DNA of 64,000 bases from an uncultured Acidobacteriia bacterium. Lineage in GTDB: Bacteria; Acidobacteriota; Terriglobia; Bryobacterales; Bryobacteraceae. The translations under genes and the position numbers were made by a program. The stretch is from the NCBI GenBank assembly GCA_903923395.1, contig CAIXXM010000162.1, positions 1 through 64,000 on the forward strand, in the 5' to 3' direction. Numbering within the stretch: position 1 is the stretch's first letter; each line of letters starts with the position of its first letter. Shown piece by piece: positions 1 through 64,000 of this stretch. The notes below the pieces were generated by a model, which was not told the origin of the DNA, ran no database searches, and saw only the letters and a program-made list of their open reading frames with translations.

Positions 1-1859
1 ATTCCATAAGCGATGTCCGGCAAAGTGTCCGGACCGATCAACTTGCCCTTTGGCGTCGCATCTTCGCGTTCTCCGGGCCGGCATACCTGGTCAGCGTCGG
101 CTACATGGACCCCGGCAACTGGGCCGCCGATCTGGACGGTGGTGCCCACTTCGGCTATTCCCTGCTCTGGGTCCTGGTCATGTCCAACGCCATGGCCATT
201 CTGCTGCAAACCTTGAGCGCACGCCTCGGCATTGTAACCGGACGCGATCTTGCCCAGGCCTGCCGCGAAACCTATCCCAAAGCCGTCAACACCGCGCTCT
301 GGTTCCTCTGCGAAATTGCCATCGTCGCCTGTGATCTGGCAGAGGTCCTCGGGGCCGCCATTGCCCTGAATCTGCTGTTTCACCTGCCGCTGCTGGCAGC
401 AGTAGCGCTCACGGCGCTCGATACCCTGCTCATTCTCTGGCTGCAAAAGTTCGGCATCCGCTATCTGGAAGCCTTCGTCATCGCACTGGTCGCCATCATC
501 GCCATTTGCTTCGGCATCGAGATCTGCTTCGCCAAGCCCGCACTGCTCGAAGTCGCCTCGGGTTTGCTCCCCAGCCTGACCGGCAGGAGCCTCTACACCG
601 CCATCGCCATGCTTGGCGCGACGGTGATGCCGCACAATCTCTATCTGCACTCGGCACTGGTCCAGACCCGAAAGATTGGAAAGTCGAACGAGGCCAAACG
701 CTCCGCCTGCAAATTCAACATGATTGACTGCACCATCGCGCTGAACGGGGCGATGTTCGTCAACGGTGCCATCCTGGTGCTCGCCGGCGCGGTCTTTTTC
801 AAGGCGCACCGGGATGTTTCGGAAATCCAGCAGGCCTACGAACTGCTCGCCCCCCTGATGGGCACCATCCTCGCCGCCAAGCTCTTCGGCATCGCCCTGT
901 TCTGCTCCGGCCAATCCTCAACCCTCACCGGCACCATGGCCGGCCAGATCATCATGGAGGGCTTCCTCAACATCCGCGTCCGGCCATGGCTGCGCCGCCT
1001 GGTCACGCGCCTGCTCGCCATCGCCCCGGCCGTGTTGGTGATCTGGATCTCCGGCGACAAGGGCACGTTCAAACTTCTGCTGCTCAGCCAGGTGATCCTG
1101 AACCTGCAATTGCCCTTCGCAATTATCCCGCTCATCCAATTCACGGGGGACCGAAACCGCATGGGCGAATTCGCCAACGGACCCTGGCTGCGCGCCGCGG
1201 GCTGGACCACCACGGTTATTGTTCTCGGCCTCAACATCTGGCTCGCCCTGCAAACCATGAATGACTGGGCTGTCTCGGCCGGGTCTTACGGCTGGCTGGT
1301 TTGGGGCATCACCGCGCCCGTCTGCCTCGGCCTGCTGTCGCTCCTCGTGTGGATCGCCACCCAGCCGTACCACAGAAAAACCGCCGTTCCCGCCACCCTC
1401 GGTCTCGAAAGCGCCTCCACCGAATTCCTCATCGTCCCGCAGTACAAGCGCATCATGGTGACCGTCGACCATTCCCCTTTGGACCGTGTCGCGCTCAGTC
1501 ACGCCGCCGCCCTCGCCTCCCGCAGCGGTGCACGCGTCTATCTCTTCCATGTGGAAGAAGGCGTCACCAGCCAGGTCTACGGCTCCGAAGCCTCCACCGC
1601 CGAGGTCGAAGCCGGCGAAGATTATCTGGACCGCCTGGTGTCCTCCCTCGGCAAAATCGATATCGATGTCGAGATCGCCATCCGTCACGGCTCCCAGGCG
1701 CGCCGCGAGATCATCGCTTTCGCCCGCGAAGTCAACCCCGACCTCATCGTGATGGGCGCGCACGGCCACGGCGGCATTCTCGACCTGATTTTCGGCAACA
1801 CCATCAACCCCGTCCGGCACGCTTTGCGCATTCCCATCCTGGTTGTCCGTGACAACTAG
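1..1859 (+). CDS. NRAMP-family divalent metal (Mn/Fe) transporter fused to a UspA domain, 5' end missing
   Basis: The reading frame is open from base 3, so the true start lies before the window; 618 residues are visible. The N-terminal ~400 residues are a multi-pass membrane protein with the NRAMP signature DPGNW at visible residues 36-40 (TM1 metal site) and MPHNLYLHS near residue 209 (TM6 metal site). These residues bind Mn2+ or Fe2+ in the inner membrane family that couples uptake to protons. From about residue 480 a universal stress protein domain begins (YKRIMVTVDHS) and ends with GAHGHGG...GNT, close to the G-2X-G-9X-G nucleotide-binding pattern, so ATP binding is plausible. NRAMP-Usp fusions are known; the Usp part may sense energy or stress state, which is inference. 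No other metal gene is adjacent. Confidence 0.93.
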   Translation, partial: SISDVRQSVRTDQLALWRRIFAFSGPAYLVSVGYMDPGNWAADLDGGAHFGYSLLWVLVMSNAMAILLQTLSARLGIVTGRDLAQACRETYPKAVNTALWFLCEIAIVACDLAEVLGAAIALNLLFHLPLLAAVALTALDTLLILWLQKFGIRYLEAFVIALVAIIAICFGIEICFAKPALLEVASGLLPSLTGRSLYTAIAMLGATVMPHNLYLHSALVQTRKIGKSNEAKRSACKFNMIDCTIALNGAMFVNGAILVLAGAVFFKAHRDVSEIQQAYELLAPLMGTILAAKLFGIALFCSGQSSTLTGTMAGQIIMEGFLNIRVRPWLRRLVTRLLAIAPAVLVIWISGDKGTFKLLLLSQVILNLQLPFAIIPLIQFTGDRNRMGEFANGPWLRAAGWTTTVIVLGLNIWLALQTMNDWAVSAGSYGWLVWGITAPVCLGLLSLLVWIATQPYHRKTAVPATLGLESASTEFLIVPQYKRIMVTVDHSPLDRVALSHAAALASRSGARVYLFHVEEGVTSQVYGSEASTAEVEAGEDYLDRLVSSLGKIDIDVEIAIRHGSQARREIIAFAREVNPDLIVMGAHGHGGILDLIFGNTINPVRHALRIPILVVRDN

Positions 1860-1997
1860 AAATGCCCCAAAGTGGGACAGTGCGTCACAAAACCGTGTCG
1901 GAGTGGAACAGAGATGCCGGGAAGCAGTCTGTTAAGTGTCCTGGAATCAATACGCAACGAATGGCAGGGCAGATGCATCTGGAAGTGTGTCAGAGTT

Positions 1998-2534
1998 ATG
2001 ACCCGCCTTCGTCACATCGCCGCTGCCCTGCTCGCCGTCACCCTCCTGCCCGGAGTCACGCTGCAGCAGATGACAGTCGATGAAATGACGCAACAGGCGA
2101 CCGCCATCGTGACCGCCAGAGTCACCGGCACTTCCGCCAGCTTCACCGGCCAGACCATCTACACCCACTACAAGCTCCAGATCACTGAAACCCTGAAGGG
2201 CTTCCCCACGCAGGATGTCGTCGTTCCCGGCGGCACGGTCGGCAAATACCGGCAGTTGTTCCCCGGCACCCCCGAACTGCAACCCGGCCAGGATTATCTT
2301 CTCTTCCTCTGGACCTCCTCCACCGGCCTGACCCACCTGATGGGACTCTCGCAGGGCGTTTTCGCCCTCGCGCCGCAAGCCGATGGCTCCACCGTCGCGA
2401 GCCGGGGCATCATCGGGGAGCTCATGCTCGACAAGACAGGGCGCCAAGTTCGCGATCAAGGCGTCCAAATGAAACTGGCCGACGTACGGACCCGTATTGT
2501 GACGCTGCAACGCTCGGGGACGGTGCTGCGGTGA
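1998..2534 (+). CDS. Secreted protein of unknown function paired with a matrixin-like protease
   Basis: A 178-residue protein with a signal peptide (MTRLRHIAAALLAVTLLPG). The ATG at 1998 is chosen because it opens directly onto the signal peptide, although the frame is open further upstream. The mature part has a pattern I associate with exported proteins beside metalloproteases in acidobacteria and myxobacteria: an MTxxA...IVTA start, a TIYTHYKLQITETLKG segment, then PGG and a LLFLW strand. No catalytic motif is visible. Its stop overlaps the GTG of the next gene by 4 bases (GTGA), so the two are almost certainly co-translated. A role as accessory or inhibitor of the protease is only a guess. 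Confidence 0.8.
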   Translation: MTRLRHIAAALLAVTLLPGVTLQQMTVDEMTQQATAIVTARVTGTSASFTGQTIYTHYKLQITETLKGFPTQDVVVPGGTVGKYRQLFPGTPELQPGQDYLLFLWTSSTGLTHLMGLSQGVFALAPQADGSTVASRGIIGELMLDKTGRQVRDQGVQMKLADVRTRIVTLQRSGTVLR

Positions 2535-5077
2535 AACGCTTCGGACTCTTCCTCGCCCTCGCAGCCGCAGCGTGCGTTCCCACGCAGGCTTACTACCACT
2601 TTGTGCACTACCTGGCTCAGGGCGTACTGCAGGAAAAGTTCGATCTGACCGCGCTTCCCAACAGCACCGTTGCCTTTTTCGTCTCCGAAGACGGCCCGGT
2701 GCAGTATGCACAGAATGACACCTTTAATTCCGTGCTCAGCCAAATCCAGCAGGCCACGCAGGTTTGGAACGGTGTTTCCACCTCCGCGCTGCGCGTAACC
2801 TTCGGCGGACTCGAAAACATCTCCACACCGCAAAATCAGGCTGGTGGCGACGTGGTCTTCGAAGACCTGCCTCCCGGGCTTTACGGTTACGGCGGCCCCA
2901 CTTCCACCGGGGCCCCGGTCACCACGATCAACGGAACGTTCATTCCCATCAACCGCGCCGTGGTTCACCTGAACCGCAACCTGACCCTGCAACCCGGCCC
3001 CAGCTATGCGGAAAGCTTCTTCCTGACCGCCGTCCACGAGATGGGCCACGCTCTTGGTCTCCAACACACGTTTACCTCCGCAGCAATGTCCACCGCGACC
3101 ACCCGGGCCACTTCTCTGAGCCGACCCATTCAGGCCGATGACGTTGCTGGCCTCTCCGTCCTCTACCCCGCCGCCGCCTTCAACCAGTTCGGCAGTATTA
3201 CCGGGCGCATCACAACCTCGACCGGACAACCGGTGCACATGGCATCGGTGGTGGCAATTCGCGCCGGCGGTGACGCCATCAGCACCATGACCCTGACCGA
3301 CGGCACCTTCAACATGCAGGGTGTGCCGCCGGGTATCTACTACGTCTATACCCATTCGCTCCCGCCAGACGCCGACGTCCGCGGACCGTATGACAGCAAT
3401 GGCAACACGGTCGCCTGGAGCGGGACAACCGATTCGCTTTTCTATCCGGGAACCACTAATTACACCCAGGCCACCCCGGTCACCGTGACCGCGGGAGCCG
3501 CCTCGCCCGGCGTCAATGTCGCAGTGAAAAGCCGCGCCTTCGTGCCGCTTTACGATGCCTCCGTCTACGCGTTCTTCAACCAGAACACCATCGCAGTGAA
3601 GCCCGCGGCAGTGGATCTCCAAACGCCGGGCACCACAGTCGTGGCTTCCGGTGCCGGACTCGGGTCCAACGGACAGGCCCCCGGCCTCGGCGTGCAGTTC
3701 ATCGGCGGCGGCGTTCGGATCAACCAGGGCGGCATCCGCCCCTACCTCTCCGGCGGCTACACCTACGTTGCTCTCGATCTCAGCTTTTCGTTTGGCGCAA
3801 ATGCCGGTCCGCAACACCTCGTCTTCACCACCACGGACTACATGAGCGTGCTGCCCTCCGGCGTGAATCTGACCACCAGCGCGCCGCCCTCCGTGACATC
3901 CATCTCGGCGAACAAAGACGGCACGGCCACGGTCACGGGCAAAAACCTCACCGCCTCCAGCCTGATCTACTTTGACGGCATCCCTGCCACGGTCAACTCC
4001 ATCGATCCAGTTGCAGGAGTTGCAAACGTCACACCGCCTCTTGGCACGGGCGGACAGACGTCGACCATCACCATTTACAACAGTGACGGCCAAAACTCCC
4101 AGTTCGTACAGGCCACCTCTCCGGTGACCTATCAATACCCCGCCGCACCGTCCCCCACCATCACAGCGGTTTCGCCCGCCACCTTGCCGGCCGGCGCGGA
4201 AGCCGTGGTCGATATCCAAGCCTCGGGCACATCGTTCCAGCAGGGTGTCACTACCGTGGGCTTCGGCTCCAGCGACATTTTCGTCCGCAAGGTCTTCGTC
4301 CTCTCCCCCACGCACTTGCTGGTAGACGTTTCGATCGCCAAAGGCGCAGCACTCACCGTGACGGACATCAGTATCTTCACCGGCTTCCAGATCGCCACCA
4401 GTTCCTCGGCATTCCAAATCACCGGTGCCTTGCTCCCCACCAAGCCCAACGTCATTCCGCTGCTGATCAATGCGGCACCTTACCTGACGGGCTCATACGC
4501 AGGAGCCACCGTGAGCCTCTACGGTGCCAATCTTGCGAACGGCAACCCCGTGCTGACTCTCGGCGGACAGACGATTCCTCTGCTCTACAGTTCCCCGACG
4601 CAGATCAACTTCACCATTCCCGCCGGATTCCCGCAGGGTCCCGCGGTGTTGAACCTGTATAACGGCAGTGACAGCGCTTTCGCCGTCGCCGTCAACGTAG
4701 ATACCCCTCCTGCTCTGATCGCGGGCCTGCAAAGTGCTTCCGGCGTTGTAGTGGACGCCAGTCATGCCGCGCATGCCGGTGATACCGTCAACATCCTGGT
4801 CACCAGGTTTGCCGACCCCTCTGCCAACATTGCACCCAGCCGCGTCAGCGTGAATATCGGCGGCTCCACCCACACGCCCTACTCGGTCACTTACGCGGGC
4901 AACGGCCAGTATCAAATCAGCTTCCTGGTGACCGCTTCGGATCCACTGGGCGCAGCCGATGAGATCGTGGTTTACCTCGATGGCCGCAGCAGTATGCCGG
5001 GCACCATTTCGATTGCCCGGAGCAATGGTTCCTTCGACCCCGCGACCGATGGCTCCACCGATAATTCGGGCAACTAA
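2531..5077 (+). CDS. Secreted matrixin-like zinc metalloprotease with IPT/TIG-like repeats and a Solibacter-type C-terminal domain
   Basis: 848 residues from a GTG start, with a Sec signal peptide. The extended zinc site HExGHxxGxxH is intact (H169, E170, H173, H179) and is followed by AAMSTATT, a plausible Met-turn, as in metzincins of the matrixin type. Residues ~218-285 look like a carboxypeptidase-regulatory-like beta sandwich (GSITGRITTSTGQPV). The middle carries two or three IPT/TIG-like immunoglobulin folds. The last ~200 residues (NAAPYLTGSYAGATVSLYG, PTQINFTIP) resemble the TIGR03437 Solibacter C-terminal domain, common at the ends of large exported proteins in this group. It is probably a secreted or surface protease acting on protein outside the cell. 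It overlaps the upstream secreted-protein gene by 4 bases. Confidence 0.85.
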   Translation: MKRFGLFLALAAAACVPTQAYYHFVHYLAQGVLQEKFDLTALPNSTVAFFVSEDGPVQYAQNDTFNSVLSQIQQATQVWNGVSTSALRVTFGGLENISTPQNQAGGDVVFEDLPPGLYGYGGPTSTGAPVTTINGTFIPINRAVVHLNRNLTLQPGPSYAESFFLTAVHEMGHALGLQHTFTSAAMSTATTRATSLSRPIQADDVAGLSVLYPAAAFNQFGSITGRITTSTGQPVHMASVVAIRAGGDAISTMTLTDGTFNMQGVPPGIYYVYTHSLPPDADVRGPYDSNGNTVAWSGTTDSLFYPGTTNYTQATPVTVTAGAASPGVNVAVKSRAFVPLYDASVYAFFNQNTIAVKPAAVDLQTPGTTVVASGAGLGSNGQAPGLGVQFIGGGVRINQGGIRPYLSGGYTYVALDLSFSFGANAGPQHLVFTTTDYMSVLPSGVNLTTSAPPSVTSISANKDGTATVTGKNLTASSLIYFDGIPATVNSIDPVAGVANVTPPLGTGGQTSTITIYNSDGQNSQFVQATSPVTYQYPAAPSPTITAVSPATLPAGAEAVVDIQASGTSFQQGVTTVGFGSSDIFVRKVFVLSPTHLLVDVSIAKGAALTVTDISIFTGFQIATSSSAFQITGALLPTKPNVIPLLINAAPYLTGSYAGATVSLYGANLANGNPVLTLGGQTIPLLYSSPTQINFTIPAGFPQGPAVLNLYNGSDSAFAVAVNVDTPPALIAGLQSASGVVVDASHAAHAGDTVNILVTRFADPSANIAPSRVSVNIGGSTHTPYSVTYAGNGQYQISFLVTASDPLGAADEIVVYLDGRSSMPGTISIARSNGSFDPATDGSTDNSGN

Positions 5078-5120
5078 CCACTCGGCAAATCAGCAGCTTT
5101 CCAACGAAACCGGTTTGCAA

Positions 5121-5126
5121 TAGAAT
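5121..5126 (+). promoter_or_regulatory. Possible -10 box (TAGAAT) of a leaderless transcript
   Basis: TAGAAT lies 6 bases before the GTG at 5133 (3 before the alternative TTG at 5130), so transcription would begin at the start codon. No clear -35 box and no Shine-Dalgarno sequence are visible. Similar start-proximal hexamers precede several other genes here. Confidence 0.3.
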
Positions 5127-5129
5127 CAG

Positions 5130-6260
5130 TTGGTGCCAAATCAGGATTCCAACTCCCCCAGACGTAACTTCCTCCGTGGAGTCGCCTCCGCCGCCGGACT
5201 GGCTGCCGTGCCCGCAGCCGCCCAGGCGCAGACCACAGGCGCAGCCGCTGCCCTGCCAGCCTATGCCCGCCGCCAGACCCACAAATCCCTGAAGCAATCG
5301 AGCTTTGACCGCACAGGCGGCAATTCTGACCGCTGGCCCATCGCCCCGGGTGCCACGCTCGAAGTCTTCAAATCCGATGGCCCCGGCATTATTACGCACA
5401 TCTGGTTCACCATAGCCGCCCAGAGCGGCATGCACCTCAAGGAACTGGTCCTCCGCGCCTACTGGGATGGCAACAGCAAGCCCAGCGTGGAGGTACCCGT
5501 CGGTGATTTCTTTGGTCTCAATCTCGGCAACTATACCGTCTACCAATCGGCATTTCTGAACTGTTCCTCAGTCAAAGGATTGAACGCCTACTTCGCCATG
5601 CCGTTCAAGAAATCCGCCTTGCTGACCATCACTAATCAGGGCAAGCAGCCCGTCGGCTCTTTCTACTCCAACATCGATTACCAACTCGTGTCTGCCCTCC
5701 CGCAGGACAGTCTCTATTTCCACGCGCAGTACCGCCAGTCCGCGCCGAATCCACAAGTCAAATTCGCGCCGGGGGAAAAGGAAATCAACCTCGACGGGAA
5801 ACAGAACTACGTCTTCGCGGAAACCCGCGGCGCAGGCCACTTGATGGGCGTCACCATGGGGGTTCTACAGAACAACGAAAACTGGTTCGGCGAAGGCGAC
5901 GAAATGATCTTCATCGACGACGAAACCAAACCCGCCATCACCGGCACCGGCACAGAGGACTATATTTGCGGCGCCTGGGATTTCGGCGGCCGCGACGGTG
6001 CCATCCCCTTCGCCCACCTCTACAACGGAGCCCAGTTCATCCAAACTCCCGAACACGGCGGCGGAAGATACTTGATGTACCGCTGGCATGCTGATAATCC
6101 AGTCACCTTCAACCGCTATCTCAAACACACCATCGAGCATGGCCACGCCAATGACCGCGCCGATAACTTCTACACCGTGTGTTACTGGTACCAGACCGAA
6201 CCCTTCACCGATTTCCCCGCCCTGCCGCCGGTGGAACAACGCGTGCCCCTGCTCAAATAG
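5130..6260 (+). CDS. Tat-exported GH172 / DUF2961 family glycoside hydrolase-like protein
   Basis: 376 residues starting at TTG 5130 (GTG 5133 is equally possible). The N terminus has a twin-arginine signal (PRRNFLRG followed by an Ala-rich stretch ending AAAQAQ). The body matches DUF2961, now family GH172: the RTGGNSDRWPI segment, DGPGIITHIWFTI, a YWDGNSKPSVEVPVGDFFG block and the later GTGTEDY motif. Characterised members act on fructofuranose or arabinofuranose linkages as exo-glycosidases or difructose-dianhydride enzymes. The substrate here is unknown. It stands between the protease and an M20 peptidase gene with no carbohydrate genes next to it. Confidence 0.85.
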   Translation: MVPNQDSNSPRRNFLRGVASAAGLAAVPAAAQAQTTGAAAALPAYARRQTHKSLKQSSFDRTGGNSDRWPIAPGATLEVFKSDGPGIITHIWFTIAAQSGMHLKELVLRAYWDGNSKPSVEVPVGDFFGLNLGNYTVYQSAFLNCSSVKGLNAYFAMPFKKSALLTITNQGKQPVGSFYSNIDYQLVSALPQDSLYFHAQYRQSAPNPQVKFAPGEKEINLDGKQNYVFAETRGAGHLMGVTMGVLQNNENWFGEGDEMIFIDDETKPAITGTGTEDYICGAWDFGGRDGAIPFAHLYNGAQFIQTPEHGGGRYLMYRWHADNPVTFNRYLKHTIEHGHANDRADNFYTVCYWYQTEPFTDFPALPPVEQRVPLLK

Positions 6261-6315
6261 AAACAGTCCGGCACCGCCCGGGACTCAGTAGAATAAACTG
6301 AACACCCCAACCGGC

Positions 6316-7467
6316 ATGCCCGACACTGACCCCGTCCTCCAATGGACCCAGCAACAACAACCGGCGCTCACCGCCTTCCTGAAACAACTCGTCGAATGTG
6401 AGTCCCCCAGCGACTCGCCCGCGCACGTCAACCGCTTCGTCGAACTCTTTCAAGACCTCACCAGCCGGGACGCCACGTTTCGGCGTATCCCCTCCAAAAC
6501 CCAGGGCGATCACCTCCTCTGCACGTTCCACCTGCCAGGGAAGAAGAAAACCGGGCAGGTGCTGGCTCTCGGCCATTCCGATACCGTTTGGCCATTGGGC
6601 ACTCTGGCCAGAATGCCCTTCCGGGAAGCCGAAGGGCGGCTCTGGGGCCCGGGCGTTCTCGACATGAAGGCCGGCCTCGCCTTCTTCGTCTTCGCCATGC
6701 GCGCGCTGCGCGAACTGGAGATTCCGGTCGCCCACAAAGTCGTCCTGCAAGTCAATTCCGATGAGGAAATCGGCAGCAAGACCTCGCGCGAACTCACGGA
6801 GAAGTCAGCCAAAGCCAGCAAGGCGGTGCTTGTCCTCGAACCGGGTACCGGACTCACCGGAAAGGCCAAGACCGCCCGCAAAGGCATCGGCTTTTACAAA
6901 CTCAAAGCCCGCGGCATCGCCTCCCATGCCGGGGTGGATTTCGAAAAAGGGGCCAGCGCCATCGTGGAACTCTCCCGCCAGATTGACCGCATCGCTGGCT
7001 TCACGGATCCCGCACGCGGCATTACCGTGAACCCCGGCGTCTTCCAGGGCGGCACCAGGTCCAACGTCATCGCGGAAGAGGCCTTTACGGATATCGATTT
7101 CCGCGTCCCCAAACTGCGTGACTTCACCGCACTCGAAAAGAAATTCCAATCCCTCAAAGCAGTAGACCAGCGCTGCCGTCTCGAATTGACCGGCGGCCTG
7201 AACCGCCCGCCCATGGAACGCTCCAAAGGCGTGATCGCACTCTACAAGCTCGCGAAACAACAGGCAGCCGCGCTGGGTTTCCCCCTCGAAGAATCTGCCA
7301 CGGGCGGCGGCTCCGATGGTAATTTCACCGCCGCGCTCGGCATCCCCACGCTTGACGGACTCGGTGCCGTGGGTGAAGGCGCCCACGCTGCCCACGAAAG
7401 TTTGCTCGTGGAACATATTGCTTCGCGCACCGCTCTTCTCGCCAGGCTCACCGCCGCGATATCTTAA
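6316..7467 (+). CDS. M20 family zinc metallopeptidase, carboxypeptidase G2-like
   Basis: 383 residues, close to the usual length. The dizinc site of M20 peptidases is visible in order: H87 and D89 in GHSDTVWP, D116 in GVLDMKAG, E150/E151 in SDEEIGS, E175 in VLEPGT, and the final histidine in HAAHES. The GxxSHAGVDFEKGASAI block is the start of the dimerisation domain. The family cleaves C-terminal glutamate from peptides or folate-like compounds, or deacylates amino acids. No signal peptide is visible, so it should act in the cytoplasm. It leads a same-strand run with NIPSNAP, DUF1684 and maf genes (7 bases to the next start). Confidence 0.92.
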   Translation: MPDTDPVLQWTQQQQPALTAFLKQLVECESPSDSPAHVNRFVELFQDLTSRDATFRRIPSKTQGDHLLCTFHLPGKKKTGQVLALGHSDTVWPLGTLARMPFREAEGRLWGPGVLDMKAGLAFFVFAMRALRELEIPVAHKVVLQVNSDEEIGSKTSRELTEKSAKASKAVLVLEPGTGLTGKAKTARKGIGFYKLKARGIASHAGVDFEKGASAIVELSRQIDRIAGFTDPARGITVNPGVFQGGTRSNVIAEEAFTDIDFRVPKLRDFTALEKKFQSLKAVDQRCRLELTGGLNRPPMERSKGVIALYKLAKQQAAALGFPLEESATGGGSDGNFTAALGIPTLDGLGAVGEGAHAAHESLLVEHIASRTALLARLTAAIS

Positions 7468-7474
7468 ATCAGAT

Positions 7475-7894
7475 ATGAAGACCCACGTTCTCTCGTTCCT
7501 CGCCGGAGCGGCACTGGTCATGCTCATGACAATGACTCCCTCATCCCACGCAGCCCCCGCGGGCAAGGTGTACGAACTCCGCACCTACCATTGCTTTGAC
7601 GGCAAGCTGGAAAATCTGAAGACCCGTTTCCGCGACCACACCATTGAAATCTTCAACCGCCACGGCATGAAGAGCATCGCCTACTGGGTGCCGCAGGATG
7701 AACCCGCTTCCAAGAACACTCTCATCTACATCCTGGAACACCCCAGCCGTGAAGAAGGCGAAAAGAACTGGAAGGCCTTCCGCGAAGATCCTGAATGGGT
7801 GAAGGTAAGCAAAGCCTCCGAAGAGGGCGGCAAGATCGTCGAAAAGGTCGACCGCGTCTGGATGAGCACCGCTGATTTCTCTCCGATGAAATAA
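7475..7894 (+). CDS. NIPSNAP family protein, exported
   Basis: 139 residues starting at ATG 7475. A signal peptide (MKTHVLSFLAGAALVMLMT) ends near AAPAG. The mature part is a single NIPSNAP domain: it begins VYELRTYHCFDGKLENLKTRF, continues through HGMKSIAYWVPQDEP and ends with the EHPSREEGEKNWKAF helix, a ferredoxin-like (Dabb-type) fold. The biochemical role of bacterial NIPSNAP proteins is not established. It sits 3 bases before the DUF1684 gene, so co-expression is likely. Confidence 0.9.
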   Translation: MKTHVLSFLAGAALVMLMTMTPSSHAAPAGKVYELRTYHCFDGKLENLKTRFRDHTIEIFNRHGMKSIAYWVPQDEPASKNTLIYILEHPSREEGEKNWKAFREDPEWVKVSKASEEGGKIVEKVDRVWMSTADFSPMK

Positions 7895-7897
7895 ACC

Positions 7898-8704
7898 ATG
7901 CTGCCTCTTTTGCTCTCCACACTCCTGCTCGCGGCCGGTGATCCGGCGTATCTCAAAGAGATCCAGGACTGGCGCTCCAATTACGAAGCCGGTCTGAAGG
8001 GTCCGAAGGGCTGGCTCTCCGTCGCCGGACTGACCTGGCTGCACGAAGGCGCGAACAGCGTCGGCAGTGACGGCAAGTCAGATGTCCCCCTGCCTGCGGG
8101 TACGCCAGCGCAGGCCGGCAAGCTCACTCTGCAGGGCGGCAAGGTGCTGTGGAATGGCAAAGAACTGCAGATGGAAGGTTCAGAAAAGCCGGACGTCGTC
8201 CTGTTCGGTGAAGTCCAGATGACCGTCATCAAGCGCGGAGACCGCATCGGTGCGCGTCTCCGCGACCCCAACGCCGCCACACGCAAGAACTACCAAGGCT
8301 CAGACTGGTACCAGGTGGATCCGAAATGGAACGTCAAGGCGAAATGGGTGGCGCAGCCGAAGAAGATCCCGATCGTGAACATTCTCGGCATGAAGGAAGA
8401 CCAGGATTCCCCCGGCTACGCGGAGTTCACGCTGCTCGGCAAGACGATCCGGCTCGAACCCGTCGTTGAAGGCAACCAGCTCTTCTTCATCTTCAAAGAC
8501 CAGACCAGCGGAAAATCCACCTATGGTGCAGGCCGCTACCTGTATACGGACATGCCCAAGGATGGTTTCGTGCGCCTGGAGTTTAATGAGGCGAAGAATC
8601 CACCCTGTGCCTTCATCGCTTTCGCTACCTGCCCCCTCCCGCCGCGCCAGAACGCAATGCCCATCGCGCTCGAAGCAGGCGAGAAGAAATACGGCTCGCA
8701 TTGA
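7898..8704 (+). CDS. DUF1684 domain protein, exported
   Basis: 268 residues with a short signal peptide ([14 protein letters not shown]). The DUF1684 signature is clear: [28 protein letters not shown], then [15 protein letters not shown] and the C-terminal [28 protein letters not shown] with [11 protein letters not shown]. The family has a compact beta-rich fold and no proven activity; invariant Cys and Pro near the end are conserved in what I see. The stop codon shares bases with the maf start (TGATG), implying coupled translation. Confidence 0.9.
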
Positions 8705-9264
8705 TGCCCTCGGGGTTGTCGCTGGTCCTGGCGTCCAAGTCGCCCAGACGCGCGGAGTTATTGAAGGCCGCAGGGATCGACTTTACGGTCCGTACCGCCG
8801 ATATCGATGAGTCCGTCCTCGCGGGAGAAACACCCGCGGGTTACGTCACGCGCCTCGCCGTCGAAAAAGCGCAGGCCGTCACCGCCTTCCATCACGAAAT
8901 CATCCTCGCCGCGGACACCAGCGTGGTGATCGGCGATGAAATTCTCGGCAAGCCTGCGGACCCGGCCGAAGCAGCCTCCATGCTGCGGAAATTATCCGGC
9001 CGTACCCACTTCGTCATCACCGGAATCTGCCTGCGCCGGGGCACGCAGCTCATCAAAGATACCGTCTCCACCGCTGTTTCTTTCAGCTCCATGACCGACG
9101 CAGAGATTGACTGGTATGTGAGCACCGGCGAACCCATGGACAAAGCCGGCGCTTACGGCATCCAGGGCTTCGCCTCGCGTTTTATTGACCGGATAGAAGG
9201 CTCGTACGCCAACGTCGTCGGTCTGCCCGTCGATCTCGTTTACCGTTATCTGAATGAGATGTAA
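8704..9264 (+). CDS. maf: Maf family nucleoside triphosphate pyrophosphatase
   Basis: 186 residues from ATG 8704, which overlaps the DUF1684 stop. The diagnostic Maf motif [11 protein letters not shown] is at residues 9-19, followed by the conserved AADTSVV and GKPADPAEA blocks and the late [28 protein letters not shown] block. Maf enzymes hydrolyse (d)NTPs, mostly dTTP and UTP or modified pyrimidines, to monophosphates and limit incorporation of damaged bases; overproduction in some species blocks septation. It is cytoplasmic and last in its run. Confidence 0.95.
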
Positions 9265-9300
9265 TCCCCTTTCGCCGAATCGCCGTCTACACAGACGGGC

Positions 9301-9882
9301 ATGAGTTCTCTGGCGGATGGAATCACCGAATACGCACCGCTGGCCGTGGCGGAACCCGCGGCACTGCAAAGCACTGAAGAACTCGTGCGCGTCTACTGGA
9401 AAGGCGTATTCCGCTTTCTGCTGGCCTCCGTGCGGGATTATGACGCCGCGGAAACGCTGACCCAGGATTGTTTTCTCAAGGCACACCACGCCCGCGGCAA
9501 GTTCCGCGGTGAGTGCTCCGCGCGCACCTGGCTCATGCAAATCGCCGTCAACCTTGCCCGCGACCATGCCAGGAACCGCCGCCTGCAATTCTGGCGCAGA
9601 ACCTCCCGGGAAGCCGCCGATATTGACGATCACAGCCTGCAATTGGCCACCCGGGAGCTTTCGCCGGAGAGCCGCACCGCCGCAGTCGAAGAACTCCGCG
9701 CTGTTTGGCGGGCGGCCGCCGGACTCAGCGAAAAACAGCGCTCCGTCTTCCTGCTCCGCTTCGTGGAGGACATGGACATTCTCGAAATCGCAGCAGCAAC
9801 AGGACTCAAAGAAGGCACCGTGAAAACACATCTATTCCGCGCACTGCAACACGTCCGCAGTGCGGTGCAAGGAGCGCGTTGA
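9301..9882 (+). CDS. ECF-type RNA polymerase sigma factor
   Basis: 193 residues. Region 2 is seen at about residues 32-98 (YWKGVFRFLLASVRDYDAAETLTQDCFLKAHH, then SARTWLMQIAVNLARDHARNRR). Region 4 is at about 140-190 (LSEKQRSVFLLRFVEDMDILEIAAATG with a helix-turn-helix and GTVKTHLFRALQHVR). The family redirects RNA polymerase to stress or envelope promoters. Its stop overlaps the ATG of the next gene (TGATG), which encodes a one-pass membrane protein and is probably its regulator. A Spy-like periplasmic protein follows, so an envelope-stress role is reasonable. Confidence 0.93.
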   Translation: MSSLADGITEYAPLAVAEPAALQSTEELVRVYWKGVFRFLLASVRDYDAAETLTQDCFLKAHHARGKFRGECSARTWLMQIAVNLARDHARNRRLQFWRRTSREAADIDDHSLQLATRELSPESRTAAVEELRAVWRAAAGLSEKQRSVFLLRFVEDMDILEIAAATGLKEGTVKTHLFRALQHVRSAVQGAR

Positions 9883-10247
9883 TGATAGAAAACCCGCAAG
9901 AAAATTTGGATCAAACGATGCTCCGCTTCAAAACCGCGGTCGGCCACTGGAGCGCAGCACAACCCGGAGCAACCGCCGGAAGACATTTCGTACTGCCCGA
10001 AAAGCGGCGCTTTGCCGTACTTCCAAGAATCGGCTGGGCAGTCGCCGTCGCGGGCCTGTTTCTGGCACTTTCACCGCTCTACCGCGCTTTGACCACCACC
10101 ACGCCGGAAGTGGCGGATAACGTCCTCTTCGAACAAGTGGACGCCGCCGTTTCCCAGACCGTCCCGCAACCGATGCGTCCACTGCTCAACCTGATCGCCG
10201 TGGATGGGAATGAACAGGAGAATTATGAAACACCTACGAAGCAGTAA
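9882..10247 (+). CDS. Small one-pass membrane protein, likely anti-sigma factor partner
   Basis: 121 residues from ATG 9882, overlapping the sigma factor stop. The N-terminal ~45 residues are cytoplasmic and charged (NLDQTMLRFKTAVGHW); one membrane helix spans ~49-66 (IGWAVAVAGLFLALSPLY); the rest would be periplasmic. No zinc-finger HxxxCxxC is present, so the assignment as anti-sigma rests on gene position and topology only. The next gene starts inside its 3' end. Confidence 0.7.
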   Translation: MIENPQENLDQTMLRFKTAVGHWSAAQPGATAGRHFVLPEKRRFAVLPRIGWAVAVAGLFLALSPLYRALTTTTPEVADNVLFEQVDAAVSQTVPQPMRPLLNLIAVDGNEQENYETPTKQ

Positions 10248-10872
10248 TCTGATCTTGTCGGGAATCCTGCTCACCGCGGGTCTTGCCGCCGCCCAGGATA
10301 GAGAGCCCGCCGGTACTCCGGAACAGGGTCCACCGCAGCCGCCATCCGGCCAGATGCAACCTCCCGGTCCGCCTCAACCCATGGGACCGTTCCACGGCGG
10401 CCCGCAGGGCGGCCCCGCGCCGAACGGTCAGCCACACCCCCAGCCCATGCCCGCCCAGCACGGCATGCCACCCATGGAACGCGCCATGGGCCGCTGGTGG
10501 AACAACCCGCAGATGGTGGAGCGTCTTGCCATCACCGCCGACCAGAAGAAGAAGATGGAAGATATTTTCCAGCAATACCGCCTGAAACTGATTGACGCCA
10601 AAGCGTCGCTCGAAAAGGCCGAAGCCGTCATGGAGCCGCTCGTCGCCGCGGACACCCCGGACGAAGCCAAGATCATCGCGCAAATCGACAAAGTGGCCCA
10701 GGCTAGAGCCGAACTCGAAAAGGCCAACGCCCGGATGCTCCTGGGAATCCGCCAGACGCTCACCCCGGAACAGTGGAAGAAACTGCAGGAACACAACCCC
10801 GCGGGAGTACCGCATCCCGCAGCGCAGCCACAACCGCAACCCGGGCCCCGCGGCCCAGCCAAGCACGAATAG
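10225..10872 (+). CDS. Spy/CpxP-like periplasmic protein, Pro/Gln-rich N-terminal half
   Basis: 215 residues from ATG 10225, preceded by AGGAG in CAGGAGAATT; the start lies 23 bases inside the upstream gene. A signal peptide (LILSGILLTAGLAAAQ) is followed by ~60 residues rich in Pro, Gly and Gln, then a helical domain (~95-190) with LAITADQKKKMEDIF and RQTLTPEQWKKLQEH, the LTxxQ repeats of Spy/CpxP proteins. Family members are ATP-independent chaperones or sensors of envelope stress and metals. Its place after a sigma/membrane pair suggests it is an output or feedback element of that system. Confidence 0.85.
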   Translation: MKHLRSSNLILSGILLTAGLAAAQDREPAGTPEQGPPQPPSGQMQPPGPPQPMGPFHGGPQGGPAPNGQPHPQPMPAQHGMPPMERAMGRWWNNPQMVERLAITADQKKKMEDIFQQYRLKLIDAKASLEKAEAVMEPLVAADTPDEAKIIAQIDKVAQARAELEKANARMLLGIRQTLTPEQWKKLQEHNPAGVPHPAAQPQPQPGPRGPAKHE

Positions 10873-10893
10873 CAACAAGGCCGGTCAAATACA

Positions 10894-10928
10894 AAAAGCG
10901 CCAGTGGAGCAACTCCACTGGCGCTTTT
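10894..10928. terminator. Strong bidirectional rho-independent terminator
   Basis: A 16-bp perfect inverted repeat (AAAAGCGCCAGTGGAG / CTCCACTGGCGCTTTT) with a 3-base loop CAA at 10910-10912. The A-tract on one side and T-tract on the other make it work in both directions. It sits between the convergent Spy-like gene and the ferredoxin gene. Confidence 0.93.
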
Positions 10929-10950
10929 CTATTTCTGAATGTGTTATCGC

Positions 10951-11211
10951 TTAGCGGCCGTAGAACGCTGCGTTCTTCGCCGTGAAGTCGGTCCATTTCT
11001 CCGGCAGGTCGTCCTGCGCGAAGATCGCCGACACGGGGCAAACCGGGACGCAGGCGCCACAGTCGATGCACTCAACGGGATCGATGTACAACATCTCCTC
11101 GCCGCCGAACTTCGACTCGTCTTTCTTCGGATGGATGCAGTCGACGGGGCAGGCGTCAACGCAGGCAGTATCTTTCGTCCCGATGCAGGGTTCCGCAATA
11201 ACGTAAGCCAT
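10951..11211 (-). CDS. 7Fe-type bacterial ferredoxin
   Basis: 86 residues. The first cysteine set is C9-x7-C17-x3-C21-P with an extra C25, and the second is CIDCGACVPVCP, the spacing of [3Fe-4S][4Fe-4S] ferredoxins such as Azotobacter FdI. The protein is acidic and soluble and would carry electrons at low potential in the cytoplasm. It is a single-gene unit between a terminator and galU, which is transcribed away from it. Confidence 0.93.
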   Translation of the reverse strand: MAYVIAEPCIGTKDTACVDACPVDCIHPKKDESKFGGEEMLYIDPVECIDCGACVPVCPVSAIFAQDDLPEKWTDFTAKNAAFYGR

Positions 11212-11389
11212 AGAAAATTTCTCTGAATTCCCAAGCTACCATACGCGCCCCCGGCGACGACACTGAAATTCAGCAAACTGCTGAAACTGCAAGGCGAATG
11301 GCACCCGTGAAAACCCGGTGGAAACAGCGGGATGAATATTTGGTTCCACGCTTGCGCAAGACATCCGCAGTGCAGATGATGGTATTACG

Positions 11390-12274
11390 ATGCTCGCGAA
11401 AGTTCGCAAGGCAGTTTTCCCCGCTGCGGGTCTGGGTACCCGCTTTCTTCCCGCCACCAAGGCGATGCCGAAGGAGATGCTCAATGTTGTCGATAAGCCA
11501 ATCATTCAATACGGTGTCGAAGAGGCCGTCAACTCCGGCATCCACAACATCGTCATCGTCACCGGCCGTGACAAGTCGCCGATGGAAGATCACTTCGACG
11601 TCAGCTATGAACTCGAGTCCATGCTGCGCAGCCGCAACAAGACCGAACTGCTCAACGTCGCCCGCAAGATCTCTGACCTCGCCGATATCGCCTACATCCG
11701 CCAGAAGGAGGCGCTCGGCCTTGGCCACGCCGTCCTCAAGACCGCCGAACTGGTGGGCGACGAACCCTTCGCCACCATCCTCCCGGACGACGTCATCGAC
11801 GCCGAAGTACCCTGCGTCAAACAACTCGTACGGATCTACGAACAGTTCCACGCCCCCGTCCTCGCCGTCATGGAAGTAGCCCCGGATCAAATCTCCAGCT
11901 ACGGCTGCATCGAGGCCGAACCTGTCGAGTTCGAAGGCTCGACCGACAAACTCTTCCGCGTCCGCAACATGGTGGAAAAGCCCAAGCGGGAAGAAGCCCC
12001 GTCGAACCTCGCCATCATCGGGCGCTACGTGCTCACCCCGGATATCTTCGATTGCATCCGCGCCGTGACACCGGGCGCAGGCGGCGAAATCCAGCTCACA
12101 GACGCCATCCGCATGCAGCTATCCAGCCGCCAGGTATATGCCTATAAGTTCGACGGCAAACGCTATGACGCCGGCGACAAACTCGGCTTCCTGAAGGCCA
12201 CCGTGGAACTCGGCTTGAAGCATGACTCCCTCGGCCCCGCCTTCCGCGAATATTTGCGCAGCCTTTCGTTCTAA
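11390..12274 (+). CDS. galU: UTP--glucose-1-phosphate uridylyltransferase
   Basis: 294 residues, normal for the bacterial enzyme. The nucleotide-binding loop FPAAGLGTRFLPATKAMPKE is at the N terminus, followed by PIIQYGVEEAVNSGI, and later GLGHAVL, FATILPDDVI, VEKPKREEAPSNLA and the GEIQLTDAI block, all typical of GalU. It makes UDP-glucose for glycan, trehalose and cell-envelope synthesis in the cytoplasm. The next gene starts 20 bases downstream. Confidence 0.97.
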   Translation: MLAKVRKAVFPAAGLGTRFLPATKAMPKEMLNVVDKPIIQYGVEEAVNSGIHNIVIVTGRDKSPMEDHFDVSYELESMLRSRNKTELLNVARKISDLADIAYIRQKEALGLGHAVLKTAELVGDEPFATILPDDVIDAEVPCVKQLVRIYEQFHAPVLAVMEVAPDQISSYGCIEAEPVEFEGSTDKLFRVRNMVEKPKREEAPSNLAIIGRYVLTPDIFDCIRAVTPGAGGEIQLTDAIRMQLSSRQVYAYKFDGKRYDAGDKLGFLKATVELGLKHDSLGPAFREYLRSLSF

Positions 12275-12281
12275 AGCACAC

Positions 12282-12287
12282 TAAAAT
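12282..12287 (+). promoter_or_regulatory. Possible -10 box (TAAAAT) just before a GTG start
   Basis: TAAAAT ends 7 bases before the GTG at 12295, the spacing of a leaderless start. AGGAGTA also lies directly before the GTG, but the core is only ~4 bases away, rather close for a Shine-Dalgarno. Both readings are possible. Confidence 0.3.
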
Positions 12288-12294
12288 AGGAGTA

Positions 12295-13272
12295 GTGACT
12301 CCGTCTCTCTTTGATCTACCCCTTCGTCTCGGCGATTGTGTCTCGCTCGCCAGTCTCGTTTATGAATTCGCGGAAGGGCGGACCCTCAATGATGAGATCC
12401 GCAACCGCATCGCCGGTCGTGCCGCTCTCGCCGGCTTCCAGGCACTCTCTCCGCTGATGGGCTCCCTCGAGCGGGACCCCATCCATCCTTCGGCCTACTA
12501 CGTTTGCGCGGACGGCGTCGACGGCCAGCCCATGCTCATCCGCATCGCCACCGCACAAACCCCAGGCAGCGGACTCTTCCCGAAAGCCATCCTGATCGGC
12601 CGCACCCACCTCGGCAACCGCGAACTGGTCATTAGCGCCGTCCCGTTCGGCCCGGATAACCGCCTGCCCATCACCACCTTTTCCACCGAACTCAACAAAG
12701 CCTTCCAGCCCAAAACCTTCGGCACGAAACCCGTCATCCGCGTGCGCAGCCACTCCCCAGCCACCCAATTCGGACCCGCAGCCGACGGTTTCCGCGCCAT
12801 CCTCAAAGCCACCGGGCAAAACAAAGCCTGCTTCGCCGCCGTGCCCGAGACCGATGTGGAAAGCTTCTACTTCCACACCATGTGGGCCGTCATCCGCGCT
12901 GGCTGGCGGGAAGGCTACGCCATCCAGGGAGAACCGCAATCCGTCGCTGATTCCCGCGCGTCGAAGGAATTCACCCGTGTGGCCGTCCGCACCGCCGAAT
13001 GGCTGCCTGCCATGCGCGAATCGAGAAAGCGCTCCTTCGATGTCGAACTCATCACCGCCGAAGAGGAAGCTGAAAGTTCTCTCGAAGCCCTGAAAGAGGC
13101 TGGCTGGTCCGCCCAGTCGCTCCGGCTCGCCGAACCGCCGAAGAACATGGAAGCCCTCGAAGCCCTCGCCCAGCGCTTCCGCACACAATTGAATCTGCAG
13201 GACATCATCCTCCCCGAAAATGGCGACCGCCAAAGCATCGTGGACGCCGTGTCGGGAATCCAAGCAGCATGA
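12295..13272 (+). CDS. Protein of unknown function, cytoplasmic
   Basis: 325 residues from a GTG start. No signal peptide or membrane helix is visible and I do not recognise a family. The N-terminal third (MTPSLFDLPLRLGDCVSLASLVYEF) is followed by a mixed alpha/beta region with ILIGRTHLGNRELVISAVPFG, and the C terminus is helical and Glu-rich. Scattered histidines (HPSAYY, GRTHLG, FYFHTMW) are noticeable, but no known catalytic pattern stands out. It lies between galU and a thioredoxin-fold gene and overlaps the latter by 4 bases (ATGA), so those two are translationally coupled. Confidence 0.8.
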   Translation: MTPSLFDLPLRLGDCVSLASLVYEFAEGRTLNDEIRNRIAGRAALAGFQALSPLMGSLERDPIHPSAYYVCADGVDGQPMLIRIATAQTPGSGLFPKAILIGRTHLGNRELVISAVPFGPDNRLPITTFSTELNKAFQPKTFGTKPVIRVRSHSPATQFGPAADGFRAILKATGQNKACFAAVPETDVESFYFHTMWAVIRAGWREGYAIQGEPQSVADSRASKEFTRVAVRTAEWLPAMRESRKRSFDVELITAEEEAESSLEALKEAGWSAQSLRLAEPPKNMEALEALAQRFRTQLNLQDIILPENGDRQSIVDAVSGIQAA

Positions 13273-14195
13273 AACGATTGCTTGCCACTCTGGCTCCGGT
13301 TGCTCTCCTGGGCGCTCTGCTGGCCGCACAGCAGCCTCCACTGGTTCCCGCGGTCAAAGAAGCAGCTCTCAGCGGCGATTTCCCCCTCGCCCAGCGTATT
13401 CTGACTGCCGCCAAGAGGCAGGGCATCAACCCGGAAGTGCTCGAAGCAGAATCCTGGCTCGGCCGTGCGCAACTCGCCCGCAAGAACTATGCGGAAGCCG
13501 CGAAGAACGCGGAGGAGGTCCGCACCGAATGCCTCGCCCTGCTTAAGAACCGCAAGCTCGATGCCGAACCGCACCTGCCCATCGCCCTCGGCGCCACTAT
13601 CGAGGTCACCGGCCAGAGTCTCGCAGCCCAGGGCAGCCGTGACCAAGCCGTCGCGTTTCTCCGCGCGGAAGTCCAGCGCTGGAAAGGCACCTCCATCACC
13701 GCCCGCATCCAGAAAAACTTGAACCTGCTCACACTCGAAGGCAAACCCGCCCCGGCTCTCGAAGTGGCCGCCAGTATTGGCAAAGTGAAACCCCAAAGTC
13801 TGACAGCCCTCAAAGGACATCCCGTCGTCCTCTTCTTCTGGGCCCACTGGTGCAGCGATTGCAAGGCCGAAGCGCTCGACATGGCAAAGCTCGCTGCCAC
13901 TTACGGACCCAAAGGACTCCGCATCGTCGCGCCCACGCAGCATTACGGCTATGTCGCGGCAGGCGAAGAGGCACAGCGCCCTGCGGAGACGAAATACATC
14001 GGGACCATCTGGAACCAGTACTATCCAGCCCTGCAAGCCGCCGCTGTCCCGCTCAGTGAGAACAACTTCCTCGCGTACGGCGTCAGCACCACACCAACGC
14101 TCGTAATTGTGGATAAGCAGGGCATCGTCCGGCTCTATAATCCCGGCAACCTGACCTACGAACAACTCGCCGCCAGAGTGGAAAAGCTGCTTTAA
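13269..14195 (+). CDS. Exported TlpA/AhpC-like thioredoxin-fold protein with helical N-terminal domain
   Basis: 308 residues with a signal peptide (MKRLLATLAPVALLGALLAAQ). Residues ~25-150 form a helical, TPR-like domain; residues ~165-308 are a TlpA-like thioredoxin fold with the redox motif W-C195-S-D-C198 in VVLFFWAHWCSDCKAEAL and a cis-proline region TTPTLVIVD. Such proteins reduce or isomerise disulfides outside the cytoplasmic membrane. It overlaps the unknown gene upstream by 4 bases and converges with a TPR gene, overlapping it by 4 bases. Confidence 0.9.
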   Translation: MKRLLATLAPVALLGALLAAQQPPLVPAVKEAALSGDFPLAQRILTAAKRQGINPEVLEAESWLGRAQLARKNYAEAAKNAEEVRTECLALLKNRKLDAEPHLPIALGATIEVTGQSLAAQGSRDQAVAFLRAEVQRWKGTSITARIQKNLNLLTLEGKPAPALEVAASIGKVKPQSLTALKGHPVVLFFWAHWCSDCKAEALDMAKLAATYGPKGLRIVAPTQHYGYVAAGEEAQRPAETKYIGTIWNQYYPALQAAAVPLSENNFLAYGVSTTPTLVIVDKQGIVRLYNPGNLTYEQLAARVEKLL

Positions 14196-15427
14196 GGTTT
14201 CGCCTGCAGCGCCTTCACCCGGGCCCGCGCCTTCGTTGCTTCCAAAGGCCTGTGCAGTAAATCCAACAGAATCGCGTACTCCTCCAAAATGGCTGCCAGT
14301 TCCTCATGCGGACCCGCCAGAGGCTTGTCCGCAATCAGCAGCGCCCGCTGGAAATACTGCTCGGAGCGTTTGTAATCCTTGTTGGTTTCATACAGCAGCG
14401 CCAGGTTGTTAAGGTTGTCCAACTCCACCTTTTCCCGCAGCCACAATGCCCGCTTGTAGTAAGGCTCTGCCTCTTCATACCTCTTCTGCGCCGCATAGAG
14501 AGCCGCCAGATTATCCAACTCAAGAGCAATCTGCGGACTCAAATCGCCTGACACCACTGTCCAAACATCCAGCGCACGCTTGAACAGTGGTTCCGACTGT
14601 TCAAAGTTGCCATCCGCGAAGTAAGTCATCGCCAGGTTATCCAGCGCCGGCGCAACTTCGGAATGTCTCGGCCCCAGCGTCTTCTCCCGGATGCTGAGTG
14701 AACGCTGATAGAACGGAGCCGCCTGGTTGTAACGCCGCTGTACCCGCAGAAGCGCGCCAATGCGGTCCAAAATGCCGGTGATCCGGTAATCCTCCGTTCC
14801 CAGAACTTTCTCAGAAACCGAAAGCGCCAGATCGAAGTCCGCGCGTGCCGCCACGTACTTCTTATCCTGCTCCTCCACCACACCCATATTCACGTAACTG
14901 GAGGCGATTTCAATCGCCTCCCCGCCCAGCTTTTTCACCCGCATATTGAAGCCGAGTTCATACATTTTCCGGGCGTCCGCATACCGCTTGAGCGAAAGAT
15001 ACAAACTGCCCAGAGAATCTCCCGCCGCCGCAATCTTGAGTTCGTCCCCGGAAGCCTTCTCCGCCTCCAACACCTGCAGCAGAGTCTTCTCCGCTTCGGC
15101 CGTTCTTCCAGCCGCCCGGTATGCCGCAGCCAGCCGGACCAGATGAGCCGGAAGTCCCGGAGCATCGCCCCATGCCGCAACCGCCTGCTCCTGCGCCGCA
15201 ACCGCATCCGGATACTTGCTGATCAGCAGTTCCAGATCACAGAGCAACTCCAGCACTTCCACCTTCGCCGGTCCGTCCCCCGCCTCTGCCACCGCCAGCC
15301 GCAGTTCCTTTTCCGCGTCCGAATAATGGCTCCGCTGCAGTGCGGTTCGCCCCAGCACCAAATGAGACGGCGTCTGCGCCCCAAGCAGGCACACAGTCAG
15401 AACACAAAGCAGAGCGGAACGCAGCAT
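14192..15427 (-). CDS. Exported tetratricopeptide-repeat protein (kinesin light chain type repeats)
   Basis: 411 residues with a signal peptide (MLRSALLCVLTVCLLGAQ). Nearly the whole mature protein is TPR: about eight repeats spaced ~42 residues apart, with the NLA.LY....Y..AE..Y.RAL pattern of TPR_10/TPR_12 (EVAPALDNLAMTYFADGNFEQ, YEEAEPYYKRALWLREK). This is a protein-protein interaction scaffold and no enzyme domain is attached. It is a single-gene unit, convergent with the TlpA-like gene and divergent from the PEP-CTERM gene. Confidence 0.9.
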   Translation of the reverse strand: MLRSALLCVLTVCLLGAQTPSHLVLGRTALQRSHYSDAEKELRLAVAEAGDGPAKVEVLELLCDLELLISKYPDAVAAQEQAVAAWGDAPGLPAHLVRLAAAYRAAGRTAEAEKTLLQVLEAEKASGDELKIAAAGDSLGSLYLSLKRYADARKMYELGFNMRVKKLGGEAIEIASSYVNMGVVEEQDKKYVAARADFDLALSVSEKVLGTEDYRITGILDRIGALLRVQRRYNQAAPFYQRSLSIREKTLGPRHSEVAPALDNLAMTYFADGNFEQSEPLFKRALDVWTVVSGDLSPQIALELDNLAALYAAQKRYEEAEPYYKRALWLREKVELDNLNNLALLYETNKDYKRSEQYFQRALLIADKPLAGPHEELAAILEEYAILLDLLHRPLEATKARARVKALQAKP

Positions 15428-15606
15428 CTCCGCATTTTGACATCACCTATAGACCATTTGTTCCAGTCACTTTGTTCCGTACCAGTACGTTAACCAAATT
15501 GGACTGTCTGCAAGCAGGTGGGCATGCTACTTTTATCTAAGAAATCTCGGAGAAATACCTGCCGGAAATTCTGCCGATATTTAGTAACAGGAGCGCCCGA
15601 ACTTAT

Positions 15607-16224
15607 ATGCGTACAGCCCTTATTTTCCTCACCGCCGCGGCACTGACCACCCTCCCTGCCTTCGCCAACAGCCTGTACACCTATGAGTTTGATTACACCT
15701 CGGGCAACCTCCCGTCTTTCTCCATCCAGATCCCCACGGACACCCTGGTCGCTCCCACCACCGGATCGAACCCGTTCCCAGTATTCCCCTCCGTAAACCT
15801 CACGGACTTCACCGATGCCCCGTTCGCCGGCGGCTCCACCCCCGCCAACTGGACTTTCACCCAGGGCGGCCTCTACACCGGCGGTCAGAACCAGTGCTAC
15901 ATCTTCGGCACCTCGAACGCCACCATCGGCGTCGGCGGCTGCGGCGACAGTCTTGCCACGGATGGCAGCCCCAGCGCCGTAGTGATCTTCAGCATTCAAA
16001 CCGTCAGCGTGGACGTTGCAGCCGCCGCTTTGATGCCCGGTAACTATCAAGTCTTTTCTACCTTTTTTGACGTCACAGACGGTTCCAATGCGAACTCCGG
16101 GCAGGATTTCAACGCCGCAACCCTGACCATCACCAGTGGCGCTCCGGAACCCGCAACCTTCGCTCTGCTGGGTGGTGCGGCTCTCGCCGCCCTCGCCAAC
16201 CGCCGCCGTTTGCGCGTAAAGTAG
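15607..16224 (+). CDS. PEP-CTERM sorted secreted protein
   Basis: 205 residues with an N-terminal signal peptide (MRTALIFLTAAALTTLPAFA) and a C-terminal sorting tag: PEPATFALLGGAALAAL followed by the basic tail ANRRRLRVK. Exosortases recognise this tag and process the protein in exopolysaccharide-producing bacteria. The mature part is Gly/Thr/Asn-rich and beta-type with two cysteines (QCY, GCG). No exosortase gene is in the window. The 180-base spacer shared with the divergent TPR gene must hold both promoters. Confidence 0.92.
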   Translation: MRTALIFLTAAALTTLPAFANSLYTYEFDYTSGNLPSFSIQIPTDTLVAPTTGSNPFPVFPSVNLTDFTDAPFAGGSTPANWTFTQGGLYTGGQNQCYIFGTSNATIGVGGCGDSLATDGSPSAVVIFSIQTVSVDVAAAALMPGNYQVFSTFFDVTDGSNANSGQDFNAATLTITSGAPEPATFALLGGAALAALANRRRLRVK

Positions 16225-16234
16225 ACGTTCGCGT

Positions 16235-16240
16235 TACCAT
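16235..16240 (+). promoter_or_regulatory. Possible -10 box (TACCAT) six bases before a TTG start
   Basis: TACCAT ends 6 bases before the only usable start of the DedA gene (TTG 16247). That start lacks a Shine-Dalgarno, which fits a leaderless transcript. TTGCGC at 16210-16215 could be a -35 with a long 19-base spacer. Confidence 0.25.
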
Positions 16241-16246
16241 AACCGT

Positions 16247-16843
16247 TTGTTCAAGCATCTGACTGACATCCTCACCGCCTGGGGTCCGGCGGGTATTCTG
16301 CTGCTCTCCATCCTCGATTCCTCCGGCTTCCCCGTGGCCGGAGTTTTCGATTTTCTGCTCATCCTCACCGCCGTCAAGGCCCCCGCCGTCGGCTGGCTCT
16401 GCGCCGCACTCGCCGTCGCTGGCTCAACCACCGGCAACTGCATCCTCTTCTTCGCGGCCCGCAAAGGCGGCGATAAATTCATCGGCAACACCACCACCTC
16501 CGCACGCAACCGCCGCTTCCGCGACTGGTTCGCGCAATACGGCATGATCACCGTCTTTATACCAGCACTCATGCCCATCCCCATGCCGCTCAAGCTCTTC
16601 GTCATCAGCGCCGGCATCATGGGAACGCCCGTCCGTACCTTCCTCAGCGTCGTGCTCGCCGCGCGGATTCTCCGCTACTTCGGCGAAGTCTGGCTCGGCA
16701 TCCAAATGGGCGAACAATCCGCCACGTACCTCAAGACCCACGTCTGGGGCCTCGTCGGAGCCGCCGCCGCGCTCTTCATCGTGCTCTATCTCTTCATCCT
16801 CTGGCGCGGAAGACAGCAAACCGCACCCGGTGAGCCGATATAG
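16247..16843 (+). CDS. DedA/VTT family membrane protein
   Basis: 198 residues from TTG 16247; no ATG or GTG is available upstream in frame. Hydrophobic segments are arranged as in DedA proteins, with the FPVAGVFDFLLILTA block, the G-x2-GNCILFFAARKGGDKF re-entrant region, and a later FIPALMPIPMPLKLFVISAGIMG block carrying the conserved prolines. DedA members are inner-membrane transporters, some of which flip undecaprenyl phosphate or phosphatidylethanolamine. Being first in a run with murJ, which handles lipid II, makes an envelope-lipid role attractive but unproven. 9 bases separate it from gltX. Confidence 0.87.
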   Translation: MFKHLTDILTAWGPAGILLLSILDSSGFPVAGVFDFLLILTAVKAPAVGWLCAALAVAGSTTGNCILFFAARKGGDKFIGNTTTSARNRRFRDWFAQYGMITVFIPALMPIPMPLKLFVISAGIMGTPVRTFLSVVLAARILRYFGEVWLGIQMGEQSATYLKTHVWGLVGAAAALFIVLYLFILWRGRQQTAPGEPI

Positions 16844-16844
16844 T
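16839..16844 (+). promoter_or_regulatory. Possible -10 box (TATAGT) before gltX
   Basis: TATAGT lies 8 bases before the gltX ATG at 16853 and overlaps the DedA stop codon region. If used it would give a leader of only one or two bases. Confidence 0.25.
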
Positions 16845-16852
16845 AGAAGTTC

Positions 16853-18274
16853 ATGCTCAGAGTTAGATTCGCGCCTTCACCGACAGGCTATCTGCATATC
16901 GGCAGCGCCCGCACGTTCATCTTCAACTGGCTTTATGCACGCCGTCACGGCGGCACCATGATCCTCCGGATCGACGATACGGACATCGAACGCAACACCG
17001 ATCAATCCCTCCAGTCGATCTTCGACGGCCTCAACTGGCTCGGCCTTGGCTGGGACGAACAATACCGCCAGTCAGACCGCCTCGACCTCCACCGCAATGC
17101 CGCCTACCAACTCCTCGCCTCTGGCGCCGCCTACCGCGACTTCGTCCCCGCGGGCACCGACGAAGGCGAAAAAAGCCACCACGACGGCCCCTGGCTCTTC
17201 AACCCCGGCCAGCGCGAAATCTCCGTCGAAGAAAGTGACCGCCGCGCAGCTGCCGGCGAGCCCTTCGTCATCCGCTACAAAGTCCCCCGCGACTCCAGCG
17301 AAATCATCACCTTCCACGACCTCGTCTACGGCCCCCAATCCAAAAGCTGTAACGATATCGAGGACTTCGCCCTCCTCCGCAGCAACGGCATGCCGACCTA
17401 TCACCTCGCCAGCTGCGCCGATGACGCCGACCTCAACATCAGCCACATCGTCCGCGGGCAGGACCACCTCTCCAACACCTTCAAGCACGTCCTGATCTTC
17501 CGCGCCCTCGGCTCGAAGATCCCCGAATTCGCCCACCTGCCGCTGCTCGTCGCACCCGATGGAGCCAAGCTCTCCAAGCGCAAGCACGGCCCCGTCGTCA
17601 GCGTCACCACCTATCGCGACGCCGGCTTCCTGCCCCACACCTACGTCAACTTCCTCTGCCTCCTCGGCTGGTCCCCCAAAGACAACCGCGAGCAGCTCAC
17701 CCGCCAGGAACTGGTCGACATCTTCTCTTTCGAGGGCGTCAACCGCAGCAACGCCGTGGTCAACTTCACGGAAGACAACCCCATTGACGCCAAAGCGCTC
17801 TGGCTCAACAGCCAGCACATGCGCTCCATGCCCGTGGAAGATCTGCTCCCCTATGTGGAACCCGTGCTCGCCGAAGCTGGGTTGGCCGTTCCCTACCCTG
17901 CCCCCTGGCTTGCCACAACGGTTGACCTTCTGCGCGCCCGCTTCAACACGCTTCTCGACTACCCCACCCGCGGCCGCGCCTACTTTGCCGATGACTTCCC
18001 CGTCGAAGCCGACGCCGTCAAGAATCTCGATAAACCCGGTGCCCGCGAAGGTCTCCGAGCCCTCGGTGCGAAGCTCGAAGCCAACCCCGAATTCACCGAA
18101 GCCTCCGTCGAAAAGGACCTGCGCGACCTCGCCGACGAACTCGGCGTCAAAGCCGGACTCCTGATCAACGGTGCCCGCGCCGCACTGACTGGACAACCCG
18201 TTGGCCCCTCCGCATTCCATGTCTTCACCGCCATCGGAAGGGACCGCGCCATCGCGCGTTTGAAGGCCGTCTAA
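16853..18274 (+). CDS. gltX: Glutamyl-tRNA synthetase
   Basis: 473 residues, the usual bacterial length. Class I signatures are present: the HIGH motif as H15-I-G-S in RVRFAPSPTGYLHIGSAR, and the KMSKS motif as K239-L-S-K-R in KLSKRKHG. The GHVLHG-type binding region reads MPTYHLASCADDADLNISHIVRG. The C-terminal anticodon-binding part is helical. It charges tRNA-Glu, and possibly tRNA-Gln where the amidotransferase route is used. The next gene begins 2 bases after its stop. Confidence 0.97.
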   Translation: MLRVRFAPSPTGYLHIGSARTFIFNWLYARRHGGTMILRIDDTDIERNTDQSLQSIFDGLNWLGLGWDEQYRQSDRLDLHRNAAYQLLASGAAYRDFVPAGTDEGEKSHHDGPWLFNPGQREISVEESDRRAAAGEPFVIRYKVPRDSSEIITFHDLVYGPQSKSCNDIEDFALLRSNGMPTYHLASCADDADLNISHIVRGQDHLSNTFKHVLIFRALGSKIPEFAHLPLLVAPDGAKLSKRKHGPVVSVTTYRDAGFLPHTYVNFLCLLGWSPKDNREQLTRQELVDIFSFEGVNRSNAVVNFTEDNPIDAKALWLNSQHMRSMPVEDLLPYVEPVLAEAGLAVPYPAPWLATTVDLLRARFNTLLDYPTRGRAYFADDFPVEADAVKNLDKPGAREGLRALGAKLEANPEFTEASVEKDLRDLADELGVKAGLLINGARAALTGQPVGPSAFHVFTAIGRDRAIARLKAV

Positions 18275-18276
18275 GC

Positions 18277-19824
18277 ATGAATATTGTCGGTATCGGCGGC
18301 GTCCTCGGCAACAGCGCCGCAGTGGTCATCAAAGACGGCACTCTCGCCGCAGCCATCGAAGAAGCGAAAGCAGACCGCCGCGCGCAAGCCGGGAAGCTGC
18401 CGGAAGCCGCCATCGCGGCCTGCCTGGAAATCGCGGGCCTCAAACCAGCCGAAATCCAATACGTTGCCGTCGCCCGGCCTGTGCCCCCCGGCCCCGGTCT
18501 GCCCGTAGCGCTCCGCATGTTCCCCAACGCACGCATCATCCTGGTGGACCACCACGAAGCCCACGCCGCCAGCGCTTTCTTCGCCTCCCCGTTTGACTCC
18601 GCCACCGTCATCGCTCTCGACCGCGCGGGCGACGTCCGCTGTGGCAGCCGCTGGCGTGGCGAAGGCAACAAGCTCACCCTCGAAGAAGAAATCCTGTACC
18701 CGGATTCCATCGCCGAACTCTATGGCCGCGTCACCGAACTGCTGGGCTATCACGCCCGCGGCGATGAACACCGCGCGCAGTGGCTCGCAGCCTCCGGCGA
18801 ACCCCGTTTCTTGCAGACCTTCGCCGCCGCGATCCACGGCACCGCGATTGATGATTCTTATTTCGATACCGGACGCCTGGGTCATGGCGGTTTCGGCACC
18901 AAGTTCTTCACCGAAGCCGGCCTGCCCCAGGACGCAACCCTGACAGCGCAAGACCGCGCCGACCTCGCTGCTTCCATGCAGAAGACGCTGGAAGCTTACG
19001 TCACCGCTTTTTCCGCGGGAGCGAAACGCATCTGCCTCTCTGGTGGCATCGGTTGGAATGCACTGCTCGTCGAATCGCTGGAACGCGCCGGAATCGAAGT
19101 CTTCGCGCAACCAGCCGCCGGCAATGCAGGCACCGCACTGGGCGCGGCTCTCTATGTCTGGCATGAAATGCTCGGCAACACCGCCCGTGTGGAAGCCGGT
19201 AATTACTGCCTCGGCCCCGAATACTCCGCAGCCGATATCAAGCAGGTATTCGAAAACTGCAAGCTGCGCTTCCATCTCATCGGCACCGTAACCGGTATCA
19301 TCGACGAAACCGTGGCACGCCTCTGCGAGAACCGCATCGTCGCCTGGATGCAAGGCCGCATGGAATTTGGTCCCCGGGCGCTCGGCAACCGCAGCATTCT
19401 CGCGTCACCGCAAGACCCCTACTCCGCTGAAAACCTGAATACCTTCATCAAGCACCGCGAAGGCAGCCGCAAGTTCGCCGCATCCGTACCCGCCGAACTC
19501 GCTGCGAAATACTTTGAGGTGGGTCCCAACGCACGCTATCTCTCCACCGTCGGACGCGTCCGACCGGAATTCGCCAGCCAACTCCGCACCGCAATCCTCG
19601 CCAAGGACCTCGTACGGGTCCATACCGTTTCTGAGGCGGACAACCCGCTCTACTGGAAACTCCTGCATGCGTTCGGAGAGAAGACCGGTCTGCCCGTGCT
19701 CTACAACACCTCTTTCAACCTCTTCGGTGAGCCGCTGGTCTGCACACCCCGGGATGCCGTCCGCAGCTTCTACTCCTCAGGGATTGATGCCATGGTGGCC
19801 GGCAACTTCCTGCTGGAGAAATGA
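18277..19824 (+). CDS. Carbamoyltransferase (NodU/CmcH-type)
   Basis: 515 residues. The N-terminal Carbam_trans_N fold starts MNIVGIGGVLGNSAAVV and holds the ligand motif DHHEAHAASAFF; an ASKHA-like sugar-kinase core follows with ICLSGGIGWNALL. The C-terminal domain contains the signature EFGPRALGNRSILASP. The family transfers carbamoyl from carbamoyl phosphate, via carbamoyl adenylate, to hydroxyl groups of antibiotics, Nod factors or other glycans. The acceptor here is unknown. It lies between gltX and murJ and overlaps murJ by 4 bases, unusual company that hints at an envelope glycan acceptor. Confidence 0.93.
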   Translation: MNIVGIGGVLGNSAAVVIKDGTLAAAIEEAKADRRAQAGKLPEAAIAACLEIAGLKPAEIQYVAVARPVPPGPGLPVALRMFPNARIILVDHHEAHAASAFFASPFDSATVIALDRAGDVRCGSRWRGEGNKLTLEEEILYPDSIAELYGRVTELLGYHARGDEHRAQWLAASGEPRFLQTFAAAIHGTAIDDSYFDTGRLGHGGFGTKFFTEAGLPQDATLTAQDRADLAASMQKTLEAYVTAFSAGAKRICLSGGIGWNALLVESLERAGIEVFAQPAAGNAGTALGAALYVWHEMLGNTARVEAGNYCLGPEYSAADIKQVFENCKLRFHLIGTVTGIIDETVARLCENRIVAWMQGRMEFGPRALGNRSILASPQDPYSAENLNTFIKHREGSRKFAASVPAELAAKYFEVGPNARYLSTVGRVRPEFASQLRTAILAKDLVRVHTVSEADNPLYWKLLHAFGEKTGLPVLYNTSFNLFGEPLVCTPRDAVRSFYSSGIDAMVAGNFLLEK

Positions 19825-21362
19825 AGAGGCCCCGCAGCGGCGCGGCAGTTCTGGTCGCGGCGGGCATCCTGCTCAGCCGCATCGCCGGACTGGCGCGCGA
19901 GCGGGTCTTCGCATCCGTATTCGGCATTGAATCCGATGCAGCCGACGCCTTCCGCGCCGCCCTCCGCATCCCCAACTTCCTGCAGAACCTCTTCGGCGAA
20001 GGCGTTCTCTCCGCAAGCTTCATCCCCGTCTACGCGAAACTCATCGCGGAAAAGAAGGATATGGAAGCGGGCCGCGTTGCCGGTGCCATTCTCGCCGTAC
20101 TCGGTGCCGTCACCAGCCTCCTCGTCCTGATCGGGATCGCCATTACCCCGCTTCTCATCGGAGTGGTCGCACCGGGCTTCCACGGCGAAAAGCGTGTGCT
20201 CACCATCGAACTGGTGCGTATTCTCTTTCCCGGAGTCGGTGCCCTCGTATTCTCCGCATGGTGCCTGGGGATTCTCAACAGCCACAAGCGCTTTCTGCTC
20301 TCTTACAGCGCACCAGTTCTATGGAACGCCGCTATGATCGCCGGTCTGCTCTACTTCGGACCCCGCTACGAGCAAAATGACCTGGCCGTGAAGATCGCCT
20401 GGGTCTCCGTGGCCGGGAGTGCCCTGCAGTTTCTCATCCAACTCCCGGCAGTGGCACAGCTCGCGCCCTCCATACAGATCATCTGGGATACCGCCTCAAC
20501 CCATGCCCGCACAGTTCTGAGGAACTTTGGCCCCGTCTTTCTCAGTCGCGGCGTAGCCCAGATCAGTGGCTACATTGATAACCTGCTCGCCACGCTGCTT
20601 GGCACCGGCGCGGTGAACGCACTCAGTTATGCGCAAACCATTTCCATGCTCCCGGTAAGTCTCTTCGGCATGGCTGTATCAGCCTCGGAGTTGCCCTCCA
20701 TGTCGCAAGCTTCCGGATCCTCTCTCGAAATCGCCGCCTATCTTCGCAGCCGCCTGGAATCCGGCCTGTTGCGCATCGCCTTTTTCGTCATCCCTTCCGC
20801 CGCCGCCTTCGCCGTACTGGGAGATGTCATCGCGGGAGCTCTCTACCAAACCGGACACTTCAAAGCCACTGACTCCACTTATATCTGGGGCATTCTCGGC
20901 GGCAGCGCCATCGGCCTGCTTGCCTCCACGCAAAGCCGTCTCTACTCCTCGGCATTCTATGCACTGCGCGACACGCGAACACCCCTCCGCTTCGCCCTCA
21001 TCCGAGTCGGTCTCACCACAGTCCTCGGCTATCTCTTCGCCAAACCCCTGCCCTGGATGCTCGGCCTCGCACCACACTGGGGCGTCGCCGGACTTACCGC
21101 CTCCGCGGGCATCGCCGGTTGGTTCGAATTCGTACTCTTGCGCAGTTCGCTCACCGCCAGAATTGGCCCGCTCACCCGCAATACCAGTGCTTTGGCAAGA
21201 CTTTGGATAGCCGCAGGGGGCGCCTCCGCGCTAGCATGGTTAACGAAGTCCGCGCTGCCTCCGCTGCATCCCGTGTTCACCGCCGTCGCCGTCCTCGGCA
21301 CTTTCGGCCTGGTCTATTTAGCCATCTGCGGACCCGCTTACTGGAAACAATTACGCCGATGA
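19821..21362 (+). CDS. murJ: Lipid II flippase MurJ
   Basis: 513 residues with about 14 hydrophobic helices. The MVF/MurJ pattern is clear: GILLSRIAGLARERVFASVFG at the N terminus, then DAFRAALRIPNFLQNLFGEGVLSASFIPVYA, the block that carries the essential arginines of the central cavity. MurJ flips undecaprenyl-linked peptidoglycan precursor across the inner membrane. It overlaps the carbamoyltransferase (4 bases) and the porin gene (4 bases), so the three are translationally coupled. Confidence 0.95.
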   Translation: MKRPRSGAAVLVAAGILLSRIAGLARERVFASVFGIESDAADAFRAALRIPNFLQNLFGEGVLSASFIPVYAKLIAEKKDMEAGRVAGAILAVLGAVTSLLVLIGIAITPLLIGVVAPGFHGEKRVLTIELVRILFPGVGALVFSAWCLGILNSHKRFLLSYSAPVLWNAAMIAGLLYFGPRYEQNDLAVKIAWVSVAGSALQFLIQLPAVAQLAPSIQIIWDTASTHARTVLRNFGPVFLSRGVAQISGYIDNLLATLLGTGAVNALSYAQTISMLPVSLFGMAVSASELPSMSQASGSSLEIAAYLRSRLESGLLRIAFFVIPSAAAFAVLGDVIAGALYQTGHFKATDSTYIWGILGGSAIGLLASTQSRLYSSAFYALRDTRTPLRFALIRVGLTTVLGYLFAKPLPWMLGLAPHWGVAGLTASAGIAGWFEFVLLRSSLTARIGPLTRNTSALARLWIAAGGASALAWLTKSALPPLHPVFTAVAVLGTFGLVYLAICGPAYWKQLRR

Positions 21363-22681
21363 TTCGTACCCTCTCCATGTCCGGAATAACTCTGCTCTGC
21401 TGTGTAACACTCCAGGCGCAGGAGGCTCCGGAAAAGTGGAACTTATCCTGGCAGGCCACCTCCATCGGGCAATATCACGGCACGTTCCCGTCGCCTTACG
21501 CAAGCAGCACCAGCCTGCAGAGTTATCCAGAGCGCGACGTGTCCCTCACGACAACCCTCTTCTTCGGACTGCGGCTCACAGACAACACCAGCCTCTACTT
21601 CAACCCGGAAGTTGCCGGCGGACGCGGTTTCAGCGGCGTCAATGGCCTCGCCAACTCTTCGAACGGAGAACTGCCCCGCGTCGCAACCGCGGAGCCGAAA
21701 CCCTACATCGCCCGCCTCTATGTCTCGCATGACTTCAGCTGGGGCAGTGAAACCGAAAAGACAGAAAGTGGGCCCAACCAACTCGGCGGGGACCGTAAAG
21801 TCAACCGCTACACCATCACCGCGGGACGCTTCACACTCACTGATTTCTTCGATAACAACCGCTACTCGCATGACCCCCGCAGCCAGTTCATGGGCTGGGG
21901 AGTCATGTATAACGGCGCGTGGGATTACCCTGCCGATGTCCGCGGCTACACCTGGGGCTGGGTGCACGAATTGCATCTCAAAGACTGGAGCTTCCGCTAC
22001 GCCAGCGCAGCCATGCCACGCACCGCCAACGGACTCCGCTTCGACCGCCGCATCCTGGTCAACCGCGGCGATGTGGTGGAAGCCGAACGCCGCTGGGCTG
22101 TATCTGACCATGCTGGCACCGTCCGCCTGCTCGGTTATGCCAACCACTCCGATGCTGGAACTTATGCAGACGCGCTCGCCAAACCCGGCCTTCCGGACGT
22201 AACCACCACCCGCCGCAACGGCACCATCAAACGCGGCTTCGGTATCAACTTCGAACAGGAAGTTATCAGCGACCTTGGTATCTTCGGACGCCTCGGCTGG
22301 AATGACGGCAAGACGGAAAGCTTTGCCTTCACAGCCATTGACCGACTGGCGACAATCGGTACTTCGGTAAGTGGCAAACGCTGGCACCGCAAGGAAGATA
22401 CTGTCGCCACTGAAGTTACCCGCAGCGGACTGTCACGCATTCACCAGCAGTATCTCGAAGCAGGCGGGCATGACTTTCTCATCGGCGATGGCGCACTGCG
22501 TTATAGCTGCGAAACCATCTGGGAGAGTTACTACAACGCACGCCTGTTTCCCGGCTTCTCTGTCTCATTCGACCTGCAACACATTGCCAACCCGGCCTAC
22601 AACAGAGACCGCGGCCCGCTCTGGGTTCCGTCGCTCCGCCTGCATTGGGAAGTGGATAAGTCAACGTTCACGAAGCATTGA
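21359..22681 (+). CDS. OprB-like carbohydrate porin
   Basis: 440 residues from ATG 21359, overlapping the murJ stop. It begins with a signal peptide (SGITLLCCVTLQAQE) and then shows alternating beta strands rich in aromatic residues, ending LRLHWEVDKSTFTKH. The GRFTLTDFFDNNRYSHDPRSQFMGWG and ARLFPGFSVSFDLQHIANPAYN stretches are typical of the OprB family of outer-membrane channels. Transport of sugars or other small solutes is expected. Its coupling to murJ is unusual and may only reflect co-transcription of envelope genes. Confidence 0.82.
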   Translation: MIRTLSMSGITLLCCVTLQAQEAPEKWNLSWQATSIGQYHGTFPSPYASSTSLQSYPERDVSLTTTLFFGLRLTDNTSLYFNPEVAGGRGFSGVNGLANSSNGELPRVATAEPKPYIARLYVSHDFSWGSETEKTESGPNQLGGDRKVNRYTITAGRFTLTDFFDNNRYSHDPRSQFMGWGVMYNGAWDYPADVRGYTWGWVHELHLKDWSFRYASAAMPRTANGLRFDRRILVNRGDVVEAERRWAVSDHAGTVRLLGYANHSDAGTYADALAKPGLPDVTTTRRNGTIKRGFGINFEQEVISDLGIFGRLGWNDGKTESFAFTAIDRLATIGTSVSGKRWHRKEDTVATEVTRSGLSRIHQQYLEAGGHDFLIGDGALRYSCETIWESYYNARLFPGFSVSFDLQHIANPAYNRDRGPLWVPSLRLHWEVDKSTFTKH

Positions 22682-22724
22682 CTTCGCGCCTGAAGTGGCG
22701 CTACCGTACGTGTGGGAGGCGAAC

Positions 22725-22952
22725 ATGATCACAGTGGAACTTGGACCCGAAACCGAAGCCGCACTCGCACACCAGGCATCGCTCATCGGAAAGCCCGTGG
22801 AAGAATACGTTGCCAGCCTTCTCAACAAGGCCGCACAGCACACTGACTCCCGCCACGTTCCAGCAGACATGGTGGAACTATTCGCGCCGCTCCGGGGACT
22901 GAACATGATCTTTGAACGTGATCAGGACACCGGGCGGGATGTCCAGTTGTAA
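22725..22952 (+). CDS. Antitoxin of a VapBC-type pair
   Basis: 75 residues from ATG 22725, with the Shine-Dalgarno GGGAGG 6 bases before it. The N-terminal half (MITVELGPETEAALAHQASLIGKPVEEYVASLL) looks like a ribbon-helix-helix DNA-binding module, and the C-terminal tail would wrap the toxin. It is 2 bases upstream of a PIN-domain gene, the standard antitoxin-toxin order. Such antitoxins neutralise the RNase and repress their own operon. Confidence 0.8.
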   Translation: MITVELGPETEAALAHQASLIGKPVEEYVASLLNKAAQHTDSRHVPADMVELFAPLRGLNMIFERDQDTGRDVQL

Positions 22953-22954
22953 GC

Positions 22955-23377
22955 ATGTTCCTCGTTGATACGAACGTTCCTTCAGAACTGACGAAAGAGG
23001 TTCCTGATCCCCGGGTCAGTCGCTTTCTCAAGATCACTCCCAGGGAGCATCTCTACCTCAGCGTGATCACAATCGGAGAGATTCGCAAAGGAATCGAACT
23101 TCTCCCCTCCGGCAAAAAACGGGCTTCACTTCAATTTTGGCTGGAATTCGAGGTTCCGGAGTGGTTCCAGTGTCGCATTCTGCCGGTCTCGCAACCCATT
23201 GCCGACCGCTGGGGCAAACTCGCCGCCGCCGCCAAAACAAAAGGCATTTCCCTTCCCGTCGCCGACGCACTCATCGCCGCAACCGCCCTCCAGCACCAAC
23301 TCACCCTCGTCACGCGCAACACCAAAGACTTCCTCCTCCCGGGACTCGATATCCTGAATCTATGGGAATCCCTCTGA
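22955..23377 (+). CDS. PIN-domain ribonuclease toxin (VapC-like)
   Basis: 140 residues. The acidic PIN residues are in place: D5 in MFLVDTNVPSE, E in TIGEIRKGIELL, D in PVADALIAATA, and the final TRNTKDF element. VapC toxins are Mg2+-dependent RNases cutting tRNA or rRNA. The gene follows its antitoxin by 2 bases and its 3' end overlaps the next gene start by 16 bases. Confidence 0.9.
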   Translation: MFLVDTNVPSELTKEVPDPRVSRFLKITPREHLYLSVITIGEIRKGIELLPSGKKRASLQFWLEFEVPEWFQCRILPVSQPIADRWGKLAAAAKTKGISLPVADALIAATALQHQLTLVTRNTKDFLLPGLDILNLWESL

Positions 23378-24423
23378 GGCTCCTGCTCTTCACCATCCTC
23401 ACTACCACAACCCTCATGGCCGCACCGGACTTCGACGCCACCCAAGCCGCCCGCTTCGCACAACTCGCCCTTGATTGCGTCCACAAGGAATACCCCAACA
23501 AAATCGCCCATTCCCTCAACTCTGACGCAGACCTCAAGCCACCGCGCGAACTCACCCCCGCCTTCTACGGCTGCTATGACTGGCACTCCTCCGTCCACGG
23601 CCACTGGCTGCTCGCACGCTTGATCCGACTCTTCCCGGACGCGCCGTTCGCCCCGCCCGCCCGCGCCGCACTCAACCAAAGCCTCACACCCGCCCATATC
23701 GCCGGCGAAGTGGCCTATCTCAATGGCGCAGGCCGTGCCTCCTTCGAACGCCCCTATGGACTGGCCTGGCTTCTGCAACTCTCTGCCGAACTCCATGAGT
23801 GGAATGACCCCGACGCACAGCGCTGGGCCGCTGCCCTCGAACCTCTCGAAGACTCCATCGTCAAGCGGATTTCGGAATGGCTCCCCAAACTCGAGCACCC
23901 CATCCGCACCGGCGAACACAACAACACCGCCTTCAGCCTGGGCCTCATGCTGGATTACGCCCGCACCAAAAACAAGCCCGAATTCCGCAGCTTGCTGGAA
24001 ACCCGCGCCAAGGCCTACTACGAAAAGGACCGCGCCTGTCCCCTCGCCTACGAACCGGGTGGCGAAGATTTCCTCTCTCCCTGCCTCGCTGAAGCCGACA
24101 CCATGCGCCGGGTTCTCCCACGCGCCGAATTCACCCGGTGGTTTGACGCCTTCCTCCCTGCCGTGAACCTGGAACCCACCAAAGTCGTCGATTTCTCTGA
24201 CGGCAAACTCTACCATCTGGCCGGACTTAACCTCAGCCGCGCCTGGATGATCCGCGGCATTCTCTCCAAACTCCCGCCCTCACACCCTCGCGCGAAAAAC
24301 CTGTCCACCCTTGCCGCGCGCTTCCAAAACACAGGCCTCGACAGCATCAAAGCCGAACACTACGAGGGCGGCCACTGGCTGGGCAGCTTCGCCGTCTATC
24401 TCGTCAGCCGGCGCGGGATCTGA
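23362..24423 (+). CDS. DUF2891 family protein, exported
   Basis: 353 residues from ATG 23362, within the toxin 3' end. A signal peptide (LRLLLFTILTTTTLMAAP) is followed by a helical toroid-like protein with the DUF2891 hallmarks: PAFYGCYDWHSSVHGHWLLARL near the N terminus, RPYGLAWLLQLSAEL, EHNNTAFSLGLMLDYAR and CLAEADTMRRVL. Conserved His and Asp in YDWHSSVHGHW could form an active site, but the family function is unknown. Confidence 0.88.
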   Translation: MGIPLRLLLFTILTTTTLMAAPDFDATQAARFAQLALDCVHKEYPNKIAHSLNSDADLKPPRELTPAFYGCYDWHSSVHGHWLLARLIRLFPDAPFAPPARAALNQSLTPAHIAGEVAYLNGAGRASFERPYGLAWLLQLSAELHEWNDPDAQRWAAALEPLEDSIVKRISEWLPKLEHPIRTGEHNNTAFSLGLMLDYARTKNKPEFRSLLETRAKAYYEKDRACPLAYEPGGEDFLSPCLAEADTMRRVLPRAEFTRWFDAFLPAVNLEPTKVVDFSDGKLYHLAGLNLSRAWMIRGILSKLPPSHPRAKNLSTLAARFQNTGLDSIKAEHYEGGHWLGSFAVYLVSRRGI

Positions 24424-24480
24424 TATTTTTCGCATTGGGCCGAACATTTCTGCACTTTCGGCGTCTTATCTCTTATCCAC

Positions 24481-25353
24481 ATGCGCACCGTACTTCTGAC
24501 CGCCGCTCTAGCCTTGTCTGCTCTTGCCCAAACGCCACCGCCACCCACCTTCGAAGTAGCGTCCATCAAGCCTACCCAACAATCGCAAATGCTAAGCGGC
24601 CGGATTATGGTCCGCATGAGCACGGACGCCGGCCGCGTGACCTACTCCAATGTCGCCCTTCGCAACATCATCACCACCGCCTTCAGAATCAAGGATCACC
24701 AGTTGACCGCGCCGGACTGGGTCAACACCACCCGCTTCGACATCAACGCCAAAATACCCGATGGCGTGAACAAAGAGCAGGTTCCCGAAATGCTCCAGGC
24801 ACTTCTCGCCGAACGCTTCCATCTGCAGTTCCACAAAGAGGAAAAGACCGCTCCCGTGTATGCTCTGATCCAAGCCAAGGGGGGCATCAAACTCGCCAAA
24901 GCCGATGCCGCCGCGCAGGAGCAGAAAGGCACCCGCATGATGATGAGCCCCAAAGGACGCCGCATGACCGGCAACATCACCATGGATACTTTTGCCAACA
25001 CAATCTCCAACATGCTGGACCGCCCCGTCATCGATATGACCGAATCGAAAGACATTTACGACTTTGACCTGGAATGGACACCGGATGAAACCGAAAACAT
25101 GGGTAAAATGGGGATGGTTGCGGTCTTGCGCCCGTCTGGACCCGCCGGTCCACTTCCCGGTGGACCTGGTGCTGGTGGACCTGGTGCCGGTGGACCTGGT
25201 GCTGGTGGCCCGCCGCCCGAAGGTGCTCCCAAAGGTGACGCACCCAATCTCTTCGGCGCCGTCCAAAATATCGGACTCAAGCTCGATCCAAGAAAAGCAC
25301 CCATGACCATGTTTGTCGTCGATAACCTCGACAAATCCCCCACGGAGAATTAA
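24481..25353 (+). CDS. TIGR03435 (Solibacter-type) family exported protein
   Basis: 290 residues with a signal peptide (MRTVLLTAALALSALAQ). The family pattern is clear: PPTFEVASIKPTQQS after the signal, then LRNIITTAFRIKDHQLTAPDWVNTTRFDI, QVPEMLQALLAERFHLQFH, and the end IGLKLDPRKAPMTMFVVDNLDKSPTEN. TIGR03435 is a large paralogous family in Solibacter relatives; its function is unproven. Three 15-bp repeats at 25159-25203 encode a Gly/Pro-rich insert. It ends directly against the GTG of the TonB receptor gene. Confidence 0.9.
   Translation: MRTVLLTAALALSALAQTPPPPTFEVASIKPTQQSQMLSGRIMVRMSTDAGRVTYSNVALRNIITTAFRIKDHQLTAPDWVNTTRFDINAKIPDGVNKEQVPEMLQALLAERFHLQFHKEEKTAPVYALIQAKGGIKLAKADAAAQEQKGTRMMMSPKGRRMTGNITMDTFANTISNMLDRPVIDMTESKDIYDFDLEWTPDETENMGKMGMVAVLRPSGPAGPLPGGPGAGGPGAGGPGAGGPPPEGAPKGDAPNLFGAVQNIGLKLDPRKAPMTMFVVDNLDKSPTEN
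25159..25203 (+). repeat. Three tandem 15-bp repeats inside the TIGR03435 gene
   Basis: GGTGGACCTGGTGCT occurs three times in a row with one base difference in the middle copy, encoding a GPGAG-type linker. The unit is a multiple of three, so copy-number change would keep the frame. Confidence 0.9.
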
Positions 25354-28300
25354 GTGAAGTTATTCAAAAGCGCACAGGCTGCCGGTTCGGTCCGCCAACC
25401 CGCACAATTCCACGCGGACGGCGAGTCCGTTGTGCGCGTATTCTGCATTGGCACAATCCTTTCCCTGCTGCTCGCAGCCACAAATCTTTCCGCTGCGGAG
25501 AGCAAAGGCACGGTGCGCTTCGGTGGACAGCCCGTCTCCGGCGCTTCAGTAACAGCCGCCCAGGGCGATAAGCGTTTCACCACCATCACGGATCTCAACG
25601 GCACTTATCTCTTCCCCGATCTTGCCGACGGCACCTGGAACTTCACCGTCGACATGCTTTGCTTCGTCACGCAAAAGCGCGATCTCGCCGTCGCACCCAC
25701 TGCCGCTGCGGCGGAATGGGACCTGCAGCTACAACCCATGGAAACCATCCGCGCCGCCGCCGGACCAGCCCCGGCGAAAGCAGTCTTCCAGAGAACCGAG
25801 ATTGCCAAAGCACCAGAACCCGCACCACCGCCACCGCCCGACCCTGCCAAGCCGGCACCCAAACAACAGACCAAAGCAGCAGAGCCCGCACCCGATGCTT
25901 CACAGGCCAATGATGCCTTCGCCATCAATGGCAGCATCATTAACGCCGCGGCTTCCCCGTTCGGCACCAGCGGTGCCTTCGGTAACTTCCGCAAGAACGG
26001 CAACGGCCTCTATCACGGCGCTCTCGGCATTATCGAAGATACGTCCGCTCTCGATGCCCGCAATTACTCCCTGACCGGCCAGGATACACCGAAAGCAGCC
26101 TACAACCACTTATCCGGCGTCTTCTCCTTCGGCGGCCCTATCTATATCCCGCGCACCATTACAGATGGCAAGACCACGTTCTTCTTCGGTTACCAAATGG
26201 CGCGCAACCGCAACAGTTCCACACCCTCAACACGGATGCCCACGTCCGCGCAACGCAACGGTGACCTCACGGGCCTCGCCACAGTCACAGACCCGCTCAG
26301 CGGCCAGCCCTTTGCAGGCAACATGATTCCCGCGAGCCGCATCAGTCCACAGGCTCTGTTCCTGTTGCGTTACTATCCTCTCCCGAACTTCACTTCTTCT
26401 TCCGCCTATAACTATCAGGTGCCACTGGTCAGCACGGCACAGCAGGATGCCGTCAACACCCGTATCAATCGCAGCATCGGCAGCAAAGACTCCGTCTATG
26501 GCACTTTCGCCTGGCAGGGTAACTCGTCCGCCACTCCGAATCTCTTTGGCTTCCGCGACACCGGGGCCTCCACCGGCTGGAACATGGCTGCGAACTGGAG
26601 TCACCGTATCAACACCAAGATCTTCCTGCATACGCAATATAACTTCAGCCGCTTCACCAGCCGGATTACTCCCTTCTTTTCCAGCGTGGAGAACGTCTCG
26701 AAGGAAGCTGGCATCAACGGCAACAATCAGGACCCGCTCAACTGGGGCCCGCCGCAGATCAACTTTTCGAGCGGCATCGCCAGTCTCAATGATGCCCAGC
26801 AATCCCTCACCCGCAACATGACCAACGCTTACTCGGGAGACTTGTTATGGGTGCGCAGGTCACATAACATGACCTTCGGCACGGATTATAAGCGTGTGCA
26901 GTTCAACGCCCTCTCGCAACAGGATCCCCGCGGCACGCTTACCTTCAACGGCACCTCCACAGGCAATGATTTCGCCGGCTTCCTGCTTGGTCTGCCAGAT
27001 ACAACCTCCATCGCCTATGGCAACGCCGACAAATACTTCCGGCAGAAACTCTACGACGCTTACTTCACAGATGACTGGCGTGTCGCCCCGGGCGTCACTG
27101 CCAACGTCGGTGGCCGCTGGGAATACAGCACGCCTGTGACTGAAAAGTATGACCGTTTGATCAACCTGGCAATCGCCCCCAACTTCACCACAGCAACACC
27201 CGTCCGCGCCGTGCTGCAACCGGACCACACCGCTGGCATTCAGCCCCGCATCGGGCTCTCGTGGCGTCCAATCGCAGGTTCCTCCACAGTGATCCGCTCC
27301 GGTTACGGGCTTTACACGAATACCTCCGTCTACCAAAGCATCGCCAGCCAGATGGCACAGCAATCCCCTCTATCCACCAGCCTCAGCTTCCAGAACACCC
27401 AGGCGAATCCACTTACTCTCGCCCAGGGTTTCCCGGCCATCGGTACAGGTGCCAAGAACACTTATGGCATCGATCCGAACTTCCGCGTCGGCTTCGCCCA
27501 TAACTGGAACTTATCCATCCAGCAGGATCTTCCCTGGTCCCTGGTCGGCACAGCTACTTATCTGGGTATCAAGGGGACGCGCGCCGTCCAGCAGTTCCTG
27601 CCGAACACTTACCCCCTTGGCACCGTCAACCCCTGCCCCTCCTGCCCCGCCGGTTTCGCCTACGTCACTTCCAATGGCAACTCCACGCGGGAGTCACTCC
27701 AGTTGCAACTGCGCCGCAGGCTCCGTGCAGGGTTTACTTCCAACATCAGTTATACTTATGCCAAAGCGATTGACGATGCTTTGTTAGGCGGACGCGGCCA
27801 GGGCGCTGCCGTTATCGCGCAAGACTGGCTCAATCTCTCCGGAGAACGCGGCCGTTCCAACTTCGACCAGCGCCACCTCCTCAACTTCACCACGCAATAC
27901 AGCACCGGCATGGGTGTCCACGGGGGCGCTTTGATGACCGGCTGGCGCGGTGTCCTCTTCAAAGAATGGACCCTAACCACACAACTGACAGCGGGCTCGG
28001 GACTTCCCGAAACACCTCTCTACTCTGTTGCTGTCGCAGGCACCGGAGTGACCGGCAGCATCCGGCCCAGTTATACCGGTGCTCCTCTTTACGATGCCCC
28101 ATCGGGACTGAACCTCAATCCAGCCGCCTTTGCCGCACCGTCTGCCGGACACTGGGGCAACGCCGGACGTAACTCCATCACAGGCCCTGGCCAGTTCGCA
28201 TTCAACATATCCGCCGGACGCACCTTCCGTATTAGTGACCGCTTCAGCGCCGACCTCCGCATGGATTCCTCCAACACCTTGAACCATCCCGTCTTCGGTG

Positions 28301-28395
28301 CGTGGAATGCTTCCATCACCAGTTCCCAATTCGGTCTACCGGTATCTCCCGGTGCCATGCGCCTGCTGCAAACCAATCTCCGGGTGAGGTTCTAA
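25354..28395 (+). CDS. Oar-like TonB-dependent outer-membrane receptor with carboxypeptidase-regulatory N-terminal domain
   Basis: 1013 residues from GTG 25354, with GGAG 7 bases upstream. After a signal region there is a carboxypeptidase-regulatory-like domain (GTVRFGGQPVSGASV..., residues ~50-125), then a Pro/Ala/Lys-rich linker (~140-180, PEPAPPPPPDPAKPAPK) that looks more like TonB than a receptor, and then a long beta barrel ending LLQTNLRVRF with a terminal aromatic. I do not see a clear plug domain. Such proteins take up large substrates or are surface proteins in acidobacteria. There is zero spacing on both sides, to TIGR03435 and to the VWFA gene. Confidence 0.87.
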   Translation: MKLFKSAQAAGSVRQPAQFHADGESVVRVFCIGTILSLLLAATNLSAAESKGTVRFGGQPVSGASVTAAQGDKRFTTITDLNGTYLFPDLADGTWNFTVDMLCFVTQKRDLAVAPTAAAAEWDLQLQPMETIRAAAGPAPAKAVFQRTEIAKAPEPAPPPPPDPAKPAPKQQTKAAEPAPDASQANDAFAINGSIINAAASPFGTSGAFGNFRKNGNGLYHGALGIIEDTSALDARNYSLTGQDTPKAAYNHLSGVFSFGGPIYIPRTITDGKTTFFFGYQMARNRNSSTPSTRMPTSAQRNGDLTGLATVTDPLSGQPFAGNMIPASRISPQALFLLRYYPLPNFTSSSAYNYQVPLVSTAQQDAVNTRINRSIGSKDSVYGTFAWQGNSSATPNLFGFRDTGASTGWNMAANWSHRINTKIFLHTQYNFSRFTSRITPFFSSVENVSKEAGINGNNQDPLNWGPPQINFSSGIASLNDAQQSLTRNMTNAYSGDLLWVRRSHNMTFGTDYKRVQFNALSQQDPRGTLTFNGTSTGNDFAGFLLGLPDTTSIAYGNADKYFRQKLYDAYFTDDWRVAPGVTANVGGRWEYSTPVTEKYDRLINLAIAPNFTTATPVRAVLQPDHTAGIQPRIGLSWRPIAGSSTVIRSGYGLYTNTSVYQSIASQMAQQSPLSTSLSFQNTQANPLTLAQGFPAIGTGAKNTYGIDPNFRVGFAHNWNLSIQQDLPWSLVGTATYLGIKGTRAVQQFLPNTYPLGTVNPCPSCPAGFAYVTSNGNSTRESLQLQLRRRLRAGFTSNISYTYAKAIDDALLGGRGQGAAVIAQDWLNLSGERGRSNFDQRHLLNFTTQYSTGMGVHGGALMTGWRGVLFKEWTLTTQLTAGSGLPETPLYSVAVAGTGVTGSIRPSYTGAPLYDAPSGLNLNPAAFAAPSAGHWGNAGRNSITGPGQFAFNISAGRTFRISDRFSADLRMDSSNTLNHPVFGAWNASITSSQFGLPVSPGAMRLLQTNLRVRF

Positions 28396-30453
28396 ATGAG
28401 ACGCCGACTAATCCCCGCCCTGCTCGCTGCCGCGCTTGTGCTCCCCGCGCAGGATGATTTCAAGATCTCGGTGTCCACACACCTGGTGATCGAAACCGTC
28501 ACCGTCAAGGACAAAGACGGCAAACCCATTGAGGGACTTACTGCCAAGGACTTTGTACTCACGGAAGATGGCAAACCGCAGACCATCACCATCTGCGAAT
28601 ATCAAAAGCTCCGTGACGATGCGGCGGTTCCCACCACGGAGCCGGTGGATCTCGCCAAGCTTCCCAGCCTGACCAAAACCTCCATCGCCCCGGAACGTCC
28701 CGGAGATATCCGTTACAAAGACCGCCGAATGATCGGCATGTATTTCGACATGACCTCCATGCCGCCCGCCGACCAGATCCGTGCTCTTACTGCGGCCCGT
28801 AAATTCCTGCGCACCCAGATGACCGGGCAGGATATGGTCGCCATGATGAGCTTCAGCGGCGGCGGCGTGAAGATCCTGCAGGACTTCACCGATAACCGCA
28901 CGCTGCTCGACGCAACCATTGAGAAACTGGCCGTCGGTGAAGGCCAGGGCTTTGATGAGAACCCGGCCGACGCCAGCAGTTCTGACAGCGGCTCCGCTTT
29001 CGGGCAGGACGATGGCGAGTTCAATATCTTCAACACAGACCGGCAGTTGGCCGCCCTGCAAACCGCCGTGAAGATGCTCGGCACATTGAATGAGAAGAAG
29101 TCACTGGTGTATTTCGCAAGCGGCCTTCAGTTAAACGGCTCAGACAACCAGGCGCAGTTACAGGCCACGGTCAATGCGGCCATCCGCGCGAACGTTTCGT
29201 TCTTCCCAATCGATGCCCGCGGCCTTACCGCTGGAGCGCCCATGGGTGACGCCACGCATGGCTCCCCGGGCGGGATCGGCATGTATTCCGGCGCTTCCGC
29301 AGGCTTTGCCGCGTCTAACTTCCAGCGCTCCCAGGACACCCTCTACGCCCTGGGGGCAGACACCGGCGGGAAGGCACTGCTGGATTATAACGATCTCGGC
29401 AAAGGGATAGTGCAGGCACAGCAGGCAATCTCCAGTTATTACATCCTGGGTTACTACACGACGAATCTCCTTTCTGACGGGAAATTCCGCAAGATCAAGA
29501 TCACCATCCCCGGGCATCCCAACGCCACTGTCCAGTTCCGCCAGGGTTACTACGCCGACAAGGTCTTCAGCAAGTTCACCTCTTCTGACAAGGAACGCCA
29601 GTTGGAAGATGCACTTATGCTTGGCGACCCCATTACGGAGTTGACCATCGCAATGGAACTGAACTACTTCCAGCTTAACCGCGCCGAATACTTCGTTCCG
29701 CTCGTGGTCAAGATCCCCGGCAGCGAACTAGCCCGCGCCCGCAAAGGTGGAGCCGAACGCACGCTCATTGACTTCATCGGCGAAGTGAAAGACGAATACG
29801 GCCAAACCATCTCCAACGTGCGGGACAAAGTCAATATCAAGATCGGAGGCGAAACCGCTGCGGCACTGGCGACACACCCCTACGAATACGACACCGGCTT
29901 CACACTCTTGCCGGGCACTTACTCCATCAAGTTCCTGGCACGCGATGACGAAACGGGCCGCATCGGCACTTACATGACCAAGTTCAAGGTGCCAAACCTC
30001 AACAAAGAAGAAAAACGCGTCCCGACCAGTTCCGTGGTGCTCAGTAGTCAGTTACTCGACATGCGGGACGCCATCTATACTGCGGGCAAAGAAAAGGCCA
30101 CGACTGTCAACCCGCTGGTCCAGGATGGCCAGAAGTTGATTCCCAGTGTGACCCGCGTCTTCCGCGCAAACCAGAACCTCTATATCTATCTGGAAGCCTA
30201 TGAGCGCGCCGCCACAACCATGCAACCGCTGGTAGCCTATGTCAGCTTCCTGCAGGGCCAGACCAAGGTCTTTGAAACGGCTCCCCTGCCGGTAACCGAA
30301 GGGCTGGACCCCAAGACCAAAGCAGTGCCGCTTCGCTTCAACGTACCCCTGGCAAAACTGGCACCGGGAAAGTATGAATGCCAAGTCACCGTCATTGACC
30401 CCGGCGCTTCCAAGACTTCTTTCTGGCGCTCAAATATCATGGTGGTGAAGTAA
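28396..30453 (+). CDS. VWFA-related acidobacterial protein (TIGR03436 type)
   Basis: 685 residues, signal peptide RRRLIPALLAAALVLPAQ. The first half matches the acidobacterial VWFA-related family: an ISVSTHLVIETVTVKDKDGKPI beta region with LTAKDFVLTEDGKPQ, then a von Willebrand A fold with RRMIGMYFDMTSMP in place of the usual DxSxS metal site, and SYYILGYYT near residue 350. The second half (~400-685) is beta-rich. Likely an exported adhesion or assembly factor. It directly abuts the TonB receptor gene. Confidence 0.88.
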   Translation: MRRRLIPALLAAALVLPAQDDFKISVSTHLVIETVTVKDKDGKPIEGLTAKDFVLTEDGKPQTITICEYQKLRDDAAVPTTEPVDLAKLPSLTKTSIAPERPGDIRYKDRRMIGMYFDMTSMPPADQIRALTAARKFLRTQMTGQDMVAMMSFSGGGVKILQDFTDNRTLLDATIEKLAVGEGQGFDENPADASSSDSGSAFGQDDGEFNIFNTDRQLAALQTAVKMLGTLNEKKSLVYFASGLQLNGSDNQAQLQATVNAAIRANVSFFPIDARGLTAGAPMGDATHGSPGGIGMYSGASAGFAASNFQRSQDTLYALGADTGGKALLDYNDLGKGIVQAQQAISSYYILGYYTTNLLSDGKFRKIKITIPGHPNATVQFRQGYYADKVFSKFTSSDKERQLEDALMLGDPITELTIAMELNYFQLNRAEYFVPLVVKIPGSELARARKGGAERTLIDFIGEVKDEYGQTISNVRDKVNIKIGGETAAALATHPYEYDTGFTLLPGTYSIKFLARDDETGRIGTYMTKFKVPNLNKEEKRVPTSSVVLSSQLLDMRDAIYTAGKEKATTVNPLVQDGQKLIPSVTRVFRANQNLYIYLEAYERAATTMQPLVAYVSFLQGQTKVFETAPLPVTEGLDPKTKAVPLRFNVPLAKLAPGKYECQVTVIDPGASKTSFWRSNIMVVK

Positions 30454-30462
30454 AACCGGCGA

Positions 30463-30476
30463 CACGCCGCGGCGTG
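30463..30476. terminator. GC palindrome between two convergent genes, possible terminator
   Basis: CACGCCGCGGCGTG is a perfect 14-bp palindrome in the 38-base spacer between the convergent VWFA and DUF1552 genes. It has no T-tract, so intrinsic termination is uncertain. Confidence 0.35.
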
Positions 30477-30491
30477 GTTGCCACATGGAAC

Positions 30492-31820
30492 TTACAACCG
30501 TTCCAACCGGGTGTCAGCATCGCCGAACTGGTTCATCTTGACACCCATCCGGTCCATGATGCCGAGATACAAGCTGCACATTTTCCTCTTGTCATCGGAC
30601 TCATTCAAGTAATTCAAAGTGCGTCCGGTCTCCAGGGTTCCGCCCAGACCTCCTGCCAGCACCACAGGCAGACGGCGGTTATCATGCTTGCGGCCGGCCC
30701 ACATGTTCGAGAGGAACATCAGGCAGCTGTTATCGAGCACGGTGCCGTCGCCTTCCTTCATCGAATCCAGCTTGGTGGCCAGATAAGTCAGCTGGCTCAG
30801 ATGGAAGCTTGCAATCCGTTCGTAACCCGCTGACAAGTTATCGTGTGAAGCGGCATGGTGACCGTCTTTTACGTTCAGGAACGGGTAATACATCGCCGAC
30901 AGATCCCTGGCCAGCACGAGTGATGCGACGCGGGTCTTATCCGTCTGGAAAGCGATCGCGATGATGTCACACATCAACTTCGCATGTTCCCGCTGATCTT
31001 CCGGCAGGCCGTTGGCAGGCCGGTCCATGGTAAGTGCCGGACGGTTCAAAGCCTTGGCCGCATCTTCCGCCGCTGACTTGCCCTTGCGCTGCCGGTCGAC
31101 GCGCGTTTCCACTTCCCGCACGCTGGTCAAATACTCATCAAGCTTCTGCTTGTCCGTGGAGCTGATCTTCTTCGTTAGTGCCTGGGCGCGGTCCTTCACA
31201 CGGTCTAGAATGCTGATATTCAGCTGGCTGCCGCGGTTCTCAAACAGCGTATCCCAGGCAAGGGAGGGGTAGACTTCCACGGGCACGGGGGAATCCGGGC
31301 TCTGCCACGAGATATGCGAACTGTAGGCCAGTGAGAAGTTGGATTCGTGATAGCCGGTCATGGGCTGCTCACAGCTCAACACCATGCTGGATTGCGGGGT
31401 GGCGTCACCGAGTGCATTGGCGATCTGCTGGTCCACGCTGATGCCGGAGTGGATGATGGCGCCCTTCGAGATCTTCGCGCCCGAGAGCAGACTGCCGGTT
31501 TGTGCCGGGTGAATGCCCTGCCCGGTCAGTGCCTTCACGAACAGTCCGTCGATGACGTTGATCTTTTGTTTGAGCGGTTCCAACTGGGCCAGCGTCTTGC
31601 CCAGCTTCATTGCCGCGCCCTGCCCCTCCGCCGTCCAGTGATCTTCATTGATCCCCGTGCCCATGAACAGCACGCCGAAGCGCTTCGGGAATGGCGCGGG
31701 AGTTTTGGTATCCGCAAACGCTGGCAGTGACTCCATCCAGGGCAGCGCCATGGCGACGCCAGCCCCGCGCAACACCGTGCGGCGGGAGATTCTTGATGCG
31801 GAACGGCTGGATTTATTCAC
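30492..31820 (-). CDS. DUF1552 family Tat-exported protein
   Basis: 442 residues from GTG 31820. That start is preferred over an ATG at 31868 because GAGAAAGG lies just before it and it overlaps the previous gene by only 8 bases. The Tat signal is SRRTVLRGAGVAMALPWMESLPAFA. The body matches DUF1552: FPKRFGVLFMGTGINEDHW, LSGAKISKGAIIHSGISVDQQIA, VLDNSCLMFLSNMWAGRKHDNRRLPVVLAGGLGG. The fold is thought to resemble sulfatase/DUF1501-type proteins; the function is unknown. It is the constant partner of the DUF1592 haem protein upstream. Confidence 0.92.
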   Translation of the reverse strand: MNKSSRSASRISRRTVLRGAGVAMALPWMESLPAFADTKTPAPFPKRFGVLFMGTGINEDHWTAEGQGAAMKLGKTLAQLEPLKQKINVIDGLFVKALTGQGIHPAQTGSLLSGAKISKGAIIHSGISVDQQIANALGDATPQSSMVLSCEQPMTGYHESNFSLAYSSHISWQSPDSPVPVEVYPSLAWDTLFENRGSQLNISILDRVKDRAQALTKKISSTDKQKLDEYLTSVREVETRVDRQRKGKSAAEDAAKALNRPALTMDRPANGLPEDQREHAKLMCDIIAIAFQTDKTRVASLVLARDLSAMYYPFLNVKDGHHAASHDNLSAGYERIASFHLSQLTYLATKLDSMKEGDGTVLDNSCLMFLSNMWAGRKHDNRRLPVVLAGGLGGTLETGRTLNYLNESDDKRKMCSLYLGIMDRMGVKMNQFGDADTRLERL

Positions 31821-34800
31821 TCTTGCGGCCTTTCTCAACGGGCTTAACTGCACTCTGCTGCCGGACATCCGGCGCGCGTTTGTTCACAAACTGGGGACTG
31901 GTCACGATCGAATCCACCAGCACGCTAATTTTATAACCACTGGCCGCCAAACGCGAGTTGATCTTCGTGATGAGCGGTTCATCGGACAACTGGAGGGTCC
32001 GGTTCAGCGCGAAGGCCAGCAGCTTCCGCGTGAGTCCATCGACGAACTCTGCCTGCTTCTTCTCCTGAATGAACTTCCGGACGCCTTCGAAGCCAATGCC
32101 TTCGGTCCCGCCGGGGAAGTTGGCTTTGGTATCCACGGGGCGGCCGGCCAGATCTTTTTCACGGGAATTTCCCACGGGTCCGTAGCCTTCAAAGGCCAGT
32201 CCGAACGAGTCGAACTTCGCATGACAACCGGCACAGGTCGGGTTTTCGCGGTGCTTTTCGAGCATCTGGCGCACCGGCAGATCCATCTTTGCTTCATCGT
32301 GTGGCAGTTCCGGCACCACGGGCGGAGGCGGCGGAATGGTTTCCCCCAACACACGGTGCACCACCCAGTAACCGCGCTTCACCGGGCTGGTCCGCAACCC
32401 AGGTGAGTTCTGCGTGAGAAACACTGCCATCGGCAGGATGCCGCCGCGCGAGTATTTATCGGCGCCATCGATGCGAACCCAGTTCTCAAGCTTCGCCGGC
32501 ACGCCCTTCGGCCACGGCATGCCGTAAAACTTGGCCAGAGGCGGATTGACCAGCGTGTAATTGCCGAAGACGAGATCCAGGACGGAGCCGTCGCGCTGCA
32601 TGAGGTCCTGAATGTAGCGGAGCGGTTCTTCGAACATAGCCTCGCGCAGGTCATTGTTGAATTCGGGGAAGCGGTCGCGGTCCACGGAATTGATGTTCTG
32701 AAAGCGGCGGAAATCGAGCCAGTTGCCCGCGAACTCAGTAGCCAAGCCTTTGGCGCGGTCATCCTGCATCATCCGTTTGGTCTGCGCGGCGAGCACGTCT
32801 GGACGGTGAAGGTCTCCGGCTGCAGCATGCGCCAACAACTCCTTATCCGGTATGCTGGACCAGAGAAAGTAACTCAGCCGGTTGGCGAGGGCATAACCTG
32901 TGAGCGGTTTGGCCACCGGTGCGGCGGATTTGGTGGAGGTCTGCGTCACCGTGGCCGGGGCGAGATCAAACCGGTAGCAGAAGTCCGGGGACATCAACAC
33001 ACTCATGATGGAGACGCGGATGGCATCTTCATGCGACAGTGCATCCTTGTCCTTAAGCTTCTGGTAATACGCCAGCAAGTCGTCCTTCTCAGCCTTGGTG
33101 AGCGGACGCCGGTAGGCCTTCGCCGCGAATTGCAACAGGGCTTCGAGGTGCTTTGGTTCGGCGGCGGCACGCACCTTTTCTTCATTGCGGAGCACGGCGT
33201 TCAGCTTGTCAAAGTGGACCTTGATGGCCTCCATCGCAATGGGATTGTTGCCGGGCGCATCGGCCTTGGCCAGATACTGCTTCTTGAAATCCATCAGCAC
33301 GGATTCATCCTGAATCCGCTTCCCCACGGGGCGGTTCGAGCCGGATTCACGGCCCTCGCCGCGCACCTCACCGCTCTGGTTGAAGTAGTACTGCGTATAG
33401 GTCCGCAGCGTGTAGTCGCCGATGAACTCAAACTCATCCCAAAGGCGGTTGAGTTGTTTGATGCCGGCGTCGTCGAGAATCAATTCCTGCAGAGGGGTGT
33501 CATCGCGCGTGTAGCCCATCACGTTGTGATAACCGGCGCTGAGCAGGCGGCCTTTATCCTGCGTGTCATCCGGGAAGAAGCGGCCGCGCTCACTGACGAA
33601 AAAGGCGTCCGGGAAGACATTGGCGAATTTGACGAATGACTTCTCATAGGCCGCGCGTTCGGCTTTCGGCACGGCGAGATCGGGATTCGCGAGCTGGTTG
33701 CGCTTCATTACCTGGGCCCAGCGGATGCCGCCTTCTTCGCCGAGTCCGGCAAAGCGGCCCAGCACGGGGGGCGTCTCCGGGGGATCTTCCACGTTGCGCA
33801 AGGAGCCCGGGTCAAACTTCCGGCGGTTGGCCGCGTATTCCGCCAGCTTCCAGTTGAGCAGCGGCTGGGTGGCGGCGAACAGGCCTTTGACTTTCGGGGA
33901 GTAGAACTGCATGGCGGTGTCTTTGCGGATTTTCACGACAAAGTTCCGCATGACTTCGCACTGCTTGCGGACGGCCTCGGGCTCTTCGCCGGCGGCCGGG
34001 GCGGGCAGCGATTCGAACATCCCGCGCAGCTTTGCAACCGGGCCGACGGGCTCCTGGTCCTGGAGAATACCCCAAACCATGGGCATGTATTTCGTGCTCA
34101 ACTTCGCCTCGGCGGCCAGCGCGTTCAAAGTAGCATTGGACTTCCCGAGTTCGGCTCGATGCACATATTTCCAGGCAGTTTCGAAGTAATCCGCGTAATC
34201 GGTCGGCTGGTTGAAGTAGAAATTGACAATGCGCTGGATCGCGTACTTGTCGCGGTCAGTTTCCGAGAGCATCAGGTGGGGAGAGAAGTCAAAGCCATCC
34301 TGGGTGAGCACCATGTGATTTGCGACTTCGCGGGCGGCATCGAGGTACTTCTTCAAAAGCGAGGGCGACATCTGTAGGGATTCGCCGGAGTTATCGAAGC
34401 CGGCCTGGTTGGCGGGGTCCACTGGAAACTCTTTTGCCGGCTGCATGTCGATGCCGGTGAGGTCGCGGATGGTGTAGTTGTATTCGGCATTGCTGAAGCG
34501 GCGGGCGAGGACGATGCCGGGGTCGCCGGCGGTCCGTTTGGCCTCTTCGCTGCGGACGGCCTTGATCCAGTCCACGACCTGCTGCCGGGCTTCGGCTGGC
34601 GGCGCGGGCATGGGCTTGGGAGGCATCTCGCCGAGGGTCATGCGTTCGCTCATCTGGGCCCAGCGGCTGTGGTCTTTCACCACACCTTCAATGGAGGTGT
34701 AGGACTTGAGGTCGAGTTGCGCGGCGGCGTTCGCTCCGCTGTGACAGCCAACGCAATACTTCGTCAGAAACGGCTGCACTGTGGTGTGAAACTGCTTTTC

Positions 34801-34887
34801 AAGCGCCGGGCTGGCAGCTTGCAGTGCGGACGCAGCGCACACCACAGGAATCAGTCGCATCACTACCCAAACGTAAACGTTATTCAT
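31813..34887 (-). CDS. DUF1592/DUF1588/DUF1585 multidomain c-type haem protein
   Basis: 1024 residues. After a signal peptide (RLIPVVCAASALQA) there is a cytochrome-like domain with C45-V-G-C-H49, followed by DUF1587, DUF1595 and DUF1592 regions and then DUF1588, which holds a second haem motif C885-A-G-C-H889 in CAGCHAKFDSFGLAFEGYGPVG. The C terminus is DUF1585 (LAFALNRTLQLSDEP, VDSIVTSPQFVNKR). These proteins are widespread in Planctomycetes, Verrucomicrobia and Acidobacteria, always with a DUF1552 partner. Extracytoplasmic oxidative attack on polymers has been suggested but not shown. ATG 34860 is an alternative start. Confidence 0.92.
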   Translation of the reverse strand: MNNVYVWVVMRLIPVVCAASALQAASPALEKQFHTTVQPFLTKYCVGCHSGANAAAQLDLKSYTSIEGVVKDHSRWAQMSERMTLGEMPPKPMPAPPAEARQQVVDWIKAVRSEEAKRTAGDPGIVLARRFSNAEYNYTIRDLTGIDMQPAKEFPVDPANQAGFDNSGESLQMSPSLLKKYLDAAREVANHMVLTQDGFDFSPHLMLSETDRDKYAIQRIVNFYFNQPTDYADYFETAWKYVHRAELGKSNATLNALAAEAKLSTKYMPMVWGILQDQEPVGPVAKLRGMFESLPAPAAGEEPEAVRKQCEVMRNFVVKIRKDTAMQFYSPKVKGLFAATQPLLNWKLAEYAANRRKFDPGSLRNVEDPPETPPVLGRFAGLGEEGGIRWAQVMKRNQLANPDLAVPKAERAAYEKSFVKFANVFPDAFFVSERGRFFPDDTQDKGRLLSAGYHNVMGYTRDDTPLQELILDDAGIKQLNRLWDEFEFIGDYTLRTYTQYYFNQSGEVRGEGRESGSNRPVGKRIQDESVLMDFKKQYLAKADAPGNNPIAMEAIKVHFDKLNAVLRNEEKVRAAAEPKHLEALLQFAAKAYRRPLTKAEKDDLLAYYQKLKDKDALSHEDAIRVSIMSVLMSPDFCYRFDLAPATVTQTSTKSAAPVAKPLTGYALANRLSYFLWSSIPDKELLAHAAAGDLHRPDVLAAQTKRMMQDDRAKGLATEFAGNWLDFRRFQNINSVDRDRFPEFNNDLREAMFEEPLRYIQDLMQRDGSVLDLVFGNYTLVNPPLAKFYGMPWPKGVPAKLENWVRIDGADKYSRGGILPMAVFLTQNSPGLRTSPVKRGYWVVHRVLGETIPPPPPVVPELPHDEAKMDLPVRQMLEKHRENPTCAGCHAKFDSFGLAFEGYGPVGNSREKDLAGRPVDTKANFPGGTEGIGFEGVRKFIQEKKQAEFVDGLTRKLLAFALNRTLQLSDEPLITKINSRLAASGYKISVLVDSIVTSPQFVNKRAPDVRQQSAVKPVEKGRKSE

Positions 34888-35054
34888 GAGGAGATTAGGA
34901 CAATGATACAGGCTTTACATTTCCCAAACAACAACTTGAGGGGATTTGAGAGTTTGGGCGCAGGTGTGGTGGAGTTGGGGGAAGTGGGTTGATTTTCGGG
35001 GGTAGGCGGCCTGGAAACCGACGGAGTGCATAGCTTCCCCGCTGCCGCGCGCTA

Positions 35055-35885
35055 CTAATTCAGAATTCGGACAGGTAGGGTCTCATGCCTGTCTTCGCGG
35101 GGCCAGGAATCGACACTGAAGTAATAGTCTCCCGGGCGGAGAATGTGACCGGGGACGGTGACCGTGATTTTCGAAGTAATGGCGGTTCCCAGACCGCTCC
35201 AAACGACTTCACCACCAACGCGAATCAGTGAGATCCGATAGCGGGCGTCGTCAGCTGCGCCTGCGATCAGCAAGTCGAACAATACTTCCCGTTCGTTTGC
35301 CGGCAAGAAGATGGACTGTGATGAATCGCCCGACCTTGCATTCTTCGGGACCAGCGCAAAAGCCGCTGGCGGCAGAGGATGAACGCTGGTACTCCGGGCG
35401 ATCTGCTCCATCTGGGCGAGGCGCGCGGAGAGGGAAGTGAGCTCCGCATGACTCTTTTGGAGAAGTACAGCGACTACACCGAGCGCGGCCATCGACAAGA
35501 TCGACAGGGCCGCAGCCACGGGCATGATCCAAAACGGGACGCTCCGGCGCTTGGAACTCGCGGGTGTTGCTGTTCTTCTGGACGCCGCCTCCAGTGAAAG
35601 TGCATTCAGCGCAGCGCCGACTTGCAATTTTTTGCGAAGTACCGGAGAACTAAGCCATTTCGCTTCAAAAGTGGCGCGGTCTTGCGGCGTCAGGGCACCG
35701 GCGAAGTAATCACGGATCACTTCTTCTTCGCAGGGGGCCACGAGTTCGAAAGCGGAGTCATCGCTGGCAAACAGCTCTTCGAGCCGCTCGACTTCAGGTT
35801 CCGGAAACCGGCCGACAAGCCAAGCGTAAATCCGTGAATAAACGTCCATTTCGCCGCCGGGAGGCGCTGATTGCATCTCAGACAT
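35055..35885 (-). CDS. One-pass membrane protein, putative anti-sigma factor
   Basis: 276 residues. The N-terminal ~85 residues are cytoplasmic, acidic and helical with EEEVIRDYFAGALTPQDRATFEAKWLSSP, the pattern seen in anti-sigma proteins of acidobacteria. One membrane helix spans ~121-146 (FWIMPVAAALSILSMAALGVVAVLL), then a short coiled coil and a beta-rich external domain. There is no zinc-finger motif. The gene starts 21 bases after the sigma factor stop, and that arrangement is the main support for the role. Confidence 0.75.
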   Translation of the reverse strand: MSEMQSAPPGGEMDVYSRIYAWLVGRFPEPEVERLEELFASDDSAFELVAPCEEEVIRDYFAGALTPQDRATFEAKWLSSPVLRKKLQVGAALNALSLEAASRRTATPASSKRRSVPFWIMPVAAALSILSMAALGVVAVLLQKSHAELTSLSARLAQMEQIARSTSVHPLPPAAFALVPKNARSGDSSQSIFLPANEREVLFDLLIAGAADDARYRISLIRVGGEVVWSGLGTAITSKITVTVPGHILRPGDYYFSVDSWPREDRHETLPVRILN

Positions 35886-35906
35886 GGAATGGCTCAGGGG
35901 CGGATT

Positions 35907-36434
35907 TCATTTCTTCTTTTCATCAAGAAAGTCTGGATTTAATGACTTTCTCAGAGCCTTTATAATTCTGAAGGCGCGCATACGCACAGCATTCTCCGTT
36001 ACACCGAGGGAAGATGCGAAAGCTTTGGCTCCGGATTCATAGAATTCGAGGATGAACTTACGATCCGGGACCGGCAGCAGTTCCAGGCATTGTTTTGCAA
36101 GGATCATGAAAAACGGATCCGCGAAGTGAACTGCGGATTGAAACTCCTCCTCAAAAGATACGTGGTCACGACGCTCTTTCAATTCTTCCAGCGCCACCAT
36201 GCGGGCCACGCCGAGGCAATAATATTCAACAGGAACGGTCAATGTGATGCCTTCCTTCAGCTTTGCAATTACCCGGACAAAGACCGTGGCGGCGGCGGCC
36301 TCTGGATCGGGACAACCCCTGTGGCAGCAAATACTGATCACTTTTGTCCGGCAACTCAGGTACCGCCGCAGCGCCTCCGCGGGGTCTGGAGAAAAAGCAG
36401 CAAGAAGATCCGTCGGCCCACTGGTTGGGGCCAT
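35907..36434 (-). CDS. Sigma-70 family (ECF-like) RNA polymerase sigma factor
   Basis: 175 residues from ATG 36434 (GTG 36437 also possible). Region 2 is divergent (DPEAAAATVFVRVIAKLKEG, VEYYCLGVARMVALEELKERR), and region 4 carries a helix-turn-helix: VPDRKFILEFYESGAKAFASSLGVTENAVRMRAFRIIKALRKSL. Three Cys/His residues (ISICCHRGC) in the first helix pair are unusual. It forms a two-gene unit with the membrane protein downstream and has a 402-base upstream spacer. Confidence 0.82.
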   Translation of the reverse strand: MAPTSGPTDLLAAFSPDPAEALRRYLSCRTKVISICCHRGCPDPEAAAATVFVRVIAKLKEGITLTVPVEYYCLGVARMVALEELKERRDHVSFEEEFQSAVHFADPFFMILAKQCLELLPVPDRKFILEFYESGAKAFASSLGVTENAVRMRAFRIIKALRKSLNPDFLDEKKK

Positions 36435-36836
36435 CACCGGGATGTGTACTCCGGATTGATAGGGATGGAGCCAACTTCAACAAAGAAGGCTGCCCGACAG
36501 AAGGGGATGGCCCAGGCAAAAAGAAGATCAACGGTTGATGTCCCGGCTTGGTTCTCTTTGCTAACAGCGTTATTCACTCCTCGGCAGATAGCATTGCAGG
36601 TTTCCGGTGTAGTGAGATGAGCACATTCAACGATGCTCGCCCCAACCGGGGGTACGTAGCGGACGGGAAATACGATTGACACGGCAAGAACGCGGGATAG
36701 GATCAACGATCCTACAGGCAATGGAAAGCATGCGTTCGTCCGAACCATTGACCACTGATGATACCCCACACCAGGCTGTAATGAAGCTTTTCAATTGAAC
36801 AGCAAAAGTAACGGAGCACCGGACGACATCCGAATG
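36435..36836. other. 402-base spacer with an orphan promoter-like palindrome
   Basis: No convincing gene. On the + strand TTGACA (36676-36681) and TAGGAT (36698-36703) are 16 bases apart, and the -10 overlaps a perfect 7-bp inverted repeat TAGGATC-AAC-GATCCTA (36698-36714). A 25-codon ORF begins at ATG 36721. The upstream promoter of the sigma gene must also lie here, but I could not locate it. Confidence 0.4.
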
Positions 36837-37103
36837 CTATCTGCAATGGTCGAGCATCCACGGCATGAACACTTTTAAGTACAAGATGACGCAGACGGTG
36901 AAGAACGAGAGAGGACCGGCGAGCCCCCAGACCAAGGGGCGAGAGCCTTCGCGCCGGTGATCTGGCGCAACAACAATCCGCGACCGGCGGATATAACCAG
37001 TGACGGTACCCACGGCCATGCCAGAACTTATCCCAAAGACGGCAGGAAAAATACCGGCACCGAATGGAACACCCAAGAACGTGGTAATCGCAGCGAACTT
37101 CAA
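36837..37103 (-). CDS. Small membrane protein, possibly the 3' part of an interrupted gene
   Basis: 88 residues from a TTG start. Two hydrophobic stretches (FAAITTFLGVPFGAGIFPAVFGISSG and PLVWGLAGPLSFFTVCVILYLKVF) flank a basic loop with IRRSRIVVAPDHRREGSR, a credible two-helix protein with the loop inside the cell. The same frame continues upstream past a TAG at 37113-37115 into another hydrophobic run (MFLIVMAFMFSPKFKPQIALAGYFIF is split by the stop from SSSLKF). It may therefore be a decayed longer gene. No family is recognised. Confidence 0.4.
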   Translation of the reverse strand: MKFAAITTFLGVPFGAGIFPAVFGISSGMAVGTVTGYIRRSRIVVAPDHRREGSRPLVWGLAGPLSFFTVCVILYLKVFMPWMLDHCR

Positions 37104-37309
37104 ACTCGAGCTCTAAAAGATAAAATAGCCAGCGAGCGCGATCTGAGGTTTGAATTTTGGACTGAACATGAACGCCATGACGATCAAAAACATCAAGCTG
37201 GCTTCTCCGTTCACCTGGGCCGGGCCAACGAAGGTTTCCAGGGCTTGAGACCGGCCACGGTGATGCGACCCCACAAAGTCACCAAGTGGTGTCGGACAGC
37301 ACGTGTGGC

Positions 37310-38161
37310 CTATTTGCGATCGATTCCAAAATCGAAAACCACCACGGAACTCGCCGCTGCGGCCCCGCCCATCCCAGTTGCGGCCAGGAAGGCATATTCG
37401 CCAACTTTGAGGCTGGCGTCCGGGATCACCCTGTAGGCATAGGGGCGAATTTTTTCGGCATTGCACTTGAAGGTTCTCTTCTCGTCCGTGCCAGCACTAA
37501 AGCTCGCAAAACCGGCCTTCGCGACAGTTGTTTCCCTATGATCTTTCCTTTCGTCTAGCAGGAGGAGAGAGAATTGAGAAGGACTAGTAATCGTGTCCGC
37601 TGCACCCAGGTTGCCGGTCGGGGGGAAGTACATATAGAACACCGGTTTCGTCTCGGAAGTACGAGTGGTTGCACGAGGACCAGGCAGTTCCGCCTTAACC
37701 TTTGCCTTCGAGAGGCCATATGTTAAGGATGAAACCCAGATATTGGCGGTCTTATTGCGGCTAGATCCGGCTCGCTCTATCAGGATCATCTTCCTGGACC
37801 CGTCGCCCGTGCTGAGCATCATATAGACCCCAGGATCATGCGGCGCCATCGGATCATTCGGGTCCACTGAAGCGTTCGCGGTGTTTCCGCCGGCAACGGA
37901 TGGGTCCACTTTCGGTGACGGACTAACCAGAGCCCGAATCACGACATCACTTGCACCCGATGATTTCATATCAATAAGATCATCGGGGCTGAATTTCGGC
38001 GGGTTGGTCTCACTCCTGATCTTGGCGACAATGACATCCTCCGGCAGACCAGCCTTAATCATCTGGACAATCGCGTCCTTTGAAAGGTGCGCGTCCTGGG
38101 CATACCCACAATACGAAAGACAGGAAAGAACAACTAATGCGATCACGCTTCTCTTGTTCAC
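37310..38161 (-). CDS. Exported protein of unknown function
   Basis: 283 residues from GTG 38161, with a good Shine-Dalgarno (AAGGAG, 7 bases upstream). The signal peptide ends near YAQD. The mature N terminus has a helical motif, LSKDAIVQMIKAGLPEDVIVAKIRSET and SSGASDVVIRALV, that recurs in many acidobacterial exported proteins; the rest is beta-rich, with GDGSRKMILIERAGSS and a FRVIPD-like end. No catalytic motif is recognised. It lies alone between the small membrane protein and the small zinc protein. Confidence 0.8.
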   Translation of the reverse strand: MNKRSVIALVVLSCLSYCGYAQDAHLSKDAIVQMIKAGLPEDVIVAKIRSETNPPKFSPDDLIDMKSSGASDVVIRALVSPSPKVDPSVAGGNTANASVDPNDPMAPHDPGVYMMLSTGDGSRKMILIERAGSSRNKTANIWVSSLTYGLSKAKVKAELPGPRATTRTSETKPVFYMYFPPTGNLGAADTITSPSQFSLLLLDERKDHRETTVAKAGFASFSAGTDEKRTFKCNAEKIRPYAYRVIPDASLKVGEYAFLAATGMGGAAAASSVVVFDFGIDRK

Positions 38162-38280
38162 AGGCTAACTCCTTCTTCTACAACCTTCGTTATTCACTTC
38201 TGACACCGAACGCTCCCATAAGTCCCGCAGCAAACGCCCTGGCAGCCTACAGTCGCTCCCCGCCTGAATGGTGATGGGAT

Positions 38281-38301
38281 CCCCGCCAGTTGAGGGCGGG
38301 G
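38281..38301. other. GC hairpin in the spacer behind the small zinc protein gene
   Basis: CCCCGCC-AGTTGAG-GGCGGGG forms a 7-bp stem with a 7-base loop, downstream of the small zinc protein on the minus strand. There is no T-tract, so it is at best a weak terminator. Confidence 0.35.
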
Positions 38302-38347
38302 TTATCAAAGAGCCGAAGAACACATCCCTTTCGCCAGTCACAGCCGC

Positions 38348-38536
38348 TTAAGAGCACACCGGACATTTTGGATTCCCATTGCCCGGTCCTGTCATAACAA
38401 ACCCGCCCATATCCCTGGGATGTTCCTTCGACTGCCCGGAGCAGACATTACACAGCCATCGATTACACTTTGGACATCCCCACGCGATTACCGCCCTGGT
38501 GCCACACTTATCGCAAGTGGCATTCTGTTTCGACAT
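38348..38536 (-). CDS. Small zinc-ribbon-like protein
   Basis: 62 residues with four CxxC pairs: C8/C11, C21/C24, C29/C32 and C58/C61, enough for two zinc sites in a RING- or rubredoxin-like arrangement. AGGAG lies about 9 bases before the ATG, which supports real translation. No known family is recognised. It could bind nucleic acid or protein; neighbours do not help. It lies between an exported protein gene and an ATPase regulator on the same strand. Confidence 0.75.
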   Translation of the reverse strand: MSKQNATCDKCGTRAVIAWGCPKCNRWLCNVCSGQSKEHPRDMGGFVMTGPGNGNPKCPVCS

Positions 38537-38642
38537 GACGCTTTCTCCTATCTTTAAGTTGTAACGATACTTTCGTTCAGTGCGGAGTCCTCTGCGGACT
38601 ACTTATCTGCGGATGCATGGCTCCGCCAGTATTTCTTCCCGC

Positions 38643-39872
38643 TTAATTCTCTGGCTCTTGCGGGCTAACGGCAAGGGGGATTGGGATTGGAAGAGCATTG
38701 GAACCCCGCGCCGCCGCAAGAACATTGCAACGGGCGAGTGCGAGTTCCTTCCAGTCCCCGCTTTCTTTATCTATCAGATGCTTCAAGAAAGTGTCGCAGA
38801 GAATTTGCAGGAGACATGGCTCGCGTCGGCTGGTGTCGATGATCCATTGTGCTTCTCCGTCCGGAAAACGTAGAGGGGAGCTGTTGATCAGTTCCCAAGC
38901 TTCTTCTTCAGAGAAAGCCCCAACGGGCACCTCGTGCGACGCAATGCGCAGTACTGGCCGAAGTTGGGGGCACTGGTCCCAGAGCGCCCCTACGCTATGG
39001 GTGGAAGAAGCCACTATGCTTACTGACCCCGCGCGGGAGGTTCCAAGAAAGCGAAGTGCGCTCCAGACGGCTGAATCCAGCGAAGCAGCCTCTTCAATAT
39101 CATCCAAAATGATGGTTACTGATGGAGTTTCTGAAAGAGCGGTTACGAAGTCATCCAACACTTTCACAGGTCGAAGTCCCACACGGGCGAGAATCGCATG
39201 CAGGAACCCCTCCATTTGCCACATTCGCGGATCGTGCAAATCGATGAATGCGATCCTCCGAATGTTATCATCCGGCTCAAAGCCAGCATTCAGATCCTCC
39301 GATGTAGAGTGTGGAAGGAATTCAAGGAAACGCAGTAATGATGTCTTGCCTGCCAGGCGGGGTCCGGATACAAAGACATGCTGCGGCGGCCGGACGAAGC
39401 TTGCGTCGCGAATCTGACGCAGTTCCTTTCGTCTGCCAAAAAAGTTTCTTGGATGAAGGATGGGTGCGCCCCACGTAAATGTCGCCTGACAATCATTTGA
39501 CCGCCAGGGACGGGTGCGCAACGTATATCCGATTCCAGGTGAGCTGATGATGAGTTTGGGACAGTCTGGATTTCGTTCGATCTTGTGACGGATGTCGTAA
39601 ATGAGGCGGCTGAGTTCCGATTGCGGGTCAGAAAGGCGGTCGCTTCCCCAAACTGCGGATATCAATGCATCGGGACCGCAAGTAACCGGGATGCCACCGC
39701 ACTCGTGGTTGCGTCTCGCCATGAACTGTATCAACCTCAGCTGCCGCCCGCGAACTGTAAAGCTCATTGGTTCTACACCGCTGGAATGGCGGGTGAGGCA
39801 CAGGCGTGCGGGGTCGAACTCCACCCATTCGGAGTTTGGCTTCGCCAGGATTTGTTGGTTCCGGGTGTCCAT
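38643..39872 (-). CDS. Winged-helix (OmpR-type) DNA-binding domain fused to a P-loop ATPase
   Basis: 409 residues from ATG 39872 (TTG 39890 is an alternative). Residues ~15-110 form an OmpR/PhoB-type winged helix: SFTVRGRQLRLIQFM, ISAVWGSDRL, LSRLIYDIRHKIE, SSPGIGYTLR. A FFGRRKELRQI linker leads to an AAA/STAND-like ATPase with Walker A GPRLAGKTS (~residues 168-176) and Walker B VTIILDDIEEA (~250). No receiver domain is present, so it is not a classical response regulator. Transcriptional control gated by ATP or ligand binding is likely. A long intergenic region lies upstream. Confidence 0.85.
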   Translation of the reverse strand: MDTRNQQILAKPNSEWVEFDPARLCLTRHSSGVEPMSFTVRGRQLRLIQFMARRNHECGGIPVTCGPDALISAVWGSDRLSDPQSELSRLIYDIRHKIERNPDCPKLIISSPGIGYTLRTRPWRSNDCQATFTWGAPILHPRNFFGRRKELRQIRDASFVRPPQHVFVSGPRLAGKTSLLRFLEFLPHSTSEDLNAGFEPDDNIRRIAFIDLHDPRMWQMEGFLHAILARVGLRPVKVLDDFVTALSETPSVTIILDDIEEAASLDSAVWSALRFLGTSRAGSVSIVASSTHSVGALWDQCPQLRPVLRIASHEVPVGAFSEEEAWELINSSPLRFPDGEAQWIIDTSRREPCLLQILCDTFLKHLIDKESGDWKELALARCNVLAAARGSNALPIPIPLAVSPQEPEN

Positions 39873-40240
39873 TGCTTTCAGAAGTCCCAAACGGGCCCGC
39901 GGATGCGTGAACAGCGATGACGCCGCTGTTATTGGCAGCCCTGGATCATCCTACTAATGGCGATTCGGAGAAACTCTATTTCTCACTTAAGGCAAGCATT
40001 CAAAGATTTTTTTGGCGGGATGACTTATGACATCCGTAGGACGGAATACAAATGGGAACGGTTGGGGCGGTTCTACAGAGGTGGGAGATATTAGAGCTTT
40101 GGCTTTACCAGTCCGGGGGAATGAGCTATCGCTAGGATTGGCCGCTGCCGATGGACACGGATTCCCGAAAAAGTGCGCCAGCATGGCGCACGAACGACGC
40201 ACCAAATGCCAGGGCGGGCTGGGATTTCGCGGGAACGGGT
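39873..40240. other. 368-base spacer with one hairpin repeat
   Basis: No gene is supported. The only clear feature is the hairpin at 40173-40191, described separately. The first ~100 bases presumably hold the promoter of the ATPase regulator; I could not pick out convincing boxes. Confidence 0.5.
40173..40195. repeat. REP-like hairpin sharing a core with the 45.4-kb array
   Basis: GTGCGCCA-GCA-TGGCGCAC is a perfect 8-bp stem with a 3-base loop, running into GGCGCACGAAC. The 45.4-kb repeat units contain the same hairpin (GCGCCA-GAA-TGGCGC) and the same GGCGCACGAAC tail. It lies just past the 3' end of the fucosidase gene. Confidence 0.7.
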
Positions 40241-41785
40241 TTACAGCAGAGCCTTCCAGCCTGTACCCGTGACCTTGACGCCACAGGCCATTGGGTTGAG
40301 TGCTGCGGGGGGCAGGGTCACGGTCAGTGCGTCCGCGGTCTGTTCAAACTTCACTGGACCCTGCCCGAGGATCTCCACTTTGGCTACCTGATTCACACCA
40401 CCGGATTTTTTCAGAGCACGCATCCGCATCACGCCACCGGCTGGAGCACCCATTGCCAGGGCGTAAACGGATTTTCCATCTTTGGATTGGGTGTAGCGAA
40501 CATCCGCGCCAGAGAAGGCGAAGTCTTCCTTGAAGTGGCCCTCTTCGGTCTTGGTGCCGCCTTCCCCATAAACGCCGAATGGCCGCGTGCCGTGGATGGC
40601 TTCGCTGTGAACTTTCATCCAGGCGGTAACATCCGCTAGTAACTTCTCGACTTCCGCATCCAATGACCCATCGGGTCTCTGGATTACATTCAGCAGCATG
40701 TTCCCATTCTTACTCACCACATCCACCAGCGTTTGCACAACCCACTTGGGGGAACGGTACATCGTGCCGGTGTCCTTGGCTTTCCACGTGGTGTTGTAGA
40801 ACCAATCTCCGATGGCTGTATCGGTCTGCCATGGCGCAGGCTTGATTGCCGCAAGTCCGCCGCGTTCCACATCCTGCACACCGATGCCTTCCACATACTC
40901 CCCGTGACCAGTGCGTCCGCGCCAGTCCTTCAAGTTATAGACGGCTTCGAGTTTGCCCCCATGGTTCTTCATGTTGGAGTTATAGTAATGCGCCAACATG
41001 GTGCGCCCGACTTCACCAAAGGGCAGTGCGCCATCGCAGTAAAGCAGGTCGGGCTGGTATTGATCAATCAAATCCGTGATCCTGGCCAGCCACTCTTTGT
41101 GCCAGCGCGGGTCAGTGGTGTACCACTCCTTATCGCCGGGCAGCGCTTTTGCATGATAGAGACTTTCCCACTTCGGGTCTGCGCCATCATAAGGTACGCC
41201 CGCCATGGCTCCCTTCTTGTCACTGCCATGCGCGCCTTGCCACCAGGTGAAACTCGCGCCCAGGTGCTCAGAGACGCCGAACTTCAAACCCTGTCTCTTT
41301 GCGGCCTTTTGCCAAGCGCCCACGATATCCCGCTTTGGACCCATCTTAACGGCGTTCCACTCATGATGCTTCGAGTTCCAAAGATCGAAGTTATCGTGGT
41401 GGCATCCCATGCTGACGAAATACTTCGCACCGGCACCCTTGTAGAGACCCATCAGACGTTCGGGATCAAACTTCTCGGCCTTCCACAGGGGGATGATATC
41501 TTTCCAGCCGAACTTCGACGGATGACCGTAAGTCTTCAGGTGGTGTTCATAGTCCTTGCCACCTTCTTCGTACATCCGGCGTGCGTACCAGTCGCCGTAC
41601 ATGGGTACGCTTTGTGGTCCCCAATGCGCCCAGATACCGAACTTGGCATCGCGGAACCACTCCGGACACTTATAGTTCGCCAGGGATTCAAATGTCGGTT
41701 GAAAGGCAGCCGGTGCCCCGAGGAGCCGGGGCATTTGTGCCGCGCCTGCGACCGCAATCAAAGCATTTCGTCTGGTCATCTTCAT
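40241..41785 (-). CDS. Alpha-L-fucosidase, GH29
   Basis: 514 residues. A Tat-like signal (TRRNALIAVAGAAQM) suggests export. GH29 landmarks: WFRDAKFGIWAHWGPQSVP near the N terminus, YFVSMGCHHDNFDLWNSKHHEWN, and the nucleophile region PDLLYCDGALPF with D251. It would remove terminal alpha-L-fucose by retaining hydrolysis. AAGGAG sits 8 bases before the ATG. It is the last gene of a three-gene unit with a sulfatase (12 bases upstream) and a tannase-like esterase, so sulfated or acylated fucosylated glycans are likely substrates. Confidence 0.94.
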   Translation of the reverse strand: MKMTRRNALIAVAGAAQMPRLLGAPAAFQPTFESLANYKCPEWFRDAKFGIWAHWGPQSVPMYGDWYARRMYEEGGKDYEHHLKTYGHPSKFGWKDIIPLWKAEKFDPERLMGLYKGAGAKYFVSMGCHHDNFDLWNSKHHEWNAVKMGPKRDIVGAWQKAAKRQGLKFGVSEHLGASFTWWQGAHGSDKKGAMAGVPYDGADPKWESLYHAKALPGDKEWYTTDPRWHKEWLARITDLIDQYQPDLLYCDGALPFGEVGRTMLAHYYNSNMKNHGGKLEAVYNLKDWRGRTGHGEYVEGIGVQDVERGGLAAIKPAPWQTDTAIGDWFYNTTWKAKDTGTMYRSPKWVVQTLVDVVSKNGNMLLNVIQRPDGSLDAEVEKLLADVTAWMKVHSEAIHGTRPFGVYGEGGTKTEEGHFKEDFAFSGADVRYTQSKDGKSVYALAMGAPAGGVMRMRALKKSGGVNQVAKVEILGQGPVKFEQTADALTVTLPPAALNPMACGVKVTGTGWKALL

Positions 41786-41797
41786 GGTCGAATCTCC

Positions 41798-43192
41798 TTA
41801 TGCCACCGGAGGCGTTGGTGCCTCATATCCCGTCAGTCCTTCACTTGAGCGTGCCGGATCATAGCCCGGATTCACGGCAGGCATGACTGCACCTGCGCTG
41901 CGCCGCCAATCCTGCAAGAGCCTTTTTAACATGGCTGCCCGGCCCGGTTCCTTGTTGACAAGATTCCGCGTCTCGCCAACATCGTCCGTCAGATTGTATA
42001 ACTCGAAGCGCCCATCCTCGTAAAACTCGATCAACTTCCAGTCTCCCAGACGTACCGCACCCGCTGGCGGACCGCCCTGATCGCTGTAGTGTGGATAGTG
42101 CCAGAACAGCGGCCGGTCGGCAATTCGGCCGCCGCGCAGCAAGGGTCCTATATCGACGCCGTCCACACGGTTTACGGTTTTACAAAGTGTGGGCAGGAAG
42201 TCGATGCTGCTCACGGGGGTATGTATGACGCTCCCTGGCTTGGTCACACCGGGCCAGCGGATGATGAGCGGTTCACGAATGCCACCTTCGTATAGATGTC
42301 CCTTGCCGGCCCGCAACGGGGAGTTATTGGTTACAGGCGCTTTCCTGTTCCCCTGGAATCTCACGCCGCCATTATCCGAGAAGAATACGACCACGGTGTT
42401 ATCCGCTTTCCCCTCATCCTCCAGCGCCTGCAGCAAACGGCCCACGGAGGCATCCGCGGTCTCCACCATGGCACAGTAAGTGGGGTCGAGGTCACCAGTT
42501 TGGCGCGCCTTAGACTTAGCCACCAACTCCTTTGGTGCCTGCAATGGCATGTGGACGGTAAAGTGCGCTTGATAGAGAAAGAACGGGGCCTTGGTTTCGC
42601 GGATGAAGCGCACGCCCTCGCTGGTCAGGCGTTCTGTGAGGAACTCGCCGGGCTCCAGTTTCAAGCCGGGTAACTGGACGGGTCCGAAGTAAGTGGGCGG
42701 CGAGCCTGCAGCGGTACCGGCAATGTTGACGTCAAACCCGTGATCGAGAGGGGAGGAACCGGAGCCGCCCAGGTGCCATTTCCCAATCGCGGCGCTGCGG
42801 TACCCTTCCGGCTTCAAGACCTCGGGGATGGTCTTGGCCGATGCTGGCAATTGTTGCTCGAAGGCCGGCACTAATAACTTGGCGTAGGGCCATTGTTTGC
42901 GGCCCGCGATCCAATCGGTCAGTTTCAGACGCGCTGGATACTGTCCCGTCATGATACTCGCGCGGGTGGGTGAGCAGACGGGACAAGCGGCATAGGCCTG
43001 CGTGAATCTTGCGTTCTGTGCCGCGAACTTATCCAGGTACGGCGTGTCGATCACCGTGTTGCCATAGGCACCAAGATCATGCCACCCCATGTCATCCATG
43101 AGGATGAAGAGGACATTCCACTTGGGAGGCACGGCGGCGACCGCACAGGCGGCACTACCCAAGGCCTGGAGGAAAGTGCGGCGGCTGGTCAT
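41798..43192 (-). CDS. Tat-exported sulfatase with a formylglycine motif
   Basis: 464 residues. Tat signal TSRRTFLQALGSAACAV. Metal-binding DD (D33/D34) lies in NVLFILMDDMGWHDLGAYG. The active-site motif is C73-S-P-T-R in CPVCSPTRASIMTG, so C73 should be converted to formylglycine. Later blocks include SAAIGKWHLGG and VVFFSDNGG. It should hydrolyse sulfate esters outside the cytoplasm; sequence alone does not tell which sugar. No maturase (anSME or FGE) gene is in the window. It overlaps the esterase gene by 4 bases and precedes the fucosidase. Confidence 0.94.
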   Translation of the reverse strand: MTSRRTFLQALGSAACAVAAVPPKWNVLFILMDDMGWHDLGAYGNTVIDTPYLDKFAAQNARFTQAYAACPVCSPTRASIMTGQYPARLKLTDWIAGRKQWPYAKLLVPAFEQQLPASAKTIPEVLKPEGYRSAAIGKWHLGGSGSSPLDHGFDVNIAGTAAGSPPTYFGPVQLPGLKLEPGEFLTERLTSEGVRFIRETKAPFFLYQAHFTVHMPLQAPKELVAKSKARQTGDLDPTYCAMVETADASVGRLLQALEDEGKADNTVVVFFSDNGGVRFQGNRKAPVTNNSPLRAGKGHLYEGGIREPLIIRWPGVTKPGSVIHTPVSSIDFLPTLCKTVNRVDGVDIGPLLRGGRIADRPLFWHYPHYSDQGGPPAGAVRLGDWKLIEFYEDGRFELYNLTDDVGETRNLVNKEPGRAAMLKRLLQDWRRSAGAVMPAVNPGYDPARSSEGLTGYEAPTPPVA

Positions 43193-44670
43193 TTGGGGGC
43201 CGCGCAGGCAAAGTTTTCTGCTTCATCCACACTGCCCGCACCTTTGTAACGTGCTACCTGCGGATAGGGGCAGATGGGCCTGGTCCGTGTGGTTACATTC
43301 TTTTCCACGTGCGCGCCCAGCAGTGCATCGGGGGCTTTGCCGTTCTCCACCCAAGCCACAAGAGCGCCCAGCCAATCCACGGAGCCACAGCCTGGTCCAC
43401 CGCTGCAATGGAACATACCCGGGACCATGAATAAACGGTAGAAGCTCATGGTTTCAGATACTCCGAACTTACGGGTTACTGTCTCATAGTAATCGATGCC
43501 GGGGAAGGGATTCACCTGCTGATCTGCCCATCCGGAATACTGGAGAATCTTACCGCCTCGCTGCTTGAGTGGACCCAGTTCCGGGTTTCGGGCATCCAAC
43601 TGCGTTGCGGTGCGCTGCATCCGCTGTGGATCGGTATCGAAGTTATATTGCGTGAACTTCCACTCCGGGCCAGGCGCGGGGTCAAACATAAAGTACTTGA
43701 CCTGGCTTTCCGCGCGCGGCAGCACGGTCTTGTCAGGGGCGATGAGGTTATCCGGCCAGACAGGCTCACTGCCGACGGGCTCACCCCACATCAGCTGTTT
43801 CCCGCGGGAGTCCCTGGCACCGCCATAGATCTTGGAGAGCGCCACTAACTGGGCCTGGGTGAAGCAATCCGGACCATCGCCGCTCTTACACTTTGGCAGG
43901 TCTTTGAAGGGGTCAAACTTACAGTTTCTGGGGTCGTCAATCAGACCATCTTTCAAGCCGTCGATGGCATCGCACTTCTCATAGACAGCTTTGGTGATGA
44001 GCGGCAGTTTCTCCGCGGGAGTTGCGCCGTCACCCAACTGCGATTGCGCGACCCACATGCGGCGGATGTTATTCCCGGTGTTGAAGAGGCCCGGGGCACC
44101 GACGACGAGACCGTCAAAGTCCTCTGGAAAGCGCTGGGCTTCCTGCAGTCCCTGGCGGCCGCCGGTGGAGCAGCCCACCCAGTAAGAGTATTTGGGAGCT
44201 TTGCCGTAGTATTCACCGATGACCTTCTTGGCCAGTACGGCCGTCTCATGCACCGAGAGCCAGGCAAAATCGAGGAACTTGCGGCGTGCGTTGGGATTCT
44301 GTGGGGTTTCCCAGGCGAACACGGCGAGAGGTTCCTTGGCGGCATCATGCCCCGTGTCGGTCGACACTGAGGCATAACCCTTGCGCACAGCGCCATCGAC
44401 AGCCCCCATGCTGATGGTGCCGGCGGTACCGCCGTTCCCGACCATCTGGAAGCGCGCATTCCATTCTGTGGGCATTTTCAGGGCGAACTTGGCTTCCGGA
44501 AAGATCACGCCGCGCACATCACAGTGTTCCGGCATGTTGCCCTCCTTCGCGACCAGCGTGGCGGTTTTGATACGCACGTCATCGCCAAAGTCCCTGGTGA
44601 GGAGTGAATCGCAGGAGGCGGCGGAAGCCGTGGCGGCGAAGGTGAACAGGAGAAGCAGTGAGCGAAGCAT
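43189..44670 (-). CDS. Tannase/feruloyl esterase family protein, exported
   Basis: 493 residues from ATG 44670. The signal peptide is LRSLLLLFTFAATASAA. Family blocks: GNGGTAGTIS, YASVSTDTGHD, the nucleophile elbow GCSTGGRQG in YSYWVGCSTGGRQGLQEAQRFPEDFDGLVVGAPG, and a late MVPGMFHCSGGPG. The cysteines beside the catalytic Ser and His match the CS-D-HC disulfide of this family. It cleaves aromatic or other acyl esters from plant polymers or tannins. As first gene of the esterase-sulfatase-fucosidase unit it may remove ester decorations. Confidence 0.92.
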   Translation of the reverse strand: MLRSLLLLFTFAATASAASCDSLLTRDFGDDVRIKTATLVAKEGNMPEHCDVRGVIFPEAKFALKMPTEWNARFQMVGNGGTAGTISMGAVDGAVRKGYASVSTDTGHDAAKEPLAVFAWETPQNPNARRKFLDFAWLSVHETAVLAKKVIGEYYGKAPKYSYWVGCSTGGRQGLQEAQRFPEDFDGLVVGAPGLFNTGNNIRRMWVAQSQLGDGATPAEKLPLITKAVYEKCDAIDGLKDGLIDDPRNCKFDPFKDLPKCKSGDGPDCFTQAQLVALSKIYGGARDSRGKQLMWGEPVGSEPVWPDNLIAPDKTVLPRAESQVKYFMFDPAPGPEWKFTQYNFDTDPQRMQRTATQLDARNPELGPLKQRGGKILQYSGWADQQVNPFPGIDYYETVTRKFGVSETMSFYRLFMVPGMFHCSGGPGCGSVDWLGALVAWVENGKAPDALLGAHVEKNVTTRTRPICPYPQVARYKGAGSVDEAENFACAAPK

Positions 44671-44684
44671 CCCCAAAATCCTAT

Positions 44685-44709
44685 CGCAAACGGTATACTC
44701 CGTTTTGCG
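44685..44709. promoter_or_regulatory. Operator-like inverted repeat around a -10 box
   Basis: CGCAAACGG (44685-44693) and CCGTTTTGCG (44700-44709) are inverted copies with a one-base bulge, flanking TATACT (44694-44699). The site lies between the divergent esterase unit and the PH-like membrane protein gene, where a regulator would control either side. Confidence 0.45.
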
Positions 44710-44741
44710 TGGGGAAGAACGCAGGAGTCAGGGATTGGGTG

Positions 44742-45215
44742 ATGACGCAGCAGCAAGAGCCGTTATTCCGGTATGTTCATCAACGCTATCTTGCGGACCG
44801 GCTGATGGCGCTGCTTTTGTTGCCCTTCGCCGCACTGGTATTTTTGGCCTCCGGCGATGGCCTGTCCGATAAATTCGTCTGGCCTGTCACTGGCATTATT
44901 TTCCTGGCCATGCTGACTGGGATGCTATTTTTTGACCCGATCCGGATAACCACAATCGACAGAGCTGCCACTGAGATTCATATTGAATTGCGCTCTGTGC
45001 TCCGCAATCGCACCTATTGCTGTACTCCTGGTGACCGAACTCGCTTCGACAGCATGGATGCCACGGATAGCGAGGGCATGGGGAATTGGCAGGTGCGTTT
45101 CCAAAGTCAGGAATTTGGGAATATCGTCATCGCGGAGTTTCGGAAGCAGGCTGATGCTGAAGCTCTGGCCCAGCGGGGCAATCATGCTCTGGCCGCACTA
45201 CAATCAAAGTCATGA
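44742..45215 (+). CDS. Two-helix membrane protein with a cytoplasmic beta domain, unknown function
   Basis: 157 residues from ATG 44742; GTG 44739 or GTG 44709 are alternatives. Two hydrophobic helices (MALLLLPFAALVFLA and WPVTGIIFLAMLTGML) near the N terminus are followed by ~85 residues of beta-rich sequence ending in a helix, PIRITTIDRAATEIHI and EFRKQADAEALAQRG, which resembles membrane-anchored PH-like domains. Function unknown. It overlaps a 42-residue ORF by 4 bases and diverges from the esterase unit. Confidence 0.75.
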   Translation: MTQQQEPLFRYVHQRYLADRLMALLLLPFAALVFLASGDGLSDKFVWPVTGIIFLAMLTGMLFFDPIRITTIDRAATEIHIELRSVLRNRTYCCTPGDRTRFDSMDATDSEGMGNWQVRFQSQEFGNIVIAEFRKQADAEALAQRGNHALAALQSKS

Positions 45216-45340
45216 GCGACGGAAACGAAGAGCGCGAGGAAGTGAAAGCACGACTCGAACGGGCTAAGCTGGAAAATCGCGAAGATACTTATGAGCCCAA
45301 TCCGTATGATGACTGGGCACCGGAACGCCCGGAGTCTTAG
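45212..45340 (+). CDS. Small acidic protein, 42 residues
   Basis: The ORF starts at ATG 45212, overlapping the stop of the membrane protein gene (ATGA), and ends at TAG 45338-45340. It is highly charged and helical in the first half (EEREEVKARLERAKLENRE) and acidic and aromatic in the second (YEPNPYDDWAPERPE), with no membrane helix. Overlap-coupled translation and a charge-biased, non-random composition support it as a gene. No homolog is known to me. Confidence 0.6.
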   Translation: MSDGNEEREEVKARLERAKLENREDTYEPNPYDDWAPERPES

Positions 45341-45380
45341 GCTCGTATTGAAGACAGAGGACGAAGTCCGATACGGTGAT

Positions 45381-45658
45381 TTGGGCTTGGTCGCACGCCG
45401 GAACGCTTGTTGTGGCGGGAAAACGCGCGCCAGAATGGCGCACGAACAGGTACTTGGGCTTGATCGCACGCCAGAACGCTTGTTGTGGCAGGAAAACGCG
45501 CGCCAGAATGGCGCACGAACCGGCACTTGGGATTGGTCGCACGCCGGAACGCTTGTTGTGACCAGAAAACGCGCGCCAGAATGGCGCACGAACAGGCACT
45601 TGGGCTTGATCGCACACCAGCACGCTTGTTGTGACCGGAATGGCGCACGAACAGGCAT
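45381..45658. repeat. Array of 73-bp direct repeats, 3 full units plus one shortened
   Basis: Units run 45381-45453, 45454-45526, 45527-45599 and 45600-45658; the last lacks 14 bases. Each full unit has an inner hairpin (GCGCCA-GAA-TGGCGC) and outer arms, GCTTGTTGTG against CACGAACAGGC, that pair with a single bulge, giving a ~47-base stem-loop. Copies differ at only a few positions. 73 is not a multiple of 3, so the array is not coding. It fills the spacer between the convergent 42-residue ORF and the class II aldolase gene. Confidence 0.95.
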
Positions 45659-45669
45659 TTGGACTTGTA

Positions 45670-46854
45670 TCAGCGGCTCAGGGGGTACGCACTCGCCAGT
45701 GCCGCAATGGCGTCATCCTTCAATGGGGACAACCCGCCCAGAACACGGCAATCGATGAGTGCCTCCGCGGTGGTTTCGATCACTTCGAGCCGGTCAAAGA
45801 CTTCGAGCACCGTCCGGCCGGTGACAAACACGCCGGCCCCTTCCACTAATACGGCCGGGCTTGCAGGACTAAGATATTCGGGCTCGACAGAGGGCACCAG
45901 ATCCAGCTTGCGGATGACCACGTAACTTTCGGGAATGGTCCGGGTCTCAAAGGGCACGCCGGTGCGGCTGAACGCGGTGACATGGACGGGGCTTGCTTCC
46001 GCGATGGACCCGACGGAGGCATCATTCCGGTAGACGCGGGCATGGGAATGGTCATCACTTAGAGGAACGCGCTCGACATCCAGACCGCTCATGGCGGCGC
46101 GGTCCACGTTGCCGCGGATCAAGAGGAAACTGCCTTCATCCAGACGGGCCGAAAGACACCCGGTCATTCCTGTAAACAGCAGCCTGCGACAGGCGCGCCG
46201 CGTGAAAGTTGCCAAAGTTTCCCGCAGCGTTTCTTCCTGCCGGGTGGCGCTGGGAACGAGGGTTTCCGATGGTTCACAGCTACAGGGCTTGCGGATCTTC
46301 GTTACCGCGGGCGCGCCCAGCCGCCGGGCGCAAATCAGCGTCCGGGCCTCAAATTCCAGTGCCTCGAAACGGTGGAAAGCCTCAGTAAGTGTCGCTCCCG
46401 CCGTGACCACGCCATGATTTTCCATCACGGCTGCATTGGCCCCTGACGCGAAGACCTGCGCGGCCACTTCGCCCAGCTGGTCCGTGCCGGGAACGGCGAA
46501 GGGTGCGAAACCCGTACCATCTACTTCGGGAACGGTTCGTGCCATGCTGCAAGCCACGAGTGCCGGGGAATGGGCATGCAAAACACCGCCGACGTCGGGT
46601 CTGGCTGCGTAAATATGTTCATGGAGATGGCGCTCCGAAGAAGCCCTGCGGCGACCGGAAAACGTGCCGTCTGCGCGCAGCCAAACGATATCGGAGGGCT
46701 GAAGTGCCCCCTTGTCCACGCCGCCGGGGGTCATCCAGACCATTCCCCTGCCGTCACGCACGGACAGATTTCCGCCGGAGGTGGTTGTCATGCGCAGGTC
46801 ATAGATCCGCTGCATGATCTCGACCAGTTCCTGGCTTGGGTGAAGCGGCTTCAT
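45670..46854 (-). CDS. Double class II aldolase/adducin-fold protein; second half lacks metal ligands
   Basis: 394 residues from ATG 46854 (TTG 46878 is the only longer choice). The first half is a class II aldolase domain: SGGNLSVRD (residues 26-34), E74, H93 and H95 in VLHAHSP, H147 in VMENHGVV, the zinc and catalytic pattern of fuculose-/rhamnulose-phosphate aldolases. The second half (~212-390) repeats the fold (GCLSARLDEGSFLLI, SPAVLVEGAGVFV, VFDRLEVIETTAEALI), but the HxH position reads AEAS and ENHG reads EGAG, so it should not bind zinc. It diverges from L-rhamnose isomerase, supporting a sugar-phosphate role. Confidence 0.87.
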   Translation of the reverse strand: MKPLHPSQELVEIMQRIYDLRMTTTSGGNLSVRDGRGMVWMTPGGVDKGALQPSDIVWLRADGTFSGRRRASSERHLHEHIYAARPDVGGVLHAHSPALVACSMARTVPEVDGTGFAPFAVPGTDQLGEVAAQVFASGANAAVMENHGVVTAGATLTEAFHRFEALEFEARTLICARRLGAPAVTKIRKPCSCEPSETLVPSATRQEETLRETLATFTRRACRRLLFTGMTGCLSARLDEGSFLLIRGNVDRAAMSGLDVERVPLSDDHSHARVYRNDASVGSIAEASPVHVTAFSRTGVPFETRTIPESYVVIRKLDLVPSVEPEYLSPASPAVLVEGAGVFVTGRTVLEVFDRLEVIETTAEALIDCRVLGGLSPLKDDAIAALASAYPLSR

Positions 46855-46881
46855 GCCTAAGAGTCTATGCGAAGCCAAGTC

Positions 46882-46898
46882 GTTTTGCGCTGCGGAAC
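46882..46898. promoter_or_regulatory. 17-bp palindromic operator candidate in the rhamnose gene spacer
   Basis: GTTTTGCGCTGCGGAAC is an imperfect palindrome between the divergent aldolase-like and isomerase genes. It matches the reverse complement of the site at 48167-48183 at 14 of 17 positions. The half-site layout (GTTyCGC...GCGGAAC) resembles IclR-family operators. No regulator gene is in this cluster. Confidence 0.55.
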
Positions 46899-46966
46899 TG
46901 AGAAATACATGCGCTTACATCCGTGCGTTGCCGTGGCGGGGCAGGTATGATGCTATTCGACACGTT

Positions 46967-48160
46967 ATGGGCCTCCCGGCAAAGCAGCAACAAACCATCC
47001 ACCAGGCGCTGGATACCTTCCACATTGAACTTCCCAGCTGGGCGTTCGCCAATACAGGGACGCGCTTCGGCAAGTTCAACGACCCTTCTGCCGCCGCCGA
47101 TATTGGCGAGAAACTGGCCGATGCCGCGCAGGTCCACAAGGTGACGGGATGCTGCCCGACGGTTGCGATCCACGTGCTGTGGGACTTCCCGGAGGGAGTT
47201 TCAAGCGCCGCTACAGCAGCCGCCAAGGCCGCGGAACTGGGCATCAAGATCGGATCCATCAGCCCCAATGTGTTCCAGGATCAGGACTATAAGTACGGCT
47301 CGCTTGCGAACCCTGATGCGTCGATACGCCACAAGGCGCTCTCCCACATTCTGGATTCCATCGAATACGCGAAACATACCGGCAGCCGCGACGTCACGCC
47401 GTGGTTTACAGACGGCTCCAACTACCCCGGCACGGCGAATATGCGGCAGCACAAGCGCTGGTTTCAGGAGGGCTTGCGCACGGCGCATGATGCGCTCAAC
47501 CCTGACCAGCGGCTGCTGATCGAATACAAACCCTTTGAACCGGCCTTCTATCACACAGATATCGCGGATTGGGGCATGGCCCTGCGGCTGGCCAAAGAAG
47601 CCGGATCGCAGGCACGGGTGCTGGTGGATACGGGCCACCACTATCAGGCGCAAAACATTGAGCAAATCGTGGCCTGGCTGCTGGATGATGACATGCTGGG
47701 CGGCTTCCACCTGAATGACCGCCGCTATGCCGACGATGACTTGACGCTCGGGGCGATTGATCCTTATCAGGTCTTCCGGATCTTCCATGAAATCTGCTTC
47801 TTCGAGTGGGAAACCGGGCGCAAAGCCGATATCGCGTTCATGGTGGATCAGAGCCACAACCTGAAGCCGAAGACCGAGGAGATGATCCAGACCGTGGTTG
47901 CCGCGCAGGAATTCTATGCCAAAGCCGCGCTGGTGGACCATGCCGAACTCACGGTTTTGCAGAATAGGTGCTCGCTGATTGACGCGGAAGATCTGATGCG
48001 TTCGGCTTTCCAGACCGATGTCCGGCCGGTGCTGGCGGAATGGCGGGAGGCGAAAGGTCTGCATCCGAATCCGATGAAGGCGTTCCGGGAGAGCGGCTAC
48101 CTGCAAGAGGTATCGCGGGTCCGGGGCAGCCGTAAGCAGGCGGAAGCATCGTATGCATAA
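46967..48160 (+). CDS. rhaI: L-rhamnose isomerase (Pseudomonas stutzeri / RhaI type)
   Basis: 397 residues from ATG 46967. Codons upstream in frame to 46853 look non-coding and overlap the operator site. It aligns along its length with the P. stutzeri enzyme: FHIELPSWAFANTGTRFGKF, YKYGSLANPDASIRHKAL, DGSNYPGTANMRQHKRWF, LIEYKPFEPAFYHTDIADWG, VLVDTGHHYQAQNIEQIV and GGFHLNDRRYADDDLTLGAIDPYQ, which hold the metal ligands. The N terminus is ~20 residues shorter than that enzyme. It converts L-rhamnose to L-rhamnulose in the cytoplasm. It is the first step of the pathway encoded by the next genes. Confidence 0.94.
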   Translation: MGLPAKQQQTIHQALDTFHIELPSWAFANTGTRFGKFNDPSAAADIGEKLADAAQVHKVTGCCPTVAIHVLWDFPEGVSSAATAAAKAAELGIKIGSISPNVFQDQDYKYGSLANPDASIRHKALSHILDSIEYAKHTGSRDVTPWFTDGSNYPGTANMRQHKRWFQEGLRTAHDALNPDQRLLIEYKPFEPAFYHTDIADWGMALRLAKEAGSQARVLVDTGHHYQAQNIEQIVAWLLDDDMLGGFHLNDRRYADDDLTLGAIDPYQVFRIFHEICFFEWETGRKADIAFMVDQSHNLKPKTEEMIQTVVAAQEFYAKAALVDHAELTVLQNRCSLIDAEDLMRSAFQTDVRPVLAEWREAKGLHPNPMKAFRESGYLQEVSRVRGSRKQAEASYA

Positions 48161-48166
48161 AACACC

Positions 48167-48183
48167 GTTCCGCAATGCGAAAC
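48167..48183. promoter_or_regulatory. 17-bp palindromic operator candidate, second copy
   Basis: GTTCCGCAATGCGAAAC is palindromic except for one pair and lies 30 bases before the ATG of the aldolase/dehydrogenase gene, in the 53-base spacer after rhaI. It is the partner of the site at 46882-46898. Confidence 0.6.
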
Positions 48184-48213
48184 GAAAACAGAATGTAACA
48201 ACGTAATTTCTCA

Positions 48214-50412
48214 ATGACACTCCAACTCGAATTCCTTAAAGATTTGTGGGATCCCGAAGTCGCGCAAAAGTACGAAAACGATCCCCTTGAATTGCTGCGT
48301 TACCGGTCGAACCTGCTGGGCAGTGACCTCCGCATCACGAATTTCGGCGGTGGCAACACCAGTTCCAAGTTCGAAATGAAGGACATCTTCAGCGGCAAGC
48401 TGGCCAAAGTGCTGGCGGTGAAGGGTTCCGGCGGTGATATCGGGTCAATGAACCGGCATGGCTTCGCGGTCCTTTATCAGGACAAGCTGGAACAACTGGT
48501 GGATGTTTACCGCGGGGAAGACTTTGAAGACGAGATGGTGGATTACTATCCGCCAGCTGCGTTTGGAGCGAATAAGGTGGCGGCTTCAATTGATACGCCG
48601 CTGCATGGTTTGCTGCCCTTTGACCATGTGGATCACCTGCACCCGGATTGGGCGATCGCACTGGCGGCGAGTGCCAACGGCAAGCAGAAGCTGGCGGAGT
48701 TTAATGAGCGGTTCGGGCGCAAGTTAGTCTGGCTGCCCTGGCAGCGCCCGGGTTTCGAGCTTGGCTTGATGTTACGGAAGGTTGTGGCGGATAACCCCGG
48801 CTGTGATGGTGTGATTCTTGGTGGGCATGGCCTCTTCACTTGGGGTAACACGCAGCGGGAATGTTATGCCAGCAGCGTCTTGACCATCGATCAGATGGGG
48901 CAGTTTGTTGCCGCGCACCGGCCTGGCAAGGCTTTGTTTGGCGGCGTGGCTATTGATGGCACTGCGGCCGTGGCGAATGAGATTATGCCGTTCCTGCGCG
49001 GTGCTCTCGCCACCACGAAGCGCACGATTGCGCACTTTAGTGACGCGCCGGAGGTACTGGAGTTCGCGGGTTCTGTCTGGGGTCCGCAACTGGCGCAACT
49101 CGGCACCAGCTGCCCGGATCACTTTCTCCGTACACGCATCCGCCCGATGTTCGTGAACTGGGATCACCGGACCGAAGATCTGGCTGCACTGAAGAATAAG
49201 ATCACGGAGAGCGCGGCGCAATACCGGGAAGAATACGCGGCTTATTACAACGAGTGCAAGGAAGCTTCTTCGCCGAAGTTACGCGATGCGAATCCTTCGG
49301 TGGTGCTGATTCCCGGTGTCGGTTTGTTCTCCTTCGGGCGGAATAAGAGAGAGGCCCGGATCACCTGTGAATTCTTCATCAACGCTATCCACGTGATGGA
49401 AGGCGCGAACGCACTTGAGGACGGCCCGGCGCCGGACCCACTGCCCCAGGCGCGTTTCCCTGAGCAATCCAGAAACTTCAAGAGCTTCCATAACTACGTG
49501 GCACTGCCGTTACTCGAAGCCTTCCGGATTGAGTACTGGGCGCTTGAAGAGGCCAAACTGCAGCGCATGCCGGCCGAGCAGGAATTCAGCCGCAAGATTG
49601 CCCTGGTGGCCGGTGGTGGCAACGGCATCGGGAAGGCTACGGTGCTGGAGTTAGTCCGGCGCGGGACACATGTTGTGGTGGCGGATCTGGATTTCGAGGC
49701 AGCGGAAGCGACGGCTGCCGAGGCGGCGAAGTTATCGTCCGGCGAGACAGTTTTGGCTGCTAAGATTGACATCACGAACCGGACCAGCATCGCGGCGGCA
49801 TTGCAGGCTGCGGTGGCGAAGTTTGGCGGTGTGGATATTGTGGTGAACACCGCGGCTATCTTCCCTGTGCCGGGTCCGGATGGCAAGTTAGCGGAAGACC
49901 GCTGGGCACTTACGTTTAATATCAACATCACGGCAAACTATCTGCTTGCCGATGAGGCCCGGCGTATCTTCCAAGAGCAGAAGCTGCCTGTGTCACTGGT
50001 GCTGACCAGTTCGGCGAATGCCGTAGTGCCGAAGTTTGGCAGTGAAGCGTATGACGTCAGCAAGTCCGCGACCAGTGCCCTGATACGGGAGTTGGCTGTT
50101 GGCATGGCGCCGCTGGTGCGTGTGAACGGCATCGCGCCGGCAACGGTGGTTGCTGGCTCCACAATGTTCCCGCGGGATCGCGTCATGAGTTCGCTGAGCA
50201 AGTATAAGATCGAGTTCAGCGACGCGGAAGATACCGAATCACTGCGCACGAAGCTCGCAAAGTTCTATGCCAAGCGCACGTTGACGAATGATCCGATTTT
50301 GCCGCAGGATTGCGCGGAAGCGATTATATATCTGGCGAGCGACAAAGCTGGGCGTACTGCCGGTCATATCATCCCCGTGGACGGCGGCTTGCCGGAAGCG
50401 TTCCTCCGGTAA
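48214..50412 (+). CDS. Bifunctional rhamnulose-1-phosphate aldolase / L-lactaldehyde dehydrogenase
   Basis: 732 residues. Residues 1-~440 are a class II aldolase: ITNFGGGNTSSKFEM, VDHLHPDWAIA with the zinc histidines, and ILGGHGLFTWG. Residues ~465-732 are a short-chain dehydrogenase with the nucleotide motif GGGNGIG, NTAAIFP, and the catalytic S...Y-x3-K in YDVSKSATSALIREL. This matches the RhaEW/YuxG fusion, which splits rhamnulose-1-phosphate into DHAP and L-lactaldehyde and then oxidises lactaldehyde to lactate. It follows rhaI and precedes the kinase. Confidence 0.94.
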   Translation: MTLQLEFLKDLWDPEVAQKYENDPLELLRYRSNLLGSDLRITNFGGGNTSSKFEMKDIFSGKLAKVLAVKGSGGDIGSMNRHGFAVLYQDKLEQLVDVYRGEDFEDEMVDYYPPAAFGANKVAASIDTPLHGLLPFDHVDHLHPDWAIALAASANGKQKLAEFNERFGRKLVWLPWQRPGFELGLMLRKVVADNPGCDGVILGGHGLFTWGNTQRECYASSVLTIDQMGQFVAAHRPGKALFGGVAIDGTAAVANEIMPFLRGALATTKRTIAHFSDAPEVLEFAGSVWGPQLAQLGTSCPDHFLRTRIRPMFVNWDHRTEDLAALKNKITESAAQYREEYAAYYNECKEASSPKLRDANPSVVLIPGVGLFSFGRNKREARITCEFFINAIHVMEGANALEDGPAPDPLPQARFPEQSRNFKSFHNYVALPLLEAFRIEYWALEEAKLQRMPAEQEFSRKIALVAGGGNGIGKATVLELVRRGTHVVVADLDFEAAEATAAEAAKLSSGETVLAAKIDITNRTSIAAALQAAVAKFGGVDIVVNTAAIFPVPGPDGKLAEDRWALTFNINITANYLLADEARRIFQEQKLPVSLVLTSSANAVVPKFGSEAYDVSKSATSALIRELAVGMAPLVRVNGIAPATVVAGSTMFPRDRVMSSLSKYKIEFSDAEDTESLRTKLAKFYAKRTLTNDPILPQDCAEAIIYLASDKAGRTAGHIIPVDGGLPEAFLR

Positions 50413-50420
50413 GTCGAGAC

Positions 50421-51845
50421 ATGAACGGGGACTATTTAGCGATTGATCTGGGTGCCGAAAGCGGGCGTGCCTTAACCGGCAGGCTCCGCGACGGCATCCT
50501 GTCCGTGGATGTTACAGCGCGCTTTCCCAATCTGCCAGTGGCGGAGCGGGAAACGCTGCGCTGGGATGTATTGCGGCAGTGGAGTGAAATCCAGATGGCG
50601 ATCCAGGGTGCGGGGAAAGTCACCAGCATCGGTGTGGATACGTGGGGTGTCGATTATGCGCTGCTGGGGGAAGGCGGCCGGCTGCTGGAGAATCCATATC
50701 ACTATCGCGACAAGCGCACTGCGGGAGTGATGGAGGAAGTTACTGGCAAGCTGACGCGGGAGCGGATTTACGGCGTCACTGGCATCCAGTTTCTTCCCTT
50801 CAATACGCTGTACCAATTCGCTGCTGCCAAGCGGGATACGCCGCGGCTTCTGGAAGCGGCGGATACGCTGTTTACGATTCCGGATCTCTTCAATTACTGG
50901 CTGACCGGTGAAACCGCGACGGAATATACAAATGCGACGACGACGCAGTTTCTGGATGCAGCGAAGCGGGAATGGTCAACGGAACTGCTGGACGCGCTGG
51001 AGTTGCCGTCGCGCATGCTGACAAGAATTGTGGAGCCGGGAACGGTGCTGGGGAGTTATCAGGGAATCTCCGTGGTGGTTCCGGCCTGCCATGATACGGG
51101 GTCGGCAGTAGCAGCGATCGCGACCGGTGAAGACACGGCGTATTTGAGTTCAGGAACTTGGTCATTGCTGGGTGCTGAGATCCCGGAGCCAATTCTCAAC
51201 GACCGGGCGCGCGAACTGAATTTCACGAATGAAGGCGGAGTCTGCGGAACGATCCGGCTGTTGAAGAATATCGGCGGCTTGTGGCTGTTACAATCCTGCC
51301 GTCGGCAATGGCAGGCGGAGGGGCGAGAGTACTCTTACGATGAGTTACTGGATGCGGCCGCTGCGGAGACGGAATTGTTCGGGGCTCTGGTAGATCCAGA
51401 TGATCCGTCGTTTCTTAGTCCGGTGAATATGGTTGCGGCGATCAACGGGTTTCTCGCAAAGACCGGGCAACCGCTACCGCAAACGCCGGGTGCATATACG
51501 GTGGCGATTCTGGCGAGTCTGGCGTTTAAGTACAGGGCTGTTCTTGAATCGCTGGAAGAGTTGACGGGGCGGAAGTTCCGGGCTATCCGAATCATAGGTG
51601 GCGGTGCCAAGAACCGTTTGCTGAATCAATTCACGGCCAACGCGACCGGGCGGCAAGTGATTGCCGGGCCAGTGGAAGCAACGGCGCTGGGCAACCTTGC
51701 CATGCAGATGCTGGCGACTGGCGGTGTAAGTTCACTGGCGGAAGCACGGGCGGTCATCGAACGCTCCTTTCCAGTGGACCGTTATGCGCCGGGTGATGCG
51801 GATGTTTGGGATCGGGAATACAAGCGCTTTCTGAGTTATCAGTAA
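50421..51845 (+). CDS. rhaB: Rhamnulokinase
   Basis: 474 residues from ATG 50421, 8 bases after the aldolase gene. An FGGY-family kinase: DYLAIDLGAESGRALTG (phosphate 1 motif), GVDTWGVDYALL, DLFNYWLTGETATEYTNATTTQF, the ACHDTGSAVAAI phosphate 2 block, LSSGTWSLLG and IIGGGAKNRLLNQFTANATGRQV. These are specific to rhamnulokinase rather than xylulo- or glycerol kinase. It phosphorylates L-rhamnulose at O1, linking isomerase and aldolase steps. Confidence 0.95.
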   Translation: MNGDYLAIDLGAESGRALTGRLRDGILSVDVTARFPNLPVAERETLRWDVLRQWSEIQMAIQGAGKVTSIGVDTWGVDYALLGEGGRLLENPYHYRDKRTAGVMEEVTGKLTRERIYGVTGIQFLPFNTLYQFAAAKRDTPRLLEAADTLFTIPDLFNYWLTGETATEYTNATTTQFLDAAKREWSTELLDALELPSRMLTRIVEPGTVLGSYQGISVVVPACHDTGSAVAAIATGEDTAYLSSGTWSLLGAEIPEPILNDRARELNFTNEGGVCGTIRLLKNIGGLWLLQSCRRQWQAEGREYSYDELLDAAAAETELFGALVDPDDPSFLSPVNMVAAINGFLAKTGQPLPQTPGAYTVAILASLAFKYRAVLESLEELTGRKFRAIRIIGGGAKNRLLNQFTANATGRQVIAGPVEATALGNLAMQMLATGGVSSLAEARAVIERSFPVDRYAPGDADVWDREYKRFLSYQ

Positions 51846-51857
51846 GCTGACCGGGAG

Positions 51858-51863
51858 TACACT
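51858..51863 (+). promoter_or_regulatory. Possible -10 box (TACACT) before a GTG start
   Basis: TACACT lies 6 bases before GTG 51870, so the transcript would begin at the start codon. CGAAGGG between them might alternatively serve as a weak Shine-Dalgarno. Confidence 0.25.
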
Positions 51864-51869
51864 CGAAGG

Positions 51870-53936
51870 GTGTTCATCCGGCTGATCATCCTTCTGGCTC
51901 TCATCGCGGGGCCAGTATTTGCGCAAGACTATCGTGCGTACTTCACGGCGAAAGCGCCGCAGGTATTGGACCGTTTCTACAAGCGCTCCGATGCCATGGT
52001 GGATGCGGGGCATGTCCACAGCGCGGCGATGGCAGCGGCTTGCGAGACACGGCTTTGGCAGCTCACCGGCGATACGGCGCGGGCCCGGTCCGCTACAGAG
52101 CGGTTGCGTTCCATTGCGGCGCTGTTGGGCAAGCCGACAGAGGCGAACTTCTTTGTGCCGTATCCATTGACGTGGACTTACCGCGCGCTGGATGCAGGCC
52201 ATATGCTGGATGAGCCGCTGAAAGTGGCGATGCAGGATGCCGTGGCGAAGAGCTTGCGCGCGCGGGATTTTCAAGGCCTGCACAATCAAACATTGCAACG
52301 GGCGGCGGGCTTGGGGCTGGCTGCGCAGACTTGGCCCGACTTACCGCAGGCGAAGGCTTGGCGTAGTTACCTGGAGACCATTTTTGCGCTGCTGGCAAAG
52401 ACGGGGGACGTCCCCGAGAATGCGCCTAACTACAACGCGATCGACCTGCCCTTTGTGTTCCTGATCTCGGATGTAGCGGGACATCCTGAGTATCCGGCAA
52501 GGCCCTCCATACGCGCTATGTTTTTGCGATATCGGGATCAGGTGTCACCCGCTGGATTCCTGCCGCCTTACGGAGATTCAGGTCACGCGCCAAAGCCGTT
52601 CGACCCCGCGTGGCCGATGCATGAGAACTGGGCCATGTTTGCCGCGGCATTTGAGCGGGCGGCGAAACTACAGCAAGATCCGACGCTGCGCTGGGCGGCG
52701 GTACAAATGGCCGCGACAGGCATGGCGCGTGAACCGTTGGGACTGACAGCCACAGATGTTGAGCCGCTGTTTGTATTTTCCTTTGCAGAGGAATGGCGGG
52801 ATAAAGGATTGCAACCCAGTCGGCCTGAAGCAGGATCAGCGATCCTGACGAGGGCGGATGAACATAGTCCGACTGTTATGGACAAACTCGTGCTCGCCGC
52901 GTCACGGGCAGCGGGTTCGCCCTTTCTCTTATCCGATCTCTATGTTCGCGGGCCGCATGCTCATGAGAATCAACACGGGGCGGTCACTTACTACGAGGCT
53001 GGTGGAGTGCCATTGATTACTTCGACAGGCTATAACAACAGGCAGCCGGATTATGCATCGCTGCCGGTGATGTGGCTGGCAGCGGATTCACCGGATGGTC
53101 TCCCGCAGGGCTATGAAGCGAATCACTGGTATGAGGCTGTGCTGCCGCTCTCCCGTCTGCCCAGCCGGAAGGTGACCGGGTTAACCGTACGGATCGAATC
53201 GGGTGGCGGCCCGGTGAGTGCCTGGGCTGGTGGTTTCCGGCTGATCGGGAAGGATAGTGTGGACTTGCACTGGGACGAATTGCACTGGGAGGATCCCAAG
53301 GGCGTGACATTCCATAGCAAGATGTTCGATCAGCCAATCGACGTCAGCCGTTATACCGCAATCGCTTTCCGATGGAAGTTATCCAGCAATAAACAGAATG
53401 CGCGTCCAGTGATTCTCCGTGTGACCACTGGGGATCTGAATACCGATTATCATGCGGAGGCGCTGCAGTTAGAGCCAGAGCTGACCGCAGCGAGGGTGGA
53501 GGTAAGCCAAGGCAGGCAGTACGGTGTGATGGAATACTCGAACTGGTTCACGCCTGGTACGACGCTGCGGCGTGAGATGGTGCTTCATCCAGACGGGGCT
53601 TTGTTGGTTCGCGATACAGTAACTCCCGGACCAAATGCGAAGGGAATGAAGGTGGCTCCCGTCTGGCAATTGGGTCCGGTGACTGAACCACAGAAAGGCG
53701 CCAATTGGTTTCAGGCGGATAACCTGCTGGTGTGGTTCGCGCCGGCAGAGGGGCAGAGCTACGGGTTGCAGACTATGGATATCTGGTCAAAGAAGAAGCA
53801 CCGGCGGGTGTTTGCTTCGCGCGATGCAGAACCAGGGAAAGCGATGGTGTTCACTACGGTACTGCTGCCAGCGGGTCCAGGGTCCACACCGGAGAAGGCT
53901 GCAGATATTGCCGCTGAACGGCTCACAGCGAAGTAG
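51870..53936 (+). CDS. Exported heparinase II/III-like protein, putative polysaccharide lyase
   Basis: 688 residues from GTG 51870, signal peptide MFIRLIILLALIAGPVFAQ. The first ~340 residues are helical with the look of an (alpha/alpha) toroid: NYNAIDLPFVFLISDVAG, LPPYGDSGHAPK, HENWAMFAAAFERAAKL. The second half is beta-sandwich (HAHENQHGAVTYYEAGGVPLITSTGYNN, SNWFTPGTTLRREMVLHPDGALLVRDTV), the architecture of heparinase II/III and alginate-lyase-like enzymes. Tyr, His and Asn residues in those blocks could be catalytic. Being directly after rhaB it may release rhamnose-containing sugars, for example a rhamnose-glucuronate lyase (PL27-like); this is inference and the family is not firmly placed. 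Confidence 0.65.
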   Translation: MFIRLIILLALIAGPVFAQDYRAYFTAKAPQVLDRFYKRSDAMVDAGHVHSAAMAAACETRLWQLTGDTARARSATERLRSIAALLGKPTEANFFVPYPLTWTYRALDAGHMLDEPLKVAMQDAVAKSLRARDFQGLHNQTLQRAAGLGLAAQTWPDLPQAKAWRSYLETIFALLAKTGDVPENAPNYNAIDLPFVFLISDVAGHPEYPARPSIRAMFLRYRDQVSPAGFLPPYGDSGHAPKPFDPAWPMHENWAMFAAAFERAAKLQQDPTLRWAAVQMAATGMAREPLGLTATDVEPLFVFSFAEEWRDKGLQPSRPEAGSAILTRADEHSPTVMDKLVLAASRAAGSPFLLSDLYVRGPHAHENQHGAVTYYEAGGVPLITSTGYNNRQPDYASLPVMWLAADSPDGLPQGYEANHWYEAVLPLSRLPSRKVTGLTVRIESGGGPVSAWAGGFRLIGKDSVDLHWDELHWEDPKGVTFHSKMFDQPIDVSRYTAIAFRWKLSSNKQNARPVILRVTTGDLNTDYHAEALQLEPELTAARVEVSQGRQYGVMEYSNWFTPGTTLRREMVLHPDGALLVRDTVTPGPNAKGMKVAPVWQLGPVTEPQKGANWFQADNLLVWFAPAEGQSYGLQTMDIWSKKKHRRVFASRDAEPGKAMVFTTVLLPAGPGSTPEKAADIAAERLTAK

Positions 53937-53954
53937 CATTCTGCCTCACTAAGT

Positions 53955-53960
53955 TATAAT
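53955..53960 (+). promoter_or_regulatory. -10 box (TATAAT) just before the threonine aldolase gene
   Basis: A consensus TATAAT ends 9 bases before ATG 53970, giving an almost leaderless transcript. No Shine-Dalgarno is visible and a -35 is not obvious. This is the best example of the start-proximal boxes in the window. Confidence 0.4.
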
Positions 53961-53969
53961 CGCCTTCTA

Positions 53970-55070
53970 ATGAAACGACGCAGCTTTCTTTCCATACCTT
54001 CACTCGCTGCCTTGACCGATGCGGAAGCCGCCACGGGCGGATCACCGGTGGTGGCATCGGGTGATGGATTGTCACTGTCGCCGGCGGAGTATGCCGCGCT
54101 GCTGCAAAAGCTCAGTTCGAACGTGAAGGCGGACAGTTACTCCATTGGCGGAGTGGTACAGGAGTTGGAAGCCAAGGTGGCGGCCGCGCTGGGGAAGGAA
54201 GCGGCGGTGTGGATGCCTACCGGGACTCTGGCGAATCACATGGCAGTGCGTCTGCTGGCTGGAGAGCGGCGGCGTGTTGTGGTACAAGCGGAAGCACATC
54301 TATTCCATGATTGCGGGGATTGCTGCCAAACGCTGAGTGGACTCCACCTTGTGCCGCTGGCACCGGGCAAAGCGACTTTCACGCTGGACGAGGTCAAGGA
54401 ACAAGCGGAACGTGCCGTCACCGGACGGGTAACAGTGCCTGTGGGAGCAATCCAGATTGAGACGCCGGTCCGCAGGAAGTCGGGCGAGGCATTTGACTTC
54501 GGAGAAATGAAGAAGATCTCCACGTGGGCTCGGGAAAACAAAGTTGGGATGCATCTCGACGGAGCACGCTTGTATATGGCTTCGGCATATAGCGGGATTC
54601 CTGTAATGGAATACGCGAAGTTATTCGACACAGTGTACGTATCGATGTATAAGTACTTCAATGCAGCAAGCGGAGCAGTGCTGGCCGGACCGAAAGCGCT
54701 GCTGGAAACTTTATATCATCCACGGCGTATGTTTGGCGGTGGACTTAGTCACGTTTGGCCTTTCGCGGCGGTTGCGAATCATTACTTCGACGGCTTTGCG
54801 GGAAGGTTTCAGCAGGCAGTGAACACATCGGAGGCGGTGATCGCAGGACTGCAAGGTGATTCGCGGTTTCAGGTGAACAGGATTCCAAACGGCACGAATA
54901 TCTTCGGCCTGCGATTGCTGCGAGGGGATGCGAACAAGTTCCATGAAAGTTTGCGCAGTGCGGGGATTGTGGTGCCGGCACCGCGGGGGGATGCGTTCCT
55001 GTTCAATGTGAACGAGAGTTGGAACCGGAAGAGAACGGAGGAGATCTTAGGGGTTTTGCGGCAGGGTTGA
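53970..55070 (+). CDS. Threonine aldolase-like PLP enzyme with a Tat-type leader
   Basis: 366 residues. Beta-eliminating lyase fold: DSYSIGGVVQELEAKVAAALGKEAAVWMPTGTLANHMAVRLL, IQIETPVRRKSGEAF, VGMHLDGARLYMASAYSGIP, and the PLP lysine in YVSMYKYFNAASGAVLAGP (~residue 228). The low-specificity enzymes cleave L-threonine or allo-threonine to glycine and acetaldehyde. The N terminus reads MKRRSFLSIPSLAAL, a twin-arginine-like leader, so this copy may be exported already folded with PLP. A metabolic link to the rhamnose genes is possible but not evident. Confidence 0.88.
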   Translation: MKRRSFLSIPSLAALTDAEAATGGSPVVASGDGLSLSPAEYAALLQKLSSNVKADSYSIGGVVQELEAKVAAALGKEAAVWMPTGTLANHMAVRLLAGERRRVVVQAEAHLFHDCGDCCQTLSGLHLVPLAPGKATFTLDEVKEQAERAVTGRVTVPVGAIQIETPVRRKSGEAFDFGEMKKISTWARENKVGMHLDGARLYMASAYSGIPVMEYAKLFDTVYVSMYKYFNAASGAVLAGPKALLETLYHPRRMFGGGLSHVWPFAAVANHYFDGFAGRFQQAVNTSEAVIAGLQGDSRFQVNRIPNGTNIFGLRLLRGDANKFHESLRSAGIVVPAPRGDAFLFNVNESWNRKRTEEILGVLRQG

Positions 55071-55136
55071 GGACACAGGTTGGCCCCGGGGGAATGCCAG
55101 GTGAAGAAGGGCGTTGGGCGTGACTCGCTCCTGAAA

Positions 55137-55147
55137 GGCGCACGAAC
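55137..55147. repeat. Isolated copy of the GGCGCACGAAC repeat core
   Basis: The 11-base core of the 45.4-kb array and of the 40.17-kb hairpin occurs here after CTCCTGAAA, a degraded form of the hairpin arm. It lies between the threonine aldolase gene and the convergent minus-strand genes. Confidence 0.45.
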
Positions 55148-55152
55148 GTGGG

Positions 55153-55302
55153 TTAGGGTTTTGTTGGTTCTTCGTCTTTGCGTCGAGACTCGACGCTACA
55201 GGTGTTGTTCATTCAAGTGGCAACGCCGAAGCGGGGGAGAATCCAGCGCTGCAGGATGAACCAGAACGCGAGGACGCCCAGAACCTTGAGTGCTTCTTCC
55301 AT
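55153..55302 (-). CDS. Candidate small membrane selenoprotein (in-frame TGA) or 29-residue peptide
   Basis: The ORF starts at ATG 55302, 17 bases after the amidohydrolase stop. It encodes 29 residues with one membrane helix (VLGVLAFWFILQRWILPRFG), then an in-frame TGA at 55213-55215. The frame continues 19 codons to TAA 55153. Read with selenocysteine, the junction is GVATU-MNNTC, so U30 and C35 could form a redox pair, followed by a charged tail (SVESRRKDEE). A hairpin suited to a bacterial SECIS lies 17-33 bases after the TGA. If TGA is a stop, only the 29-residue peptide remains. The selenium-incorporation genes are not in the window. Confidence 0.4.
55180..55196 (-). promoter_or_regulatory. 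Candidate bacterial SECIS hairpin
   Basis: In the minus-strand RNA, GCGUCGA-GUC-UCGACGC gives a perfect 7-bp stem with a GU-containing 3-base loop. The loop G-U falls 24-25 bases after the UGA; in E. coli fdhF it falls at 20-21. The palindrome may instead belong to a dispersed repeat, since the GGCGCACGAAC core is 33 bases away. Confidence 0.4.
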
Positions 55303-55319
55303 AGCTTCAGTATCGCAAA

Positions 55320-56507
55320 TTATTTGGCCTTGTAGACCTTGCCTGCGCGCATTACGAAAACCACGCGCCGGAGAGCCGTGATGTCCTTGAGCGGGTCGCC
55401 ATCCACTGCAATCAGGTCAGCCTCCATGCCGGGTGCGAGGGTTCCGATCTGGTCCCCGAGGTTCAGGGATTCCGCGGAGAGCGACGTTATGGAAGTGATG
55501 GCAGCTTTGGGATCCTGTCCGCCCTTCTGGACGCGGTAGATCAGTTCTTCCACATTGTGTCCGTGTGCTCCGGCCACCGCGTCTGTACCAAAGACGATCT
55601 TGAGGCCGGGAGTCGCCAGCGCCTGCTTGAAGACTGCAAGGGCTATGGGGATGGAACGTGCCATGGCCGCCATACCCTCTTCCGTGTAGTTACCGATACC
55701 GAGATAATTGGCCTTGTGCTCCAAATAGTTCTGCGCAACCAGGCCTATGTTGGGATCGAAGTAAGTCCCCTTGGCTGCGAGTAACTTCAGCACTTCGGGC
55801 GTCACCAGCGTACCGTGTTCCACAGCGGTACAACCCGCGTTTGACACCTGCGTGATGGTGTCAGGGCCATAGACGTGTACCAGAGTGCGAAGGCCCTGGG
55901 CTTTCGCCTCGCTGCAACCGGCTTCGATTTGCTCCTGCGACAGCGTTGCGCCACCGCCTTCGCGGAAGCTTTTGGAGGCGAACATCTTCACAACGTCGGA
56001 ACCATCTGCCTTCATCTTGCGGACTGCCTCACGGATCTGCTCCGGCGTCATCGACGGATTGCTGATGGCGCGGAGCGACGTCAGGACGCGGGGGCCGGGC
56101 AGTACGCCACGGTTGATGGCGTTGCGCACATCGCCATCGATTGGACTACCCACACTTTGTACGGTGGTGAAGCCGCTCAGCAGAGTCACATATGCGTTCT
56201 CCATGGCATAACCCATGGCGGTTACCTGGTTATCATCGCGGGGTTGATAACGTCCATCGGGGCCGAAGTGCCAGGCAATGTGGACATGGGTATCTATCAT
56301 GCCGGGCAGGACGGTTAGTTTGCTGAGATCGTAAGTGACGCCCTTGGCCGCCGGGTCGATTTTCGCGATCTTGGAGCCAGTGATCACGATAGAGGTGTTA
56401 TGTTGCACGCCGCCCTTACCATCCAGGACGGTGCCGGCCTTGATGACGACCGGTTGCGCCTGGGCGAGCGCGCTCAACATGACGAACAACGGAAGCTTAT
56501 TTGTCAT
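55320..56507 (-). CDS. Exported amidohydrolase (imidazolonepropionase-like / Xaa-Pro dipeptidase-like)
   Basis: 395 residues from ATG 56507 (GTG 56537 is an alternative). Signal peptide LPLFVMLSALAQAQ. A small beta domain leads into a TIM barrel with the metal motif H-V-H in GMIDTHVHIAWHF, a likely carboxylated lysine in SDVVKMFASKSF, histidines in TLVHVYGP and TAVEHGTLV, and the catalytic Asp in VFGTDAVAGAHGHN. Members hydrolyse dipeptides, isoaspartyl peptides or cyclic amides. It is 51 bases behind the macroglobulin gene, probably in the same transcript. Confidence 0.9.
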   Translation of the reverse strand: MTNKLPLFVMLSALAQAQPVVIKAGTVLDGKGGVQHNTSIVITGSKIAKIDPAAKGVTYDLSKLTVLPGMIDTHVHIAWHFGPDGRYQPRDDNQVTAMGYAMENAYVTLLSGFTTVQSVGSPIDGDVRNAINRGVLPGPRVLTSLRAISNPSMTPEQIREAVRKMKADGSDVVKMFASKSFREGGGATLSQEQIEAGCSEAKAQGLRTLVHVYGPDTITQVSNAGCTAVEHGTLVTPEVLKLLAAKGTYFDPNIGLVAQNYLEHKANYLGIGNYTEEGMAAMARSIPIALAVFKQALATPGLKIVFGTDAVAGAHGHNVEELIYRVQKGGQDPKAAITSITSLSAESLNLGDQIGTLAPGMEADLIAVDGDPLKDITALRRVVFVMRAGKVYKAK

Positions 56508-56558
56508 TTCGATAGAGTGTAGCAATCGGACTGTCACGGAATGGCCACGGCGCGTGGC

Positions 56559-59500
56559 TCAACGCCTGATGACCTCAAGCACGGCCGGGCGTGCGGTAGA
56601 CGAGACCGCAGGATCATAGTATTCGTAGACACGCGACGCGAACGTCTGTGTCCGAATGGGGTATTTCGCCCGCAGCCGAAACGTCACATGAACCGGGCTG
56701 CCGGGTTTGATGGCGTCGAAGTAAAGAATCGCCTGCGTTGGCGTAACACTGAACTTATCCAGCCGTCCACCATGCTTGTTGGCGGTGGCTCGCTTCAAGT
56801 CCACCAGATCCTCAGACAGAAGCTCGAAGCCCGGGGGAATACCGAGGTCCACCATCACCATGTTAGCGGTCTGCGCCATCAGGTTCCTGATATTTGCCGT
56901 GGCGGTGACGACTTCATTTTGCGCGAGGCGGGTCCGGTCATAAGTGACCTGTATGGAGAGTTGTTCACGTGATGGCTGCACGGTCCATGGGACGAAGTAG
57001 CGGCCAGCGACCTGATAGGCTGGTGTGCCCTCACCTGTGAAGCGCAGTTCCACATCATTGGACGCAAGTGCATCTGCGCCCTTGAAGACAAACTGATGGA
57101 AGAGATCATTGTTTTCCGGAGTTAGTGTGAGGGTGGCTGCAGTTCGCCCGTTGAGCAGGATCTCAGCTTTACCTCTGGCGCTGCCCGAAACGCTGCCAGC
57201 CGAGAGAACCAAGGCGCGCAGAGCCATGATCGTGGCCTGCGTGGTGCCCCATGTACCGGAGGCCCCTTTCTTCGAGATGATGTAGTTCATTGCTTTTGTG
57301 GTCAGTGCAGGCTCAGCACCGCGCTTGATGAGGGCTTGCACGGCGAGCGCCCTTGTCTCGACCGAAGCACTGACCCCGGTGCCGTACATCCCGGTTTGTT
57401 CAGAAGTCCAGAAAGCCGTGTCGCCCTCGCTGGACCTTGCCTCCAGGAGCAACCGGAAGATGCGGTCCGTCAGGGAAGGGTCTTTCCCGTAATCGACCGC
57501 GAAGTTGGCCAGGATGGCGAGAGTGTAAGGGTCGCGAGTTAGCTTCTCATCCAGATGTTGGGAAAGGTACTGGCGGGCATGCTCGATGGCCGGCCCCTGG
57601 TATTGACTTACCCGCAGTGACCAAGCCACATATGCTGTAATACGCAAGATATCGGACTGAAACCGGTTGGTGGCGCCTTCCTGGATGCCATTGCCATCAG
57701 GATTCCAACTGCCATCGGGCCTTTGTTGCGACGCGAGCCATTGTTGCGTGCGGCTGATCACCGCTGGATCGATATCATGGACTTTCGACATATCCTGGAA
57801 TTCCATGAGTCCATAGGCCGTGAGTATCTTATTTGCGGGGCTTGTTCCGAACCAGGAGAATCCACCCCCGGGCACTTCAAAGGTGACTAGACGCTGGTAA
57901 CCCATGCCGATAAAGCCGCTTGCCTTGGCACTGATCTCTGGTGTGACTTTCTTCGTGCGCTTCATATAATCCAACGCAAGCACGTTGGGATAGGTACTGG
58001 AGGACGTTTGCTCAAAACAACCGTGTGGCATTTGCAGAAGACTGTCCATGCCTTCCACCAGTTGGCTCATGGGTCCGGGATAGAGGCGTACAAAGACTGT
58101 GCGGGCGTCAGGAATGGCGCTGGCGGGGAAGCTCACGGTGTGTTTGACCGCACGTTGAAGCTGGCCATTGAACACCAGGCTTTCTTCTTTGCCGTTGGGG
58201 ATAACTTCGATTTCACGGATGACGATATCCTGATACCGCTGAGCACCGTTCATGGTGGCACGCAGCGTCAGTTTGAATTTGCCAATGCGCTTCGCCGCGA
58301 TACGGAATTGCGTGCCTTCGACCCGGCCGGATGTGGATACTATGGTTTTGGAAGACGGATCGCCTTCGAGCGTATACCAGTCGGCTGGTTCTAACTGCAC
58401 TTGGACGCTGCCATTGACGCCGCTGTAGTTATAGACAGCAACGGGGAGCGACACCTCGTCACCCTGCGTCAGAGTAACCGGAAGATCGAGTTCCGTGAAG
58501 AAGTCCTGGAAGACTTTGATGCTGGAGGCGCCGCTGCCGAGGGCTCCATGCTTCGTGGAGGCCAGCAGAGCCATGCGCCACGTCGTGATGTTATCCGCGA
58601 TCGGGATCGTAATGCTGGCGCGGCCATCTCTATCTGTGATGATTTCCGGCCGCACGAACAGGGATTCCGGAAACCATGTGCGGACATGTGGCTCCACAGC
58701 GGCAGGGATGCCGCTAGCAGGTGCTTTCGGCCCATCTTTGTACGCCCGGATGCGTGGGACCATGGCCGCCCCATTCGCCATGGACGCATCCATAGACATC
58801 GCCACCATGGCGCGTGCCCCTGCTTCGACGGCGATGGATTGGGAGACGTACCCGATCTGCAGAACTGCGGCGGCCACGGCGCGTTTCCCCGCCGGCAAGT
58901 CAAAATCTACGCGCGACAGGCGGAAGCCCTGGGTGTTGACTTCCAGGCGGAAACGCCCTGGCTTGAGTCCTGCGAAGCGGAAGCGTCCATCCCCGCCGCT
59001 GGTCAACAAATGAACTTGGCCCGTGGTGAACTCCACCAAGCGGATGGGAGCATGGCCTACTGGCGCTTCGGTGGCATCCGTGACCAGGCCAGTTACTTCT
59101 CCCGGACCGTCTAACGGTTCAAAAGTAATTACCGCGCGCACTGGCGAGGAGGAGCGGTCACACCAGGGGTCATCCAGCACTCCGACGATATCATCCGCTG
59201 TTTGGAACTTACCGTCCGGGCCCGCGCTGCGCAGCTCCGCGTATCGGGCATCCCACGAACGGTAACTCACCCGGACTGGCGTTCCCCAGGGATCCTGGAT
59301 ATGGATACCCTGGACGCGCTTCTCCATGCCGGACTGCTGGCAACTGGAGAATTCTACGGGCTTGCGGATGGCGTTGGCCAAAGGAGACGCTGTAGTCATC
59401 AACTGCTTGTAGTAGCGTTCGGTATAGGCATTCGCCTTGCGGGTTTCTTGATCTGTGCCGAACGAGATAGATACTGAATTATTCTGGACTGATTCAGTGG

Positions 59501-61727
59501 CCGAGAACAGCGCGCGGGCTGCAAGATCTCTTTCCAGTAGCGACGGATCATTCGAAGAGATCACTGCCGGCATTCCAATGGAATGTATTTCATACCTGGG
59601 TTTCATCAACTCCTGTTCGAGATAGAAGAACACCTTTGCGAAGCCTGGCTGTTTCTCAGCGAGGGCGAAGACGGCTTGATCCACCACCTCAACTCCCAAG
59701 GCAGCCTGCACGCCCTGCCCTTGCCGGTTGGTGACGTGGAAACTTACTTTTGCTTCCGTGCCTGGCTTATAAGTGGCAGCGTCCATTACGGTTTTGATGC
59801 GCAGGTCATCCGCGGGCCGGACGAAGATCATGCGATGCGCATTCCGGGGACTGCCATCATGTCCAAACACATAGGCATTGAACTCCACCGTACCGGCCAT
59901 CGCGGCTGTCGCGGGAACATCCAGCGCGGCCTTGCCATCGATAATATCCAGATCATAAGTACCGATGGTCTGGCCGTCTTTGATCATATCCACATAGGCG
60001 CTGCCCCGCTGCCTGCCGGTCCTCACTTGCATACGCACCTGTTCACCTGCGAGATAAAGCGCCCGCTCGGTATGCAACAGAATTGGCTCCGGACCGGCTT
60101 CTGCTTTGAGATCGAGTTGATCGGAGGCATGGTTGCCTTCGTGATCACTTGCTTCCACTCGGAACCGGGGCTGCTGGGTGTATTCGTGCGCGGTCACGAT
60201 TGCAATGCCGGAGGCGTCCGTGCGGACATGCTGGTCCGTGATGCCCGCGCCATGAAATACCAAGTCGGCCTGGGCGGGTGTTCCATCAGGATAAGAAGCC
60301 AACAGGAAGATTTGGTTTTCCAAGCCGGGGATCAGAACCCCGTTTTCGGGCACGGCGGTGATGAGAAGAGGAGAGTCGCTGACGGTAATGGGTTCGCCCC
60401 TGGTTTCGATGTGCCCGGCACCATCTTTCACCGTAGCCTCAATCAGGACCTGTGCCGCACCTTTCGTTTTACCTGCAAGGAAGTCAGGCAGACGCAGGTC
60501 AAAGGCGAAGCTGCCATCGGCTGTGGTTTGCCCTTCCACCGAGGCGGCATCGGCCAAAGTTACATCCAGCGTGGTAGCTTTGACGTTGATATGTGCGTGA
60601 TCCACCGGCTTGCCAAAGAAATAGTTACTGCGGATGACACCGGTTACATGTTCGCCGGGCCGGTAACCCCGCCTGGTCTTTGCCGCCTTTGCGGATAAGT
60701 CGACATCCACCTTGAAGCGCGGCAGAACATACCGCTCCACCTGCAACGCGATCTCACTGCGGACCGGCGTAGTTTCCTGCGAAGGGTCATCGAGCACGGC
60801 GCGCAGGTGATAAGTCCCGGTGTTCACCTCCTCCGCCAGTTCGAAAGCCGCGGAGGCAATGCCGTAACTATCAGTCCGGGTGATTTCACGGAAGACTTTG
60901 TTGCCCCGCGAATCTTCCACTTCGAATGTCAACTTATGATTGGCGAAGGCTTCGTGGCTGGCACGGCCCAAGGCCAGCGCCCGGGCATGGATGAGTTGGC
61001 CGGGCTGATACACGGGCTTTTCCGTAGTAAGGAGTATGGCCGCCTTGGTTTCCAGCCGCACCGTCTGCAGATATTCCGCGTCGCCGAGCGGGGTCTCGAC
61101 AATGTATCTCAATTGACGTTCGCCGCTGGTTCCTGTTGGGAATTGGAACTGCGCGCGGGTTGTTCCCCGGCTGTTCAGTTGGCTGCGAAGCAGAACCTCC
61201 GGCTTGCGTTCACCCCCTTGCAGTTCGATTCGGAGATTCCCTGTTGTGACCGGTGTATCCCCGCCGGCTTCGGTAACGATCACACGAACCGCAGCGGGTC
61301 CACCGGAGAGATAGGACTGCTGGCCGAGTACGCGCACCAAAGGCCGCTGCAGGATTTGGGAGATCGCCCGAATGCCTTGCAGCGTAGGCGTCTGTTCGCC
61401 CTGAAAGGTGAAGCTGAAACGCAGGCGGTGCCAGACGAGGTCTTCCACGCCAAGGTTCTGGGGCAGTAAGACTGGCTGGTCGCGAAGGCCTTCCCTGGCG
61501 GTGAGAGTGATGTTGCGTTCGAGGCGTCCGATTACATGGTCTTCGGGGTCCAGGACTTCCACAGTTAACCGCCCCGCGCCGCTGCGCAGACCTGCATAGG
61601 GGATCGAAACATGTAACACGCCGTTGCGGCAGATCGCGCTCACTGCACCACCGGAATTCGATTGCCCGAGGGACAGGATGCTAAGCAAGATGCAACACAC
61701 CACCAACCAAAAAATGGATCTCTTCAT
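56559..61727 (-). CDS. Alpha-2-macroglobulin family protein with an inserted carboxypeptidase-regulatory-like domain
   Basis: 1722 residues from ATG 61727, with GGAGG 6 bases upstream. Signal peptide RSIFWLVVCCILLSILSLGQ. The N-terminal ~850 residues are macroglobulin (MG) beta sandwiches (LTTEKPVYQPGQLIHARAL is the MG2-type start; YRPGEHVTGVIRSNYFFG). Residues ~873-975 hold a carboxypeptidase-regulatory-like domain. The thioester motif is C1237-F-E-Q1240 in MPHGCFEQTSS, within an alpha/alpha toroid. The receptor-binding-like end is beta-rich. Bacterial A2Ms trap proteases in the periplasm; no lipobox Cys is seen. It follows a sigma/anti-sigma pair. Confidence 0.94.
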   Translation of the reverse strand: MKRSIFWLVVCCILLSILSLGQSNSGGAVSAICRNGVLHVSIPYAGLRSGAGRLTVEVLDPEDHVIGRLERNITLTAREGLRDQPVLLPQNLGVEDLVWHRLRFSFTFQGEQTPTLQGIRAISQILQRPLVRVLGQQSYLSGGPAAVRVIVTEAGGDTPVTTGNLRIELQGGERKPEVLLRSQLNSRGTTRAQFQFPTGTSGERQLRYIVETPLGDAEYLQTVRLETKAAILLTTEKPVYQPGQLIHARALALGRASHEAFANHKLTFEVEDSRGNKVFREITRTDSYGIASAAFELAEEVNTGTYHLRAVLDDPSQETTPVRSEIALQVERYVLPRFKVDVDLSAKAAKTRRGYRPGEHVTGVIRSNYFFGKPVDHAHINVKATTLDVTLADAASVEGQTTADGSFAFDLRLPDFLAGKTKGAAQVLIEATVKDGAGHIETRGEPITVSDSPLLITAVPENGVLIPGLENQIFLLASYPDGTPAQADLVFHGAGITDQHVRTDASGIAIVTAHEYTQQPRFRVEASDHEGNHASDQLDLKAEAGPEPILLHTERALYLAGEQVRMQVRTGRQRGSAYVDMIKDGQTIGTYDLDIIDGKAALDVPATAAMAGTVEFNAYVFGHDGSPRNAHRMIFVRPADDLRIKTVMDAATYKPGTEAKVSFHVTNRQGQGVQAALGVEVVDQAVFALAEKQPGFAKVFFYLEQELMKPRYEIHSIGMPAVISSNDPSLLERDLAARALFSATESVQNNSVSISFGTDQETRKANAYTERYYKQLMTTASPLANAIRKPVEFSSCQQSGMEKRVQGIHIQDPWGTPVRVSYRSWDARYAELRSAGPDGKFQTADDIVGVLDDPWCDRSSSPVRAVITFEPLDGPGEVTGLVTDATEAPVGHAPIRLVEFTTGQVHLLTSGGDGRFRFAGLKPGRFRLEVNTQGFRLSRVDFDLPAGKRAVAAAVLQIGYVSQSIAVEAGARAMVAMSMDASMANGAAMVPRIRAYKDGPKAPASGIPAAVEPHVRTWFPESLFVRPEIITDRDGRASITIPIADNITTWRMALLASTKHGALGSGASSIKVFQDFFTELDLPVTLTQGDEVSLPVAVYNYSGVNGSVQVQLEPADWYTLEGDPSSKTIVSTSGRVEGTQFRIAAKRIGKFKLTLRATMNGAQRYQDIVIREIEVIPNGKEESLVFNGQLQRAVKHTVSFPASAIPDARTVFVRLYPGPMSQLVEGMDSLLQMPHGCFEQTSSSTYPNVLALDYMKRTKKVTPEISAKASGFIGMGYQRLVTFEVPGGGFSWFGTSPANKILTAYGLMEFQDMSKVHDIDPAVISRTQQWLASQQRPDGSWNPDGNGIQEGATNRFQSDILRITAYVAWSLRVSQYQGPAIEHARQYLSQHLDEKLTRDPYTLAILANFAVDYGKDPSLTDRIFRLLLEARSSEGDTAFWTSEQTGMYGTGVSASVETRALAVQALIKRGAEPALTTKAMNYIISKKGASGTWGTTQATIMALRALVLSAGSVSGSARGKAEILLNGRTAATLTLTPENNDLFHQFVFKGADALASNDVELRFTGEGTPAYQVAGRYFVPWTVQPSREQLSIQVTYDRTRLAQNEVVTATANIRNLMAQTANMVMVDLGIPPGFELLSEDLVDLKRATANKHGGRLDKFSVTPTQAILYFDAIKPGSPVHVTFRLRAKYPIRTQTFASRVYEYYDPAVSSTARPAVLEVIRR

Positions 61728-61780
61728 AACCAACCTCCAACCTGAGAACGGCGGAGGTCAGGATTCTTGCAGAGAAAATT

Positions 61781-63016
61781 TTAGTTTTTTTGCGGGGCGG
61801 GTTTGGTCCAGTGATTTCCGTCGCGGCTGATCCAGATCTTGCCATCCGCAGCAGTAAGTTGGAAGACTTGGCGCTTTGGATTCGAAGGGTCTGTGGCCAG
61901 GAGCAAAGCAGATGGCTTTCCCTGCCATGCCGGTTGGACGGCTTTGCTTTTCTTGCCGGCGGCGTCGCTTCGGAGCAGACGGCCATCGTCAAAGAGAGAG
62001 AGCATCACTTTTCCCAGGATCACGGTTGCCACGGCCGGTTCCCTGCCCGCCAAGGCACTCCCCCGTGCGGACATGGGCAGTGCGACAGAGCCGGAGGCCA
62101 AAGCGGGATCGGTGGTCACGCTGACAGTTTCTGAAACGGTCCCAATCATGAGGGTTGCATCCGCCCGCGCCATTTGTGCGGAGGAGAGATCCACAACTTT
62201 GTCGGCCCGAATAAACCCTGGCGAGGTAATGCTGAGGGAATACCGGCCGGGCTCCAAACCCGATATTTCGAATCTTCCGGTGGAATCCGTTTTCAAGGTC
62301 TTCACGGGAGCACCTGCGGGCGGACGGATCTCCACGACCGCGTTGGAGACGCTTGCGCCAGTGGGGTCTGTGATGCTTCCGGTAATGCCTTTGCGTGCGG
62401 GAGATGGCAAAGCACGAAAGGCCACCGAATCCTTCGCCACGGTCGGGACGAAGCGTGAGTTGTCGTCCGTGGCAAGGCCCGGCTGCACCTGGATGGCCGT
62501 GCTGGATAGGGCCGAAGCGCCGGCCTGCGCCATGATTGCCACGCTGGGTTGTGGTTCCGGTGGTGGAATCTCTTGGGGCGGTTTCGCTACTGACGGGGCT
62601 GTCTGAATCGCTTTCTTTCGCGGCAGGGGCACTGCTGGCGCTGTGATGACAGGGGATTCCGGCACCTGTCTCTGCGCTTGCAAATCTTGCTGTGCGGGCA
62701 TAGCCGCCACGAGTTGCCGTTCCGGCTTCGGAGGCTGGTTACGCAGTGACACGACCGTGAAAACCGTGACCGCCGCCATCGCAGTTGCGGCCGCAAGCAC
62801 GGGAATAGGCTGGAACCACCGCTTCCAGAAAGGCACCTTTTCCGCCTGCGGCTCGGGCATGGGACCCTGCAGAAGGAACACAACTTCACGGCACTCCGGG
62901 CAGACCGCGAGATGCGCCAGGCAGTTCTGGCGTTCATGGTCGGGCAGCACACCTTCCGCGAACGCGCTCAACGAATCCGGATCAGGATGCAGGCCGGGTT
63001 GTGAATAGTCGCTCAT
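61781..63016 (-). CDS. Zinc-finger anti-sigma factor with carboxypeptidase-regulatory-like external domain
   Basis: 411 residues. The cytoplasmic zf-HC2 motif is H35-x3-C39-x2-C42 in LAHLAVCPECRE. One membrane helix at ~71-91 (PVLAAATAMAAVTVFTVVSL) is followed by a Pro/Gln-rich spacer, then a carboxypeptidase-regulatory-like domain (GSITDPTGASVSNAVVEI..., ~213-320) and a C-terminal beta segment with KIWISRDGNHW. It would hold the sigma factor at the membrane and release it on an outside signal. It overlaps the sigma gene by 4 bases. The macroglobulin downstream carries the same external module. Confidence 0.9.
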   Translation of the reverse strand: MSDYSQPGLHPDPDSLSAFAEGVLPDHERQNCLAHLAVCPECREVVFLLQGPMPEPQAEKVPFWKRWFQPIPVLAAATAMAAVTVFTVVSLRNQPPKPERQLVAAMPAQQDLQAQRQVPESPVITAPAVPLPRKKAIQTAPSVAKPPQEIPPPEPQPSVAIMAQAGASALSSTAIQVQPGLATDDNSRFVPTVAKDSVAFRALPSPARKGITGSITDPTGASVSNAVVEIRPPAGAPVKTLKTDSTGRFEISGLEPGRYSLSITSPGFIRADKVVDLSSAQMARADATLMIGTVSETVSVTTDPALASGSVALPMSARGSALAGREPAVATVILGKVMLSLFDDGRLLRSDAAGKKSKAVQPAWQGKPSALLLATDPSNPKRQVFQLTAADGKIWISRDGNHWTKPAPQKN

Positions 63017-63948
63017 TGGGAATCCGTTCTGCTCCTTTCCTGGAACGTTGCAGTCTGTGAACCTTGCAGCACGGTGCGCAAATTGATTTCAATATCGCGC
63101 GGATCGGTGCCCATCGCGTCTTTCGCCGCCGCCGGACTCATGCCAGAGCCCACCATACAAGCGAGCATCTCCTGACGGAGTTGGCCGGTGAGCCGGGTGA
63201 TTCTGCGGCTGACAGTGGCCTCATGCACTTGCAACACGCGCGAGATTTCAAGCAAGGTGCGCTGATCCAGAAACCAGGAGACCAGCAGGAAGCGGTCCTC
63301 CGGCGTGACGCTCTGCAGCACGCACTTCAGACATTCCTGTAACTGGCGGAGAGTGACGGGAGACGGGTCGGGCGGGGTATTCGCGGCGGCCAGTTCGACG
63401 GCGGGCAACTCTGTTTCCCGGCTGCTTCGGCGGAGTGCATCCACATGGCGCTGCGCCAGAGTGGCGCGGAGAAAGCCCAGGAAAGAGCCGCGCCCTGAGT
63501 AGTAGGTCAGAGGCGACTGGCGCTCCCCATCCCGTTCGGAGAGTCCAAACATAGAGGAGTACAATCCGTCCGCGAGTTCCTGCCCGCCAGAAGCGGAGCG
63601 GGTCAGAGCCGTAGCGGCCTGCAGCAGGGGCTCGCGGTATTTCGCTAGAAAGATGCGCCAAGCCTCATCACGGCCCAGTGCGCAGGCATGGGCCAGAGCG
63701 AGATCCTCCAACTGCAAGCCGCTCAGGAAGTACGTGATCTGGTTCCGGGAAGGCGTGGTGCCGGGCGGGAGCCCGAAATTGGATTTGGTACCCACCTTGA
63801 GAAGGGTAGCGGCGAACTCATCGACGGTTAAGCCGGCGTCCTCCGCCTTGGCCGATTTCCAGAACTCTCCCAGAGGCACTCCGGCGAGTGGCGCGGTGGA
63901 ATCCCCCGCGCTCTCCGGCAACACCGCTGTGAGTTTTCCAAATCCCAT
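63013..63948 (-). CDS. ECF sigma factor with N-terminal extension
   Basis: 311 residues from ATG 63948 (TTG 63954 possible), longer than the usual ~190. The first ~85 residues (VDEFAATLLKVGTKSNFGLPPG...) are not a standard sigma region. Region 2 is at ~90-170 (RDEAWRIFLAKYREPLLQAATAL, GRGSFLGFLRATLAQRHVDALRR). Region 4 is at ~210-265 (VTPEDRFLLVSWFLDQRTLLEISRVLQVHEATVSRRITRL). The tail after it is Ser/Thr/Gln-rich. It overlaps the anti-sigma gene by 4 bases and should direct expression of the macroglobulin cluster. Confidence 0.88.
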   Translation of the reverse strand: MGFGKLTAVLPESAGDSTAPLAGVPLGEFWKSAKAEDAGLTVDEFAATLLKVGTKSNFGLPPGTTPSRNQITYFLSGLQLEDLALAHACALGRDEAWRIFLAKYREPLLQAATALTRSASGGQELADGLYSSMFGLSERDGERQSPLTYYSGRGSFLGFLRATLAQRHVDALRRSSRETELPAVELAAANTPPDPSPVTLRQLQECLKCVLQSVTPEDRFLLVSWFLDQRTLLEISRVLQVHEATVSRRITRLTGQLRQEMLACMVGSGMSPAAAKDAMGTDPRDIEINLRTVLQGSQTATFQERSRTDSQ

Positions 63949-64000
63949 GGCCAACGATGTAATCGTCCCATAGAAGACACGTTCTACGGTGCTGGTGTGG

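Follow-up and report, generated by a model that had tools for sequence, protein, structure and literature searches.

A single-helix membrane microprotein gene with an in-frame UGA in an acidobacterial genome: probable member of a large and overlooked selenoprotein family

A short gene in the genome of an uncultured member of the Bryobacteraceae very probably encodes a selenoprotein and represents a large family that appears to have been overlooked. The gene lies in the window, that is, the whole stretch of 64,000 nucleotides that was analysed. The identification rests on a frame that is open on both sides of the UGA, on the selenocysteine (Sec) machinery of the host, on a hairpin downstream of the UGA, on compensatory changes in the stem of that hairpin and on Cys replacements that lack it. 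The existence of the family, the conservation of its UGA and hairpin, the presence of the machinery and the association with SelA were established by comparison. The insertion of Sec at the UGA, as a chemical event, is an inference from nucleotide sequence without any protein or selenium measurement, albeit one that we consider close to certain. In the mechanism proposed here, SelB and tRNA-Sec(UCA) would read the UGA at 55215-55213 as selenocysteine, directed by the hairpin at 55196-55180.

The initial annotation had described, without giving a strand, a 29-codon open reading frame ending in TGA, the continuation of the same frame over 19 codons to a TAA, a Cys five codons past the TGA (GVATU-MNNTC) and a perfect hairpin with loop GUC that starts 17 bases past the UGA and places the loop GU at bases 24-25. 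All of these elements were recovered on the minus strand (Table 1). The frame, read from 55302 to 55153, translates as MEEALKVLGVLAFWFILQRWILPRFGVAT-UGA-MNNTCSVESRRKDEEPTKP-UAA, and its full product would comprise 49 residues with Sec at position 30. In the AlphaFold2 model a helix spans residues 2-24, with a mean pLDDT of 76 and a tail at about 60. The plus-strand reading of the same interval is open without a UGA and was set aside as not being the finding. The stop of the upstream amidohydrolase gene is separated by 17 nt from the ATG of the selenoprotein gene on the same strand, and a shared transcript of the two genes is possible; when adjacent ORFs were clustered, the amidohydrolase ORF fell into no neighbour cluster common to the other loci that were clustered together with it. 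A scan of the window against Rfam at gathering scores gave no match. Further along the minus strand, at 56559-61733, the window contains an open frame of 1724 residues that presumably resembles proteins of the alpha-2-macroglobulin type.

Table 1. Positions of the putative selenoprotein gene, of its elements and upstream neighbour, and of two Cys-containing fusions (numbering of the window unless a locus is named)
Feature	Position	Strand	Basis
Putative selenoprotein gene: ATG, 29 codons, UGA, 19 codons, UAA	55153..55302	-	Frame and relatives
ATG start of the gene	55302-55300	-	
Single predicted helix, residues 2-24 (membrane helix and juxtamembrane LQRWILPR)	55231..55299	-	AlphaFold2 model, hydropathy by column
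Proposed Sec codon 30, UGA	55213..55215	-	UGA at the same column in 197/203 distinct loci
Cys codon, Sec +5 (UxxxxC)	55198..55200	-	Cys at +5 in 77/110 members
bSECIS-like stem-loop GCGTCGAGTCTCGACGC, 7 bp, -9.3 kcal/mol	55180..55196	-	Fold; family covariation
Loop GUC of the hairpin	55189-55187	-	23 nt between UGA and loop
UAA stop of the gene	55155-55153	-	
Amidohydrolase gene directly upstream	55320..56537	-	ORF and Pfam
Membrane helix, Cys at the Sec column and fused DUF302	L236:1611-2198, L237:1608-2213	-	

Bacterial SECIS (bSECIS) elements are described, in the available part of a 2026 review, as stem-loops with a loop of 3-9 nt, a stem of 4-16 bp, a position 16-37 nt after the UGA, a G in the first two loop positions and an energy of -7.5 kcal/mol or lower (PMC13188914). 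The window hairpin fits this published model in loop (GUC), stem (7 bp), distance (23 nt) and energy (-9.3 kcal/mol). The initial annotation had noticed a repeat core nearby and had cautioned that the hairpin could be one copy of a dispersed palindromic repeat, lying beside a small ORF by chance. The hairpin 17-mer occurs at one place only in the genome (6,152,153 bases in 169 contigs, 98.5% complete; at most one mismatch), which removes this worry for the window hairpin, and at one place only within the window (at most two mismatches). The repeats of window positions 50000-60000 (20 direct families and 25 inverted pairs listed) included no long, high-identity family at the hairpin among the matches listed. 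As hairpins at a like offset with compensatory changes are also present in other phyla, the probability of a repeat copy can be regarded as negligible. A different reading takes the UGA as an ordinary stop that leaves a 29-residue membrane peptide, with the hairpin serving as a terminator or some other RNA element. By translation table 11 the frame does end at the UGA, and the energy of the local 77-nt fold is, taken alone, unremarkable (z -0.95; an equally good fold is reached by 38 of 200 shuffles); against a terminator, no T-run follows the window hairpin.

The genes for which the initial annotation had suggested a search, selA, selB, selC and selD, are all represented in the window's genome, with SelA at 416 bits, SelB at 344 bits (over the curated cut-off), SelD at 364 bits with one in-frame TGA, and tRNA-Sec at 76.6 bits with anticodon TCA. 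This SelD (AAG-U-ASKLSP, encoded at G000:C67:81762-82685 and catalogued as L071) is a Sec form as well and offers a sign, internal to this genome, that UGA is recoded.

Homologs that conserve the TGA together with the region downstream of it were found in several phyla. A scan with the single protein yielded 22 loci, all of them with TGA at the same column, from taxa that include Terriglobia, Bryobacterales, Acidobacteria, Spirochaetes, Desulfuromonadales, other Deltaproteobacteria, Myxococcales, Calditrichaceae, Verrucomicrobia, Latescibacterota and the like. Profile searches at E 0.001 or lower, each in a set that contains its centring genome and each with some weak matches in its count, matched 94 of 396 genomes in the window's phylum, 27 of 325 in the phylum of a Spirochaetes MAG, 135 of 326 in that of a Desulfuromonadales MAG, 23 of 250 in that of a Myxococcales MAG and 3 of 249 in that of a Verrucomicrobia MAG. 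The codon at the Sec column was read in 214 loci, 203 of which are distinct once second copies (L034, L035, L037, L136, L140, L141, L170, L216, L231, L236 and L237) are removed. The rarity with which Cys replaces Sec is striking: 197 distinct loci have UGA and only four have a Cys codon, the remaining two (L133 and L203) being weak loci without a UGA in frame that were not accepted as members. Among the 197 UGA loci, five belong to the divergent CPTU subtype described below and some are weak profile matches (e.g. L212 at 13.7 bits and L198-L202 at 18-25 bits). Five rows from the window's phylum (G029:C24, G055, G374, G138 and G098) remained outside the codon reading, as did some rows of the Spirochaetes-, Desulfuromonadales- and Myxococcales-centred sets; for all of these rows only the stop column was seen. 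Rows without a listed stop were deliberately included, so that any bias among the loci read should be towards Cys forms. Eight such rows came from the Desulfuromonadales set; in seven of them (L196-L202) a TGA lies either shortly beyond the aligned segment or within the CPTU motif, and the eighth is the rejected L203.

The family core can be written as (W/Y)xxLQRW(I/V)LPR(L/F)GV(P)T-U-(M/A)SxxC. In a set of 110 members (107 distinct, as L034, L035 and L037 are still included), the T before Sec is present in 108, P at -7 and G at -4 in 109 each, L at -13 in 100 and W or Y at -16 in 107; Cys occurs at +5 in 77 members and anywhere from +4 to +8 in 86. The median length in this set, with a Cys form counted, is 56 residues. 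A second group carries UAVPxPRR or UAAPxP in place of UMSxxC. Past the UGA the frame stays open, the next stop coming after a median of 26 residues (minimum 12, with one contig-end case counted), and this openness, together with the Cys at +5, is not what an ordinary stop would lead one to expect. Among 129 related sequence pairs, differences at codon positions 1, 2 and 3 number 678, 327 and 1261 before the UGA, a clear third-position excess, and 488, 447 and 655 in the 12 codons after it. The weaker excess past the UGA counts in favour of an ordinary stop and is weaker proof of coding in that part; coding combined with hairpin constraint would give such a pattern.

For the family as a whole, hairpins were accepted when they had a loop of 3-8 nt with a G in the first two loop positions, an unbroken stem of at least 4 bp and a distance of 15-31 nt from UGA to loop. 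A hairpin of this kind reached -7.5 kcal/mol or lower in 71 of 110 members; the rate was 5.8% in codon shuffles and 4.6% at other offsets in these loci (n = 746). For -5 kcal/mol or lower the figures were 97 of 110, 13.5% and 13.3%, respectively. In 56 loci from genomes not used before, 25 reached the stricter threshold (1.2% of codon shuffles) and 43 the more permissive one (3.7%). Under the unbroken-stem rule no hairpin of -5 kcal/mol or lower was found in 13 of the 110 members and in 13 of the 56 additional loci. Covariation was evaluated in the 122 of 163 sequences with a Cys codon at +5 (UxxxxC members). When the loop is placed at bases 24-26, pairing is seen in 62.5% of the stem cells, compared with 31-43% when one side is slid, a figure that takes in members whose loop lies elsewhere. 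In the 65 members selected by loop letters only (GUC, GGA and GUU) pairing reaches 87%, compared with 24-50% slid, and in a GG-loop subset of 26 it is lower (76%, compared with 41-54% slid). Among the 65, the stem pairs 16-32, 17-31 and 18-30 (0-based) each occur as four pair types, including reversals such as G-C to C-G.

The four distinct loci with a Cys codon at the Sec column (L054, TGT; L226, TGC; L227, TGC; L234, TGT) have no such hairpin (0, -1.2, 0 and 0 kcal/mol). Three of them come from Myxococcota genomes, and with the UGA forms the four make up the Cys/UGA pairing that is classic for selenoproteins. In two Myxococcota Cys forms the frame runs on into a DUF302 domain (87 and 94 bits), and one of the DUF302-fused forms is then followed by a rhodanese gene; the fusions of helix and DUF302 at L236 and L237 (Table 1) should be useful for finding the function of this domain. 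The gene at L054, which has a GTG start preceded by a purine-rich stretch and is followed by a PIG-L family gene, belongs to G187, a genome from the same taxonomic family as the window's that gave no SelA match. Under the ordinary-stop reading one would not expect Cys forms that read through the UGA column, two of them into DUF302, nor a hairpin that keeps its place after the UGA with a G-led loop and is missing in the four Cys forms, nor an association of the family with SelA; we therefore regard that reading as very improbable and retain Sec insertion.

In the window's phylum, SelA is present in 87 of the 94 genomes with a family match and in 165 of the 302 without one (Fisher p 6e-13); SelA matches were counted as present unless their E was about 1e-21 or weaker, which removed 24. 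Since the genomes are related and kinship was ignored, this p value is too small. Among the 94 genomes are also G187, with its Cys form, and G294, which was not accepted. Among the 22 genomes behind L002-L023, SelA was found in all except G409 (L015). Seven of the 94 lack a strong SelA match. G187 does so as expected for a Cys form, and G138 is a weak row whose codon was not read; G079, G127 and G104 are 82%, 64% and 91% complete, G373 has a weak SelA only, and G046, a UGA form listed as 100% complete, has no SelA match. The few UGA-form genomes without detected SelA leave some room for the idea that the UGA is read as another amino acid by near-cognate read-through, with the hairpin as its stimulator, and the inserted residue cannot be shown directly by sequence. 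All four sense-codon forms, however, have Cys, the SelA association runs counter to the idea and the hairpin fits the bSECIS model, so that such read-through is, in our estimation, even less probable than an ordinary stop. With the machinery present, homologs that keep the UGA and a hairpin that is not a repeat, the selenoprotein interpretation offered in the initial annotation is supported by these comparisons, and none of the three outcomes that the annotation had named as refuting it (no selB/selC, no homologs conserving the region past the TGA, many hairpin copies) was observed.

Two kinds of variant were observed beside the canonical members. In the Desulfuromonadales-centred set, L198, L200, L201, L202 and L204 are a divergent second copy with PRLKPP..SF(S/G)CPTU, a CxxU-type motif; all five have a hairpin of -6.5 kcal/mol and precede a protein that, judged by eye from its sequence only, is of the aldehyde ferredoxin oxidoreductase type. 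They possibly constitute a second selenoprotein subfamily. Six loci (L196, L197, L199, L206, L211 and L213) have G-U or V-U instead of T-U, e.g. GIRGUGVGP and GIHGUQIPFPP, and five of the six have a hairpin of -5 kcal/mol or lower.

Averaged over 103 members, the net charge is -0.7 ahead of the helix and +1.5 over the 12 residues that lead up to Sec. By the positive-inside rule, the basic side of a membrane helix faces the cytoplasm. From the acidic N-terminus, the basic segment before Sec and this rule we infer that the N-terminus would lie outside and that Sec and the Cys at +5 would lie on the cytoplasmic face. There the two residues could form a selenenylsulfide or carry sulfane sulfur (Se-S).

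Neighbour genes were taken from simple ORF calls, so that the counts of genomic context are approximate. From 137 adjacent same-strand genes listed, 122 were scanned with Pfam, and the domains found were DUF302 (11), thioredoxin (10), rhodanese (9), ArsR-type HTH_5 (9), TauE (4) and OsmC (2). The five recurrent families account for at most 43 of the 122 genes, the loci are partly related and there is no random-neighbour background. Clustering grouped the adjacent genes into recurring kinds; among the proteins that represent them are one with Lactamase_B plus Rhodanese, a pyridine nucleotide-disulfide oxidoreductase that bears a rhodanese domain, and RND transporters. In the newer locus sets, CcdA-like and thioredoxin-reductase-like neighbours were read from sequence, without a Pfam result. 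A protein of 100 residues without a Pfam match at E 0.001, encoded at L080:2648-2947 (minus strand) and also at L079, sits after an RND transporter gene and just upstream of the selenoprotein gene. At the window's own locus none of the recurrent redox or sulfur neighbours is found, the adjacent gene being the amidohydrolase, and the ArsR, rhodanese/dioxygenase and TauE genes that adjoin some family loci do not adjoin this one. The earlier description of a redox-active membrane microprotein is an inference that rests on the neighbours of other members and not on those of the window.

The bigR sulfide-response operon, as far as the available text describes it, comprises the ArsR-type regulator BigR, a rhodanese-type sulfur transferase/dioxygenase and a TauE-related transporter (PMC5823870), and a DUF302 (PF03625) gene of unknown function is reported, in the accessible part of another study, to sit in sox clusters and to be linked to sulfur oxidation (PMC5037610). 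From the DUF302, rhodanese, ArsR and TauE neighbours, the DUF302 fusions and the parallels with bigR and sox, we infer that the protein may serve sulfane-sulfur or thiol-redox chemistry as a selenol/thiol relay anchored in the membrane. Such a membrane-tethered thiol/sulfur relay would have DUF302, rhodanese or thioredoxin proteins as its inferred partners and would stand under ArsR-type control in some lineages. A function in thiol or sulfur redox chemistry in general seems probable to us, and sulfane-sulfur handling in particular remains a tentative proposal of somewhat less than even probability. The selenoprotein might instead act in metal or metalloid handling (export or detoxification) or in antioxidant defence. 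ArsR-type and RND (ACR_tran) genes near some loci would suit such a role, as would the thioredoxin and OsmC neighbours and the CcdA-like and thioredoxin-reductase-like ones; DUF302 with rhodanese, Lactamase_B-rhodanese and TauE/SafE points to sulfur, and the Cys-form fusion is to DUF302, although neither observation is decisive. We consider this alternative role possible without favouring it.

That the family was missed may be attributable to its tiny size, to gene callers that cut it at about codon 30 and to the near absence of Cys relatives on which methods based on Cys/UGA pairs could draw. The program deep-Sep is stated, in the accessible portion of its description, to be possibly unable to identify selenoproteins without Cys homologs (PMC12013277), a blindness that may likewise explain why the family went unseen. 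Taken together, and with reservations, we propose a family that escaped notice for these reasons, in which Sec is nearly obligatory and which forms a selenium-dependent membrane relay for sulfane sulfur or thiols with DUF302 and with rhodanese or thioredoxin. Should this hold, a family with matches in 94 of 396 genomes of the window's phylum and in 135 of 326 of that of the Desulfuromonadales MAG is missing from the catalogue of prokaryotic selenoproteins. The family may also be what makes the costly Sec machinery worth retaining for some genomes, and DUF302, a domain of unknown function, would gain a testable partner. Re-examination of other small ORFs truncated at UGA, with read-through translation, is suggested.

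Searches for known relatives gave little. Fifty-two family members (set A2) had no Pfam match at the cut-off and no NCBIfam model better than E 0.02; kinship with Pfam Arabinose_trans or ATP synthase B, below the cut-off, was judged a chance similarity of helices. A profile search of the PDB returned a single, chance-like match (E 0.25), and a plasmid search with one member (L002) returned none. Among the 119 prokaryotic selenoprotein families in Table 1 of the 2026 review, the part of that source considered here, none was recognised as a single-helix microprotein family (PMC13188914), a comparison that excludes table families with only cd or PTHR models or with no model. In the literature, limited to titles and the starts of abstracts of open-licence papers, no such selenoprotein family was found among the matches listed.

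Several known systems resemble the family in part. Neither a Sec protein nor DUF302 is described for the bigR operon in the available text, whereas ArsR, Lactamase_B plus Rhodanese and TauE genes are shared with the surroundings of some family loci (PMC5823870). Similarly, neither Sec nor a membrane-helix partner is described for the DUF302 gene of sox clusters in the accessible part of that study, whereas here DUF302 is found in 11 of the 122 neighbours scanned and, as a fusion partner, in two Cys forms (PMC5037610). The LULAXC motif selenoprotein TsoA (NF045695) has U-L-A-x-C, which is similar to T-U-L-A-S-N-C of L008, but no NCBIfam match to NF045695 was obtained among the members scanned. 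The putative mercuric transport selenoprotein (PF02411) is a membrane protein. It is thus like the new family in being a Sec-bearing membrane protein, and it differs in that the members are without a PF02411 match and have only one helix; the table of the review lists it as a putative mercuric transport selenoprotein (PMC13188914). With the known prokaryotic selenoproteins, as the available part of the review presents them, the family has in common an in-frame UGA, a bSECIS with a small, G-led loop 16-37 nt after the UGA, and a Cys partner (PMC13188914).
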